Source: Gemmatimonadota bacterium (lineage in GTDB: Bacteria; Gemmatimonadota; Gemmatimonadetes; Palauibacterales; Palauibacteraceae). Taken from it: 50,962 bases of DNA. Each line of letters opens with the position of its first letter. The stretch's first letter is position 1. Both the position numbers and the translations under genes were made by a program. The stretch covers positions 1,949,642 through 2,000,603 of the forward strand of contig CP070670.1 in NCBI GenBank assembly GCA_020351855.1, in the 5' to 3' direction. Shown here piece by piece: positions 1 to 50,962 of this stretch. Under the pieces are notes generated by a model. It was not told the origin of the DNA. It was given only the letters and a program-made list of their open reading frames with translations, and did no database searches.

Positions 1-1
1 A

Positions 2-84
2 TGGTGGGGGGAGGATTCGAACCTCCGAAGGCATAAGCCGGCAGATTTACAGTCTGCTCCGTTTGACCGCTTCGGTACCCCACC
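2..84 (-). tRNA. tRNA-Tyr (GTA)
   Basis: Read on the minus strand this folds as a class II tRNA. It has a GGTGGGG/CCCCACC acceptor stem with discriminator A, a GTA anticodon in the loop CTGTAAA, a long variable arm and the TTCGAATCC T-loop. The CCA end is largely encoded (CCCCACCA). It lies directly downstream of tRNA-Thr and is probably co-transcribed with it. In many bacteria the next genes are tRNA-Gly, tRNA-Thr and tuf, which would lie beyond the left edge. Confidence 0.95.
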
Positions 85-168
85 ATCCGGCCCGGCCGTC
101 ACCCGGGATGGATCGGGGTCCGACAGGGCGACTGCCCGGCGAACGACCCCTACGCTCCATTATGACGG

Positions 169-241
169 AGCTGACGGTGGGACTCGAACCCACAACCTTC
201 GGATTACAAATCCGATGCTCTACCAGTTGAGCTACGTCAGC
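169..241 (-). tRNA. tRNA-Thr (TGT)
   Basis: The minus strand folds as a standard 73-nt tRNA. The acceptor stem is GCTGACG/CGTCAGC with discriminator T, the D-arm has AGCTCAACTGGTAGAGC, the anticodon is TGT (Thr), and the T-arm is GTGGGTTCGAGTCCCAC. It is the first gene behind the promoter at 316-344 and is followed by tRNA-Tyr after 84 nt, in which I see nothing else. Confidence 0.95.
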
Positions 242-315
242 AGCAGGCGACCCAGACCCACTGCACTCGCAATGGTCACGGCCGCACTTCGGCCTCCGAC
301 CAAAGTTAGTCTTCT

Positions 316-344
316 ATGATATCGGATATCAGAACGGGCGTCAA
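316..344 (-). promoter_or_regulatory. sigma70-type promoter of the tRNA-Thr/tRNA-Tyr unit
   Basis: The minus strand carries TTGACG (339-344), a 17-nt spacer and TATCAT (316-321), 5/6 matches to each consensus hexamer. The start point would be about position 308, giving a ~67-nt leader before tRNA-Thr. The -35 box lies only 12 nt past the cysS stop codon, so tRNA transcription can be independent of cysS. Confidence 0.75.
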
Positions 345-355
345 TCCGGGCGGCC

Positions 356-1828
356 TCATGTCGGGAGTCCTGACGTCGTGGCCTTCCACCTCGTCCCATC
401 AGGCGTATCCTCAAGCCGGAAACCCCGCTCCTCGACCTCCCTGCGAATGGCGTCCGCCCGCTCGTAATCGCGCGCCGCCCGAGCCTCATCCCTCGCCGCG
501 ATCCGCCCCTCGACCCACGCCCGTACGGCCGGATCATCCGGCGAGACCTCCGTCTCCCGAAGCGATAGCACGCCGAACACCGCATCGAAATCCTGCAGCA
601 CCGCAAGCGCGGCCTCCACCTCCCCGGCCCTCGGCCCGCCGGGGGCCGCGTCCAGCTCGCGGTTCGCCTCCCGGACGAAGGTGAAGATGGCTGCAAGCGC
701 ATCGCTCGCCGACAGGTCCTCATCCATCGCGTCCCGGAACGCCGCCCGGGCCTGGTCCGCCAGGATGGCAATCGGATGAGACCCGCCTTCCACACCCGGA
801 CTGGGTGAAGGTTCCCCGGCGACCTGATCCAGGAGACGCCTCCCGAACTCCGCCAGCCGCTCGAGTGCGCGCTCGGCCGTGTTCAGGCCAGGAAGCGTGA
901 AGTTCAACTGGGTCCGGTAGTGCGCGCTCAGCAGCAGGTAGCGGATGGCGGAGGGCCTGTACCCGCGGTCGAGGAGATCCGGGATCGTGTAGTAGTTGCC
1001 CAGCGACTTCGACATCTTGCCGCCGTCGACAAGGAGGTGCTCGGCGTGCAGCCAGTAGCGGGCGAGGGGCCGTCCCGTGGCGCCCTCCGATTGAGCCATC
1101 TCGTTCGTGTGGTGCGGGAAGATGTTGTCGACGCCGCCGGTGTGGATATCGAACGATTCTCCGAGGTACTCCATTGACATCGCCGAGCACTCCAGGTGCC
1201 AGCCGGGCCGGCCGAGGCCCCACGGCGAGTCCCACACGGCGACGCTCTCCTCTCCCCGTTCCCCCCCCTTCCACAGCACAAAATCGCGCGGATCCTCTTT
1301 CGAGTACTCCTCGTCGCCCTCGACGCGCCCGGCGGCGCGGGCTCCCTCCGGGTCGAGGCGAGCGAGCCGCCCGTACTCGGGAGACCGGCTGATCGCGAAG
1401 TAGACGGAACCGTCCCGCTCGTAGGTCAGGCCACGCTCCTCAAGCCGGCGCACGAGCGCGATCATCGTGTCGACGTGCTCCGTGGCGCGGGGATGGTGCT
1501 CCATCGGCTCCAGTCCGAGGGTCTTCCAGTCTTCGAAGAACTGGGCTTCGACCGGCCGGGTGACCTCCTCGAGCGTCATGCCGCTCTCGATCGCCGCCCT
1601 GATCGTCCGGTCGTCCACATCGGTCACGTTCATGACCTGCGTGACCCGGTAGCCCCGGAACTTCAGAAACCGGCGCAGGAGGTCTTCCCAAACGAAGGTG
1701 CGGAAGTTGCCGACGTGTGCCCGGTCGTACACCGTGGGGCCGCAGCTGTAGATCCGCGCGTGTCCGGGCTCCAGCGGCTCGAACGGTTCGATCCTACCCG
1801 TGAGCGTGTTGTAGAATCGTGGCGCCAT
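356..1828 (-). CDS. cysS: Cysteinyl-tRNA synthetase
   Basis: This class Ia synthetase attaches cysteine to tRNA-Cys in the cytoplasm. The 490-aa product has the zinc-ligand Cys in SCGPTVYD, the HIGH-type box HVGN shortly after it, the second Zn region (LECSAM, HHTNEMAQSE) and the KMSKSLGN loop. The ATG start at 1828 gives the standard N-terminus (MAPRFYNTLTG); the frame stays open upstream, but that stretch is low-complexity and overlaps the previous gene. The start is 10 nt after the stop of the upstream secreted protein, so the two are probably co-transcribed. E. coli CysRS is 461 aa; the small excess is in the C-terminal anticodon-binding part. Confidence 0.95.
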   Translation of the reverse strand: MAPRFYNTLTGRIEPFEPLEPGHARIYSCGPTVYDRAHVGNFRTFVWEDLLRRFLKFRGYRVTQVMNVTDVDDRTIRAAIESGMTLEEVTRPVEAQFFEDWKTLGLEPMEHHPRATEHVDTMIALVRRLEERGLTYERDGSVYFAISRSPEYGRLARLDPEGARAAGRVEGDEEYSKEDPRDFVLWKGGERGEESVAVWDSPWGLGRPGWHLECSAMSMEYLGESFDIHTGGVDNIFPHHTNEMAQSEGATGRPLARYWLHAEHLLVDGGKMSKSLGNYYTIPDLLDRGYRPSAIRYLLLSAHYRTQLNFTLPGLNTAERALERLAEFGRRLLDQVAGEPSPSPGVEGGSHPIAILADQARAAFRDAMDEDLSASDALAAIFTFVREANRELDAAPGGPRAGEVEAALAVLQDFDAVFGVLSLRETEVSPDDPAVRAWVEGRIAARDEARAARDYERADAIRREVEERGFRLEDTPDGTRWKATTSGLPT

Positions 1829-1838
1829 CGCTTCGGCT

Positions 1839-2609
1839 CTATGTCTCCCCGGCCTCGTGGGTCGAGGGGGCGGTGCCGGGCCCGGCCGGAGCCTCGGCGC
1901 TCCCCAGGAACCGGGTGTCACGCCAGGTTCTATAGGCCTCGACCTCCTCGGGATGCGCCGCGGCCCATTCGGACACACAGGCACCGAGCTGCCGGTCGCC
2001 CCGGGCCGCGAGCAGGCCGGCGAGCGATCCCTGCTCGCGCGCGAAGGCGATCTCGTCCAACGGGGTGAACGGCAGGCCGCCAAAGAGGAGGCGGGAGGCC
2101 ACCCAACCGTCCACGAACGCGGAGACCGCCTCCACTTCTCGTTCCATGAGGCGATCGCATGGGACATCCGGATCGAGCGCCCGGATCTGCTGCATGCGGA
2201 TGACCGCGTAGTTGTAGTAGGCTCGGTCCGCCTCGCGCAGGTTACCCGGCGTCAGGATCGTGGCCACCGAGTCGTTCCGGACCTCGATGGCATTCCACGG
2301 ATAGGCGGCATCGAGGCTGTCGGAACGCTCCACTGGCGGGCCCACCAGGGTGAAATACAGGACCCGCGGGTCCTCCTGAAGATTCATCTCGAGGGCGCGC
2401 GTCGTATCGAGCATCGCCCGGACCCGTGTGGCGGAGAACTGGAGCTCCTGTCCGGAGGGCGCCCTCATCTCGTATTGGGCATGGAGGGGCTGTATCGCCG
2501 CGGCCACCCAGAAGCCGGCGAGAAGCAAGCGGGATGAGAAGAGCCCAGGCGGGCGGCGGCCGCCGCCTCGGCCGACGGCCGGAAAGGTCGCGGGCGGCAC
2601 GGCGATCAC
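1839..2609 (-). CDS. Putative exported protein of unknown function
   Basis: I do not recognise the family. The GTG start at 2609 overlaps the TGA of the upstream DUF1232 gene (GTGA), which favours this start and suggests translational coupling. The 256-aa product begins with about 27 variable, partly basic residues. A hydrophobic stretch (LLLAGFWVAAAIQPLHA) ending in an AxA-like cleavage site follows, so export by Sec is likely. The mature part is mostly alpha-helical in character, with segments such as READRAYYNYAVIRMQQ and EAVSAFVDGWVASRLL. It has a Cys in DPDVPCD and another in GACVSEW. The C-terminal 20 residues are low-complexity. It sits between a DUF1232 protein and cysS. Confidence 0.6.
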   Translation of the reverse strand: MIAVPPATFPAVGRGGGRRPPGLFSSRLLLAGFWVAAAIQPLHAQYEMRAPSGQELQFSATRVRAMLDTTRALEMNLQEDPRVLYFTLVGPPVERSDSLDAAYPWNAIEVRNDSVATILTPGNLREADRAYYNYAVIRMQQIRALDPDVPCDRLMEREVEAVSAFVDGWVASRLLFGGLPFTPLDEIAFAREQGSLAGLLAARGDRQLGACVSEWAAAHPEEVEAYRTWRDTRFLGSAEAPAGPGTAPSTHEAGET

Positions 2610-3109
2610 GAACGCGAGGGCCGCGCGCGCTCCGGTTCCGCTCCCTGGGAGAGGTCGTCCAGTCCGGCGAACCTGAGAACGTCGTCGCCGGCGTACCCCA
2701 GCATCTCGTGCTCCCGTGCCAGCACGTTCTTCGAAACCTCCAGGGCGGAGCCTTCTCCGGTCCAACCCTCCTCGACGACTTCCCAGCCCAGCTCCTCGGC
2801 GATCCTGTTCGCCACGTAAGCGCAGCAGAAGATGTCGTCGACGTAGCCGTAGGGGCCCACCTCGTCCTCGGGAATCACGTCGTGCGGGCTGACGAGGTAC
2901 CCGATCGCTGCTTCCACCCACAGCCGGTGCTGCGGCGCGAGGCGGGGGTCCTGCTGGAGGTGAAACATCAGCATCGCGTAGGTCGGGGCCAGGAGCACGA
3001 CGTCTCTCAGGGTCCCGGCGTACTTGCTGACGTGCTCCTTGAGAAGCTGGAGATAATCGGCTGCCACGTTCGTCTCGCCGCTCAGTCGCTCTCCCTCAAC
3101 GTCGCTCAC
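2606..3109 (-). CDS. DUF1232 (YkvA-like) protein
   Basis: The product (167 aa from GTG at 3109) contains the DUF1232 signature, here RLWVEAAIGYLVSPHDVIPE followed by GYVDDIFC. It is the short helical, membrane-associating motif seen in YkvA-type proteins, whose function is unknown. The domain lies roughly at residues 60-105. A TTG at 3172 would give a 21-residue extension. I prefer GTG 3109 because the extension is low-complexity and a TATACT -10-like box sits 5 nt upstream of the GTG, which would make the mRNA leaderless. The stop overlaps the GTG of the following exported protein. Confidence 0.75.
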   Translation of the reverse strand: MSDVEGERLSGETNVAADYLQLLKEHVSKYAGTLRDVVLLAPTYAMLMFHLQQDPRLAPQHRLWVEAAIGYLVSPHDVIPEDEVGPYGYVDDIFCCAYVANRIAEELGWEVVEEGWTGEGSALEVSKNVLAREHEMLGYAGDDVLRFAGLDDLSQGAEPERARPSRS

Positions 3110-3237
3110 CCGGGAGTATAAACCGCCGCTCGCTCTTCGATCCGCGCCCCGCGAGCCGGCGGACCCGGTCAAGATCTCGAAGTATGGGACCGCGGACGAC
3201 CCACGCGCCAGAGCCCGCTCGGCCGGCAGCCGGCCTC

Positions 3238-5094
<1,857 letters not shown>

Positions 5095-5182
5095 ACTTGT
5101 ATTGTCACCCGTCGGTGGGCGCTGCCGCCGATCATCATGCGCACGATGTCTTGTTCCCCGACGTCTGCCGGGGGTTCCTGCC

Positions 5183-6595
5183 CTAACTGGAGAGGATTTC
5201 GGCCGCCCAGTCGCTCAGGGCGTGCGCCGCGGACTCCTGCGGCGCCTCCGCGATGATACGCACGATCGGTTCCGTGCCGGAAGGCCGTACGTGGAGCCAC
5301 TCCCTCCGGTCCGGCCACGCGAGTCGCAATCCGTCCTGCCGATCGGCGCGCGAGCCGCTCGGCGCCTCGCTTTCGAGCCTCTGGTACACCGCTGCGAGGG
5401 GTTCGGAAGGGCGCCTGACCTTGCGCTTGGCGATCGCGTAGGACGGATACCGGCCCAGGATGTCGCTCAGGGACGCGTTGCGCTCCGACAACAACTGTAC
5501 GGTAAGCGCCGCAGCTAGCGGTGCGTCTCGCGTGGGGTGCAGCGCGGGCAGCATCACGCCGCCGTTCCCCTCACCTCCCACGACGGCGCCCACCTCGGCC
5601 ATGCGGCCAGCCACGTTCGCCTCCCCGACCGGAGCCCTATGAAGCGCCGCTCCCGCCCGGCGCGCCGCGTCCTCGATGCACTGGCTCGTCGAGAGGTTCG
5701 TGACGACCGGACCCGGGTTCCGCGAGAGCACGAGCTCGGTCGCCAGGGCGAGAGTCCAGTCCTCCCCGATCGCCCTGCCTCGGTCGTCCACCAGCGCCAG
5801 GCGATCCGCGTCCGGGTCGATGGCCATGCCCAAGTCCGCTCCCGTCTCCCGCACGAGCTCGCCCAGCTCGGCCAGGTTCGCCGCGCTCGGTTCGGGATCG
5901 CGGGGGAACCGTCCATCCGGCTCCAGGTGGATCCCGATGACCTCGCAGCCCATGCGCTGGAGGAGTGGGGGGACGATCAGGCCGCCGGTCCCTCGCACCG
6001 CATCGACTGCCACGTGCAGGCGGCGGGGAAGCACCGCGGTCGGAAAAAGCAGGGAGAGGCCGAGGATTCGATCGATGTGCCGGGCGATCGCCCCTTCCAC
6101 GCTAACGCGGCGGCCGGTCCGGGCGGAGCCGACTGCCGAGGAACCTCCTGCTGCGCGGGGGGCAGCGCCTTCGGTGAGGGCTTCGAAACGCGCCTGAACC
6201 TCCCGCCCATCCTCCGGCGTGATGAAAGCTCCCGAGCCGGAGCCGAGCTTCAGGCCGTTCCAATCTGCCGGATTGTGCGAGGCCGTGACGATGAGCCCCC
6301 CCCGGGCGCGGTCGTCCTCCTGCACGGCAAGCAGGGCCGTGGGCGTGGGCACGATCCCGAGGTCACCCACGTCCCATCCGACAGCCATCAGACCGTCGGC
6401 CACGGCGTCGGCCAGCTCCAGCCCGCTGGTCCGGCTGTCGCGTCCGAGCAGGACCATCCCCGAAGCGGGCGTTCCGTTCCTTGCCGACAGGTGCTCGCCG
6501 TACGCGACTCCGTACCGGTAGGCGACCTTCGCATCCAGCCCGCGGCCCACGATCCCCCGGATCCCGGACGCGGACACGATGAGCTCGCTCGTCAA
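5183..6595 (-). CDS. glmM: Phosphoglucosamine mutase / phosphohexomutase
   Basis: This alpha-D-phosphohexomutase most likely converts GlcN-6-P to GlcN-1-P, the step after the neighbouring GlmS. The 470-aa product has the phosphoserine loop TASHNP (Ser106), the metal-binding loop DPDADR, the sugar loop GEGNGG and the phosphate-binding loop RPSGTEP. The TTG start at 6595 is preceded by a good Shine-Dalgarno (GGAGGGCGC-TTG). The frame runs open far upstream antisense to the next gene, which is not coding. Motifs alone do not exclude phosphomannomutase/phosphoglucomutase activity; glmS next door favours GlmM. Confidence 0.85.
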   Translation of the reverse strand: MTSELIVSASGIRGIVGRGLDAKVAYRYGVAYGEHLSARNGTPASGMVLLGRDSRTSGLELADAVADGLMAVGWDVGDLGIVPTPTALLAVQEDDRARGGLIVTASHNPADWNGLKLGSGSGAFITPEDGREVQARFEALTEGAAPRAAGGSSAVGSARTGRRVSVEGAIARHIDRILGLSLLFPTAVLPRRLHVAVDAVRGTGGLIVPPLLQRMGCEVIGIHLEPDGRFPRDPEPSAANLAELGELVRETGADLGMAIDPDADRLALVDDRGRAIGEDWTLALATELVLSRNPGPVVTNLSTSQCIEDAARRAGAALHRAPVGEANVAGRMAEVGAVVGGEGNGGVMLPALHPTRDAPLAAALTVQLLSERNASLSDILGRYPSYAIAKRKVRRPSEPLAAVYQRLESEAPSGSRADRQDGLRLAWPDRREWLHVRPSGTEPIVRIIAEAPQESAAHALSDWAAEILSS

Positions 6596-6719
6596 GCGCC
6601 CTCCTCTCTGCGGTACCCCAACCGGGCGATCAAAGAGAACGCCGCGCCCGAAAGAGGGAAAGAGCGACGAGGGTCGTTGGGAGGACTGTACCGCCTTATG
6701 GGATGCGTTATGTTGGGCG

Positions 6720-6792
6720 GAGCCGGGCCGGGATACCCGGCTCGGGCGAGACCACGGGGTCGACGGGTCGGCCGGCTCCGGGGGTGGACCCC
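6720..6792 (+). other. Structured 5' leader of the cystathionine-enzyme gene
   Basis: The 237-nt divergent gap between glmM and the next gene holds a perfect 8-bp inverted repeat, GAGCCGGG (6720-6727) with CCCGGCTC (6736-6743). A 6-bp one, GGGGTC (6756-6761) with GACCCC (6787-6792), follows. Both lie within 115 nt of the start codon. I could not match them to a SAM or SAH riboswitch. At this GC content some pairing is expected by chance. Confidence 0.3.
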
Positions 6793-6832
6793 AGGCCTGA
6801 TCGGCACCACGCACACCGGAGCGGGGGCGGGC

Positions 6833-7996
6833 ATGAAGGTGAGGCACGACACGGGCTTCGAGACGTTGGCCATCCACGCGGGGCACGTGCCCGATCCCAT
6901 GACGGGCGCGGTCATGCCTCCGGTTTATCAGACATCGACGTACGTGCAGGACGGCGTGGCTGAGCCGCGCGGCGGACACGTTTACGCGCGCGTCACCAAT
7001 CCGACGCGTACCGCCCTGGAGGAGAACCTCGCGGCCCTGGAGGGAGGGAGCGTCGGTGCGGCGTTCGCCTCGGGGCTGGCGGCCATCGAGTCTCTCCTGA
7101 AGGCGCTCCTGAAGGAAGGTGACCACGTCGTTTGCGGAGCCAACGTATACGGCGGCACCGAACGCATGTTCAGGACCGTCTGGGCTCGTTTCGGCCTCCG
7201 CTTCACGTACGTCGACACCTCGGACACGGAGGCCCTGGCAGCCGCGATCCGTCCGGAGACGCGCCTCGTTCACATCGAGACACCCACGAACCCGATGATG
7301 CAGATCTCGGACATCGCGGCGTGCGCGGAGATCGCCCATAAGGGTGACGCCCTGCTCTCGGTGGACAACACCTTCCCCACTCCGTTCCTCCAGCGTCCCC
7401 TCGCGATGGGGGCGGACATCGTCGTGCACTCGACGACGAAGTATCTGAACGGACACAGCGATGTCATCGGTGGAGCGATCGTGACCCGGGACGCCGAGCT
7501 GGGTGCCCGAATTCGAGATCAGCAGCGTATCAGCGGCGCCGTGCCGGGCCCACTCGACTGCTGGCTCGTACTTCGTGGGATCAAGACCCTGCACGTGCGA
7601 ATGGAGCGACACTGCGAAAACGCTCGACAGCTGGCTGATGTCCTCGTCGGCCACGTCGGTCACCGAGCCGTTCTCTACCCGGGCCTGGCGACGCACCCGC
7701 AGCACCAGCTGGCGAGCCGTCAGATGGGCGGGTTCGGCGGCATGATCAGCTTCGATGCGGGATCGCTCGACCGCGCGAGGGCCGTGGCGGGATCGACGCG
7801 AATCTTCCAGCTGGCGGAGAGCCTCGGGGGCGTCGAGAGCCTCATCTCGGTGCCGGCCGTCATGACCCACGCGTCGGTGCCGGAAGAGGTGCGCCGGAAG
7901 ATCGGACTGACGGACGGGTTGGTGCGCCTCTCGGTGGGAATCGAGTCCGCAGACGATCTGATCTCCGACCTCGAGCAGGCGCTGGGGAAGGCCTGA
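6833..7996 (+). CDS. Cystathionine gamma-synthase/lyase family PLP enzyme
   Basis: This 387-aa protein belongs to the Cys/Met-metabolism PLP enzymes (fold type I), which include MetB, MetC, cystathionine gamma-lyase and O-acylhomoserine sulfhydrylases. It has the N-terminal YARVTNPTR motif, FASGLAAIESLL, the aldimine-supporting SVDNTF and the PLP lysine in HSTTKYLNGHSDVIGG (Lys203). The length and the SLGGVESL and THASVPEE segments fit cystathionine gamma-synthase or gamma-lyase. Which reaction it performs cannot be decided from motifs. It is transcribed divergently from glmM and stands alone. Confidence 0.9.
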   Translation: MKVRHDTGFETLAIHAGHVPDPMTGAVMPPVYQTSTYVQDGVAEPRGGHVYARVTNPTRTALEENLAALEGGSVGAAFASGLAAIESLLKALLKEGDHVVCGANVYGGTERMFRTVWARFGLRFTYVDTSDTEALAAAIRPETRLVHIETPTNPMMQISDIAACAEIAHKGDALLSVDNTFPTPFLQRPLAMGADIVVHSTTKYLNGHSDVIGGAIVTRDAELGARIRDQQRISGAVPGPLDCWLVLRGIKTLHVRMERHCENARQLADVLVGHVGHRAVLYPGLATHPQHQLASRQMGGFGGMISFDAGSLDRARAVAGSTRIFQLAESLGGVESLISVPAVMTHASVPEEVRRKIGLTDGLVRLSVGIESADDLISDLEQALGKA

Positions 7997-8004
7997 CGGC
8001 GGCG

Positions 8005-8037
8005 GCACGGTCGTGACGGGGCGGCGGCGCACCGTGC
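8005..8037 (+). terminator. Hairpin after the cystathionine-enzyme gene
   Basis: GCACGGT (8005-8011) and ACCGTGC (8031-8037) form a 7-bp perfect stem with a 19-nt loop, starting 8 nt after the stop codon. There is no T-run, so this is at best a weak or Rho-assisted terminator. It ends 10 nt before the putative ECF -35 element. Confidence 0.3.
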
Positions 8038-8047
8038 GGACGGCCGG

Positions 8048-8076
8048 TGAAACTGCCGTCCAGCGCGCAGCGTAGG
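8048..8076 (+). promoter_or_regulatory. Putative ECF-sigma promoter of the M48-purD-mutM unit
   Basis: TGAAACT (8048-8054), a 16-nt spacer and CGTAGG (8071-8076) match the general ECF promoter form (AAC in the -35, CGT in the -10). An element with the same -35, the same spacing and CGTAAG lies upstream of the anti-sigma gene at 12572. The start of transcription would be near 8082, giving a leader of about 90 nt. Confidence 0.5.
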
Positions 8077-8170
8077 CCCACTCAGGGTCCCGCCGCGCCT
8101 ATCCTGCCCGCGTCGGCGGTGACGGACCAGGACGAAGGATGCGCGGCTGGCGCGCGACAAGGAGGGCATC

Positions 8171-9172
8171 ATGGAGAGTAACAGCATACAAGGCGGCGGC
8201 ATCCAGCGAAGGATCCTCACCAACATCAGCCCGGTCGCCTGGGAACACCCGGCGGATCGCGCGGCCCTGAACGCGCTGCGGAAGATCCCCGGCTTCGACC
8301 TCGTCCTGCGCAAGGTGTTCGGCATGTTCGGCGAACGTGCTCTGCTGCTCGCCTTCAAGGCCAACGCCGTCAAGGTCACGGCTCATCAGTACCCGGGCCT
8401 GCACGAGAGCCTGGTGCGCGTGTGCGAGGTCCTGGACGTCGAAGAGATTCCTGAGCTGTTCGTGTCCCAGAAGCCGGTCGTGAACGCCGGTGCCGTGGGA
8501 ATGAGTCGGCCGTTCATCGTCCTCAACTCCTCCCTGGTGGAACTGCTCGCCGAGGACGAGGTCGAGGCCGTCATCGGGCACGAGGTCGGACACATTCTCA
8601 GCGGCCACGTGCTCTATCGGACCCTGCTCGTCATCCTGCTCAGTCTCACGGTCTTCCGATATCCGCTGGCGGGCCTGGCGGTTCGGCCGGTGCTGTTCGC
8701 GCTCCTGGAGTGGTATCGGAAGTCGGAGCTGTCTTCCGACCGGGCCGGTCTGCTTGCCGTGCAGGACCCCGAGGCCTCGATGCGCGCACTCATGCACATG
8801 GCAGGAGGAATGCGCGGCACGACGCTGAACCTCGAGGAGTTCGTGGCCCAGGCGGAGGAGTACCGCGAGGGCGGAGACCTGCTCGATTCGGTGTACAAGG
8901 TCCTCAACGTTCTCGGCCTCACTCATCCCTTTGCCGTGGTCCGCGTCGCTGAGCTCAAGGACTGGATCGACGGAGGTACCTACGAGCGGATCCTGCTGGG
9001 CGAGTACCCGGAGCGCGGCGCTGAGGATGACCGGCCGTATCGGGAGGACCTGGCGGAAGCGTTGTCCGGCTACAAGGACTCCGCCCAGAAGATCATCGAC
9101 GAGGTCGATGCCGCCGTCGACCGGGTCAGAAGCCGATTTGCCAAAACCTGGCGGGGGGACGCGGATTCATGA
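8171..9172 (+). CDS. M48 family (HtpX/Ste24-like) zinc metallopeptidase
   Basis: The 333-aa product has the zinc motif HEVGH (residues 137-141), with the third ligand Glu186 and Asp190 in KSELSSDRAG, as in M48 peptidases. A hydrophobic segment follows the zinc motif (LLVILLSLTVFRYPLAGLAV, about 152-171), so it is probably membrane-attached with a cytoplasmic active site. HtpX-type enzymes degrade damaged membrane proteins. The ATG follows an AAGGAGGGC Shine-Dalgarno. It is preceded by a putative ECF promoter, consistent with a stress role. Its TGA overlaps the ATG of purD (ATGA). Confidence 0.88.
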   Translation: MESNSIQGGGIQRRILTNISPVAWEHPADRAALNALRKIPGFDLVLRKVFGMFGERALLLAFKANAVKVTAHQYPGLHESLVRVCEVLDVEEIPELFVSQKPVVNAGAVGMSRPFIVLNSSLVELLAEDEVEAVIGHEVGHILSGHVLYRTLLVILLSLTVFRYPLAGLAVRPVLFALLEWYRKSELSSDRAGLLAVQDPEASMRALMHMAGGMRGTTLNLEEFVAQAEEYREGGDLLDSVYKVLNVLGLTHPFAVVRVAELKDWIDGGTYERILLGEYPERGAEDDRPYREDLAEALSGYKDSAQKIIDEVDAAVDRVRSRFAKTWRGDADS

Positions 9173-10425
9173 GATTCCTCGTCGTCGGCGGTGGCGGGCG
9201 CGAGCACGCGATCGCCGATCGGCTGAGGCGCGATGCGCCGGACGCCGAGATCCTCGCCGCCCCGGGGAACCCGGGGATGGCCGGAATCGCGGAGTGCGTG
9301 CCGATCGACGCGCTGGACCTGGAGGCGCTCGCAGCCCTGGCTGAGGAGCGGTTGATCGATCTGGCCGTGGTGGGCCCCGAAGTGCCGCTCGCTGCCGGAA
9401 TCGTAGACCTCTTTCAAGCGCGGGGGCTGCCGATCTTCGGGCCCCTCCGAGCGGCGGCCCGACTCGAGTCGTCGAAGGCGTTCGCCAAGAGGCTGATGCG
9501 GGAAGTGGGAGTGCCTACGGCGGGCTTCGGCATCTTCACGGAGGCCGGCCAAGCGGGCGCGCACATCGAGGACCTCGCCCCCCCGATCGTCGTGAAGGCC
9601 TCCGGTTTGGCCGCAGGAAAAGGCGTGATCATCTGCGGCACGGCCGCCGAGGCAAGCCGAACCGTGGGGGAGATCCTCGACGGTGGGCGCTTCGGTGACG
9701 CGGGACGCGAGGTGGTGATCGAAGAGTACCTGGAAGGGGAGGAGCTCTCCGTGTTCTTCATCACGGACGGCGAGCGGGCGATTCCCCTCGTATCGGCCCG
9801 AGATCACAAGCGCCTTCTCGAGGGCGACCGCGGACCGAACACGGGAGGGATGGGAGCCTTCGCCCCCGTGGCGGAGGTCGAGAGCGGACTCGTCGATCGG
9901 GTGCAGCGGTCCGTGGCGGAACCTGTTCTCGAGGCGCTGGCGGCCTCGGGCAGCCCTTACCGGGGCTTCCTGTACGTGGGACTCGTCATGACCGCCGATG
10001 GGCCGAAGGTGCTGGAGTTCAACTGCCGGCTCGGCGACCCGGAGGCCCAGGTCGTGCTTCCCCTGACCCGGGCGGCGTTGGTCGAGCCGATGCTGGCGAT
10101 CGCGCGAGGGGAGGGCCTTTCCGACTGGCGCCCTCCGGCACCTGACGCCTTCGCCCTCGTCACGGTGCTCGCCAGCGGCGGCTATCCGGATACCTACCGG
10201 ACGGGGATGGAGGTCCTGATCCCGGCCGGGCTCGAATCCGATTCCCTGAGAATCTACCACGCGGGCACGGCCAGCCGGGACGGGCGACTCGTGACGGCGG
10301 GGGGGCGGGTGCTCGGAGTCACGGGAATCGGCAACTCGCTGGAGCAGGCCCGTACCCTCAGCCAGACGGCAGCCGAGGCGATCCAGTTCGAGGGGAAGCA
10401 CTGGCGGCGGGACATCGGGTCGTGA
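9169..10425 (+). CDS. purD: Phosphoribosylamine-glycine ligase
   Basis: PurD joins glycine to 5-phosphoribosylamine with ATP to give GAR, the second step of de novo purine synthesis. The 418-aa protein starts MRFLVVGGGGREHAIA, has the ATP-grasp segments (IVVKASGLAAGKGV, EEYLEGEELSV) and the GAR synthetase signature (NCRLGDPEAQVVLP). The start codon overlaps the stop of the M48 gene by 4 nt, so its translation is probably coupled to that protease. No other pur gene is in the window. Confidence 0.96.
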   Translation: MRFLVVGGGGREHAIADRLRRDAPDAEILAAPGNPGMAGIAECVPIDALDLEALAALAEERLIDLAVVGPEVPLAAGIVDLFQARGLPIFGPLRAAARLESSKAFAKRLMREVGVPTAGFGIFTEAGQAGAHIEDLAPPIVVKASGLAAGKGVIICGTAAEASRTVGEILDGGRFGDAGREVVIEEYLEGEELSVFFITDGERAIPLVSARDHKRLLEGDRGPNTGGMGAFAPVAEVESGLVDRVQRSVAEPVLEALAASGSPYRGFLYVGLVMTADGPKVLEFNCRLGDPEAQVVLPLTRAALVEPMLAIARGEGLSDWRPPAPDAFALVTVLASGGYPDTYRTGMEVLIPAGLESDSLRIYHAGTASRDGRLVTAGGRVLGVTGIGNSLEQARTLSQTAAEAIQFEGKHWRRDIGS

Positions 10426-10467
10426 CCCGCGGGCGCTTTCCATGACTTCCCTCGTCGGTCCCTCCTG

Positions 10468-11367
10468 ATGCCGGAGCTTCCCGAGGTCGAGGTCGTCAGG
10501 GAGACGCTCGACCGCGAACTGAGACAGCGCACGATCCGGAGGGCCCGCATTCGGCGACGCGATATCGTCCTCAACCTGTCCTCGGCGCGCGACCTGGCGC
10601 GGCGGCTCGAGGGGCAGCGGATCCACGCGGTCGAACGCCGCGGGAAGAACCTGGCCTTCCGCTTCGAGGGCGGTCGGGTGCTGCAGTCGCAGCTGCGGAT
10701 GACCGGACGCTTCGCCCTGGGCCGCGAGCGGCCCGACCGCGTCCGCTACCGACACATCGTAGCCGAATTCGATCTGGACGACGGCAGGACGCTCTATTAC
10801 GACGACATGCGTCGGCTGGGCGGCTTTCGCTGGCTGGAGAAGGAGGAGTGGGAGGCCGTGGCGGGCGCTCTCGGTCCGGAGCCGCTCGATCGCCGCTTCA
10901 CCGCGCGAGACCTGGCCTCGACGCTCGCCGGCTCCCGCGCCCCCGTGAAGAACGCGCTCCTCGATCAGCGCCGGATCGCGGGAATCGGAAACATCTACGC
11001 GAGCGAGGCGCTGTTCCGGGCGCGCATCCATCCGGCCCGTTCCGCGGCTTCGCTCACCGGGACAGAGGTCGCGGCGCTCCACCGGTCGGTCCGCAGGGTG
11101 CTGCGTGAGGCATTGAGGTCGGCGGGCACGACCTTGAGGGACTTTCGGGCCGTCAATGGCCGGTCCGGCCGCTTCCAGCAGCGTCTCGCCGTGTACGGCA
11201 GGCAGGGCGCTCCATGCCGACGGTGCGGTGGAGCGATCGAGCGCATCGTGCAGGCGGGTCGGAGCACGTTCTTCTGCCCCACCTGTCAGGTGCCCACCCA
11301 CGAGAAGCGTCGAGCGGCAGCATCGGCGGCGCGGCGGCGCTCCCGGGACGCCTCCAGGGGTCGTTAG
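10468..11367 (+). CDS. mutM: Formamidopyrimidine-DNA glycosylase
   Basis: MutM/Fpg excises 8-oxoguanine and formamidopyrimidines and nicks the abasic site. The N-terminus MPELPEVE supplies the catalytic Pro2 and Glu3. Lys60 in ERRGKNL matches the conserved beta-elimination lysine. The H2TH region contains LLDQRRIAGIGNIYASEAL, and the C-terminal zinc finger uses Cys250/Cys253 and Cys270/Cys273. About 20 basic, low-complexity residues follow the finger, making 299 aa against 269 in E. coli. It lies 42 nt after purD, probably in the same unit. Its TAG overlaps the stop codon of the convergent phosphodiesterase gene. Confidence 0.94.
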   Translation: MPELPEVEVVRETLDRELRQRTIRRARIRRRDIVLNLSSARDLARRLEGQRIHAVERRGKNLAFRFEGGRVLQSQLRMTGRFALGRERPDRVRYRHIVAEFDLDDGRTLYYDDMRRLGGFRWLEKEEWEAVAGALGPEPLDRRFTARDLASTLAGSRAPVKNALLDQRRIAGIGNIYASEALFRARIHPARSAASLTGTEVAALHRSVRRVLREALRSAGTTLRDFRAVNGRSGRFQQRLAVYGRQGAPCRRCGGAIERIVQAGRSTFFCPTCQVPTHEKRRAAASAARRRSRDASRGR

Positions 11368-11879
11368 AGATGAACGTGCCGGGCGCGGGGATCCCCCTTG
11401 CCTATTCGGAGAAGGGCCACCGTCACGGGGGCGCCCGGCCTCCGCGGGCCCGCGCTGCCCGGATTCAGGACGAGCGTCCCCGAGATGCGACGCCTGAAGG
11501 GCCGGTGTGTATGACCGTGCACGATGACCCGTGCCTCCGGAAAGCGCGAAGGGAGAGCGGAGTAATCGGCATACTGGTGCCCGTGGATCACCGCGATCGC
11601 CGTACCGGCAAGATCGATCCGCTGGACTTCCTTCGTCATGCCCCGTATGGCGAGGTCGTCCATGTTGCCCCATACAGCCGTCACGGGCGCCAGTGCGGAC
11701 AGCTCTTCGAGGATCCGCGTCTCGCCGATGTCCCCGGCATGCAGGATGTGGGACACTCCGCTGAAGGCCTCGAACACCTCAGGGCGTAGGAGGCCGTGGG
11801 TGTCGGAGATGACGCCCACCAGCCAGCGGTCGCCGGCAAGGGGACGCCCGTGACGCGTTCTGTCGCACCCTTCGTCCAT
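11364..11879 (-). CDS. YfcE/MJ0936-type metallophosphoesterase
   Basis: The 171-aa product is a small calcineurin-like phosphoesterase with the metal-binding series VISDTHG, HAGDIG, WGNMD, VIHGHQ and VHGHTHRP, then the typical LNPGS near the end. YfcE-type proteins are phosphodiesterases with unsettled physiological substrates. The ATG at 11879 leaves a 21-residue N-terminal tail before the domain, so a later start such as the GTG in LVGVISD is possible. It faces mutM, and the two stop codons share positions 11364-11367. Confidence 0.88.
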   Translation of the reverse strand: MDEGCDRTRHGRPLAGDRWLVGVISDTHGLLRPEVFEAFSGVSHILHAGDIGETRILEELSALAPVTAVWGNMDDLAIRGMTKEVQRIDLAGTAIAVIHGHQYADYSALPSRFPEARVIVHGHTHRPFRRRISGTLVLNPGSAGPRRPGAPVTVALLRIGKGDPRARHVHL

Positions 11880-11958
11880 TGTCTACTGTTTGTTCACGAA
11901 TTCGCCTTGGCGCGCCGCGCCCTGTTCCGGGCGGCCGCAATCCGCACGCACCGGGCCC

Positions 11959-12549
11959 GTGGACTACAGGGAAACAGGTGACCCTCAGCTCGTCGAGCTG
12001 TGCCGTCGAGGAGACGAGCGCGCCGCCGCCGAGCTCCTCAGACGCTTCGAGCGTCCCGTGTTCTCGCTCGTCTATCGCATGGTGCGGGATCGAGAGCTCG
12101 CCGAGGATCTCGCGCAGGAAGCTTTCGTCCGAGCGTTCAACAACCTCGGACGCTACGATCCCTCCTACAAGTTCTCCTCCTGGCTCTTCAAGGTGGCCTA
12201 CAACCTGACCATCGATCATTTGCGCAAGAAGCAGCTGGACACGGTGTCGATTCACGGCTCGCCGTCCGCCGTGACGAGCGAGCTCCAGGAGGCCACGGCG
12301 ATCACCCTCGAGTCGCGTGCGGAGCGGCCGGACGAGCTCCTCGTGTCCCGCGAGATCGGCTCGGAGATCGAGCTGGCGATCGCGCGACTCCGACCGGACT
12401 ATCGTTCGGCCATCGTGCTTCGACACCTCGAGGGACGCTCGTACGAGGAGATCGCCGAGATCCTGGATGTCCCCCTCGGCACGGTAAAGACCTACATCCA
12501 CAGGGCCCGAAAGGAACTTCAGGCAGAACTCGGCCACCTGCTTGAATGA
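11959..12549 (+). CDS. ECF-type RNA polymerase sigma factor
   Basis: The 196-aa product has a sigma2 domain (MVRDRELAEDLAQEAFVRAF, then KFSSWLFKVAYNLTIDHLRK) and a sigma4 helix-turn-helix (LRHLEGRSYEEIAEILDVPL followed by GTVKTYIHRARKEL). It lacks sigma1 and sigma3, as expected for an ECF factor. I chose GTG 11959 because it gives a normal N-terminus; a TTG at 11890 would add 23 low-complexity residues. Neither has a clear Shine-Dalgarno. The next gene encodes a zinc-finger anti-sigma factor, its presumed regulator. A shared motif at 12572 and 8048 is a candidate for its binding site. Confidence 0.92.
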   Translation: MDYRETGDPQLVELCRRGDERAAAELLRRFERPVFSLVYRMVRDRELAEDLAQEAFVRAFNNLGRYDPSYKFSSWLFKVAYNLTIDHLRKKQLDTVSIHGSPSAVTSELQEATAITLESRAERPDELLVSREIGSEIELAIARLRPDYRSAIVLRHLEGRSYEEIAEILDVPLGTVKTYIHRARKELQAELGHLLE

Positions 12550-12571
12550 CGCCGGGCTGGAGCCGAGACGC

Positions 12572-12600
12572 TGAAACTTCAGCCTGCAGGTCTTCGTAAG
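12572..12600 (+). promoter_or_regulatory. Putative ECF-sigma promoter inside the sigma/anti-sigma operon
   Basis: TGAAACT (12572-12578), a 16-nt spacer and CGTAAG (12595-12600) lie in the 77-nt gap between the sigma and anti-sigma genes. The -35 is part of a small palindrome, CTGAAACTTCAG. The layout equals that of the element at 8048. It could let the sigma factor boost its own anti-sigma factor and the envelope proteins downstream. Confidence 0.5.
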
Positions 12601-12626
12601 GAAAAGCGAACGAAAGCTGGGAGCGT

Positions 12627-13244
12627 ATGGGAAGCGCCATGGACAGAAGCTCAGTATACGGGAAACACCTGACGGCCGACGAGGTCGAGACGTTCGCGCT
12701 CGACCTTCCGGCACGGCCGCGTCGGGCCGAGGCGCATCTCGCCGAGTGCGCAGAGTGCCGCCGTGAGGTCGCGTCCCTGCGGGCGCTCGACAGCGCCCTG
12801 TCCGGCCTCGGGCATCTGGCTCCCGGTCTGCACTTCGCCGGGCGGGTCATGGCCCGTGTCCGGTTCCGGGCTCCCTGGTACGAGCGGGCGTGGGCGGTCA
12901 CGCGCGAGCGCTGGGTCGCCCTGGCCGCTGCCAGCATCAGCCTTGTTGCCGCGACCAGCCTCATGGCCGTCTGGCTCACCAGTCAGCCGGAGCTCAGCGT
13001 CGGCGGACTGACCGGGCTGATGCTCCAGCAGGCGCACGATTTCTCGCTGCAGGTGATCATGGCAGTCGGCAGCTTCCTGTGGAGTTCGACCCTCGTGCGG
13101 TGGATCATCGAGGCGGCGGAACGCATTGGCGTGGAGGGAATGATTCTCATTCTCTCGGCGCTGAGCCTCGTCACGATCAGCACGGCTGGAGCCATGGTGC
13201 GGCTGCTTCAGCCGGCGCCGCTTCGGCTGCGCGATGCCAGTTGA
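12627..13244 (+). CDS. Zinc-finger anti-sigma factor, membrane protein
   Basis: The 205-aa product has an N-terminal zinc-binding anti-sigma motif, His37-x3-Cys41-x2-Cys44 (AHLAECAEC). A membrane segment (about residues 92-113, WVALAAASISLVAATSLMAV) follows, and another is near the C-terminus (about 173-197). Such proteins hold the ECF factor at the inner membrane until a signal releases it. The ATG at 12627 has GGGAG five nt upstream. It is encoded next to the sigma factor and ahead of two envelope-type genes, which suggests an envelope signal. Confidence 0.85.
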   Translation: MGSAMDRSSVYGKHLTADEVETFALDLPARPRRAEAHLAECAECRREVASLRALDSALSGLGHLAPGLHFAGRVMARVRFRAPWYERAWAVTRERWVALAAASISLVAATSLMAVWLTSQPELSVGGLTGLMLQQAHDFSLQVIMAVGSFLWSSTLVRWIIEAAERIGVEGMILILSALSLVTISTAGAMVRLLQPAPLRLRDAS

Positions 13245-13308
13245 TCGCGGCGACACTGAAAACGAGTACGAGCGTGGATGACGGTCCGGAGGACGTCGGG
13301 GAGAAGGC

Positions 13309-14901
13309 ATGAAGAACAGGATTCGTAAGCTCAGATGGGGACTCTATTCGGTCGGCCTCGTAGCGATCGCGGGAACGGCGGTGGCGTTCCTGTCGCCGAC
13401 GCCGACGCGTGCAACGCAGGAGACGGCGAGTCGTCCGGCGCAGGAGGCGATCGTCGCCTCCGTCTCGATGTCCGGTCAGGGAGCGACCCTCACGCTGACC
13501 CTGGCGAGCGGCGCGATCCGTACGTTCCGGCTCGAGAAAGGCAAGCTCTGGCTGGACGGGATCGAACGGGCCACGTTCGAGCCCGGAGGTGCACTCGATG
13601 CGGCCTGGCGCGATCTGCTGCGCAGCCCGGCCGTCTTCTCGGCTGAGGACATCGCGGGTGCACTTCGCGATTGGACCCCTCCGGCTGGAGCGGATCAGCG
13701 GGCGGGAGAGATCCTGGAGCGCGCGCTCGACGCGGCGATCACGGACGAGGCCCTCGGCGAGGCTTTGCCGGCGCTTGATCAAGGGGTCGCCGCCGAGGCA
13801 CCGAAGGTCGGCATCTCGATCGCGCCGGGTCGCCTGTCCTTCGAGGAACTCGGAGGACAGCTGCAGAGGCTGCGCGAATCGCTCGAGCGTCTGGGAGACG
13901 AGGCGGCCGAGGCACACGAGTCGCTCGCCCTCGTCGTGCACGACTCCTACGCCATTCCTGCCGGCCAGACCATCGAGGGGAACCTTGCCCTGCTGGACGG
14001 AGAGCTCCGGCTGTCCGGGACCGTGTCGGGCGACGTGCTCGTGCTTGACGGAACGCTCGTGCTGGAGCCGGACGCGTTGATCGAGGGCGACGTCCTTCAG
14101 GTCGGGGGGGATGTGACGCAGCGCGGCGGCCGAATCGACGGCGAGCTGCTCTCGATGGTCTCCCTCCACCCACGCCCGGAGGCGCGCGCTTTGGCGCCCG
14201 TGCCCGACGTACGGGTCAGGGCAGCGCCCCACGTGCGGGTCGTCCGAAACGGACCGCGCGGCTTCTTCGGCTCCGTGGCTCGGAACGTGGAGCGCGCCGC
14301 GGGCGGCCTTGGCACGACCCTCGGCTGGTTCATCGGTCTCGGCCTGGCCGGGCTGGGCCTCGTCTACTTCCAGCGGCCCCGTCTGGAGACGGTAGCCGAC
14401 ACGGCACGGAACAACGTGGCTCGTTGCTTCGCGGTGGGGCTGGCCGGCGAAGTCCTGTTCTTCCCCGTGTCGCTGGTCCTCGTGGTCGCGATCATCACGT
14501 GGCTCCTGATTCCCTTCTACGCCATCGCCGTCGCACTGGCGCTGGTGGGCGGTTATCTGGCGGTGGCACACGCCCTGGGCGAGATCTTCGCGGCCCGCCG
14601 ATTCCGAAGCGAACTGCTCGAGAGGCTGCGCCACGCGAACTCCTACTACTACGTGCTCAGCGGGCTCGCCCTGCTTCTGCTCCCGTTCGCGGCCGAAGCG
14701 ATCCTCTGGGTGTTCGGCGGACCGCTCTCCTTCCTGCGCGGACTCGCCGCCTTTGCGGGAGGTTTGCTGACCTGGGCGGCGATCACGCTGGGGTTCGGAG
14801 CGGTGATCCTCACGCGGGCGGGGACGAGAACGGAGTATTCCAGCGGATCTGCCGTCTTCTCGCATGCTCCGTTCGCCTCCAAGCGGGAGGACGTCGCGTG
14901 A
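13309..14901 (+). CDS. Exported bactofilin-like domain protein with polytopic C-terminus
   Basis: The 530-aa product starts with a signal peptide or anchor (about 12-35). A region of unknown fold with a helical stretch at 180-208 follows. Residues 210-282 form a right-handed beta-helix pattern of the bactofilin/polymer-forming kind, with repeated turns such as IEGNLALLDGELRLSGTVSG, DVLVLDG, IEGDVLQVGG and GRIDGEL. The C-terminal third has about five membrane segments (roughly 337-354, 373-400, 402-425, 447-470 and 478-501). The beta-helix would lie on the outer face of the inner membrane. Real bactofilins are short soluble proteins, so this is a related architecture and not a classical BacA. 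It is in the ECF operon and its TGA overlaps the next GTG. Confidence 0.65.
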   Translation: MKNRIRKLRWGLYSVGLVAIAGTAVAFLSPTPTRATQETASRPAQEAIVASVSMSGQGATLTLTLASGAIRTFRLEKGKLWLDGIERATFEPGGALDAAWRDLLRSPAVFSAEDIAGALRDWTPPAGADQRAGEILERALDAAITDEALGEALPALDQGVAAEAPKVGISIAPGRLSFEELGGQLQRLRESLERLGDEAAEAHESLALVVHDSYAIPAGQTIEGNLALLDGELRLSGTVSGDVLVLDGTLVLEPDALIEGDVLQVGGDVTQRGGRIDGELLSMVSLHPRPEARALAPVPDVRVRAAPHVRVVRNGPRGFFGSVARNVERAAGGLGTTLGWFIGLGLAGLGLVYFQRPRLETVADTARNNVARCFAVGLAGEVLFFPVSLVLVVAIITWLLIPFYAIAVALALVGGYLAVAHALGEIFAARRFRSELLERLRHANSYYYVLSGLALLLLPFAAEAILWVFGGPLSFLRGLAAFAGGLLTWAAITLGFGAVILTRAGTRTEYSSGSAVFSHAPFASKREDVA

Positions 14902-15854
14902 CCACCAGAGGTGTGTCCCGAAGCTCCGCCGCAGCGGCGGGGGGCCTCATCCTGCTGGTGGCCCTCACGCTGCTGCGTGCCGACGGCCTGTCCGCACAGG
15001 AGTGGACGGAGTTCCGCTCGGCCCGCCAAGCGCATGCGATCAGCGAGTCGCTCACGCTCGAGGTGGTGTACGGGGTCGGACGGCTCTCGGTCGAGCCTGC
15101 AGAAGGCGATCTGCTTTACGACATCCGCATGAAGTACGATGCGGAGCTGTTCAAGCCCGTGCGGAGTTGGAGCCAGGAGAACGGGCGCGGCCGGTTCACC
15201 GTCGGACTTACGACGCACGACGACGACGGCGATTGGATCGAGGCGCTGCGTTCGGAAGACGTCGATGTCGACCCCGATTTCTCGTTCGATTTCGGGGAGC
15301 TCAAGGACATCGAGAAGTCCGCCGGAACCATGGAGCTGAAGCTGGGCTCGCGGTTGCCGGTCGACCTCAAGCTCTCGGCGGGCGCGGCGGAGAGCGAGGT
15401 GGAGCTCGGTGGCGTTCCCGTCTCGCGTCTCGAGCTGTTGACGGCCGCGAGCCGGACGGAGCTCACCTTCGATCATCCGAATCCGGTGCGGATGGCCGAG
15501 CTGCAGATTCGAGCCGGTGCAGCCGAGATCGTGACGGAGGGCCTCGGCAACGCGCGATTCGACCACTTCGACCTCAAGGGCGGGGTCGGCGACGTCCGGC
15601 TCGATTTCACGGGTGAGTGGAACGGAGACGCGACGGGCACGATCAAGATGGGCGTCGGCTCGCTGACGCTCAGGCTGCCGGCGGACCTCGGCATCTGGAT
15701 CCGCAAGAGCAGCGTCCTCACATCCTTCAGCGCGCCCGGCCTCGAGAAGGTGAGCGACGGGTACCGGTCGGCCAACTGGGAGTCGGCCGGGAACCATCTC
15801 GAACTCGAGGTGAGAACCGCCTTCGGGGCGATCGACGTGGAGCTCGTCCCCTGA
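14898..15854 (+). CDS. Exported DUF4097/toastrack-like beta protein
   Basis: The 318-aa product starts at a GTG overlapping the previous TGA (GTGA). It has a signal peptide (AAAAGGLILLVALTLLRADG, cleavage near LSAQ). The rest is beta-strand repeats of the kind in DUF4097/LiaF-like putative adhesins: LKLSAGAAESEVELGGVPVS, TELTFDHPNP, RAGAAEIVTEG, FDLKGGVGDVRLDF, IKMGVGSLTLRLP. Such domains occur beside envelope-stress regulators. Here the gene closes an ECF sigma/anti-sigma operon, which fits an extracytoplasmic sensing or protective role. That role is inference. Confidence 0.7.
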   Translation: MTTRGVSRSSAAAAGGLILLVALTLLRADGLSAQEWTEFRSARQAHAISESLTLEVVYGVGRLSVEPAEGDLLYDIRMKYDAELFKPVRSWSQENGRGRFTVGLTTHDDDGDWIEALRSEDVDVDPDFSFDFGELKDIEKSAGTMELKLGSRLPVDLKLSAGAAESEVELGGVPVSRLELLTAASRTELTFDHPNPVRMAELQIRAGAAEIVTEGLGNARFDHFDLKGGVGDVRLDFTGEWNGDATGTIKMGVGSLTLRLPADLGIWIRKSSVLTSFSAPGLEKVSDGYRSANWESAGNHLELEVRTAFGAIDVELVP

Positions 15855-15863
15855 GCCCTCTGC

Positions 15864-15885
15864 GCTCCGAAGGTGGCGTCGGAGC
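15864..15885. terminator. Hairpin between convergent operons
   Basis: GCTCCGA (15864-15870) and TCGGAGC (15879-15885) form a 7-bp perfect stem with an 8-nt loop. It lies in the 30-nt gap between two convergent genes and just touches the SAM-hydrolase stop codon. There is no T-run on either strand. It may stop transcription from both sides. Confidence 0.4.
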
Positions 15886-16661
15886 TAGGCGCGCGGAGCC
15901 GCTTCCACCTCCGCGTCGAGGGTGACGCCAAGGCGCCTGTCCGCGCGGCCGTCGCGCACGGCGATCTCCAGTGTGCCCCCTGACCCCCGGCTGACCAGAA
16001 GCTCGCCCCGCGGCACGGCGTCATAGCTGCGGGCCGGCCCGTGCAGCGTGACGCCCGCGATTCGGATCTCTACCTCAGCAGGCAGCCAGCCAACGGGCAG
16101 GTTCGTGATCAGATTGCCGAAGCGGTCCACGTGCACGACATGCCCGAGGAACGAGTCGCCGCGTCTGGCCGCGCGGGGCACCGGAAGGACAACGCAGGAG
16201 GACCGGTCGATCTCCGGTCCGATCGCCCGCGGATCGCCGCCGCCCGACAAGTGGGCGGCGGCGGGCGCGAACAGGTCACGGCCGTGAAACGTGTCGGATG
16301 GCGCACCCTCCCCTGTCGCGGCCTCGATCCGTCGTGCTTCCGCGACCGGATGGGATCGGATCGCGTGCGTGAGGAGCCCGTTGTCGGGCCCCACATACCA
16401 GCGATCGCTCAGCCGCGCGACAATCGGCATGCGCTCCCCTCCCACGCCCGGATCGATCACGGCGAGGTGGACCGTCCCGGCAGGGTATCGGACCCAGATG
16501 CGGCCGAGTATCCAGGCACCGCAGCGGATATCACCGGGTTCGACGTCGTGGGCGATGTCGAGTAGCGTAGCGTCGGGGGCACGGGTGGCAAGGACGCCCT
16601 TCACCTCCCCGACGTAGCCATCCCGAGTCCCGAAGTCCGTCGTCAGCGTGATGAGGCTCAC
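15885..16661 (-). CDS. S-adenosylmethionine hydrolase (DUF62 family)
   Basis: The 258-aa product matches the SAM hydroxide adenosyltransferase family, which splits SAM with water to adenosine and methionine and is related to fluorinases. Visible marks are the N-terminal LITLTTDFGTRDGYVGEVKG, the HLAVIDPGVGG segment, YVGPDNGLL and FHGRDLFAP, and a C-terminal barrel with HVDRFGNLITN. It is the last gene of the NifU-Mrp-MATE unit, 24 nt after the MATE gene. Its physiological role in free-living bacteria is poorly known. Confidence 0.88.
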   Translation of the reverse strand: MSLITLTTDFGTRDGYVGEVKGVLATRAPDATLLDIAHDVEPGDIRCGAWILGRIWVRYPAGTVHLAVIDPGVGGERMPIVARLSDRWYVGPDNGLLTHAIRSHPVAEARRIEAATGEGAPSDTFHGRDLFAPAAAHLSGGGDPRAIGPEIDRSSCVVLPVPRAARRGDSFLGHVVHVDRFGNLITNLPVGWLPAEVEIRIAGVTLHGPARSYDAVPRGELLVSRGSGGTLEIAVRDGRADRRLGVTLDAEVEAAPRA

Positions 16662-16685
16662 CCGACCCTCCGATCGTCGCGGCGC

Positions 16686-18158
16686 TCAGGCGCTTGTCGT
16701 GCGCCAGGTTCCGGCCCGCCAGAAAAGGCTCATCGCGACCCCGCGTGCGATGGCCGTCACGCCGATCGTCGCCCAGATGCCGATGACGCCGACCAGCCCG
16801 GCAAGCCCGTAGGCCAGAGGAATACGCAGCCCGGTCAGCGTCATGGACGCGAGCGTGGGCCGCAGCGTGTATCCGGCCCCACCCATCGCGCCCTCCAGCA
16901 CGAGCTCCCGAGCCATGAACGGCTGCGAGGCCGCGACGATGAGAAGGTACTGCGCGCCGAGTTCGATCACCGCGGGATCCCGCGAGAAGATGCCGATGAG
17001 CTCTCGTGGGGCAAGGAGAAGGAGCGCGGCAGCGACCAGGGTGACGTACGTGGCGTAGAGGGTGGCGCTGCGTCCCGAGGCCTCGGCCCGATCGGCCGAT
17101 CGGGCCCCGAGATTCTGCCCCACGGCGGTCGCCGCCGCAGCGCCGAAGCCGAGGGATACGGTGTAGCTGACCGCCTCGATCCGATGCCCGACTCCGAGCG
17201 CCGCCAGGGCGGCGGTGCCGAACGGAGCGGTAATGCGGGTAAGCACCACGTAAATGAGCGAGAATACGACTCCGCCCAGAGCGAGCGGTGTCCCGATCCG
17301 CAGGATGGCGGCCATCTGCGGGCGGTCCAGCCGCCCGCGCGCGATGAGACCCCGACGGGCGAGCAGCGGGTAGCCGATCGCGCATCCGATCGCGCGCGAC
17401 AGGAGCGTAGCCGAGGCCACCCCCTCGACGCCGAGCGCGGGAACGGGCCCGGGACCGAAGATGAGAAGCGGATCGAGGACGAAGTTGAGCGTGACCGACA
17501 GGAGGAGGATCCGGAGAGGCGTGCGGGTGTCGCCGGAAGCACGGAAGGCGGCCTCCAGCACAAAATAGGCAAACACGATCGGCACGCCGAGAAGATATAC
17601 CCGCAGATATCCCGCGCCCTGAGAAGAGACTTCGGGGGGGGTCTCCATGAAGGAGAAGATCGGCCCCAAACCCGCCAAACCGAGCCCGGCCGTGAGCAGC
17701 GAGAGCCCCATCGCCAGAACCAGCGCCGAGTAGGCCGCGCTCGCCGCCGCGACGGGTCGCCTCTCGCCATGCCGACGGCTGGCTACGGCCGTCAGGCCGA
17801 CGGCCGGGAGCGATGCCACAGCGAGGACCACCCATACGATGAAGCCGCCGGTCGCCACCCCGGCCAGGGAGGCCGGACCCAACCCCTGCCCGACCCAGAA
17901 CGTATCGACGAGATTGAAGGAGACTTCCAGCAGGCCGGCGGCGACGGCCGGGCCCGCCAGACGAAGGATCGCGGGGCCGACCGGACCCCGGGTGGGGTCT
18001 ACCGCCCCGTCGAACGCCTCAGGCGTGTTCGGGCTCCAACTGCCGCAGCCGTTCGGCCGCGGCCTCCGCCATCCGCTGGAACGCGAGGCCCTCGGGGGAG
18101 TCGGGTCTTCCGATGACCGTGGGGACCCCGCGGTCCCCCTCCTCGCGGACCGCGACAC
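16686..18158 (-). CDS. MATE-family multidrug/cation exporter
   Basis: The protein has the 12-helix MATE pattern with two matching halves. It begins with LRLAGPAVAAGLLEVSFNLV and the family-typical DTFWVGQGLG, then has FVLEAAFRASGDTRTPL and a later RELVLEGAMGGAGYT. Members export drugs or metabolites using Na+ or H+. The start is unresolved: there is no ATG, GTG or TTG in frame between 18158 and the loop after the first helix. GTG 18158 (490 aa) is the nearest usable codon, but it overlaps mrp by 140 nt. A normal-sized protein would begin near 18029, where only non-canonical codons exist (for example ACG at 18026). Confidence 0.88.
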   Translation of the reverse strand: MSRSARRGTAGSPRSSEDPTPPRASRSSGWRRPRPNGCGSWSPNTPEAFDGAVDPTRGPVGPAILRLAGPAVAAGLLEVSFNLVDTFWVGQGLGPASLAGVATGGFIVWVVLAVASLPAVGLTAVASRRHGERRPVAAASAAYSALVLAMGLSLLTAGLGLAGLGPIFSFMETPPEVSSQGAGYLRVYLLGVPIVFAYFVLEAAFRASGDTRTPLRILLLSVTLNFVLDPLLIFGPGPVPALGVEGVASATLLSRAIGCAIGYPLLARRGLIARGRLDRPQMAAILRIGTPLALGGVVFSLIYVVLTRITAPFGTAALAALGVGHRIEAVSYTVSLGFGAAAATAVGQNLGARSADRAEASGRSATLYATYVTLVAAALLLLAPRELIGIFSRDPAVIELGAQYLLIVAASQPFMARELVLEGAMGGAGYTLRPTLASMTLTGLRIPLAYGLAGLVGVIGIWATIGVTAIARGVAMSLFWRAGTWRTTSA

Positions 18159-18975
18159 CGAGCGGTATCGCCCCGAGGAACGGGACGTCCAGCGCGGCAG
18201 CCAGCTTTTCCCCCCCTCCCGATCCGAAGATGTCGTGCGAGCTCTCGCACGTCGGACATACGAAACCGCGCATGTTCTCGACGATTCCGACAACCGGAAC
18301 ATCGAGCTTCTGGAACATCCGGATGCCCTTGAGCACCCCTCCGACGGCCACGTCCTGAGGCGTCGTGACCATCACCGCACCCGAGACGTGGACCAGCTGG
18401 CACAGGGAGAGCTGGGCGTCGCCCGTGCCCGGCGGCAGGTCGACGATCAGGTAATCGAGCTCGCCCCATGCCACCTGCTGCAGGAACTGCCGTACGATGC
18501 CCATGATGATCGGGCCCCGCCAAATCGCCGGCGTGTCCTCATCGACGAGAAAGCCGAGGCTCATGAGCTTCACGCCGTGACCCTCCAGCGGCTGCACCTG
18601 GTCGCCGACCATGCGCGGCCTGTCGAAGGCCCCGAACATGGTCGGGATATCGGGACCGTAGATGTCGGCGTCGAGCAGGCCGACCCGATGCCCCATCTGT
18701 GCCCAGGCCGCGGCCAGGTTCGTCGATATGGTCGACTTGCCCACGCCGCCCTTGCCGGAACTCACGGCAACGACGCTCCCCACGCCTTCGAGCGGTCCAG
18801 CCTCGCGCGGATGGCGAGACGCCACAGCCCGGTCGGCCTCCGTCGGCCGCATCCCTTCCGGCGCACCCCCTCGACCGGCCGTATCCCGATCGCTGGGCGG
18901 GGAGACGGGGCCAAGGATGGGCAGCCGCCGGCGTTGGTCGCGGTGAGGGCGCTCGTCTGCTCGCGTGTCATCCAT
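18019..18975 (-). CDS. mrp: Mrp/ApbC-type iron-sulfur carrier ATPase
   Basis: This P-loop ATPase binds and passes on Fe-S clusters in the cytoplasm. The 318-aa product has the deviant Walker A SSGKGGVGKST, the LLDADIYGPDIP and DYLIVDLPPGTGDAQL segments and the cluster-binding CPTC. The ATG at 18975 has GGAAAG upstream. The first ~65 residues are low-complexity, and the usual N-terminal DUF59/MIP18 domain is missing. A separate NifU-like protein is encoded just upstream and may provide the scaffold. The 3' end overlaps the MATE reading frame. Confidence 0.93.
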   Translation of the reverse strand: MDDTRADERPHRDQRRRLPILGPVSPPSDRDTAGRGGAPEGMRPTEADRAVASRHPREAGPLEGVGSVVAVSSGKGGVGKSTISTNLAAAWAQMGHRVGLLDADIYGPDIPTMFGAFDRPRMVGDQVQPLEGHGVKLMSLGFLVDEDTPAIWRGPIIMGIVRQFLQQVAWGELDYLIVDLPPGTGDAQLSLCQLVHVSGAVMVTTPQDVAVGGVLKGIRMFQKLDVPVVGIVENMRGFVCPTCESSHDIFGSGGGEKLAAALDVPFLGAIPLGVAVREEGDRGVPTVIGRPDSPEGLAFQRMAEAAAERLRQLEPEHA

Positions 18976-19037
18976 GCGCGCTTTCCAGGGATTGCAGGGG
19001 AAGTGGGTCGGGTGGCGGCCGGCCACCCGGAACGGCC

Positions 19038-19289
19038 TCAGATCGCTTCGACGGACCGCACCCCGGGAACCTGCATTCGAAGGCGTTGCTCGATACCGGC
19101 CTTCAGCGTGAGCATCGACATCGGGCAGGCGTAGCAGGCGCCGACCATGCGGACCTGCACGAGCCCCTCCTCCTCGTCGAAGCCCACGAACTCGACATCC
19201 CCACCGTCCGATCGGATCGCCGGCCGAACCGAGGCGAGCACATCCTCGATCTTCTGTCGGGCATCCATCGTACTCGTGGAATCACTCAT
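19038..19289 (-). CDS. NifU C-terminal-domain Fe-S scaffold protein
   Basis: The 83-aa product is a stand-alone NifU-type scaffold domain. It has IRSDGGDVEFVGF and the cluster-binding GACYACPMS (Cys-x2-Cys), then LKAGIEQRLR. It would assemble or carry a [4Fe-4S] cluster as a dimer. The ATG at 19289 lies about 25 nt after the start predicted from the promoter at 19321-19349. A second ATG at 19268 is also possible. It is 62 nt upstream of mrp, so the pair probably works together. Confidence 0.9.
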   Translation of the reverse strand: MSDSTSTMDARQKIEDVLASVRPAIRSDGGDVEFVGFDEEEGLVQVRMVGACYACPMSMLTLKAGIEQRLRMQVPGVRSVEAI

Positions 19290-19320
19290 CTGACCAGGTT
19301 GTCTCTGGGCTCCTCGGCTC

Positions 19321-19349
19321 AAGCTAGCCGACCCTCCGAAAACGGGCAA
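19321..19349 (-). promoter_or_regulatory. Candidate promoter of the NifU-mrp-MATE-SAM hydrolase unit
   Basis: The minus strand has TTGCCC (19344-19349), a 17-nt spacer and TAGCTT (19321-19326), weak to moderate matches to sigma70 boxes at ideal spacing. It lies in the 215-nt gap after the S45 acylase gene. The rest of that gap is GC-rich with no gene I can support. Confidence 0.4.
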
Positions 19350-19504
19350 AAGTCGCCCCCCGGCGTTCGCCGCTACCGGTGCCGGTCATACCTGTCGCTC
19401 GGGCATCGGGTTCCTGTTCCTTCGGCGGCGCGCCCCCGGTCATCGGTTTATCGGACTGCTCCTCCCAGTGCGTCGGCCCTCTCGCAGCACGCAGCGACCC
19501 TCTC

Positions 19505-21979
19505 TCAGCGCGCGGCGGCCCTGAGCTGCAGCCGTCCCATGGCCGAAGCCTCCACGGTCGCCCGATCGAGCGGCAGCGGAACGAGTCGCGGCTCGCTCCA
19601 GCGTGCCGCCATGTCCCGGTAGTGGACGCTGAACGGGTTGCCGCTCTGCCCCGTCGGGAGCAGCACGTACGCCATGGCGACTCCATCACCCAGCACGGCG
19701 ACGAAACGCTCCGACGGCCCGTAGTCCCCCACGTACGGCGGCGTCCAGGAGGTCGAGTCCAGCGGGCTCCAGCGAGCATAGTCGTCCGGGCGCACCGTGT
19801 GCGGACCGCCGGCCGCTGGGTAAGGGCCGATGTTGAAGCCGAAGAGGCGTTCGAGCCACGCCGACCGGCCCAGCATGTGCACGGACCGCTCGAAGTGGAG
19901 CTCCCCCCATTCGCGCAGTCCGGTGACCGCCAAGGCGTCTCTCATTGCCCGCTCCTCCAGCCCCGGGAGGGTCTCGGTCGTGTCCGTCCGAACGTCGTCC
20001 ACCCAGGGCCCGCCGTCCTCCTCGAGCGTTCTGACGAGCGCCATGGCCGGAAATTCGCTCCACTCCTCCTCCGCATACTCGTCACCCGCGACCAACTCAC
20101 GCAGGCGATAGAACCACGCGTAGAACAGGCCGGCCGCCCGGGAGTCGACCGAGGCCCGCCGATCCCACGCCTCCAGTAACGCGGCGGCAGAGTCTTCGTC
20201 GGCGCGACGGGCGGCCGCTACGGCACGACGGCCGACCCGCTCGGCCAGGCCGCTCTGCGTGTCGAGCTGCAGGATCGCCATGTCCTGCCAGCTCCATCGC
20301 TGACTGGCCTCAAGCCGCTCACGGATTCGGGCCGCCCGGAACGGAGGAGCGTAATCCCAACCGATCGCTCCGAAGAGGTTCGGAGCCTGCAGGTTGTTCG
20401 CGGTCACGAGGAAACCCTCGGCCGGCTCCCGGATCGAGGGGAGTTGCTCGGCCGGCCAGTAGGATCGCTCCCCGTCACCGATCTGGTCCACATCGATCGG
20501 CAGCGAGCCCTCCCCCGACCGGTGCAGGGGAACCGTACCGCTCAGCCGGTAACCGATGCTCCCGTCCGACGCGGCGAAAACGACGTTCTGTTGGGGCGAG
20601 TCGAAGCGCTGAACCGCGGCATCGAACGCCTCCGGCCCGTCCGCCCGATTCATTCGCAGCAGGCCCTCGATCTCGTGCGTCGGGCGATCGGCGACCCAGA
20701 GCGCCGAGAGGGTGGCGCCGAGCGGGGGCAAGGCATCAGAGACCACGGGGCCGCGGACCGTTCGGCGAACGGCGAGCACGAACGGATCGTCCCGGCCTCG
20801 GACCCGTATGGTGTCGAGCACCACCTCGAACTCCCGCCACCCGTCGCCATCCCGGTAGACCCTCCCTTCCGGGTCCGTGTCCTCGATGACGAAGTCCATG
20901 TCGTCGGTCATCCCGTTGGTGAACCCCCAGGCCACGTTCCGGTTGTAGCCGACGACGATTCCGGGAGCACCGGGAAGCGACACGCCGGCCACGTGATAGG
21001 CCGTCTCCTCCGCGTGAAGCGCCATGACGTACCACTTGGAGGGCGCGTCCAGGCCGAGGTGCATGTCGCTTGCGAGGAGCGAGCCGCCGTGCGCCGTCCG
21101 GCCGCGACCGACCGCCCAGGCGTTGGACGCCCGAAATCCGATCCGGTTCAGGAGCGCGAACGCATTCGACCATGAGCTCCCCGTTCCGTCGTCGTCGGCC
21201 GGAGCCGGCACCGGCAGACCGGGCCCGGCCGGAAGATCGCCGGACCGGCGCCACCGCCCAACGACGGCCGGAACGGACTCGACGCCCCGCCGCGGTACCG
21301 GCACCGGTTGCCCGATGATCGTGGGAGCCCACTCCGGATAGGCAGGCGGCAGATAGGCTGCCTTCTCCGGAGGCAGGATGGCGTGCGCCCTGAAGCGGGC
21401 CAACTCCGTGCGCCACGCCGAGAGGTCGAGCGCCATCACCTTGCCGATCGCTACGGTGGCCAGCGGCTCCCAGGGCTCGGGCTCGATCCCCAGCAGAACG
21501 AACTCGGGCGGCAGGGGTCCCTTCCAGGTGGCGATCCGGGCGTTCACGCCGGCAGCATAGGCGGCGAGAAAGGCTCGAGACTCCGCATCCAGCGCACCGA
21601 GGCTCTTCTTCGCGGCTCTCCACAGATCCAGCGTTCGCAGCAGTCGGTCGGCCGGCAGCGCCGCCTCGCCGAACAACTCCGAAAGCCTCCCCTGGGCGAC
21701 GCGCCGGAACATCTCCATCTGCCAGAGCCGTTCCGATGCGTGCAGAAAGCCCTGGGTGAAGAAAAGGTCGGTCTCGGCCTTCGCGTATACGTGCGGAATC
21801 TGGAAGCTGTCCACGACCACGGTCACCGGATCCCGGAGACCCGAAACGCGCACGGTTCCATCCAACGGCTGGACCGATGCGCGGAGGTACAGGTAGGCGA
21901 AGGTCGCGGCGCAGGCCCCGACGAACAGGACAAGCGCCAGGGCGGACAGCAGCTTGCCGATCAGGCCCTGAACGGTCAC
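19505..21979 (-). CDS. Penicillin-acylase-family (S45) Ntn-hydrolase
   Basis: The 824-aa product is a large S45 precursor with an N-terminal membrane anchor or signal (about residues 8-32), so it acts outside the inner membrane. It has the alpha-subunit features DSFQIPHVYAKAETDLFFTQ and ASERLWQMEMFRR. A linker is followed by the autocleavage site FRASNAWAVGRGRTAHGGSL, where Ser285 would become the beta-subunit N-terminal nucleophile. LASDMHL, PGIVVGYNRNVAWGFTN and GFLVTANN follow. Family members hydrolyse penicillins, acyl-homoserine lactones or other amides; the substrate cannot be told here. The residue before Ser285 is Ala, where Gly is usual. The start is GTG. Confidence 0.9.
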   Translation of the reverse strand: MTVQGLIGKLLSALALVLFVGACAATFAYLYLRASVQPLDGTVRVSGLRDPVTVVVDSFQIPHVYAKAETDLFFTQGFLHASERLWQMEMFRRVAQGRLSELFGEAALPADRLLRTLDLWRAAKKSLGALDAESRAFLAAYAAGVNARIATWKGPLPPEFVLLGIEPEPWEPLATVAIGKVMALDLSAWRTELARFRAHAILPPEKAAYLPPAYPEWAPTIIGQPVPVPRRGVESVPAVVGRWRRSGDLPAGPGLPVPAPADDDGTGSSWSNAFALLNRIGFRASNAWAVGRGRTAHGGSLLASDMHLGLDAPSKWYVMALHAEETAYHVAGVSLPGAPGIVVGYNRNVAWGFTNGMTDDMDFVIEDTDPEGRVYRDGDGWREFEVVLDTIRVRGRDDPFVLAVRRTVRGPVVSDALPPLGATLSALWVADRPTHEIEGLLRMNRADGPEAFDAAVQRFDSPQQNVVFAASDGSIGYRLSGTVPLHRSGEGSLPIDVDQIGDGERSYWPAEQLPSIREPAEGFLVTANNLQAPNLFGAIGWDYAPPFRAARIRERLEASQRWSWQDMAILQLDTQSGLAERVGRRAVAAARRADEDSAAALLEAWDRRASVDSRAAGLFYAWFYRLRELVAGDEYAEEEWSEFPAMALVRTLEEDGGPWVDDVRTDTTETLPGLEERAMRDALAVTGLREWGELHFERSVHMLGRSAWLERLFGFNIGPYPAAGGPHTVRPDDYARWSPLDSTSWTPPYVGDYGPSERFVAVLGDGVAMAYVLLPTGQSGNPFSVHYRDMAARWSEPRLVPLPLDRATVEASAMGRLQLRAAAR

Positions 21980-22027
21980 GAGAAGACGGCAGGCGGGAGC
22001 GACACCGGATCCGAGGCAACCGGCACG

Positions 22028-22723
22028 TCAGCCATCCTCGCCGCGGGTCTCGTCGGGCGTCGCTTGCCGTGGGGCCGACGGGCCCTCCATCGACTGGCAC
22101 AGCACGCGGCGGAATGACACGTACGTATCCTCTTGCCGCAGCACCAGGCGGCGACGGTGCAGTGCCTCCAGGCGAGAGCGCGCCTCGGGCTCCGAGAGCC
22201 CGAGCTCGCCCGCGAGGGGCTCCGGGTCGACCTGTTCGTGCTCGCAGACAAGCCGCCATAGGTGCTCTTCCGGCTGCTCGACAGAGCCGACCAGCACGAG
22301 CTCGCCGTCCGCCCGTTCGGCCGCCACGGCCAGGTTCCTCCGGCGAAGCGCCGAATCGATCGGATCCCAGTGGTGATCCTCCAGGCCGCGGATCGCGACG
22401 AACCGGCGGGCCGGGGCCGGCTGCGTCGGGGAGGCGGAGGGAGCTCGCATCTCATCCGACTCCCTGTCCTCGCCCCTCTGCCCCACCAGCTCGCTGCCCG
22501 AGCCCAGCGCCGTGTAGGCCAGCTCGGCGACGACCTCGTCCGCGCAGCTGTAGTCGATGACGGCCACGTTCCGGAAATCCAGCACGGTGAGGACCTCCCC
22601 CTCGTGACGTGCCACCTGTTCCTCGATGCTCAGCCGCACGGCACGTCCGGTGGTCCGGGTGACCAGGTAGCTGTACAGGCTCGCCTCCGAGACGAGGGGC
22701 GGCCAGGTCCGGAACATGGTCAT
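22028..22723 (-). CDS. STAS-like (DUF4325-type) domain plus winged-helix protein
   Basis: The 231-aa product has an N-terminal STAS-like segment (about 25-75) with EVLTVLDFRNVAVIDYSCAD, which resembles DUF4325. After a variable linker the C-terminal part (about 165-215) reads as a winged helix (LAGELGLSEPEARSRLEALH, RRLVLRQEDTYVSF). The ATG overlaps the TGA of the STAS/ATPase gene upstream (ATGA), so the two are made together. The arrangement suggests a partner of the ATPase protein, perhaps a regulatory switch. No target is visible. Confidence 0.6.
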   Translation of the reverse strand: MTMFRTWPPLVSEASLYSYLVTRTTGRAVRLSIEEQVARHEGEVLTVLDFRNVAVIDYSCADEVVAELAYTALGSGSELVGQRGEDRESDEMRAPSASPTQPAPARRFVAIRGLEDHHWDPIDSALRRRNLAVAAERADGELVLVGSVEQPEEHLWRLVCEHEQVDPEPLAGELGLSEPEARSRLEALHRRRLVLRQEDTYVSFRRVLCQSMEGPSAPRQATPDETRGEDG

Positions 22724-23622
22724 CGCGGCCCGGACTCCTCGACCCGGGCGGGCATCACGATGAGCACCTGGGCGCCCGGGAAGTACGGGAGGTTCGCGCG
22801 AAGCGGTGAGAGGTCATCCCAGTCCGGCACGCGGGCGATCATCGCGTCCCCGCTCCGGATGCGCACCTCGCCGTTCCACTTCGTTACCTGCTTTCGGATC
22901 GCCTGCAGCCCCTGGCCTCGACCTGGATCCCGGAAGCGCGACTCCCCGTTCAGGAACGCGGCCTCGAGGGCGGTCGCGGCGGACCACCTGTCCCCGTATC
23001 GCCGAGCATGCTCGGCCGCCAGCGATCCCTGAAAGCCCATTCCCACATCCATCACCGCCAGAACAAGCACATCGCGTCCGAGCCGTCTCTTCCAGAAATA
23101 GGTCTGAGCGCAAACCCAGCCGACCGCCTCTGCGTGCTCGAGAATGTTTTGGCAGACCTCAGAGAGCATGACGCTGAATTGAATCACCGCCGGCTTCGGA
23201 TAATGAAGGCGGCTCTCGAGGATGAGCGCCGCACGTTCCCTGACCCGTTCGACGACGTGGTGCACATCGTGATGCGAACGGATCGGTGTGATCTCGAGCA
23301 GCGCGTCAGATCGGCCATGATGCCGGTCCGATCTCGCTCCGAGATCATAGACGTCCGACGCGTTCTGCCAGAAATCCATTCGGTCCAGATAGGTTCGGAC
23401 GTCCGAGGACTCAGGCACCTCGATCGCCGGAGCGAGCCCGGTGCGTTCGCTTCCCACCTGCCCTGCGGCGAGCAGGCCGATGAGGCCGTAGGGCGATACC
23501 CAGCGGACGTGTCGTGCATCGAACAGAAGACGCTCGCCCTCGCGGGCCGCTTCCAGCGCGGCGACGACCTCCTCGAAGCCGGTCTCATCGAGCACATCGG
23601 GAAGCGGGATGACGCGGCTCAT
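22720..23622 (-). CDS. STAS domain fused to GHKL (anti-sigma-like) ATPase
   Basis: The 300-aa product joins an N-terminal STAS-type domain (about 5-95, LLFDARHVRWVSPYGLIGLL) to a histidine-kinase-like ATPase. The ATPase has the N box LSEVCQNILEHAEAVG, the G1 box VMDVGMGFQG and the G2 box RGQGLQAIRKQV. It lacks a DHp domain and any phospho-acceptor His, so it resembles SpoIIAB/RsbW-like serine kinases more than a sensor kinase. I chose ATG 23622 (AGGGA just upstream); the open frame continues further with low-complexity sequence. It forms a coupled pair with the next gene. Confidence 0.7.
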   Translation of the reverse strand: MSRVIPLPDVLDETGFEEVVAALEAAREGERLLFDARHVRWVSPYGLIGLLAAGQVGSERTGLAPAIEVPESSDVRTYLDRMDFWQNASDVYDLGARSDRHHGRSDALLEITPIRSHHDVHHVVERVRERAALILESRLHYPKPAVIQFSVMLSEVCQNILEHAEAVGWVCAQTYFWKRRLGRDVLVLAVMDVGMGFQGSLAAEHARRYGDRWSAATALEAAFLNGESRFRDPGRGQGLQAIRKQVTKWNGEVRIRSGDAMIARVPDWDDLSPLRANLPYFPGAQVLIVMPARVEESGPR

Positions 23623-23659
23623 TCCCTGCCGGCTCCCGCCCGCGGCGTCCGAAGGACCC

Positions 23660-24685
23660 TCACGGCCTCGGTTCCCTCGCTTCCAGGATCCGTCTCTCTC
23701 CCGAGAGCAGCCGCCCGAGCTGAGACGCGCCCCGGTGTGCGGCATTACGTGCCGCCAGTTCGTTCGCCCGCTCCGCGGCTTGCCGTACGGACGCGCCCTG
23801 CAGAAGGGCCGTGAAGCAGGTCATGCCCCATACATCACCACAGCCCGTGGGATCGGCACCTGGAACCGTTCTCGGCGTCGCGGCGAAACCGCTCGTCGCG
23901 GGATCCTCCCCGCCTGCGCCGCTCGCCCGATCGACCGGTGGCAAGCTCGCGCCGCGCCTAGCGGCGCCGAGCCATCCGTCAAGAGTCGCACTCGCCACCC
24001 AGGCGCAACCCCGGTCGCCCAGCGTGACGAAGAGGGCCTTCGTCTCGCTGCCCACGACCTCGGCCGCGAACTCCCAGGGATCGCCCCATGTACCGGCCAG
24101 GATCTCGAACTCCTCCTCGTTTACCTGAAGCAGGTCGAAGCAGCGCAGCCACTCCCGCCATTCCTGGAGTGGCCTCGGCTCGCGAACGCCGCGCGGTCCG
24201 ACCCCCAGGAATATCGAGTGGAGGTCGCAGTACAGGGGACCGGAATAGCATCCTCGCAGGCGCTGCGCCGTGGACAGATCCAGCTCCCAGCCCGCGATGA
24301 AGTTAACGTAGACGGCGTCGCAGGAGAGGGCGAGCGGCGCCAGCTCCTCCCAACGCCAGCCTGGAACCCCGCCCGTGAGCCTCTCGCAGCGTCGGGAAGC
24401 ATTGCCATAGACGAGGTCGACGCGGTTGTTCACCTCCGGCACGGTCAGCACGCCGTCGAGGGATCCGATGCGTCTCAGGCCCCGCAGATATTCGTTCGCC
24501 CGCTCACGGAGATCCGCACCGACCTTGATGATCGGCATCAGCTCCCAGCCCTCGGGACCGATAGCTTCGAAAGCCGACAGGCCGTAGCAGATTCCGCCCC
24601 ATTCCTCGACCGGCTCGCTCCGCCCCGGATCCCGCGCGCGGATGGTGTCCCATACCATCGTCCCGACCACCCCGAGCCGCTTCAA
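23660..24685 (-). CDS. PfkB-family sugar/nucleoside kinase
   Basis: The 341-aa product is a ribokinase-like kinase. It starts LKRLGVVGTMVWDTI as usual for the family and ends with the ATP/anion-hole signature PGADPTGCGDVWGM, with the catalytic Asp in GCGD. The more common sequence is GAGD. LLQVNEEEFEILAG is the typical middle segment. The TTG at 24685 has a strong Shine-Dalgarno (GGAGGAAGGCCTTC-TTG), which is why I prefer it to the GTG at 24721. It follows the ROK kinase by 39 nt. The substrate is unknown. Confidence 0.85.
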   Translation of the reverse strand: MKRLGVVGTMVWDTIRARDPGRSEPVEEWGGICYGLSAFEAIGPEGWELMPIIKVGADLRERANEYLRGLRRIGSLDGVLTVPEVNNRVDLVYGNASRRCERLTGGVPGWRWEELAPLALSCDAVYVNFIAGWELDLSTAQRLRGCYSGPLYCDLHSIFLGVGPRGVREPRPLQEWREWLRCFDLLQVNEEEFEILAGTWGDPWEFAAEVVGSETKALFVTLGDRGCAWVASATLDGWLGAARRGASLPPVDRASGAGGEDPATSGFAATPRTVPGADPTGCGDVWGMTCFTALLQGASVRQAAERANELAARNAAHRGASQLGRLLSGERRILEAREPRP

Positions 24686-24724
24686 GAAGGCCTTCCTCCG
24701 CAGACCGGCTCCGGCCCACACAGC

Positions 24725-25714
24725 TCAGAGCCCGCCACAGCGCTCCACCTTGTAGGTGGCCACGGCACCGACCACCCCGGCCATGCCACCGAGCTCGCTC
24801 GTCACGATCTCGCAGCTCTCGAAGCCCCCGCGGAAGGCGCGTCGTCGCACCTCCGTGCGCAGGGGTCCGAGGAGGTGCCCGCCCGCCCGGGTCACGCCGC
24901 CTGAGATCACGATCATCTCCGGGTTCATCAGGTTGATCAGGTTGGCCAGGCCCGTGCCCAGGAAGTTGGCCGTCTCTCGCATCACCTCGCGTGCGTACAG
25001 GTCCCCCGCGACGATCGCCTCGTACACTGTTTCCGCCGTCACGCGTGTGAGATCGCCCTCCACGAGGGCCGGGAGCAGGCTGTTCCCGTTAGCTTCCAGT
25101 CCCTCGACCGCACGTGCCGCGATGGCCGGCCCGGAGGCGTAGGCTTCCAGGCAACCGTAGTTGCCGCAGTTGCACTTTCGGCCGGTGGAATCGATCGTCA
25201 TGTGACCGATCTCGCCGGCCAGATCGGACGCCCCGTGAAAGACCCTTCCATCCACCACGATGCCCCCGCCGATCCCCGTGCCCAGCGTCACCCCCACGAG
25301 ATGCCGAACGTGGCGGGCGGCTCCCTGCCAGAACTCGCCGAGCGCGGCACAATTCGCGTCGTTGTCGAGCACGGCTTCCAGCCCGATCGCATTGGCGATG
25401 AGGTCGCGGAGCGGGAAGTTGCGCCATCCGAGGTTGGGGGTCTCGAGCACGGTACCGGTGCGTCGATCCAGGGGCCCCGGCGAGCCTATTCCGATGCCGA
25501 TGAAGCCATCGTCGGGGATCGCTCCTTCACGTCGGGCATCCTTCATGGCGGCCCGAATCAGTTCGATCATCCGGTCTACGACGAACTTGGCACCCCGCTG
25601 CGGCTCGGTGGGAAGCGAACGCATGCCCAGGACCCGTCCGCCGGCGTACGGCAGGACCCCCACGTTGATCGAGGTTCCACCGAGGTCCACGCCCACGATA
25701 TACCGATCCGTCAT
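24725..25714 (-). CDS. ROK-family sugar kinase (glucokinase-like)
   Basis: The 329-aa product is a ROK kinase. It has the phosphate-binding IVGVDLGGTSINVGV, the catalytic Asp in LDNDANCAALGE, GVTLGTGIGGGIVVDG and the zinc cluster GHMTIDSTGRKCNCGNYGC. ROK members phosphorylate glucose, mannose or GlcNAc. Given the cell-wall sugar genes elsewhere in the window, a GlcNAc kinase is possible, but the motifs fit glucokinase equally. It sits between lepA and a PfkB kinase in one direction, with pyruvate kinase upstream. Confidence 0.9.
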   Translation of the reverse strand: MTDRYIVGVDLGGTSINVGVLPYAGGRVLGMRSLPTEPQRGAKFVVDRMIELIRAAMKDARREGAIPDDGFIGIGIGSPGPLDRRTGTVLETPNLGWRNFPLRDLIANAIGLEAVLDNDANCAALGEFWQGAARHVRHLVGVTLGTGIGGGIVVDGRVFHGASDLAGEIGHMTIDSTGRKCNCGNYGCLEAYASGPAIAARAVEGLEANGNSLLPALVEGDLTRVTAETVYEAIVAGDLYAREVMRETANFLGTGLANLINLMNPEMIVISGGVTRAGGHLLGPLRTEVRRRAFRGGFESCEIVTSELGGMAGVVGAVATYKVERCGGL

Positions 25715-25742
25715 CTCGCGGTCGCCGCGACCACCTTGCACT

Positions 25743-27535
<1,793 letters not shown>

Positions 27536-27542
<7 letters not shown>

Positions 27543-28312
27543 TCGACGACGAGCCCATCATAGGCGGGGAACACCCCCTGCGGCAGCTCCCGCTCGAGGT
27601 CAGCGTGGTCGAGCCGATGGGTGAGGTGCGTCAGATATGTTCTTTTCGCGCCGAGTTGGGCGGCCAAATCCAGAGCCTCCTCCACGTTCAGGTGCGCAGG
27701 GTGCGGATCTCCGCGCCACAGGGCTCCCAGAATCAGGACCTCCAATCCCTGCAGGCGATCCCGTGCATCCTCGGGAATCCCCTTGGCGTCCACGACCAGC
27801 GCGGCGTCACCGGCGCGAAAGCCGTAGCTGCGATAGTAGCCGTGCGGGCAGGCAATCGGCAGCAAGCCGAGGCCTGCCACCGCGACGGGAGTCCGGTCCT
27901 CGAACGTGCGCAGGTCCAGATCGGGCACCGCCATGCCCGGCTGATCCCGGGACTCCGCATCCCAGATGTATGCGAAGCGATCCCGGACCTCCGTCGCGTA
28001 CTCGGCCGGCACGTACACCGGAAGTGGTCGCCGGGATCGAAGCGAGAAGATCCGGAGGTCGTCCATGCCGTGAAGGTGATCGGCATGCGGGTGCGTCACG
28101 TAAACGGCGTCGAGGCGCTCGGTGCCCGCCTGTAACAGCTGAAGCCGCAGCTCGGGCGGTGTGTCGACGAGAAGGCGCCCTTCTGTCGTTTCGATCAGGA
28201 GGCCGTGCCGCCCGCGCCGGTTTCGCGTGTCCGACGACGTGCACACCCGGCAGCGGCAGCCGACGACCGGAATGCCGAAGGAAGTCCCGGTTCCCAGGAA
28301 GGTCAGCTTCAT
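27536..28312 (-). CDS. PhnP/MBL-fold metal-dependent hydrolase
   Basis: The 258-aa product is a metallo-beta-lactamase-fold phosphodiesterase-type enzyme. It starts [19 protein letters not shown] with a Cys cluster (GCRCRVC) as in PhnP-like proteins, and has the metal motif [14 protein letters not shown] and a late HLTHRLDH. PhnP acts on cyclic ribose phosphates, but no other phn gene is present, so that activity is not implied. It lies 37 nt after pyk and overlaps lepA. Confidence 0.85.
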
Positions 28313-28349
28313 GTCTCGGCGAGAGAACGACCCTGGCTGCCGGCAGGGC

Positions 28350-29819
28350 TCACAGCTGCTCGATCCTCATCATGTTCGTGGTCCCCTGCACATGAAACGG
28401 AACGCCGGCGGTCACGACGAACCGGTCCCCGGACCTGCCCAGTTCGAGGCGCCTGATCTCGGTCTTCGCGTGGTCCCGCATCCCGTCGTAAGCCGCCTCC
28501 CCGCGAAACAGAAGCGGGTGGACCCCCCAGACGAGGGACAGCTGGTTGTAGGTGCGCCATTGGTCGGTGACGGCCAGAATCGGAACGGGGGGTCGCTGTG
28601 ACGCTACGACCCGAGCCGTGAATCCGCTGCGCGTCAGGGTGACGATGCAGCTCGCGTCGAGCCGCTCCACTGCCTCCACGGCGGCCGCCGAGATGGCGGC
28701 GGAGCTCGACTGCTGTACGGAGGACCGCTCAGAGCCGACGCGCCGGGCCCGCGAACGCGGTGTCGTCTGGCTCTCGATCCTCCTAATGATGCGGTCCATG
28801 GCCTGGACCGCCTCGACGGGGTACCTCCCCACGGCCGTCTCCGCAGAGAGCATGACGACATCTGTGCCGTCGAGCAGGGCGTGGGCCACGTCGGAAACCT
28901 CGGCCCGCGTGGGCCGCGACTGCTGCGTCATCGACTCCAGCATCTGAGTTGCCGTGATGACCGGACGCGCCAGCTCCTGGCCCAGCGCAATTATCCGCTT
29001 CTGTACCATCGGCACCTCTTCGAACGGGAGCTCAACGCCCAGATCTCCGCGCGCCACCATCACGCCATCGCTCAACCGTATGATCTCCTCCAGTTCCTTG
29101 AGCGCCTGATCCTTCTCGACCTTGGCAATGACCAGCCCCTCGCCCCCGACCACCTCGCGGGCCAACTCCACGTCGCGGGCGCGCTGCACGAAGCTCAGGC
29201 CCACGAAGTCGATGTGCTGGGAGCGGGCAAAATCCAGATCCCGCCGGTCCTTGTCCGTCACGAAAGGCGTCTCCACGTTGACGCCAGGCAGATTGATCCC
29301 CTTGTGCGCCTGGATCACTCCATCGGTGAGGGCGCACGCCTCGAGGGCCTGGCCGTCCGCGCCGAGTGCCTCGAAGGCGAGGCTGCCGTCGTCGAGTAGC
29401 AGGCGGCGGCCGGGTTCGACGCTGCTGGCCAGGCCGGCGTAAGTGGTCGGTATCGTGCCCGCCGTCGGCGAGTCCGCATCGGCAGCGGTCTCCCTGTCCG
29501 TGTCGTCCGTCGGGACGAACCGGTACGTCTCGCCCTTGACGACCCGTATCGGTGAGGACAGCGGCCCGACCCTCACGCGAGGGCCCTGCAGGTCGACCAG
29601 CACTGCCAGCGGACGGGCGAGCTCGCGCGCCAGATCACGCACCTGCGCGATGATCGGCGCCGCCTCCTCGTGGCCGGCGTGCGCGAAGTTGATCCGGATA
29701 CCATCGGAACCGGCCTCCACCAGGGCCCTCAACGTGGCCGGATCCTGGCTAGCCGGTCCGACCGTGCTCAGGATCTTCGCGCGTCGCAACTGTCGGATCA
29801 TCGGTCCTCGTAACGCCAT
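28350..29819 (-). CDS. pyk: Pyruvate kinase
   Basis: This enzyme converts phosphoenolpyruvate and ADP to pyruvate and ATP, the last step of glycolysis. The 489-aa product begins RRAKILSTVGPASQDP. It has the catalytic site signature VIAKVEKDQALKELEEI, MVARGDLGVELPFEEV, the ATQMLESM loop and a C-terminal regulatory domain. The ATG at 29819 has a weak upstream signal, and another ATG lies 18 nt later. The 144-nt upstream gap holds a hairpin (29905-29927) and a TATCAT-like box. Confidence 0.96.
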   Translation of the reverse strand: MALRGPMIRQLRRAKILSTVGPASQDPATLRALVEAGSDGIRINFAHAGHEEAAPIIAQVRDLARELARPLAVLVDLQGPRVRVGPLSSPIRVVKGETYRFVPTDDTDRETAADADSPTAGTIPTTYAGLASSVEPGRRLLLDDGSLAFEALGADGQALEACALTDGVIQAHKGINLPGVNVETPFVTDKDRRDLDFARSQHIDFVGLSFVQRARDVELAREVVGGEGLVIAKVEKDQALKELEEIIRLSDGVMVARGDLGVELPFEEVPMVQKRIIALGQELARPVITATQMLESMTQQSRPTRAEVSDVAHALLDGTDVVMLSAETAVGRYPVEAVQAMDRIIRRIESQTTPRSRARRVGSERSSVQQSSSAAISAAAVEAVERLDASCIVTLTRSGFTARVVASQRPPVPILAVTDQWRTYNQLSLVWGVHPLLFRGEAAYDGMRDHAKTEIRRLELGRSGDRFVVTAGVPFHVQGTTNMMRIEQL

Positions 29820-29904
29820 GAAGCGCAGCAGCTCCCGGTAGTCGCCCGACCCACCGGAGCGTCCGCCTACGTGTTCCGCAGAGGGATGATATAAGCGCCC
29901 CCCT

Positions 29905-29927
29905 CGGCACCCGGCAGGCAGGTGCCG
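29905..29927 (-). terminator. Hairpin downstream of the orphan 110-aa gene
   Basis: CGGCACC and GGTGCCG form a 7-bp perfect stem with a 9-nt loop, 37 nt after the stop of the minus-strand gene at 29964. There is no T-run. It separates that gene from pyk. Confidence 0.35.
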
Positions 29928-29963
29928 GAAGGGGGCGGCTCGCTTTCCGGGTGGTCCTACCCG

Positions 29964-30296
29964 TCAGGCGCTCAGTTGTTGATACGCCGCGGAGAGCTCC
30001 GGCCGATGCTCCGCGATCCACTCGTGGATCGTCCGGAGACTGGGCAGCGGGAGAGGCTCGAGCGCTCGCATCTGGAGGCCCGGAATCACGCACACCGCCG
30101 CGCGTCGGAGAAGGTAGGCCCTCTGTCGAGATCTCTGCTCATCGCTCAGGCTGGTACCGCCGGGCACGTCAGGTATGGGCTCGAGCAAACGCGTGTAACT
30201 GTAGACTTCCCTGGCTGAGAACTGGGCGGGGATCTGATACGCCCTGCCAGCCAACTCGAAGAGACCGTCCGGCTTGATGGACAGTAGATCCGACAT
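29964..30296 (-). CDS. Small protein of unknown function (tail-chaperone-like)
   Basis: I do not recognise this 110-aa protein with certainty. It starts at ATG 30296 with a strong Shine-Dalgarno (GGAGGTTGGAC-ATG). It begins MSDLLSIKPDGLFELAGRAY, then has SAREVYSYTRLLEPIPDVP, a helical RSRQRAYLLRRAAVCVIPG and an IHEWIAEHRPELSAAY C-terminus. The pattern recalls phage tail-assembly chaperone or portal-adaptor proteins, but no other phage gene is near. It has its own candidate promoter and a hairpin after its end, so it appears to be a single-gene unit, divergent from the cold-shock gene. Confidence 0.7.
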   Translation of the reverse strand: MSDLLSIKPDGLFELAGRAYQIPAQFSAREVYSYTRLLEPIPDVPGGTSLSDEQRSRQRAYLLRRAAVCVIPGLQMRALEPLPLPSLRTIHEWIAEHRPELSAAYQQLSA

Positions 30297-30362
30297 GTCC
30301 AACCTCCATTCCAGCTTGCCACGCCGGTCCGGCACCGCACGCGAACGGTGAGCAGGGCTGCC

Positions 30363-30391
30363 AACATACGACGCCCCGACAGATGCAGCAA
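30363..30391 (-). promoter_or_regulatory. Candidate promoter of the 110-aa protein gene
   Basis: The minus strand has TTGCTG (30386-30391), a 17-nt spacer and TATGTT (30363-30368). The predicted start is about 60 nt before the ATG. Spacing is ideal; the -35 match is only 3/6. Confidence 0.4.
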
Positions 30392-30454
30392 ATAATCACA
30401 GAACGTCCATCCCGGTCGTGTGTATATGGCGTCGGCCGGGCTGTGTGGGGATGG

Positions 30455-30483
30455 TTGTAAAGGCCGGGATGACGGTGTAGGTT
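30455..30483 (+). promoter_or_regulatory. Candidate promoter of the csp-rpsU unit
   Basis: TTGTAA (30455-30460), a 17-nt spacer and TAGGTT (30478-30483) precede the cold-shock gene. They would give a leader of about 85 nt, a length common for cold-shock mRNAs. The -10 match is weak (3/6). The 277-nt divergent gap otherwise shows no gene. Confidence 0.3.
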
Positions 30484-30573
30484 GCTGGCCCCGCGGCTCC
30501 GGACGTGGCTGTTCTTAGGGAGATTTGGCGCACCGCGATTCTCCGGTGCATGTGCATGTGAAGGAGATGGTTC

Positions 30574-30879
30574 ATGGCTCGGGAGACGGGCACCGTCAAG
30601 TGGTTCTCGAACGAGAAGGGGTACGGTTTCATCAGACGGGCTAGCGGCGAGGAGGTCTTCGTCCACTACACGGACATCGTCGGCGACGGCTTCCGATCGC
30701 TCAAGGAAGGCGAGGCCGTCGACTTCGAGGTGGTGATCGGAGATCGCGGTCCGAAGGCGCACCGTGTCTCGCCGCAAGGACAGGCGGACTTTGGCACTCC
30801 CGCGGCGACGGACACGAACGGCCGAAGCCTGGCCTCGCAGCTCCGAGAGAAGCTCGGTCGTCTGTTCAACGTCGCATAA
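30574..30879 (+). CDS. Cold-shock-domain protein
   Basis: The 101-aa product is a CspA-type nucleic-acid chaperone. The OB-fold domain (residues 1-66) has [18 protein letters not shown] with the RNP1 motif KGYGFI and the RNP2 motif VFVHYT. About 35 extra residues follow ([20 protein letters not shown] and a basic helix [13 protein letters not shown]), which plain CspA proteins lack. The ATG has AAGGAG upstream. It is followed after 28 nt by rpsU, a pairing known from other phyla. Confidence 0.95.
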
Positions 30880-30896
30880 GCGAGTCGCATAAGCGA
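30871..30896 (+). repeat. 13-bp tandem duplication across the csp stop codon
   Basis: GTCGCATAAGCGA occurs twice head to tail (30871-30883 and 30884-30896). The first copy holds the last two codons and TAA of the cold-shock gene. The second forms the spacer before the rpsU Shine-Dalgarno. Confidence 0.9.
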
Positions 30897-30907
30897 AAGG
30901 AGGCAGC

Positions 30908-31108
30908 TTGGAGTATCGTCTCGACGAGGGAGAAGAGCTCGATCGCGCGCTCAAGAAGTTTCGGCGGAAGGTTCAGCGCGCTGGTATCTTCCGCGACATC
31001 AAGAAGAACCGGTTCTACGAGAAGCCCAGCGAGGCCCGGCGTCGCAAGATGAAGGCGGCGGAGCGCCGGCGTAAGCGGCGAAAGCGCCGCGCCGCCAGCC
31101 GAAGCTAG
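30908..31108 (+). CDS. rpsU: 30S ribosomal protein S21
   Basis: The 66-aa product is bS21: DEGEELDRALKKFRRKVQRA, then FYEKPSEARRRKMKAAERRR and a very basic tail. It joins the small subunit late and helps mRNA initiation near the anti-Shine-Dalgarno end. It starts with TTG, preceded by a near-perfect AAAGGAGG. Confidence 0.95.
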   Translation: MEYRLDEGEELDRALKKFRRKVQRAGIFRDIKKNRFYEKPSEARRRKMKAAERRRKRRKRRAASRS

Positions 31109-31130
31109 CTCTCTTGGCGGTCGGGCCGGA

Positions 31131-31502
31131 TCAGAGCCTGCAACCTACGAGCCCCGGGCGCGTGACGTAGCTCCGGGGCGGTCGCGCCTCCCCGCCGAAG
31201 ACGGCGCACTCGTTTTCAGCCGTCGCGGCAATCGCCGAGTAGCCGCGACGATCTCCCTGCACGATGCTGACCTGCACGCCCCTGCTGGGCGAGAACTCCA
31301 GCTCCCCGAGTCGGTTCGTGTACCTGTCGTTGAGGGTCCGGAAGTGCTCCTGCGCCGATTGGAGGGCTTCGAGATCGGATCGCAAGTGCGTCTCGGGCGC
31401 GGACCTGTGCGGGGATTCGCGCGACCCGATGACCGCTTGCCGGGCGCAGGCGGCCAGCATTATCGAGCCGATGGCGACGACGGCCGCCGCGGAAGAGGAC
31501 AT
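31131..31502 (-). CDS. Lipoprotein with a pseudopilin-like C-terminal domain
   Basis: The 123-aa product has a lipoprotein signal (MSSSAAAVVAIGSIMLAAC, acceptor Cys19). The mature part reads like the globular part of a minor pilin/pseudopilin: LQSAQEHFRTLNDRYTNRLG, then LEFSPSRGVQVSIVQ, GYSAIAATAENECAVF and a closing GLVGC, giving two Cys that may pair. It lacks the pilin N-terminal helix and prepilin cleavage site, so it would not assemble as a pilin. It stands alone, convergent with rpsU. Confidence 0.7.
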   Translation of the reverse strand: MSSSAAAVVAIGSIMLAACARQAVIGSRESPHRSAPETHLRSDLEALQSAQEHFRTLNDRYTNRLGELEFSPSRGVQVSIVQGDRRGYSAIAATAENECAVFGGEARPPRSYVTRPGLVGCRL

Positions 31503-31568
31503 GCCGGAAAACCTCCGATGCTCGCGAGGACTTCGCCGCGACGGGTCGGGATCGACCCGCGCCCCGGT

Positions 31569-32426
31569 CTATAGACGAAACTTCTCGACGAGTCGTTTCT
31601 CCGTCTCGCCCTCGATGTGGGCTTCGACTTCCAGATACTCCTCCAGGCCGGACCCACTCAACTTCTCCCTCAGCAACTGGTCCACCTGAAACACGCCCGC
31701 CGAGTTCGTCATGTCGATTCGGATCGTCACCGGAACGTCATCGCCACGCTCGATGTGCACTCCCTCCACCGCAGCCGCCGAGACGGCATGAATGCTCACG
31801 GAGCCTGCGCGGAACGGGATGCGGGAGCGGCCCTGTGCCATGTCGAGCGCGTCGGCGATCCGAAGGACGCCGGCTTCCACGGTGAGGGGACGTCCACCCG
31901 ACCGATGGGCGATGATGGCGTGCAGCACCTCGGAGATCAGGATCTCGAGCGCTGGACCCTCATAGGAGGAAGCGAGGAGCTGTCTGAGGATCGGGCGGGC
32001 GATGAACAGCGAGAAGGCCTCATGTCCATCCCGGTGAATCGCGATGCCCACATCGTGCAGGAGCGCCGCGAGGCACACGACGACCTCCGCATCTTCCTGC
32101 TCCATGCCATAATCGGCCACGACGCTCGGAACGACCCCGCCCTCGACGAGGAGACGGAGAAGCCGGAGGGCGGAGTTCGCGACGATCTGCACGTGCACCG
32201 GCCCGTGATCGGACATGGCGAGCCGGTCCACGGCGTTGACGTTGGTCGCGATCCAGAGCGCATAGAGCTCGTCGCTCCCGTTCACCTCCTCCACGATCGC
32301 CGCTAGCCTCGGGTTGTGCCGGGCCGGCAGGCGGACCTTCACCCGGTTCTTGAAGCGCTCCTCTATGGATGCGCCTCGCGTCTCCTCGACCGGCTGTTGC
32401 GGCCCGGGACCTTCCGCCGAGGTCAC
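31569..32426 (-). CDS. HD-domain phosphohydrolase
   Basis: The 285-aa product has the HD motif series His74 (SDHGPVHV), HD at 124-125 (LLHDVGIAIH), His residues in EVLHAIIAHRSG and Asp192 in RIADALDMA. It is thus a metal-dependent phosphohydrolase; the nucleotide or phosphoester substrate is not apparent. The C-terminal ~85 residues form a separate region (VEGVHIERGDDVPVTIRIDM...). The GTG overlaps the TGA of the aminotransferase gene (GTGA), so the two are translationally coupled. Confidence 0.85.
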   Translation of the reverse strand: MTSAEGPGPQQPVEETRGASIEERFKNRVKVRLPARHNPRLAAIVEEVNGSDELYALWIATNVNAVDRLAMSDHGPVHVQIVANSALRLLRLLVEGGVVPSVVADYGMEQEDAEVVVCLAALLHDVGIAIHRDGHEAFSLFIARPILRQLLASSYEGPALEILISEVLHAIIAHRSGGRPLTVEAGVLRIADALDMAQGRSRIPFRAGSVSIHAVSAAAVEGVHIERGDDVPVTIRIDMTNSAGVFQVDQLLREKLSGSGLEEYLEVEAHIEGETEKRLVEKFRL

Positions 32427-33589
32427 GCAGCACCGCCCTTCAGGGCCGCCAGTCGCTCGCCGGCCTCCCCCAGCAGGTCGAGCGTCTTGGGGAACGCGAA
32501 GCGTACGAGGTGGCGACCATCCCCCGGGCGGGCGTAGAAGCTGGAGCCCGGTACGGGCGCCACCCCGATCTCCCGGGTCAGCCAGTATGAGAACCGGTCA
32601 TCCGGCAGCGCGCTGATCTCGGAGAAATCGGCCAGGATATAGTAGGCTCCCTGTGGGGAAGCGGCTCGGAAGCCGGCTTGCTCCAGGTGACGATGCAGCA
32701 GGTCACGACGGGACCGGTAATCGGACGCCAGGCTGTCGTAGTATTCCGGGCCCAGCGTCTCCATCGCCGCCGCCACGCCCTCTTGCAGCGGAGCGGGCGC
32801 CCCGACCGTCAGGAAGTCGTGCACCTTCCGGATCGCTTCCGTGACTTCTGGCGGGGCGATGACCGTTCCGATCCGCCAACCGGTGACGCTGTATGTCTTC
32901 GATGCGCCGCTGATCGTGATCGTCCGCTCACGCATGCCGGGCAGCGTGGCGATCGGCACGTGCCGGCCTTCGAAAAGGATGTGTTCGTACACCTCGTCGG
33001 TGACCGCCCAGGCATCGTGGCGCTGGCACAGCTCGGCGACCGCCTGCAACTCGGCTTGCGACAGCACCCTGCCGGTCGGGTTGTTCGGGCTGTTGAGGAT
33101 GAGGGCCCGCGTCCGCTCTGAGAACGCCTTCTCGAGCCGCTCCAGGTCGAGCTCCCAGGACGGTGGCGCCCAGATCGGACAGAACACGGGCTTCGCGGCG
33201 CAGATGATGGTATCGGGGCCGTAGTTCTCGTAGAACGGCTCGGGAACGATGACCTCATCGCCCGGATCGACGATCGCCAGCAGGACCGCCGCCATCGCCT
33301 CGGTGGCCCCACAGGTCACGGTGATCTCCGACTCGGGGTCGACCTCGATCCCGTAGGATGCGGCGTACTTGGCCGCGAGCGCGACCCTCAGGCGCCGTGA
33401 TCCCCACGTGATCGCGTACTGGTTGATATCCTCCTGGATCGCCCGGGTCGCCTCCTGCTTGAGGATCTCGGGTGCCGGGAAGTTGGGAAAGCCCTGGGCC
33501 AGGTTGATCGCGCCGTGCTCGTTTGCCAGGCGGGTCATCCCGCGGATGACGGATTCGGTGAAGCCGCGCGTCCGGTGGGCCGTATGCAT
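32423..33589 (-). CDS. Class I/II PLP aminotransferase
   Basis: The 388-aa product is a fold-type I aminotransferase. It has NLAQGFPNFPAPE, the substrate/PLP elements TCGATEAM, ILNSPNNPTG and VTDEVYEHILF, and the PLP lysine Lys231 in SGASKTYSVTGWRIG. The NLAQGFPNF start and ASKTYSVTGWR resemble methionine/kynurenine-type (KAT/YbdL-like) aminotransferases; exact specificity is unknown. ATG 33589 was chosen because the sequence further upstream is not conserved-looking. Confidence 0.9.
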   Translation of the reverse strand: MHTAHRTRGFTESVIRGMTRLANEHGAINLAQGFPNFPAPEILKQEATRAIQEDINQYAITWGSRRLRVALAAKYAASYGIEVDPESEITVTCGATEAMAAVLLAIVDPGDEVIVPEPFYENYGPDTIICAAKPVFCPIWAPPSWELDLERLEKAFSERTRALILNSPNNPTGRVLSQAELQAVAELCQRHDAWAVTDEVYEHILFEGRHVPIATLPGMRERTITISGASKTYSVTGWRIGTVIAPPEVTEAIRKVHDFLTVGAPAPLQEGVAAAMETLGPEYYDSLASDYRSRRDLLHRHLEQAGFRAASPQGAYYILADFSEISALPDDRFSYWLTREIGVAPVPGSSFYARPGDGRHLVRFAFPKTLDLLGEAGERLAALKGGAA

Positions 33590-33741
33590 GGCGCAATGTG
33601 CGCGCGGACCGGCCGGGGCGGAAGAGCAATCCCCCACCGGCCGAATCCAGATTCTCCCCACAATCCGCCGGCGGGAGTCAACCGTAGTGTGAACGTTGCG
33701 CCCGGACGGTCTTGCCGAGCGATTCCGACAGGGAGGATTTC

Positions 33742-35346
33742 ATGGCACGGTCCCGCAGGCCGCAGGTCTACCGGCCCGAGCGGGTCGACGGCTCTTACGA
33801 CGCCATCGTCATCGGATCCGGGATGGGGGGGCTCTCCACCGCAGCCCTCCTCTCGCGCGCCGGCCGCCGCGTTCTCGTGCTCGAGCGCCACTACGCCATG
33901 GGCGGCTTCACCCACACCTTCCGGCGCAAGCCCTTCGAGTGGGATGTAGGAGTCCACTACGTCGGGGAGTTTCACACCGAAGGCACGCTCCCGAAGCTGC
34001 TCATCGACGACATCAGCGACGGCAGCCTCGCCTGGGCTCCGATGCCGGAGAACTATGACCGCATCGTCTTCCCGGATCGCTCGTACGACTTTTGGGCCGG
34101 ACGAGAACGCTTCGTGGAAGGTTTGTCCGGAGACTTCCCGGCGGCCCGACAGACGCTCCAGCGGTACGTCGAAGTCGTCGATTCGGCCTACGCGGCCGCG
34201 ATGCCGTATTTCCAGCACAAGGCCCTTCCGCCCATCCTGGAGCTGCCCGCTCGGCCCATCCTCCGCCGCAAGTTTCTGCGCTACTCCGGTCGCACGACCC
34301 TGAAGGCGCTCCAAGCGTTCACGGAGGATCCGAGGCTCATCGGGGTCCTGGCTGGCCAGTGGCCCGCGTACGGCCTGCCTCCCCGCCAGTCCAGCTTCGG
34401 CATCCATGCCCTTGTTGCGAGCCACTACCTGGGCGGTCCAGCATACCCGGTCGGAGGGGCGAGCCGCATCGCGGACAGCATCCTGCCCACCATCGAGACG
34501 AGCGGCGGCACCGTTCTCGTAGCCGGCGCGGTCGAGCAGGTGCTCGTCAGGAACGGCCGCGCCGTGGGGGTGCGCATGGCCGGCGGGCAGGAGATCCCGG
34601 CCCCGCTAATCATCAGCGATGCGGGCGCCGACACGACGTTTCAGAGTCTGCTCGATGACGACACGCGCGGCCGGCTCGGATGGACGGAGAAGCTGGCCGA
34701 GCTTGGACCCTCCACCGGTCATCTCTGCCTGTATGTCGGCCTGGCGGAGAGCGCCGAGAAGCTCGGTCTTCAACCCACCAACCTCTTCATCCATCCGAGC
34801 TACGACCATGACCGCAGCGTGCGGACGTTCGCGACGGACCCTGAAGCGCCGCTCCCGCTCGTGTACATCTCCTTTCCGTCGGCGAAGGACCCGAGCTGGA
34901 CGGAGCGTCATGGGGAGACGGCCACGGTGGAGGTCATCAGCTTCGCCCCGTACGTGTGGTTCGAGCGCTGGGAGGATCGGCGGTGGAGGAAGCGGGGCGA
35001 GGACTACGAGGAGCTCAAGGCCCGGTTCTCCGAACGGCTGCTCGAGGCACTTCTCGAGCACGTTCCCGAGACGCGTGGAAAGGTGGCGTTCCACGAGCTC
35101 TCCACGCCGCTCTCGACCCGCCATTTCGCCAACTACCGCCGGGGAGAGATCTACGGTCTGAGGCCCACGCCGGAGCGGTTTCGAGCGGCCTGGCTGAGGC
35201 CGCGCACGCCGATCCGCGGGCTCTACCTCACGGGTCAGGACGTCGTCGCCCACGGGGTGGTGGGAGCCCTGTACGCCGGCCTGGTCACGGCCTCGGCCGT
35301 GCTCCGCCGCGATGTGCTGAAGGGCGTCCGCCAGCGCGCGGGCTGA
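33742..35346 (+). CDS. FAD-dependent oxidoreductase (retinol saturase/CrtI-like)
   Basis: The 534-aa product has the FAD Rossmann motif IVIGSGMGGLSTAALLSRAG near the start, then LVLERHYAMGGFTHTF and WDVGVHYVG. The C-terminus has the FAD signature GLYLTGQDVVAHGVVGALYAG. This order is typical of all-trans-retinol 13,14-reductase and phytoene-desaturase relatives, which saturate or desaturate polyene lipids. No carotenoid genes are near. The ATG has GGGAGG upstream. It is divergent from the aminotransferase gene across 152 nt. Confidence 0.85.
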   Translation: MARSRRPQVYRPERVDGSYDAIVIGSGMGGLSTAALLSRAGRRVLVLERHYAMGGFTHTFRRKPFEWDVGVHYVGEFHTEGTLPKLLIDDISDGSLAWAPMPENYDRIVFPDRSYDFWAGRERFVEGLSGDFPAARQTLQRYVEVVDSAYAAAMPYFQHKALPPILELPARPILRRKFLRYSGRTTLKALQAFTEDPRLIGVLAGQWPAYGLPPRQSSFGIHALVASHYLGGPAYPVGGASRIADSILPTIETSGGTVLVAGAVEQVLVRNGRAVGVRMAGGQEIPAPLIISDAGADTTFQSLLDDDTRGRLGWTEKLAELGPSTGHLCLYVGLAESAEKLGLQPTNLFIHPSYDHDRSVRTFATDPEAPLPLVYISFPSAKDPSWTERHGETATVEVISFAPYVWFERWEDRRWRKRGEDYEELKARFSERLLEALLEHVPETRGKVAFHELSTPLSTRHFANYRRGEIYGLRPTPERFRAAWLRPRTPIRGLYLTGQDVVAHGVVGALYAGLVTASAVLRRDVLKGVRQRAG

Positions 35347-35362
35347 CCGGGCGCGCCATGCT

Positions 35363-36910
35363 TCACGGCATGCGCATCACGCCCGCGAAGATCGAGATCC
35401 CGCTGAACAGGTTGCCCAGCCTCAGGTTCTCGTTCGGGCTGTGCTGGTTGTTGTCCGGGTTCACGATCGGCAGCAGAACGAAGGTGGCGCCCAGGTAGTC
35501 TGGGAACACGTGGCCGGGCACGCTTCCCCCGTGCGTGGGGATGACGACCGGCTCCTCCCCCGTCGCCTCACGCACGGCCTCGACGACCGCTCGAGCGGCC
35601 GGGTCATCGAGTGGCGTCCGAACCGCGGGATACCCGCGTGTGGACTCGATCTTGGCCAGCTTCGGGTGGCCCAGACGGGTAGCCAGATCCGGCTCCTCGG
35701 ACACCACGTGGTAACCCTGCCGGATCACGTGCCCGACGAATCGTTCCACCTGCTGCCGGGGCTGGATATCCCGCACCAGCCGGAAGTCCAGGCTGGCGAT
35801 CGCCCGATCCGGCACGATCGTCCGCGCCTGATCGCCCACCCAGGCACTCCACATGCCGCGCACGTTGAACGAGGGCAGCGTCACCATCTCCCAGCGCGAG
35901 CGGCCGCCTCCCTCGGGCAGAGCGATCCCCAGACGGCGCCGCTCTTCCTCCTCGTCCGGCAGGGCCGCCAAGGCTGCGGCGTCGGCGGGTCCGAGGGGCA
36001 GAACGTCCTCGTACCAGCCGGCGATCGTCACGCGGCCGTCCTCATCCTGGGCCGTGGCCAGCAGCTCCGCGAGTGCCTCGGCCGGATTGGGCGCCCAGTT
36101 GCCGTAGTGTCCGCTGTGCAGCGGCACCGTTGGCCCGTAGACCGTGATCTCGGCGGTCACGATGCCGCGCACGCCGAACACCGCAGTCGGCCGCCCGCTG
36201 GAGTGGCGAGGCCCGTCCGCGATCACGGCGAGGTCCGCGACAAGCAGATCCTCGTGCTCCCTCACCAGCCGGTCCAGATGGGGAGAACCCGCCTCCTCGT
36301 CACCCTCGAAGAGGAATTTCAGGTTGGACGTCGGCTGAAGACCCGCCGCCTCCAGCGCGTCTAGGGCCGACAGCAAGGCCACGATGGGCGACTTGTCGTC
36401 CGAGGCCGAGCGGCCGTAGATCCGCCAGTCATCCTCGATCGGCCCCTCGGCGGGAAGAGCGAAGGTCTCTGGCGAGCTCTCGAGATTGCCATCCCGCAGC
36501 ACCGGATCCCACGGGGCATGCCCCACCCAGCGGCTCGCATCTGTCGGCTGGCCGTCGTAGTGACAATAGAAGAGGATCGTCCGGGTCGCCCCCGGCACCG
36601 GGAGCTCGCCGAACACCATCGGCGGCCCGTCCGTCTCCAGCAGCCGCGTGCGGATCCCGCGCGCCTCCATCATCTCGACGAGCCGCGCTGCGTTCCTTCG
36701 GATGTTCTCCGTGTCAGCAGCCACATTGGGCAGCGCCAGGAAGTCGAGCAGCTCGGCGGTGATCTCCCGCCGGTGTGCATCCACGTAGAATGCCACCGCC
36801 TCCGCTTCCGTGCGGGCCGCCGGCACCTGCGCCGGGAGCCCCGCCGGTCCCAAGACCGTTGCGAAACCGAGAACGCCCGAAGCGAAGGCCAAGCGGGGCA
36901 ACGTGGGCAT
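35363..36910 (-). CDS. Exported M20-family metallopeptidase (dipeptidase)
   Basis: The 515-aa product has a Sec signal ([20 protein letters not shown], cleavage near AQVPA) and the M20 di-zinc set: [34 protein letters not shown] and the late HGGSVPG. A dimerisation domain is inserted in the middle (about 220-370, with PLHSGHYG). It probably cleaves dipeptides or N-acyl amino acids in the periplasm. The ATG at 36910 has GAGAGGAATA upstream. It converges on the FAD oxidoreductase gene with only 16 nt between stops. Confidence 0.92.
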
Positions 36911-36965
36911 TATTCCTCTCCCATCTGTCTCTGGATGTAGCCGGGCGGGGTCTGGGATGGGGAGT

Positions 36966-36994
36966 GTGCGGAGCGGCGGTGCACCGCTCCGCAC
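36966..36994 (-). terminator. Strong hairpin after the H1-like gene
   Basis: GTGCGGAGCGG and CCGCTCCGCAC form an 11-bp perfect stem with a 7-nt loop, 16 nt after the stop of the H1-like gene. No T-run follows on either strand. The stability makes a transcription stop or RNA 3'-end protection plausible. Confidence 0.5.
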
Positions 36995-37010
36995 GGCACT
37001 AGAAGGCAGC

Positions 37011-37238
37011 CTATCTCTTCTTGGCCGCCGCCTTCTTCGCGGCGGGCTTCTTGGCCGCCGCCTTCTTCGCGGCGGGCTTCTTGGCCGCCGCCTTCTTCGC
37101 GGCGGGCTTCTTGGCCGCAGCCTTCTTCGCGGCGGGCTTCTTGGCCGCAGCCTTTTTCGCGGCCGGCTTCTTGGCCGCAGCCTTCTTCGCGGCCGGCTTC
37201 TTGGCCGCAGCCTTCTTACCAGCTGTCTTCGTGGCCAT
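37011..37238 (-). CDS. Histone-H1-like Lys/Ala/Pro repeat protein
   Basis: The 75-aa product starts MATKTAG and then consists of alternating KKAAA and KKPAA pentapeptides (six full ten-residue units, then KKAAAKKR). This composition is that of the C-terminal tail of histone H1 and of bacterial H1-like/HU-tail proteins. It would bind DNA or RNA by charge, condensing the nucleoid or acting as a nucleic-acid chaperone. There is no globular domain. The ATG is preceded by AGAGGTGGAGA. It follows nrdJ by 50 nt, so nrdJ transcription may read into it. Confidence 0.8.
37021..37200 (-). repeat. Six 30-bp coding tandem repeats
   Basis: Six exact-length 30-bp units (plus a partial seventh to about 37217) encode the [10 protein letters not shown] decapeptide. 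The three units at 37021-37110 are identical. The later ones carry synonymous changes (GCC to GCA-type, GGCGGGC to GGCCGGC, one CTTCTT to CTTTTT). This means the 3' end of the gene was duplicated most recently. Confidence 0.95.
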
Positions 37239-37288
37239 TCTCCACCTCTGTCGGCGGGTTTATCGTGCCCACTCCCGTCCTCCCCCGA

Positions 37289-39883
37289 TCAGCCGCACTC
37301 GCTGTAGCCGCAGGCATGGCACTTCGCGCAGCCTTCCTCGAACGTGAGACCCGTCCCGCAATCGGGGCAGGTGCCGATGAACGTCTTCGCCACCTGCTCC
37401 TCGAATCTCGCGATGATCGGCCTCTCGGCCGTCTGGCTGCCGCCGTTCGACTTCTTTGCCGCGCCCACTTCCTGGATGGGTAGCGACTGCTGGACACCCT
37501 CCTTCTCAGCCAGGTAGCGCTCGATTACCTGCGCGATCGCATCGGGGCTGGAGAGCACCTTGTTGGGTCCGTAGCCGACCGCCCGATCGGATGAGATCCC
37601 TCGCAGCTGCTTGTGGACCTCCCGCATCGAGATCCCCGACCGGAGCGCCAGGCTGATCAGGCGTCCCACCGCCTCGGCATCGGCCATCGCCGGACCGCCC
37701 GCCTTGCCCAAAGCAACGAACATCTCGAACGGGCGGCCCTGCTCATCCTCGTTGATCGTCACGTACATCGAGCCCAGGGGCGACTCGATCTTCCGCGTCC
37801 GGCCGCGGAGCTCGTTGGGCCGCTGCCGTACGGCAGGCTGACGCATGAAACCGCCCTCAAGCTCGGCGATCCGGCGGTCCTTCTCCTCGATCACCTTGCC
37901 CAGCTTGATGTTCTCTCGATCCAGCGCTTTGTTCTCCTCTTCCGCGTGGCGCAGTCTCTCGAGCAGGGCCGCCAGCTCGTTGCCCACCCCACGGTCCTCG
38001 ATCCTCTCCAGCCACCCCTCCGCGCTCTCGGCCGACGACGTGGCGCCCCCGTTCTCCTCCCTGACCTTCTTCGCCGTGCTGCCCGTGGAGAGGACCTGCT
38101 GGTCACGCGAACCATCCCGATAAACCGTCACGCCCTTGCAGTTGAGCTCGTACGCCAGCTCGTAGATCGCCTTCACGTCCGCTTCGCTGGCCGACTCCGG
38201 GAAATTGCACGTCTTCGAGATCGCCGAGTCCGTGTGAGCCTGGAACGCCGCCTGCATCCGGATATGCTGCTCCGGCGTCACGTCGTGCGCCGTCACGAAA
38301 GCCTCCTGCACATCGGACGGCACCTCGTCGAAATGGATGTGGCCCTCATCGGCGATGCGCCGCATCAGGTCCTCGCTGTGCCAACCGCCGGCCCTGGCCC
38401 GCTCCACGAAGTCGGGGTTCACATCCGGCATCAGCGTTCCCGCCTGGTTGCGCATGAACGCAACGGCGAACAGGGGCTCGATACCGCTCGAGCAGCCGGC
38501 GATGATCGAGATCGTTCCCGTCGGTGCCACCGTCGTGACGTTGCAGTTGCGAAGCGGGCGCAGCGGACGGATTCGCTCGCCTTGCTCGTCCCGGGCGCAG
38601 GTCTCGTCCGGCCCCCAGATGGACCGATCCCACTCCGGGAAGACGCCCCGCTGTTCGGCCAGGCGCTCCGACTCGCACTTCGCCTCGTCGTCTACGAACC
38701 GCATCAACTCCCGCCCCAGCTCGATGGATCGTCGGGATCCGTACGGCTCGTCCAGCTTCACGAGCATGTCGGCCCACCCCATGATCCCCAGGCCGATCCG
38801 GCGGATCCGCTTGGACAGATCGTCGATCTGCGGCAGCGGGTACTGGTTCGCATCGATGACGTTGTCCAGGAAGTGCGTCGCGGTACGAACGGTCTTGCCC
38901 AGCTCCTCCCAGTCGATACGTCCGCTCTCTACAAACGCGCCCACGTTGACCGAGCCCAGGTTGCACACATCGTAGGGCAGGATCGGCTGCTCGCCGCACG
39001 GATTCGTCGCCTCATAGCTTCCGAGATTCGGCACCGGATTGTAGCGGTTGGCCTCGTCGACGAAGAATATGCCGGGCTCGCCGTTCCGCCATGCGCCGTA
39101 GACGACCCGGTCGAAGACCTCGCGGGCACTCAGCCGGCCGACCGGCTCGCCCGTCCGGGGACTCCTCAGATCGTAGGGCTCGTCCCGCTGCACGGCCTCC
39201 ATGAACCGATCGGTCACGGCGACCGAGATGTTGAAGTTGGTGATCTTGTTCTTGTCCGCCTTGCAGTCGATGAACTCAAGGATATCCGGGTGATCGACGC
39301 GGAGGATTCCCATGTTCGCGCCGCGCCGGGTCCCGCCCTGCTTCACGGCCTCCGTGGAAGCATCGTAGACCTCCATGAAGCTCACCGGACCGCTCGCCAC
39401 ACCCATCGTGGAACGCACGACGTCTCCGCGCGGCCGTAGCCGGCTGAAGCTGAACCCGGTTCCACCGCCCGACTGGTGGATCAGCGCCATGTGCTTCAGG
39501 GTCTCGTAGATGCCCTCGAGGCTGTCCGGGACGGGGAGGACGAAGCAGGCGCTGAGCTGCCCCAGCGGCCGGCCGGCGTTCATCAGGGTAGGGCTGTTCG
39601 GCTCGAACCTTCCGCTGGCCATCATCTCGTAGAAACGCAGAGCCGTGCCGTGCGTCTCCTCCGGGCCTGCGCCGTAGAAGGCGTCGGACTCGGCGATCAC
39701 CCTGGCAACCCGCCAGAACATGTCCCTCGCGCCCTCGATCGGTTCGCCCGCCTCGTTCTTTCGAAGGTAGCGGCGGCGGAGGACGGTTGTCGCATTCTCC
39801 GTAAGCACCGGATCGGGAAGATCGGCCGGCACGTCTTGAACGGCTTGGGCAGGTGCCTCCATGGCTGCTCGGGGTGGGTGCAT
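37289..39883 (-). CDS. nrdJ: Vitamin B12-dependent (class II) ribonucleotide reductase
   Basis: NrdJ reduces ribonucleotides to deoxyribonucleotides using adenosylcobalamin, with or without oxygen. The 864-aa product has the first redox Cys in [28 protein letters not shown], the active-site [20 protein letters not shown] and [18 protein letters not shown]. The C-terminal zinc/redox region has CPDCGTG...[13 protein letters not shown]. Between core and tail, residues about 630-678 form a heptad-like coiled coil ([20 protein letters not shown]). ATG 39883 is chosen for the GAGGAAG upstream; another ATG lies 21 nt later. No other nrd gene is in the window. Control features in the long leader are listed separately. 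Confidence 0.95.
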
Positions 39884-39969
39884 CGGCTTCCTCGGTTCTC
39901 CTTCATGTCTCGGGCTGGACGCCCTCTGCACGACCGCTCGACAGGCTGCGAGTGGCATGGTTCACAGCG

Positions 39970-40003
39970 AAAAAAATGCGGGGTGGACTGTTTCGTACAC
40001 CCC
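39970..40003 (-). terminator. Intrinsic terminator-like hairpin inside the nrdJ leader
   Basis: On the minus strand GGGGTG (40003-39998) pairs with CACCCC (39985-39980) across a 12-nt loop. GCA and then seven T's (39976-39970) follow. It lies downstream of the only promoter I can see and 86 nt before nrdJ. It would therefore cut off transcription unless prevented, as an attenuator or riboswitch platform does. Confidence 0.55.
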
Positions 40004-40113
40004 TGACGTCTTCGAAATCCGCTACTTCTGGCCTGTGCTTGATTCAGACCCAGGTGGGAGATACCACTGGTTTTCCCCGTCTGTCCACACGCCAACACCA
40101 CGCGGTGGAAAAC
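40004..40113 (-). ncRNA. Structured nrdJ leader RNA (candidate cis-regulator)
   Basis: On the minus strand GTTTTCC (40113-40107) is the exact complement of GGAAAAC (40076-40070), a 7-bp closing stem. It encloses CACC-GCGT-GGTG. After it comes CCAGTGG-TATCT-CCCACCTGG, a hairpin with one bulge (about 40067-40047). About 40 nt then lead to the terminator. I could not find a convincing cobalamin B12 box, so the class, if it is a riboswitch, is open. Confidence 0.4.
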
Positions 40114-40127
40114 TCAATATCTGGGGG
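40112..40127 (-). promoter_or_regulatory. NrdR box 1 upstream of nrdJ
   Basis: ACTCAATATCTGGGGG on the plus strand fits the loose NrdR palindrome (ACnCwATATnTnGnGn). It lies just downstream of the -10 box, over the expected transcription start, and starts exactly 32 bp from the second box. Confidence 0.55.
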
Positions 40128-40134
40128 CAAACCC

Positions 40135-40163
40135 AGTGTAACCCCACTATATGTTGTGGTCAA
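40135..40163 (-). promoter_or_regulatory. sigma70-type promoter of nrdJ
   Basis: The minus strand has TTGACC (40158-40163), a 17-nt spacer and TACACT (40135-40140). The start point would be near 40128, leaving a 245-nt leader before nrdJ. An NrdR box fills the spacer. Confidence 0.7.
40144..40159 (-). promoter_or_regulatory. NrdR box 2 upstream of nrdJ
   Basis: CCACTATATGTTGTGG is a good match to the 16-bp NrdR palindrome (ACACwATATnTwGTGT-like). It sits between the -35 and -10 boxes, where a bound repressor would block RNA polymerase. Confidence 0.7.
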
Positions 40164-40208
40164 GTGTCTCGGCGGGATGGAAACCACTAATTCGAAAAAA
40201 CGATTCGC

Positions 40209-40742
40209 TCACCGCGGCGCGCGATGCCAGCGCTGGGCTCTGTGTCCCTCCTTAAGCAGCCGATAGTCGGCCACCGTGTGCGCGATTCGACCGCGAAGTC
40301 CCTCGTCGACCTCGCGAACCACGCGACCGGGTAGACCGACGACCAGGCTGTCCGGCGGAACGATCATGCCCTCGGTGACCACTGCCCCCGCTGCCACGAC
40401 GGACCCTCTCCCGACGACGGCTCGCGAGAGCACGATCGCGCCCATCCCGATGAGCGTGTCATCGCCGATCTCGCACGCATGGACGATCGCGCGGTGGCCG
40501 ATGCCGACCCGGTCTCCGATCAGTGTGGGACGGCCCGGATCCACGTGAACCACGGTCAGGTCCTGGATGTTCGTCTCGCGGCCTACCTCAATGTGTGCGA
40601 TGTCACCGCGGAGGACGCATCCGTACCAGACGCTCGCATGCTCTCCCACTCGCACATCGCCGATGACGTCCGCCGTGGGCGCCACGAAAGCGGTCGGATG
40701 GATGTCCGGTCGATCCCGGGTGGACAGCTCCTCGAGCCTCAT
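40209..40742 (-). CDS. Gamma-class carbonic anhydrase-like hexapeptide protein
   Basis: The 177-aa product is a left-handed beta-helix protein with imperfect hexapeptide repeats (VIGDVRVGEHASVWYGCVLR, GDDTLIGMGAIVLSRAVVG). The metal-ligand histidines of the gamma-CA/YrdA group lie in VVHVDPGRP and IGHRAIVHAC. Members hydrate CO2 or are inactive homologues. Its ATG overlaps the TGA of the amidase gene, so it is the last gene of the peptidoglycan operon, though no link to cell wall is known. Confidence 0.88.
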   Translation of the reverse strand: MRLEELSTRDRPDIHPTAFVAPTADVIGDVRVGEHASVWYGCVLRGDIAHIEVGRETNIQDLTVVHVDPGRPTLIGDRVGIGHRAIVHACEIGDDTLIGMGAIVLSRAVVGRGSVVAAGAVVTEGMIVPPDSLVVGLPGRVVREVDEGLRGRIAHTVADYRLLKEGHRAQRWHRAPR

Positions 40743-42784
40743 TCGTCCTCGCTTTCCTCGGGTCTGGCGCTTGTCCGGAGGTATTCCTCCAATCCCCACA
40801 GCAGTCCGCGAGCGTAGGCCTCCTGGAACTCCGGCGTTCGAAGGGCAGCCTCGTGCCGCGGGAACATCATGAACGCCCCTTCGGCGAGTACGCTCGGCAT
40901 CCACGTCAGCCTCGTCTGCGCGAAGTTGCCCCACCACATCCCGAGATCCCTCAGGCCCATCGAGGCGACCAGGCCCGTCTGCACGGACTCCGCGAGACGC
41001 CGGGAATGCGGATGGTAGTAGTACGTGCTCGTCCCCTCCTCGCCGAACGGTCGCGTGCCGTCCGGCAACGCGTTGTTGTGGATCGACACGAAGACCTCTG
41101 CAGCGAAGCGCACCGCGATGGCCGCGCGTCGGTACAGTCCGAGCGGAAGCGTATCCCGTCTCACCAGGATCGGCTCCGCTCCCGCCTCCTCCAGCAGTGC
41201 GGCGAGCCTTCGGGCCACGGCCAGGTTGGCGTCGCCCTCGAAGAGCCCTGTCGGCCCGAAGGCGCCGACCGGCGGATGGCCGGCATCCACGGCGATCTTC
41301 CGTCCTCTGAGCGGATCGCGCGGATCCACGTCGGGTGGGTGTCGAACCTCCAGCAGGAGTTCCGTGCTGCCGGCCGGTCCGCTTGCATAGGACAGGCGAT
41401 GGCCCCATGCGGGGCGGCGCAACCGCAGGGTCAGTTCGTAGAGTCCTCCGGAACGCTGCGCCCACGCGAGGCTTTCGATCTCGCGGCTCTCGCTGGCCTC
41501 CGAACTCCCGTAGGCCATCCGCTCCGTATCCCCCAGCGCCCCGTAGAGGACCAGCCTGAGGATCCGGTCTCCGGGCTCCTCCACATGGGCCGGAACGGCC
41601 GCATCCAGGGGAATCCGCACGGCCGACACGCCTTCCGGTCCCTCCTCCGCTTCGATCCAGCCCACGCGCGCCTGCAGGGCGCCGTTCCCCGCGCCCGGCT
41701 CGACATCCTCCGCCGCCACCCATGCCGTGAGGTCCCGCGTGAGACGCAGTCGGACGCGGTCACCCGCGCGTCCGTCCGCCTGTGCCCACGCCCCATCGGG
41801 AAACAACCAGGCGTAGGGCCCGTAGGGCGTCGGCCTCCCGGGCACGACGCCGCTCTCTCCGTGGATCGGATCCGGCTTCTCCCGCAGGACCACGATCGGC
41901 AGAGCGTCCGGATCGAGCCGGGCGATCGGCTGCCTCCGCCGCTCGACCGCCGTCCGTCGCCCGTCGCTCGCGACCACCTCGAGATCGAGGGTATCCGGTA
42001 CGCCGGGACGGCACATCGCCCTCTCCTGATCGACGCGCGACGCCGAGCAGCGGGTCCCCTCCATCACCCGCCCCGCGAGGAGCTCGCCGCGGTACAGACC
42101 CGGCCCGACCTCGCGCAGCCGGGCACGTCCCCCACCCAACTGCAGCTCCACCCGTATGCCCGGGGTGGCTCGCACCGCGAACTCCAGCGAGTCGTCCGGA
42201 AACAGCCAGCGCTCGATCGGCCGAGGCAGGCTTGACCCGTCGATCCAGACCTCGCCCGGTGGCCCTTCGTATGGTCCGGCGGGGAGGAGCACACGGTGTC
42301 GCACGGTGTCCGATCCGCCCGGGGACCGAGCGATGAGCCGATACTCCGCCGTGTCGCCGCGCGCCGGCGTCGGTACCGGAAGCCAGGCGAGGAAGGCCCC
42401 GTTCGCCTCGACGGGCACCGGCGTGCCGTCGATCCAGAGCTCTGCGTCCCCGCTTCCCGTCGTGCCGAACAGGAAGTTGCTGTCCCGAACGGCGATCCGC
42501 TGCAGCGGCCTCGGATACTGCACCCTGAGGGCCGGCACACCGGTCACACGCGGCACCGCGGGAAGACGGGTTGCTGCGGGAAGGGGCTTGGGAGCCGGCT
42601 GCGCGAGTGCCGGCGACTCCGCGTCAGGGCGGGGATCGACGGCGGGACCGGACGCCCCGTCGGCCGGCGGCGAGACGGACGGGACGGTCCCGCCCGTTGC
42701 GCAGCCCGTCAGGATGACACCGACGCAGAGACATGCCGGCAAGCGGACGCCAAGCGCCGCCCTCCACCCTGCAGCCGATCTCAC
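40739..42784 (-). CDS. Lipoprotein N-acetylmuramoyl-L-alanine amidase (Amidase_3)
   Basis: The 681-aa product has a lipobox (VILTGC, acceptor Cys28) and a Pro/Ala-rich linker. A long middle region of beta-rich segments (about 95-490) follows; parts look like SH3/Ig-like or AMIN-type binding modules. The C-terminal Amidase_3 domain (about 495-670) has zinc ligands in AVDAGHPPVG (His near 503), the Glu in GLFEGDANL and the His in VSIHNNALPDG, plus the catalytic Glu in LAEGAFMMF. It would cleave the stem peptide from MurNAc in the periplasm, feeding the recycling enzymes encoded upstream. The GTG overlaps the symporter TGA and has GGAGG upstream. Confidence 0.9.
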   Translation of the reverse strand: MRSAAGWRAALGVRLPACLCVGVILTGCATGGTVPSVSPPADGASGPAVDPRPDAESPALAQPAPKPLPAATRLPAVPRVTGVPALRVQYPRPLQRIAVRDSNFLFGTTGSGDAELWIDGTPVPVEANGAFLAWLPVPTPARGDTAEYRLIARSPGGSDTVRHRVLLPAGPYEGPPGEVWIDGSSLPRPIERWLFPDDSLEFAVRATPGIRVELQLGGGRARLREVGPGLYRGELLAGRVMEGTRCSASRVDQERAMCRPGVPDTLDLEVVASDGRRTAVERRRQPIARLDPDALPIVVLREKPDPIHGESGVVPGRPTPYGPYAWLFPDGAWAQADGRAGDRVRLRLTRDLTAWVAAEDVEPGAGNGALQARVGWIEAEEGPEGVSAVRIPLDAAVPAHVEEPGDRILRLVLYGALGDTERMAYGSSEASESREIESLAWAQRSGGLYELTLRLRRPAWGHRLSYASGPAGSTELLLEVRHPPDVDPRDPLRGRKIAVDAGHPPVGAFGPTGLFEGDANLAVARRLAALLEEAGAEPILVRRDTLPLGLYRRAAIAVRFAAEVFVSIHNNALPDGTRPFGEEGTSTYYYHPHSRRLAESVQTGLVASMGLRDLGMWWGNFAQTRLTWMPSVLAEGAFMMFPRHEAALRTPEFQEAYARGLLWGLEEYLRTSARPEESEDE

Positions 42785-44523
42785 GCGCTCACCCTCCTCG
42801 CTCTGAGCCTCAGGAGCCCGGTCAGGCCCACCGCCGCCAGACCGCCGGTCAGTAGAAGCACCTGCCACTCGGTCAGGAGGAGCGCACCGAGGGCCAGTGT
42901 CCCGCTGAGCAGCGCCAGAGCCGCCCAGGCCGTACGCACCAGGTCGCCCGTCAGCCCTGTCACGGCCTCCACTCCGACCCGCTCCCTGATCCTCTTCCAG
43001 CCGGGGCCGCCCGGCCGCACCCGCTCGTAGAACGCGCAGAGCGTTCGCTCGTCCTCCGGTGCCGTCAGGAGCATGACGGGAATCCAGATCATGGCCGCCC
43101 CTCCGGCGGTGATGGTCAGGCGCAGGCCGAAGCCGATCTCCCCCCAGAACGGAAGATAGGAGGTGACGGCGATCGCGAACCCCGCAATCATCGCCGACAG
43201 CTCTGCCCACGCGTTGATTCGCCACCAGAACCAGCGGAGGATGAGCACGGCGCCGGGTCCCGTTCCGATGGCGATCATGAACCGGAACACCTTGCCCACG
43301 TCGTCGGCGGAAAACGCGGCCGCACCGGCCAGCGCGACGATAACCACGGACGCTGCGCGGCCCAGGGCTACGAGCTTGCGCGGGCTGGCCTCCGGCTCGA
43401 TAAAGCGGGCGTAGAGGTCGTTCACCAGGTAGCTCGCCCCCCAGTTGATCTGGGTGGATACCGTGGACATGAACGCCGCCAGAAAGGAGGCCACGACCAG
43501 GCCGAGCAGACCGGCCGGCAGATAGCGGAGCATCAGGAGGGGATAGCCGATCTCCGGATCGCCTCCCGGCTCCAGGAGCTCCGGGAAAACGACCACCGCC
43601 GCCAGGGCGACGATGATCCAGGGCCACGCCCGGACGACGTAGTGCAGAATGTTGAAGAGCCATGCAGCCCGCTCAGCCTCTCTCTCATCGCGGCAGGCCG
43701 AGAGCCTCTGCACGAACTCCCCACCACCGTCGGAGCGCCGGAAGGCCCACCACTGGATCCCGAGGTAGGCCAGGAAGGTGCCGAACGGCAGCTCGGCCGA
43801 GCCGGGCCGCGGAACCATGCGCAGGGCCTCCGATCGTCCGGCTGCGGCCAGCTGGTGCTTGAGCTCCGCCACTCCGCCAATCTCCTGCAGGGCAAAGGCC
43901 GCCACGATCAGGGCACCGAGCATGGCGAGCACGAACTGGAAGAAGTCCGTCGCCACGACTCCCCACAAGCCGGCGAGGCCCGCGTAGAGCAGCACGAAGG
44001 CGCTCAGGGCCACCACGGCCCACAGTCGTGGGTCGCCCGGCAGCCAGCCGGGAAGCTGGTCGAACAGCCCGAGCACCTCGATCACCTTCCGCATCGCGAG
44101 CATGACGTATCCGATCGCGATGCAGTTGATCGGGACGGCGAACAGAAACGCGCGACTCGCCCGCAGCACGGCGGCGGGCCGGCCGCCGTACCGCATCTCC
44201 GTGAGCTCCACATCGGTGACGACCTCGGCCCTGCGCCACAGTCGCGCGAAGACGTAGATGAGAAGCACGTGCGAGAGGGCGAACGCCCACCACTCCCAGT
44301 TGCCCGCGATGCCGCGTCGGGCCACGAGACCGGTCACGTAGAGCGGCGTGTCGACGCTGAATGTGGTGGCCGCCATCGAGGTTCCGGCCAGCCACCACGG
44401 AAGCGACCGCCCGCTCACGAAGAACTCGACCAGCCCGCCGCTGGCCCGCCGGGCGAGCCAGATGCCGACGGCGAGCGTAATCCCGAGGTACGCCGCTACG
44501 ACTACCCAGTCCGTCAGTCTCAT
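42781..44523 (-). CDS. Sodium:solute symporter (SSS family)
   Basis: The 580-aa inner-membrane protein has the SSS pattern of 13-15 helices. It starts LTDWVVVAAYLGITLAVGIW, followed by the typical FFVSGRSLPWWLAGTSMAAT and TFSVDTPLYVTG, a later AAFMSTVSTQINWGASYLV (the Na+-site region) and DLYARFIEP. It sits between a nagZ-type glycosidase and an amidase gene, with 4-nt overlaps on both sides. It therefore probably imports a peptidoglycan-derived sugar or muropeptide, the job AmpG does in Enterobacteria. That substrate is inference. Confidence 0.9.
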   Translation of the reverse strand: MRLTDWVVVAAYLGITLAVGIWLARRASGGLVEFFVSGRSLPWWLAGTSMAATTFSVDTPLYVTGLVARRGIAGNWEWWAFALSHVLLIYVFARLWRRAEVVTDVELTEMRYGGRPAAVLRASRAFLFAVPINCIAIGYVMLAMRKVIEVLGLFDQLPGWLPGDPRLWAVVALSAFVLLYAGLAGLWGVVATDFFQFVLAMLGALIVAAFALQEIGGVAELKHQLAAAGRSEALRMVPRPGSAELPFGTFLAYLGIQWWAFRRSDGGGEFVQRLSACRDEREAERAAWLFNILHYVVRAWPWIIVALAAVVVFPELLEPGGDPEIGYPLLMLRYLPAGLLGLVVASFLAAFMSTVSTQINWGASYLVNDLYARFIEPEASPRKLVALGRAASVVIVALAGAAAFSADDVGKVFRFMIAIGTGPGAVLILRWFWWRINAWAELSAMIAGFAIAVTSYLPFWGEIGFGLRLTITAGGAAMIWIPVMLLTAPEDERTLCAFYERVRPGGPGWKRIRERVGVEAVTGLTGDLVRTAWAALALLSGTLALGALLLTEWQVLLLTGGLAAVGLTGLLRLRARRVSA

Positions 44524-46061
44524 CGGCTCTCGCGGCTACGCTCCACGGCTGGTCGGGCGCGCTCGTCCAGCCATCGGGCGGCCGCCCGCTCCATGATGGG
44601 TTCGGGGGCCCAGGCACAGATGCCCGCCACGTCCAGCCGTTCCAGGAGGCGCGCATGGCCCAGAACGACGGGGATCACGCCCCCGCGTTCTCGACCCGAT
44701 AGCGCCTCTTGCACTGCCGCCAGCGTCGCCGCGGAAAGTCCGGCACGTCCCTTGAACGCCCGGGGCGAGGCGGCCAGAAGCAGAACGGCCTGCTCCGCAG
44801 CTCCCACCCCACCGACCCCCTCCCTCTCGAGCCGCGCCTCCCAGCCCAGCTCGCGGAGGGCCTCCGCGAACGGGCGGCCGAGCTCGTGACCCTGCCCTTC
44901 CGGATCGTCCGACACGACGAGGATCACAACGGGTTCTCCCCTGCGTAGCGCGACCCGACCTGCCGTATCACGGGCGCCAGCGCTCGATCCGGTGACCGGC
45001 TCGCGGCACACCACGGTCCGCTCCGCGAGACGGCCGGGCTGGACGTCGTCATCCGGTCGCCGCGGTCGGCCGCCCGCGGCGGCACGTCGAGGCCCTTCGG
45101 CCCTCGCGACCCGGCTGCGGGAGTGTGCCGCGGCCAGCCGTTCGGCAAAACCCGGATCCCGGTCGGCCTCCCGGGCCAGCGCCGCCCCGGTCTGCACCAG
45201 GTCGTGCGGATAGAGCAGGAGATCGCAGCCGGCGTTGATGGCGGCCACGGCAGCCTCCCCCTCCGCCCCCCGCTCTGCAAAGCCACTCATGATCAGCGCA
45301 TCCGATGCGACGATCCCCTGAAAGCCGATCTTGGAGCGAAGCAGCCCGCGGATCAGCCCGGGATCGCGGCTCGCCGGCACCGGATGCGGGTGCGCCGGCT
45401 TCGCGACGGAGCCGGACAGCGCAGGGTACGCCACATGGGCCGCCATCATGGTCGCCGCGACGTCCGCCACAGCGGCAAAGGGAGCGATGTCCTCCATCAG
45501 CTCCTCCGCCGGGGCCGTCACGACCGGAAGCTCCAAATGGGAGTCGGAGAGCGTGCGGCCGTGCCCGGGGAAATGCTTCGCACAGGCAGCCGGCCCCTCG
45601 GCCTGGCAGGCCTCGATCCAGGCCCGTCCCAGCCTCCCCACGTCGTCGGCGTCGGCGCCGAAGCTCCGGGTGCCGACAATCGGGTTGTCGCCCATCCAGT
45701 CAAGGTCGAGCACCGGCGCGAGAACCCAGTTGATGCCCAGCTCCGCGGCCTCTGCGCCCGTGATGGAGCCCGCGAGCCGCACTGCCGCCAGCGGGTCGGG
45801 ATGGCGCGCCAGAGCAGCCGGCGGGGGAAGGGCGGTCGCGCCCGCAATCTGCTGTCCAACGCCCCGTTCCAGGTCCGACGCCAGCCAGAGCGGCCGGCTG
45901 CAGGCGTCCTGGATCGTTTTGAGGAGGCTCGCGACGTCCTCGCGCTCCCCCCCGAACAGAATGAACCCTCCCACTCCGAGTCCGATCGCGTCGAGGGCCC
46001 TCCGGAGCACGCTGTCGAGCGGCTCCCGGTCCAGACGCAGGGCCTCGATCAGGACGCCCAT
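44520..46061 (-). CDS. nagZ: GH3 beta-N-acetylglucosaminidase (NagZ-like)
   Basis: The 513-aa product has the GH3 catalytic domain (about 1-290). It carries the NagZ-type loop AKHFPGHGRTLSDSHLELP, whose Asp173/His175 form the catalytic dyad, and the nucleophile Asp254 in GIVASDALIMSGF. A second, less conserved domain (about 355-500) follows a charged linker. The enzyme would remove GlcNAc from GlcNAc-anhydroMurNAc. There is no signal peptide, so it is cytoplasmic. ATG 46061 is used; a GTG at 46091 overlapping the anmK stop is possible. Its TGA overlaps the symporter ATG. Confidence 0.88.
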   Translation of the reverse strand: MGVLIEALRLDREPLDSVLRRALDAIGLGVGGFILFGGEREDVASLLKTIQDACSRPLWLASDLERGVGQQIAGATALPPPAALARHPDPLAAVRLAGSITGAEAAELGINWVLAPVLDLDWMGDNPIVGTRSFGADADDVGRLGRAWIEACQAEGPAACAKHFPGHGRTLSDSHLELPVVTAPAEELMEDIAPFAAVADVAATMMAAHVAYPALSGSVAKPAHPHPVPASRDPGLIRGLLRSKIGFQGIVASDALIMSGFAERGAEGEAAVAAINAGCDLLLYPHDLVQTGAALAREADRDPGFAERLAAAHSRSRVARAEGPRRAAAGGRPRRPDDDVQPGRLAERTVVCREPVTGSSAGARDTAGRVALRRGEPVVILVVSDDPEGQGHELGRPFAEALRELGWEARLEREGVGGVGAAEQAVLLLAASPRAFKGRAGLSAATLAAVQEALSGRERGGVIPVVLGHARLLERLDVAGICAWAPEPIMERAAARWLDERARPAVERSRESR

Positions 46062-46075
46062 CGCGTGGTCGCCCG

Positions 46076-47206
46076 TCAAGCGGGCACCCACTTACCGAGA
46101 ACGCGAGCCCCTCTGGCCCCCGTCGCCCACTCCAACGATACGGGAATCCCGAGACAATGCTGGCGCGCCAGCAGCGCGAAGGCTGCTGCCTCACGCGCAT
46201 CGCCATCCCAGCCCAGTGCGGCCAGCGGTTGGACCACGGCCCCCGGAAGCCGGCTCGCCAGTCTCGCGCCGATCTCGGGGTTCCGCGCCCCACCTCCGCA
46301 CAGGTACACCTCGTCCGGCTCGAGTCCGGCGAGACGGTAGCCGTCCACGATCGCGCGCGCCGTCAGCTCGGTCAGCGTGGCTACGAGGTCATCCGCCCGC
46401 TGCTCGCCGTGACGGCGCAGCCAGTCGCGCAGGCGAGGGGCACCGAACCTCTCGCGACCGGTGCTCCGCGGCGGCGCAAGGCCGAAGAACGGATCCTCCA
46501 GCCACTCCGCCAGGGGCTCGGCCAGTACCCGACCCCGCGCGGCCCGACAGCCGTCGCGGTCGAACCCCTCCGCGCCGGAGGTCAGCTCGCGCACGGCCTG
46601 GTCGATGAGGGCCACCCCCGGACCGGTATCGAAGGCGACTGGTGGGACCGGATCCTCCCGCCGCCTGGCTGGCAGCCACGTGACGTTCGCCATGCCGCCG
46701 ATGTTCTGGATGGCCCGCGACGTCTCTTCCGCGCAGAGCAGGAGCGCGTCGAAGTAGGGGGTGAGCGGAGCGCCGTGCCCGCCGGCGGCCATGTCGCGCA
46801 CGCGGAAATCCGCCACCACCGGTGCGCCGATCGCCTCCGCGATGACCGCGGCCTCACCGAGCTGCAGGGTGCAGCCCGGTCGATCCACGGGAGGCTCGTG
46901 CCAGAACGTCTGGCCGTGGCAGCCAACGGCCGCCAGCTCGGAAGGTGCCAGCCCGATATCGGCCAGGGCAAGCTGGATCGAATCGGCAAACCTCCGGCCG
47001 AGCTCGAAGTTCAGATCGCAGAGCTCGGCCGCGTCGGCGCCCTCCATTGCCGCGGCCAACCGCAACCGGAATGACGCTCCGTACGGCACGGTGCGGAAGC
47101 CGACGAGCGCCGCCCGGTCGGGCCGCTCCGCCTCTCCGGTGAGCTCCACGACGGCCACGTCCACGCCGTCGAGTGACGTGCCCGACATCAGGCCCCCGTA
47201 CAGCAT
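46076..47206 (-). CDS. anmK: Anhydro-N-acetylmuramic acid kinase
   Basis: AnmK opens the 1,6-anhydro ring of anhydroMurNAc and phosphorylates it to MurNAc-6-phosphate with ATP. The 376-aa product has the start LYGGLMSGTSLDGVDVAVVE, the VGCHGQTFWHEP segment, VADFRVRDMAAGGHGAPLTP, IQNIGGMANVTWL and FDTGPGVALID, and the C-terminal VYLCGGGARNPEI. Length equals the family norm. It lies 24 nt after the murQ-DinB gene, whose product uses what AnmK makes. Confidence 0.96.
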   Translation of the reverse strand: MLYGGLMSGTSLDGVDVAVVELTGEAERPDRAALVGFRTVPYGASFRLRLAAAMEGADAAELCDLNFELGRRFADSIQLALADIGLAPSELAAVGCHGQTFWHEPPVDRPGCTLQLGEAAVIAEAIGAPVVADFRVRDMAAGGHGAPLTPYFDALLLCAEETSRAIQNIGGMANVTWLPARRREDPVPPVAFDTGPGVALIDQAVRELTSGAEGFDRDGCRAARGRVLAEPLAEWLEDPFFGLAPPRSTGRERFGAPRLRDWLRRHGEQRADDLVATLTELTARAIVDGYRLAGLEPDEVYLCGGGARNPEIGARLASRLPGAVVQPLAALGWDGDAREAAAFALLARQHCLGIPVSLEWATGARGARVLGKWVPA

Positions 47207-47230
47207 TCTTCAGCCGTCTCCCCGCACCGA

Positions 47231-48667
47231 TCAGGCCTCTTCGGCGGTCGTGGCCCGTCCGCCCTCGCGCTGCGGCTCCAGAAGACCGGGATAGATCCGC
47301 TCCCGAATCCGGACGGCATGAGCCTCATCGTGGTGGGCGACGCCGCGGAGAAACTGGTAGAGGTTGATGGTCTCGTCCCCGATGTGGGCCTGCCGCGCCC
47401 ACGCCTCCGCCGAAAGCGGCTCGAGCAGGCCGCACGTCTGCTGCCGCTCGGCCGCGAACGCCGCCACGAGCTCATCCGCCTCGCCCACCGTCGGCGGATC
47501 CGCCGACGGCTCCCAGTCGTCGAACCGGGGCGCGTCCGCCGCGAGCATCCGCTCGATGCGTGGCCGGAACGCCACCCGCTCGCACTCGATGAGGTGCGCC
47601 AGGTGCTGCCTGGCGCCCCAGCGTGACCGGCGACGCTCCGAGGGAGTCTTCTCCGCCACGGAACGCCGCAGAACAGCGGGAGCGCGGCGCAGGCGGGTGA
47701 GCAGTCGCTCCAGATCCGGCGGGGCGAACGCCGCGTCGTATCCCTCATAGTAGGGGGGCGGCGCCCCCGCGAAACGCTCGATCGCCAGACCCAGGAAGCC
47801 GTCACAGGCGTCGAGAACCCGCTCGGCTACCGCCCTGGACGCACCCAGCGCGTGCATCGCGATCGCCGTCTTGCTGGATCCTCCCGCCGCCACGAGCAGT
47901 CGCCGAGCCGGCTCGCCATCGAGGCCGCAAACCTCGCGCACGATGCGGACGCTGCGGTCCGCGAGCTTCATCGAGCTGGCCTGCAGGTCGACCATCAGGT
48001 TCCGGTAGACCTTCCCGAGCCGGATCATCACCCCCGTCGTCAGCATGTTGAGGATGAGCTTCGTGGCGGTCCCCGCCTTCATCCGCGTGGATCCAGCGAT
48101 CACCTCGGGGCCGACGATCGGCATGATCAGAAGATCGGCCACTTGGCGGAGCCTGTCGGGTGGAGGGGTGAAGCTGAGCAGGCCCACTCCCGCCTTCCTT
48201 TCCCTGGCTTCCTCGAGCGCCGCCCGCACGAAGGGCGTCGTGCCAGACGCGGCGATCCCGAGCACGAAGTCCGCCGGCCCGACCCCGAGGTCCGCGAGGG
48301 CCGAGCGGCCCGCCTCCTCGCCGTCCTCGGCCCCCTCGCGGCTTCGCTCGAGGGCCGCGGCGCCTCCGGCGATCACGCCGCGGACCCGATCCGGCTCCGT
48401 TCCGAAGGTGGGCGGGCACTCCGCCGCATCGAGGACGCCCAGTCGGCCGCTCGTCCCGGCACCCACGTAGACCAGCCGACCGCCGAGACGCATCCGCCGC
48501 TCCACCTCCTCGATCAGCCGCGCGATCGCCTCCGACTCGAGCGCCACGGCCGGAGCGACCCGGTGATCCTCCGTGCTGATCAGCTGCACGATCTCGCGCG
48601 CCGAGGCCCCATCGATGAGGGCCGTGGCCGGGTTCCCGGCCTCTGTAAGACGCGGGTCGAGGTCCAC
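47231..48667 (-). CDS. murQ: MurNAc-6-P etherase fused to a DinB-like domain
   Basis: The 478-aa product starts at GTG 48667 behind a perfect AAAGGAGG. Residues 1-300 are MurQ, which splits MurNAc-6-P into GlcNAc-6-P and lactate. It has the SIS motif YVGAGTSGRLGVLDAAECPP with Glu83, Glu114 in EGAEDGEE, and IAASGTTPFVRA. Residues about 318-460 are a DinB-like four-helix bundle with candidate metal ligands in RQHLAHLIECE and the HxxxH of VAHHDEAH (446, 450). MurQ alone is about 300 aa, so this is a gene fusion. There is no stop or frameshift between the parts. It is the first gene of the recycling operon. Confidence 0.92.
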   Translation of the reverse strand: MDLDPRLTEAGNPATALIDGASAREIVQLISTEDHRVAPAVALESEAIARLIEEVERRMRLGGRLVYVGAGTSGRLGVLDAAECPPTFGTEPDRVRGVIAGGAAALERSREGAEDGEEAGRSALADLGVGPADFVLGIAASGTTPFVRAALEEARERKAGVGLLSFTPPPDRLRQVADLLIMPIVGPEVIAGSTRMKAGTATKLILNMLTTGVMIRLGKVYRNLMVDLQASSMKLADRSVRIVREVCGLDGEPARRLLVAAGGSSKTAIAMHALGASRAVAERVLDACDGFLGLAIERFAGAPPPYYEGYDAAFAPPDLERLLTRLRRAPAVLRRSVAEKTPSERRRSRWGARQHLAHLIECERVAFRPRIERMLAADAPRFDDWEPSADPPTVGEADELVAAFAAERQQTCGLLEPLSAEAWARQAHIGDETINLYQFLRGVAHHDEAHAVRIRERIYPGLLEPQREGGRATTAEEA

Positions 48668-48780
48668 GGCGGCGCCTCCTTTGCCGGTCGAGGACAGCTC
48701 TCTAACTTCGGTGGCGCGGCCTGCCTGCCGATGGGTCGCGACCGCGCCGGGCGGACAGAGGCGGAAGGTATGGAGCACGA

Positions 48781-49476
48781 GTGGGCACCGACAGAAGCGC
48801 GGGCGCCGTGAGCGAGAACGAAGCCGCGCGCCTCGCCGAGAGGGTCGAGTCCCGGTTGAGATCGGCCTACGGGGCGGCGACACGATCGAGCCTCGACCCC
48901 CTGGACGAGCTCGTTCAGACGGTTCTCAGCCAGAACACGTCGGACGTGAATCGCGACCGTGCCTGGGCGAACCTCCGCCGTGAATACGGCAGCTGGGAAG
49001 ACGTTCTGGCCGGGGGGCGCGAGCGGCTCGAGCGGACGATCCGCCCCGCGGGGCTGGCTCGGCAGAAGAGCGCCACGATTCTGAGGGTGTTGGAGACCGT
49101 CCGCGAAGACGGCGCGGCCGGCCTCGACCACCTACAGGGGATGTCCGACGAGATCGCGCTGGACTACCTCACGGAAATCAGGGGCGTCGGGAAGAAGACG
49201 GCGGCATGCGTGCTCTGCTTCGCCCTCCACCGCCCCGTCATGCCGGTGGACACGCACGTCCTTCGCCTCACGCGGCGGCTGGGCCTCGTCCCGGCCGGCG
49301 CCACGGCTGGGCGGGCTCACGACCGCCTGAACGCGGTCGTCCCGCCTGAACTGCGGTTCTCGCTTCACGTGCAGCTCATCCGCCATGGCCGCGCGATCTG
49401 CCGTGCCCGACGTCCGGACTGCGCCCGGTGCGGCCTGTCCGACCTCTGTCCGCGAATCGGGTTGGAAGGGGCCTGA
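48781..49476 (+). CDS. nth: Endonuclease III family DNA glycosylase
   Basis: This enzyme removes oxidised pyrimidines and nicks the abasic site. The 231-aa product has the helix-hairpin-helix LTEIRGVGKKTAACVL with the catalytic Lys after GVG. The catalytic Asp is in MPVDTHVLRL, and the [4Fe-4S] motif is C-x6-C-x2-C-x5-C at the C-terminus (CRARRPDCARCGLSDLC). The GTG start at 48781 follows GGAGCACGA. It is divergent from murQ across 113 nt and 4 nt before ggt. Like other short family members, a MutY-type role is unlikely because the MutY C-domain is missing. Confidence 0.92.
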   Translation: MGTDRSAGAVSENEAARLAERVESRLRSAYGAATRSSLDPLDELVQTVLSQNTSDVNRDRAWANLRREYGSWEDVLAGGRERLERTIRPAGLARQKSATILRVLETVREDGAAGLDHLQGMSDEIALDYLTEIRGVGKKTAACVLCFALHRPVMPVDTHVLRLTRRLGLVPAGATAGRAHDRLNAVVPPELRFSLHVQLIRHGRAICRARRPDCARCGLSDLCPRIGLEGA

Positions 49477-49480
49477 TCGC

Positions 49481-50962
49481 ATGCTCTGGACCCGACTTTT
49501 CCTCTTCGTCTACGCAGGGATCGTCGCCGGGTCCGGGTCCGCGGCGGGGAGCGGCGCCGGCGAGACCCCCGCCCTGTTTTCCCTAGGCGCCTGGGCACAC
49601 CCGGCTTCCGCGCTGGCGGGCGGCGACACGGTGGCGACGGCCTTCCCCGCCGGCTGGCCGTTCTCCGCCCATCAGAGGCCGGTCACAGGGACCAACGGCA
49701 TGGTGGTGACGGCAGACAGCCTCGCGAGCGCCGTCGGACTGGAGATCCTGCGGGCGGGGGGAAACGCGGTGGATGCCGCCGTGGCCATCCACTTTGCCCT
49801 GGCCGTCGTCTACCCGCAAGCGGGCAACCTCGGGGGCGGCGGCTTCCTGGTCGTTCGCACGGCCGATGGACGAGAGGCCAGCCTGGACTTCCGCGAGAAG
49901 GCACCTCAGGGGGCCCGACGCGACATGTACGTCGAGGCGGATGGCGAGGTCTCTCCGGCGAGCCGAACGGGTCACCTTGCCGCCGGGGTACCGGGATCGC
50001 CGGCCGGCATGGAGAAGGCGCATCGTCGATTCGGTCGACTGGCCTGGCCGAGTCTCCTGGAGCCGGCGCGCCGGCTGGCTGCAGAAGGCTTCGCCGTCCC
50101 GCCCCGGCTCCATGAGGCGCTGGCGAGCCAGGCCGCGCGGCTCGGCCGCTTTCCCTCCACGGCGGCGGTCTTCCTGCCGGGCGGGCGCCCGCCCGCAGCC
50201 GGCTCGGTGCTGCGCCAGCCCGAGCTCGCCCGCACGCTGCAGGCGATCTCCGACTCGGGCGCGCAGGTCTTTTACCGCGGCTGGATCGCCGACTCCGTCG
50301 TCGCCGAGATGGAGAGAGGCGGAGGCCTCATCGCGATGCGAGATCTCGCGGAGTACCGGGCTCTGTGGCGGCCCCCGATCCACATTCGCTATGCGGGAAG
50401 GCGGATCATCACGATGGGTCCGCCCTCGGCGGGCGGGGTGGTGCTGGGTTCGATGCTCGGGATGCTCGAGGGTTTCGACCGCCGCGGCTGGACCCCCCGC
50501 TCGGCGGAGGAGGTCCACGTCGTCGCGGAGATCATGCGCCGCGCCTACGCCGACCGGAACCGCTACCTGGGCGATGCCGATTTCGAACCGGTACCGGTGC
50601 GCCGTCTCCTGGATCGCGCCTACCTGGACTCGCTGCGCGGCACGATCCGCCCCCGCCAGGCCACGCCATCGAGGAGCGGATCGGCGCCGGACGCCGAATC
50701 GGGTGAGACAACCCACTACTCCGTGGTGGACGCCTCCGGAATGGCCGTCGCCGTGACGACCACGATCAACGGCCTGTTTGGCGCAGGGGTGGTCGTTCGG
50801 GGCGCCGGCTTCCTGCTCAACAACGAGATGGACGACTTCACCGTCCGGCCGGGCAGGCCCAACATGTACGGGCTGGTCCAGGGAGAAGCCAACGCGATCG
50901 CGCCCGGGAAGAGGATGCTGTCCGCCATGACGCCGACGATCGTGATCGGGCCGGACGGCCGA
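49481..50962 (+). CDS. ggt: Gamma-glutamyltransferase (3' end cut by window)
   Basis: This Ntn-hydrolase cleaves gamma-glutamyl bonds, chiefly of glutathione, in the periplasm. The 494 residues present begin with a hydrophobic N-terminus (LWTRLFLFVYAGIVAG). They show MVVTADSLASAVGLEILRAG, GNAVDAAVAIHFALAVVYPQ, GNLGGGGFLVV and DFREKAP. The autocleavage site is ETTHYSVVD, with Thr410 as the nucleophile, followed by TTINGLFGAGVVV and LLNNEMDDF. The frame is open to the last base, so only the C-terminal part of the small subunit is missing. It starts 4 nt after nth. Confidence 0.95.
   Translation, partial: MLWTRLFLFVYAGIVAGSGSAAGSGAGETPALFSLGAWAHPASALAGGDTVATAFPAGWPFSAHQRPVTGTNGMVVTADSLASAVGLEILRAGGNAVDAAVAIHFALAVVYPQAGNLGGGGFLVVRTADGREASLDFREKAPQGARRDMYVEADGEVSPASRTGHLAAGVPGSPAGMEKAHRRFGRLAWPSLLEPARRLAAEGFAVPPRLHEALASQAARLGRFPSTAAVFLPGGRPPAAGSVLRQPELARTLQAISDSGAQVFYRGWIADSVVAEMERGGGLIAMRDLAEYRALWRPPIHIRYAGRRIITMGPPSAGGVVLGSMLGMLEGFDRRGWTPRSAEEVHVVAEIMRRAYADRNRYLGDADFEPVPVRRLLDRAYLDSLRGTIRPRQATPSRSGSAPDAESGETTHYSVVDASGMAVAVTTTINGLFGAGVVVRGAGFLLNNEMDDFTVRPGRPNMYGLVQGEANAIAPGKRMLSAMTPTIVIGPDGR

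Follow-up and report, generated by a model that had tools for sequence, protein, structure and literature searches.

NrdR boxes and a candidate transcription attenuator ahead of nrdJ in a Gemmatimonadota bacterium

Introduction

The question raised by this locus is what a hairpin resembling an intrinsic terminator does between the promoter of nrdJ and its start codon. The gene encodes NrdJ, a class II ribonucleotide reductase (RNR) that requires adenosylcobalamin (AdoCbl), and NrdR is commonly described as the regulator that controls transcription of RNR genes. NrdJ is the only RNR found in this genome and the level of nrdJ would set the supply of DNA precursors. The window considered here is a stretch of 50,962 nt from a Gemmatimonadota bacterium, and all coordinates refer to it unless a genome position is given. 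A preliminary description of this window had proposed that the nrdJ leader is an attenuator-type riboregulator. Our best reading, with a probability of roughly 0.58, is NrdR repression at the promoter combined with a transcription attenuator in the leader. NrdR-box promoters of RNR genes are already known; what the sequence suggests as new is a second control point, the leader terminator, behind the NrdR promoter of nrdJ.

Results and Discussion

A predicted tandem NrdR-box promoter precedes nrdJ

The nrdJ gene occupies positions 37289-39883 of the minus strand, with its ATG at 39883, a GAGG ribosome-binding site at 39890-39893 (minus strand, from the window sequence) and the Pfam domains of class II RNR. 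No other PF02867 gene was found in the 2.96-Mb genome, which is estimated to be 90% complete. Judged by its named relatives, the organism groups with Gemmatimonadota, close to Candidatus Palauibacter. Directly downstream of nrdJ (37011-37238, minus strand) lies a 75-codon frame of tandem 10-residue repeats that resembles a histone H1-type DNA-binding protein.

A sigma-70 promoter, TTGACC-17-TACACT (40135-40163, minus strand), has its predicted transcription start at ~40128, and the same -35/-10 layout (TTGACC-N17-TATAAT-like) is found in relatives. It is the only sigma-70-like site between 39000 and 41500, where shuffled sequences give an expectation of 0.3, in agreement with the preliminary description, in which the only good promoter lay 245 nt before nrdJ. 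Predicted NrdR box 1, CCACAACATATAGTGG (40144-40159, minus strand), falls within the promoter spacer and predicted box 2, CCCCCAGATATTGAGT (40112-40127, minus strand), at the transcription start, 32 bp from box 1 with a 16-bp spacer; the usual spacer between paired NrdR boxes is 15-16 bp (PMC12051234). The pair scores 24 out of 32 against mostly 13-18 for coding-sequence controls. A tandem pair sits at the same position in 27 of the 28 nrdJ genes of the family, and most nrdJ upstream regions examined across the phylum also carry one.

Both features expected of an NrdR-regulated RNR promoter are thus found, namely two boxes that overlap the promoter with a 15-16 bp spacer and an nrdR gene in the genome (TIGR00244 match, 170.9 bits versus a cut-off of 124.65). 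Streptomyces nrdRJ and nrdAB and the E. coli nrd operons (PMC9110341, PMC12051234) share the arrangement of two palindromic boxes that overlap the promoter at a distance of about three helical turns from each other, and the C and G positions conserved in those promoters are retained here, as is the presence of nrdR. NrdR binds such box pairs with dATP plus ATP (PMC9110341). Since nrdJ has a tandem NrdR-box promoter along with DnaA-type boxes in the leader, its main known signal is probably dATP/ATP acting through NrdR at the DNA level. The portions of these accounts considered here (PMC9110341, PMC12051234) do not mention a terminator in the nrdJ leader.

A terminator-like hairpin lies between promoter and gene

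Between this promoter and nrdJ we find a hairpin (40003-39980) followed by the spacer GCA and a T7 run (39976-39970), all on the minus strand (39970-40003). The hairpin, GGGGUG.AC[GAAACA]GU.CACCCC, has a stem energy of -12.1 kcal/mol and with its 3-nt spacer before the T7 it has the form of an intrinsic (rho-independent) terminator, a GC-rich hairpin with a U-tract at once after it. The T-run ends at 39970, the start codon at 39883 lies 86 nt further, just as initially described, and the predicted transcription start is ~125-150 nt from the terminator. A standard terminator scan, restricted to loops of 3-8, returned no site.

Such a combination is uncommon by chance and in this genome. Dinucleotide shuffles of the leader yielded an equally good hairpin and T-tract in 13 of 1000 cases, only three comparable sites occur on both strands of the 51-kb window, and a sample of 800,000 strand-bases from this genome contained five runs of at least T6, none of them behind such a hairpin. 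The whole-leader folding energy is not better than that of shuffles (z = -0.22), and global fold stability was therefore set aside as uninformative. Only two runs of T6 or longer are present in the window, the leader T7 and a T6 at 40200-40195 (minus strand); the latter follows a weak hairpin just past the upstream hexapeptide-repeat gene and is likely the terminator of that gene.

Upstream of the terminator the leader presents several further elements, all on the minus strand. Hairpin P2, TCCAC...GTGGA (40084-40109), may equally be an inverted DnaA-box pair. At 40075-40082 lies the first copy of a GUCAGGGG-like strand (AGACGGGG here), predicted to pair with the RNA 5′ end and showing one U-A to C-G double change. 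Hairpin P3, GGUCUG(9-nt variable loop)CAGGCC (40030-40050), keeps its stem in all five genomes of the genus, with one U-G to U-A change. The second copy, GTCAGGGGTG (39998-40007), forms the 5′ arm of the terminator and, by folding prediction, is a possible antiterminator partner of the RNA 5′ end.

The conserved unit ends at the T-tract

Five genomes of the genus have the leader available and these represent three independent lineages only. Their identity to the window is 61-89% over the stretch that begins at the promoter and closes just beyond the T-tract, against 32-38% over the next 58 nt (39962-39905), 45-57% before the promoter and ~60% at nrdJ third codon positions. This drop right after the T-tract indicates that the conserved unit ends where transcription would end. 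Across the three lineages, 26 of 28 stem positions of P3 and the terminator are invariant, versus 4 of 17 loop positions. All five genomes retain the hairpin together with a T-rich tract, though in G005, the most diverged one, that tract is weaker (ATCTTTG). The leader thus has the layout of an attenuator, with a terminator-like hairpin, conserved in relatives, placed after the promoter of the gene and before its start codon.

The stems are nearly invariant, and no covariation is seen in the genus's own terminator among the three independent lineages; the covariation that the preliminary description had called for in homologous leaders appears instead in an analogous hairpin of another family (f6, below). 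A covariance model built from the window leader matches exactly five genomes, those of the genus, always at nrdJ; the leader is single-copy and nrdJ-specific, and the model offered no route to distant homologues. The preliminary description had also pointed out a 7-bp complementary pair, GTTTTCC (40113-40107) with GGAAAAC (40076-40070). It is present, with the two strands 30 nt apart, but relatives, whose A-run is shorter by one, do not preserve it exactly, and we do not retain it as a conserved helix. In G005 its outer ends read C/G in place of G/C, which may be chance.

The same comparison bears on another arrangement, in which the hairpin would mark the end of an upstream transcript or of a distinct small RNA, and an unseen promoter further downstream would drive nrdJ. 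Our promoter scan considered sigma-70 sites only and the start at ~40128 is a prediction, which leaves such an arrangement some room. Yet the scan saw no promoter-like site between the T-tract and nrdJ, where a second promoter had been named beforehand as evidence that would speak against attenuation; the region 39962-39905 is not conserved in the genus, and the NrdR boxes, the known control of RNR genes, lie upstream of the hairpin in every lineage. We consider this the least probable of the accounts weighed here.

DnaA-type boxes in nrdJ leaders

The window leader contains a DnaA-box-like site, TTTTCCACC (40104-40112, minus strand; motif match), only in this form with one mismatch to TTWTCCACA. 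Exact boxes are present in 36 of 57 phylum nrdJ leaders versus none of 57 equal-length coding controls and one of 57 upstream controls, counts that do not represent independent events since the leaders are related to each other. In the phylum leaders, the boxes are often found ~59 and ~135 bp from NrdR box 1; the whole genome studied here has four occurrences of TTWTCCACA. Depending on the lineage, they read TTTTCCACA or TGTGGAAAA, and this occurrence in both orientations suggests that they act through DNA rather than RNA binding.

In E. coli, the nrdAB genes are under DnaA control (PMC8203912), with DnaA boxes at an RNR promoter, comparable to the boxes of the phylum leaders. The E. coli his operon, where DnaA boxes lie near an attenuator, has been suggested to undergo DnaA-dependent attenuation, in a study that reported no binding in vitro (PMC10989985). 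Unlike either case, the boxes described here appear in both orientations between lineages.

The enrichment of DnaA boxes over both sets of controls and their fixed spacing from NrdR box 1 would also suit purely DNA-level control, in which the conserved repeats would serve as binding sites for DnaA and NrdR and transcription would not terminate at the hairpin; in several leaders, the T-run itself reads TTTTCCAC. Most T-runs, however, are TTTTTCAAC or T6-T7 rather than DnaA boxes, the arms of the hairpins change together while the loops vary in sequence and length, and the 3′ half of the window leader is conserved though it has no strong DnaA or NrdR box. DNA-level control alone thus seems improbable to us.

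A candidate replication origin elsewhere in this genome (G000:C1:1835506-1835590; L123:1501-1586) consists of TTTTCCACA, TTATCCACC and TTTTCCACC clustered in an intergenic region next to a stretch rich in A+T. GC skew sampling did not confirm this origin. The cluster carries the same box variant as the nrdJ leader.

Unrelated hairpins recur at the same place across the phylum

A hairpin with a T-run between the NrdR promoter and nrdJ is found in 31 of 57 phylum leaders, compared with one of 57 coding controls and nine of 57 controls taken just upstream. The hairpin sequence of the window is not common to other lineages, and homology between its leader and theirs finds no sequence support beyond the promoter and the NrdR/DnaA boxes.

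In Palauibacter, the terminator hairpin is CCGGC...GCCGGTTTTTT around a near-invariant GGCATTCGACTCGCG, and a 50-nt near-invariant motif is kept around the terminator; full or one-mismatch copies of the motif occur at nrdJ only, one per genome. The element CCGGC[CG]TAGGCCGGCATTCGACTCGCG...GCCGGTTTTTT of these leaders (L007, L018, L022-L035) is single-copy, has no Rfam matches and looks like a separate candidate regulatory RNA. That this hairpin is a repeated element was ruled out, as it is single-copy and restricted to nrdJ except for chance matches with three mismatches (one with two).

In a second family (f6), the hairpin is GGCGGGAG...CTCCCGCC followed by TTTT. The covariance model of the f6 leader matched 56 of 394 genomes at one site each, except for one genome with two sites at contig ends. 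Among the sites fetched, nrdJ comes next on the same strand in 48 out of 50, the remaining two being at contig ends. All nine pairs of the hairpin show double changes, a level reached in none of 500 shuffles, and six of the nine still do on a MAFFT alignment that was not fitted to the structure. The f6 leaders are short and have no obvious antiterminator or alternative structure.

Other families differ. Sampled genomes of f2, f3 and f8 have NrdR boxes without a clear terminator, and those sampled from f5 and f7 have neither, so that the attenuator, as predicted from these sequences, is recurrent but not universal, and dispensable. In four nrdJ leaders (L058, L062, L064, L073) the slot held by the terminator in other leaders is occupied by a different inverted repeat, TTGAAAG...CTTTCAA, with no T-run.

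This distribution brings up another possible role for the terminator, that of a fixed damper which works at a constant leaky rate and sets a low nrdJ level, leaving all regulation to NrdR (and DnaA) at the promoter. It would fit the NrdR boxes being the most widely kept element, the f6 leaders showing no obvious alternative structure and some families managing with no terminator. A bare terminator, in contrast, does not need the ~160 nt from start to T-tract, P3 included, that the genus conserves, nor the 50-nt near-invariant motif that Palauibacter maintains around its hairpin. We see a constant leak as unlikely, though deserving serious consideration.

How the leader could work

According to the reading we prefer, NrdR repression followed by attenuation, nrdJ would be controlled at two points. 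The dATP-sensing repressor NrdR would bind the tandem boxes covering the promoter and transcription start, with DnaA probably at nearby boxes alongside it. RNA polymerase escaping this first point would meet the intrinsic terminator in the 5′ leader ~125-150 nt downstream; assuming that termination occurs and that read-through varies, nrdJ would be expressed only on read-through, which would make the leader a transcription attenuator. Candidate signals for the second point are DnaA or the replication state, the NTP/dNTP level and AdoCbl. Repression by AdoCbl is unlikely because NrdJ is the only RNR found.

For the genus, it is plausible that in the read-through state the RNA 5′ end, with the CCCC of NrdR box 2, pairs with the GGGG of the terminator 5′ arm, and that in a competing state it pairs with the copy of this arm that lies upstream. 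As long as the 3′ arm has not been transcribed, the RNA 5′ end is predicted to hold the terminator 5′ arm (GGGGU) with a probability of ~0.9 or more in four of the five genus leaders. Once the leader is finished, the terminator is predicted to win nearly fully in four of the five genomes and less so in G005, and read-through would thus need kinetics or a factor. The pairs between the 5′ end and the terminator arm do not vary within the genus, and the single U-A to C-G double change backs only the competing pairing with copy 1. A two-state switch based on these 5′-end pairings is plausible, but NrdR box 2 could itself give rise to the CCCC/GGGG match as a by-product. As the f6 leaders show no such alternative pairing, their level of read-through may depend on a protein factor or on polymerase kinetics.

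The attenuator-type leader of the preliminary description is upheld in its promoter-terminator-gene layout, its conservation in the genus and its recurrence with unrelated hairpins; what that description missed are the NrdR boxes of the promoter and the DnaA-type boxes of the leader. If this holds, RNR output would be gated not only at initiation but also, at a second checkpoint, during elongation, and the DnaA boxes would link this elongation gate to replication. The predicted RNA 3′ ends at 39970 provide a specific site in a phylum with poorly studied regulation. More tentatively, these leaders of Gemmatimonadota may belong to a class of nrdJ attenuators, not described before, by which dNTP supply is coupled with replication. 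NrdR would sense dATP at initiation, whereas leader termination would respond to another signal, be it DnaA activity, nucleotide level or AdoCbl, by means of hairpins of independent origin in at least three lineages.

Known RNA families and precedents

No description of an nrdJ attenuator in Gemmatimonadota was found in the open-access papers searched. The closest precedent is nrdAB of Cutibacterium (Propionibacterium) acnes (PMC3848588), where an NrdR-type promoter with one nrd box is followed by premature termination in the leader before the RNR gene, attributed to a cobalamin riboswitch; here the gene is nrdJ and no cobalamin riboswitch precedes it. Attenuators from premature-terminator screens (Naville and Gautheret 2010, PMC2965389) are likewise conserved intrinsic terminators of 5′ leaders, kept by synteny rather than sequence; the strings 'nrd', 'ribonucleotide' and 'ribonucleoside' are absent from the main text of that work.

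The nrdJ RNA motif (RF03034), listed ahead of nrdJ of Streptomyces lividans (PMC8079986), is also a candidate structured RNA of an nrdJ leader, and the window leader differs from it in sequence and structure. Membership in this family, raised as a possibility in the preliminary description, gains no backing: none of 60 genomes (this one and 59 relatives) exceeded 40.3 bits and this genome (G000) gave no match at E <= 1, in a search that had no positive control (14 controls also gave no match over the cut-off). With gathering and with permissive thresholds alike, the only Rfam matches in the window were tRNAs; among the relatives, three matches to sRNAs below the threshold fell at a terminator in another part of L088.

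A ligand-binding riboswitch, whether of cobalamin type, of the known nrdJ motif or with a new aptamer, could in principle use the terminator as its expression platform. The multi-helix leader ahead of the terminator, with its invariant blocks GAAGU and GUGUACG, the dependence of NrdJ on AdoCbl and the highly conserved, nrdJ-only motif of Palauibacter would all accord with this. Against it, there is no Rfam match at E <= 10 in 39850-40210, consistent with the absence of a clear B12 box noted before, nor at E <= 1 in 17 family loci; both RF03034 and RF00174 are absent from the leader, the leaders are not common between genera, and AdoCbl repression would make little sense for the only RNR found. 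We judge a riboswitch very improbable, and attenuation behind the NrdR promoter remains our preferred reading.

The cobalamin riboswitch family (RF00174) was discarded as the identity of the leader given that the sole match of the genome is not at nrdJ. This match (G000:C1:1946238-1946421, 42 bits; L118), located ~3.2 kb beyond the left edge of the window, precedes a btuF-like binding protein gene and a permease-like frame, so a canonical cobalamin switch is present at the B12 uptake genes and absent at nrdJ.
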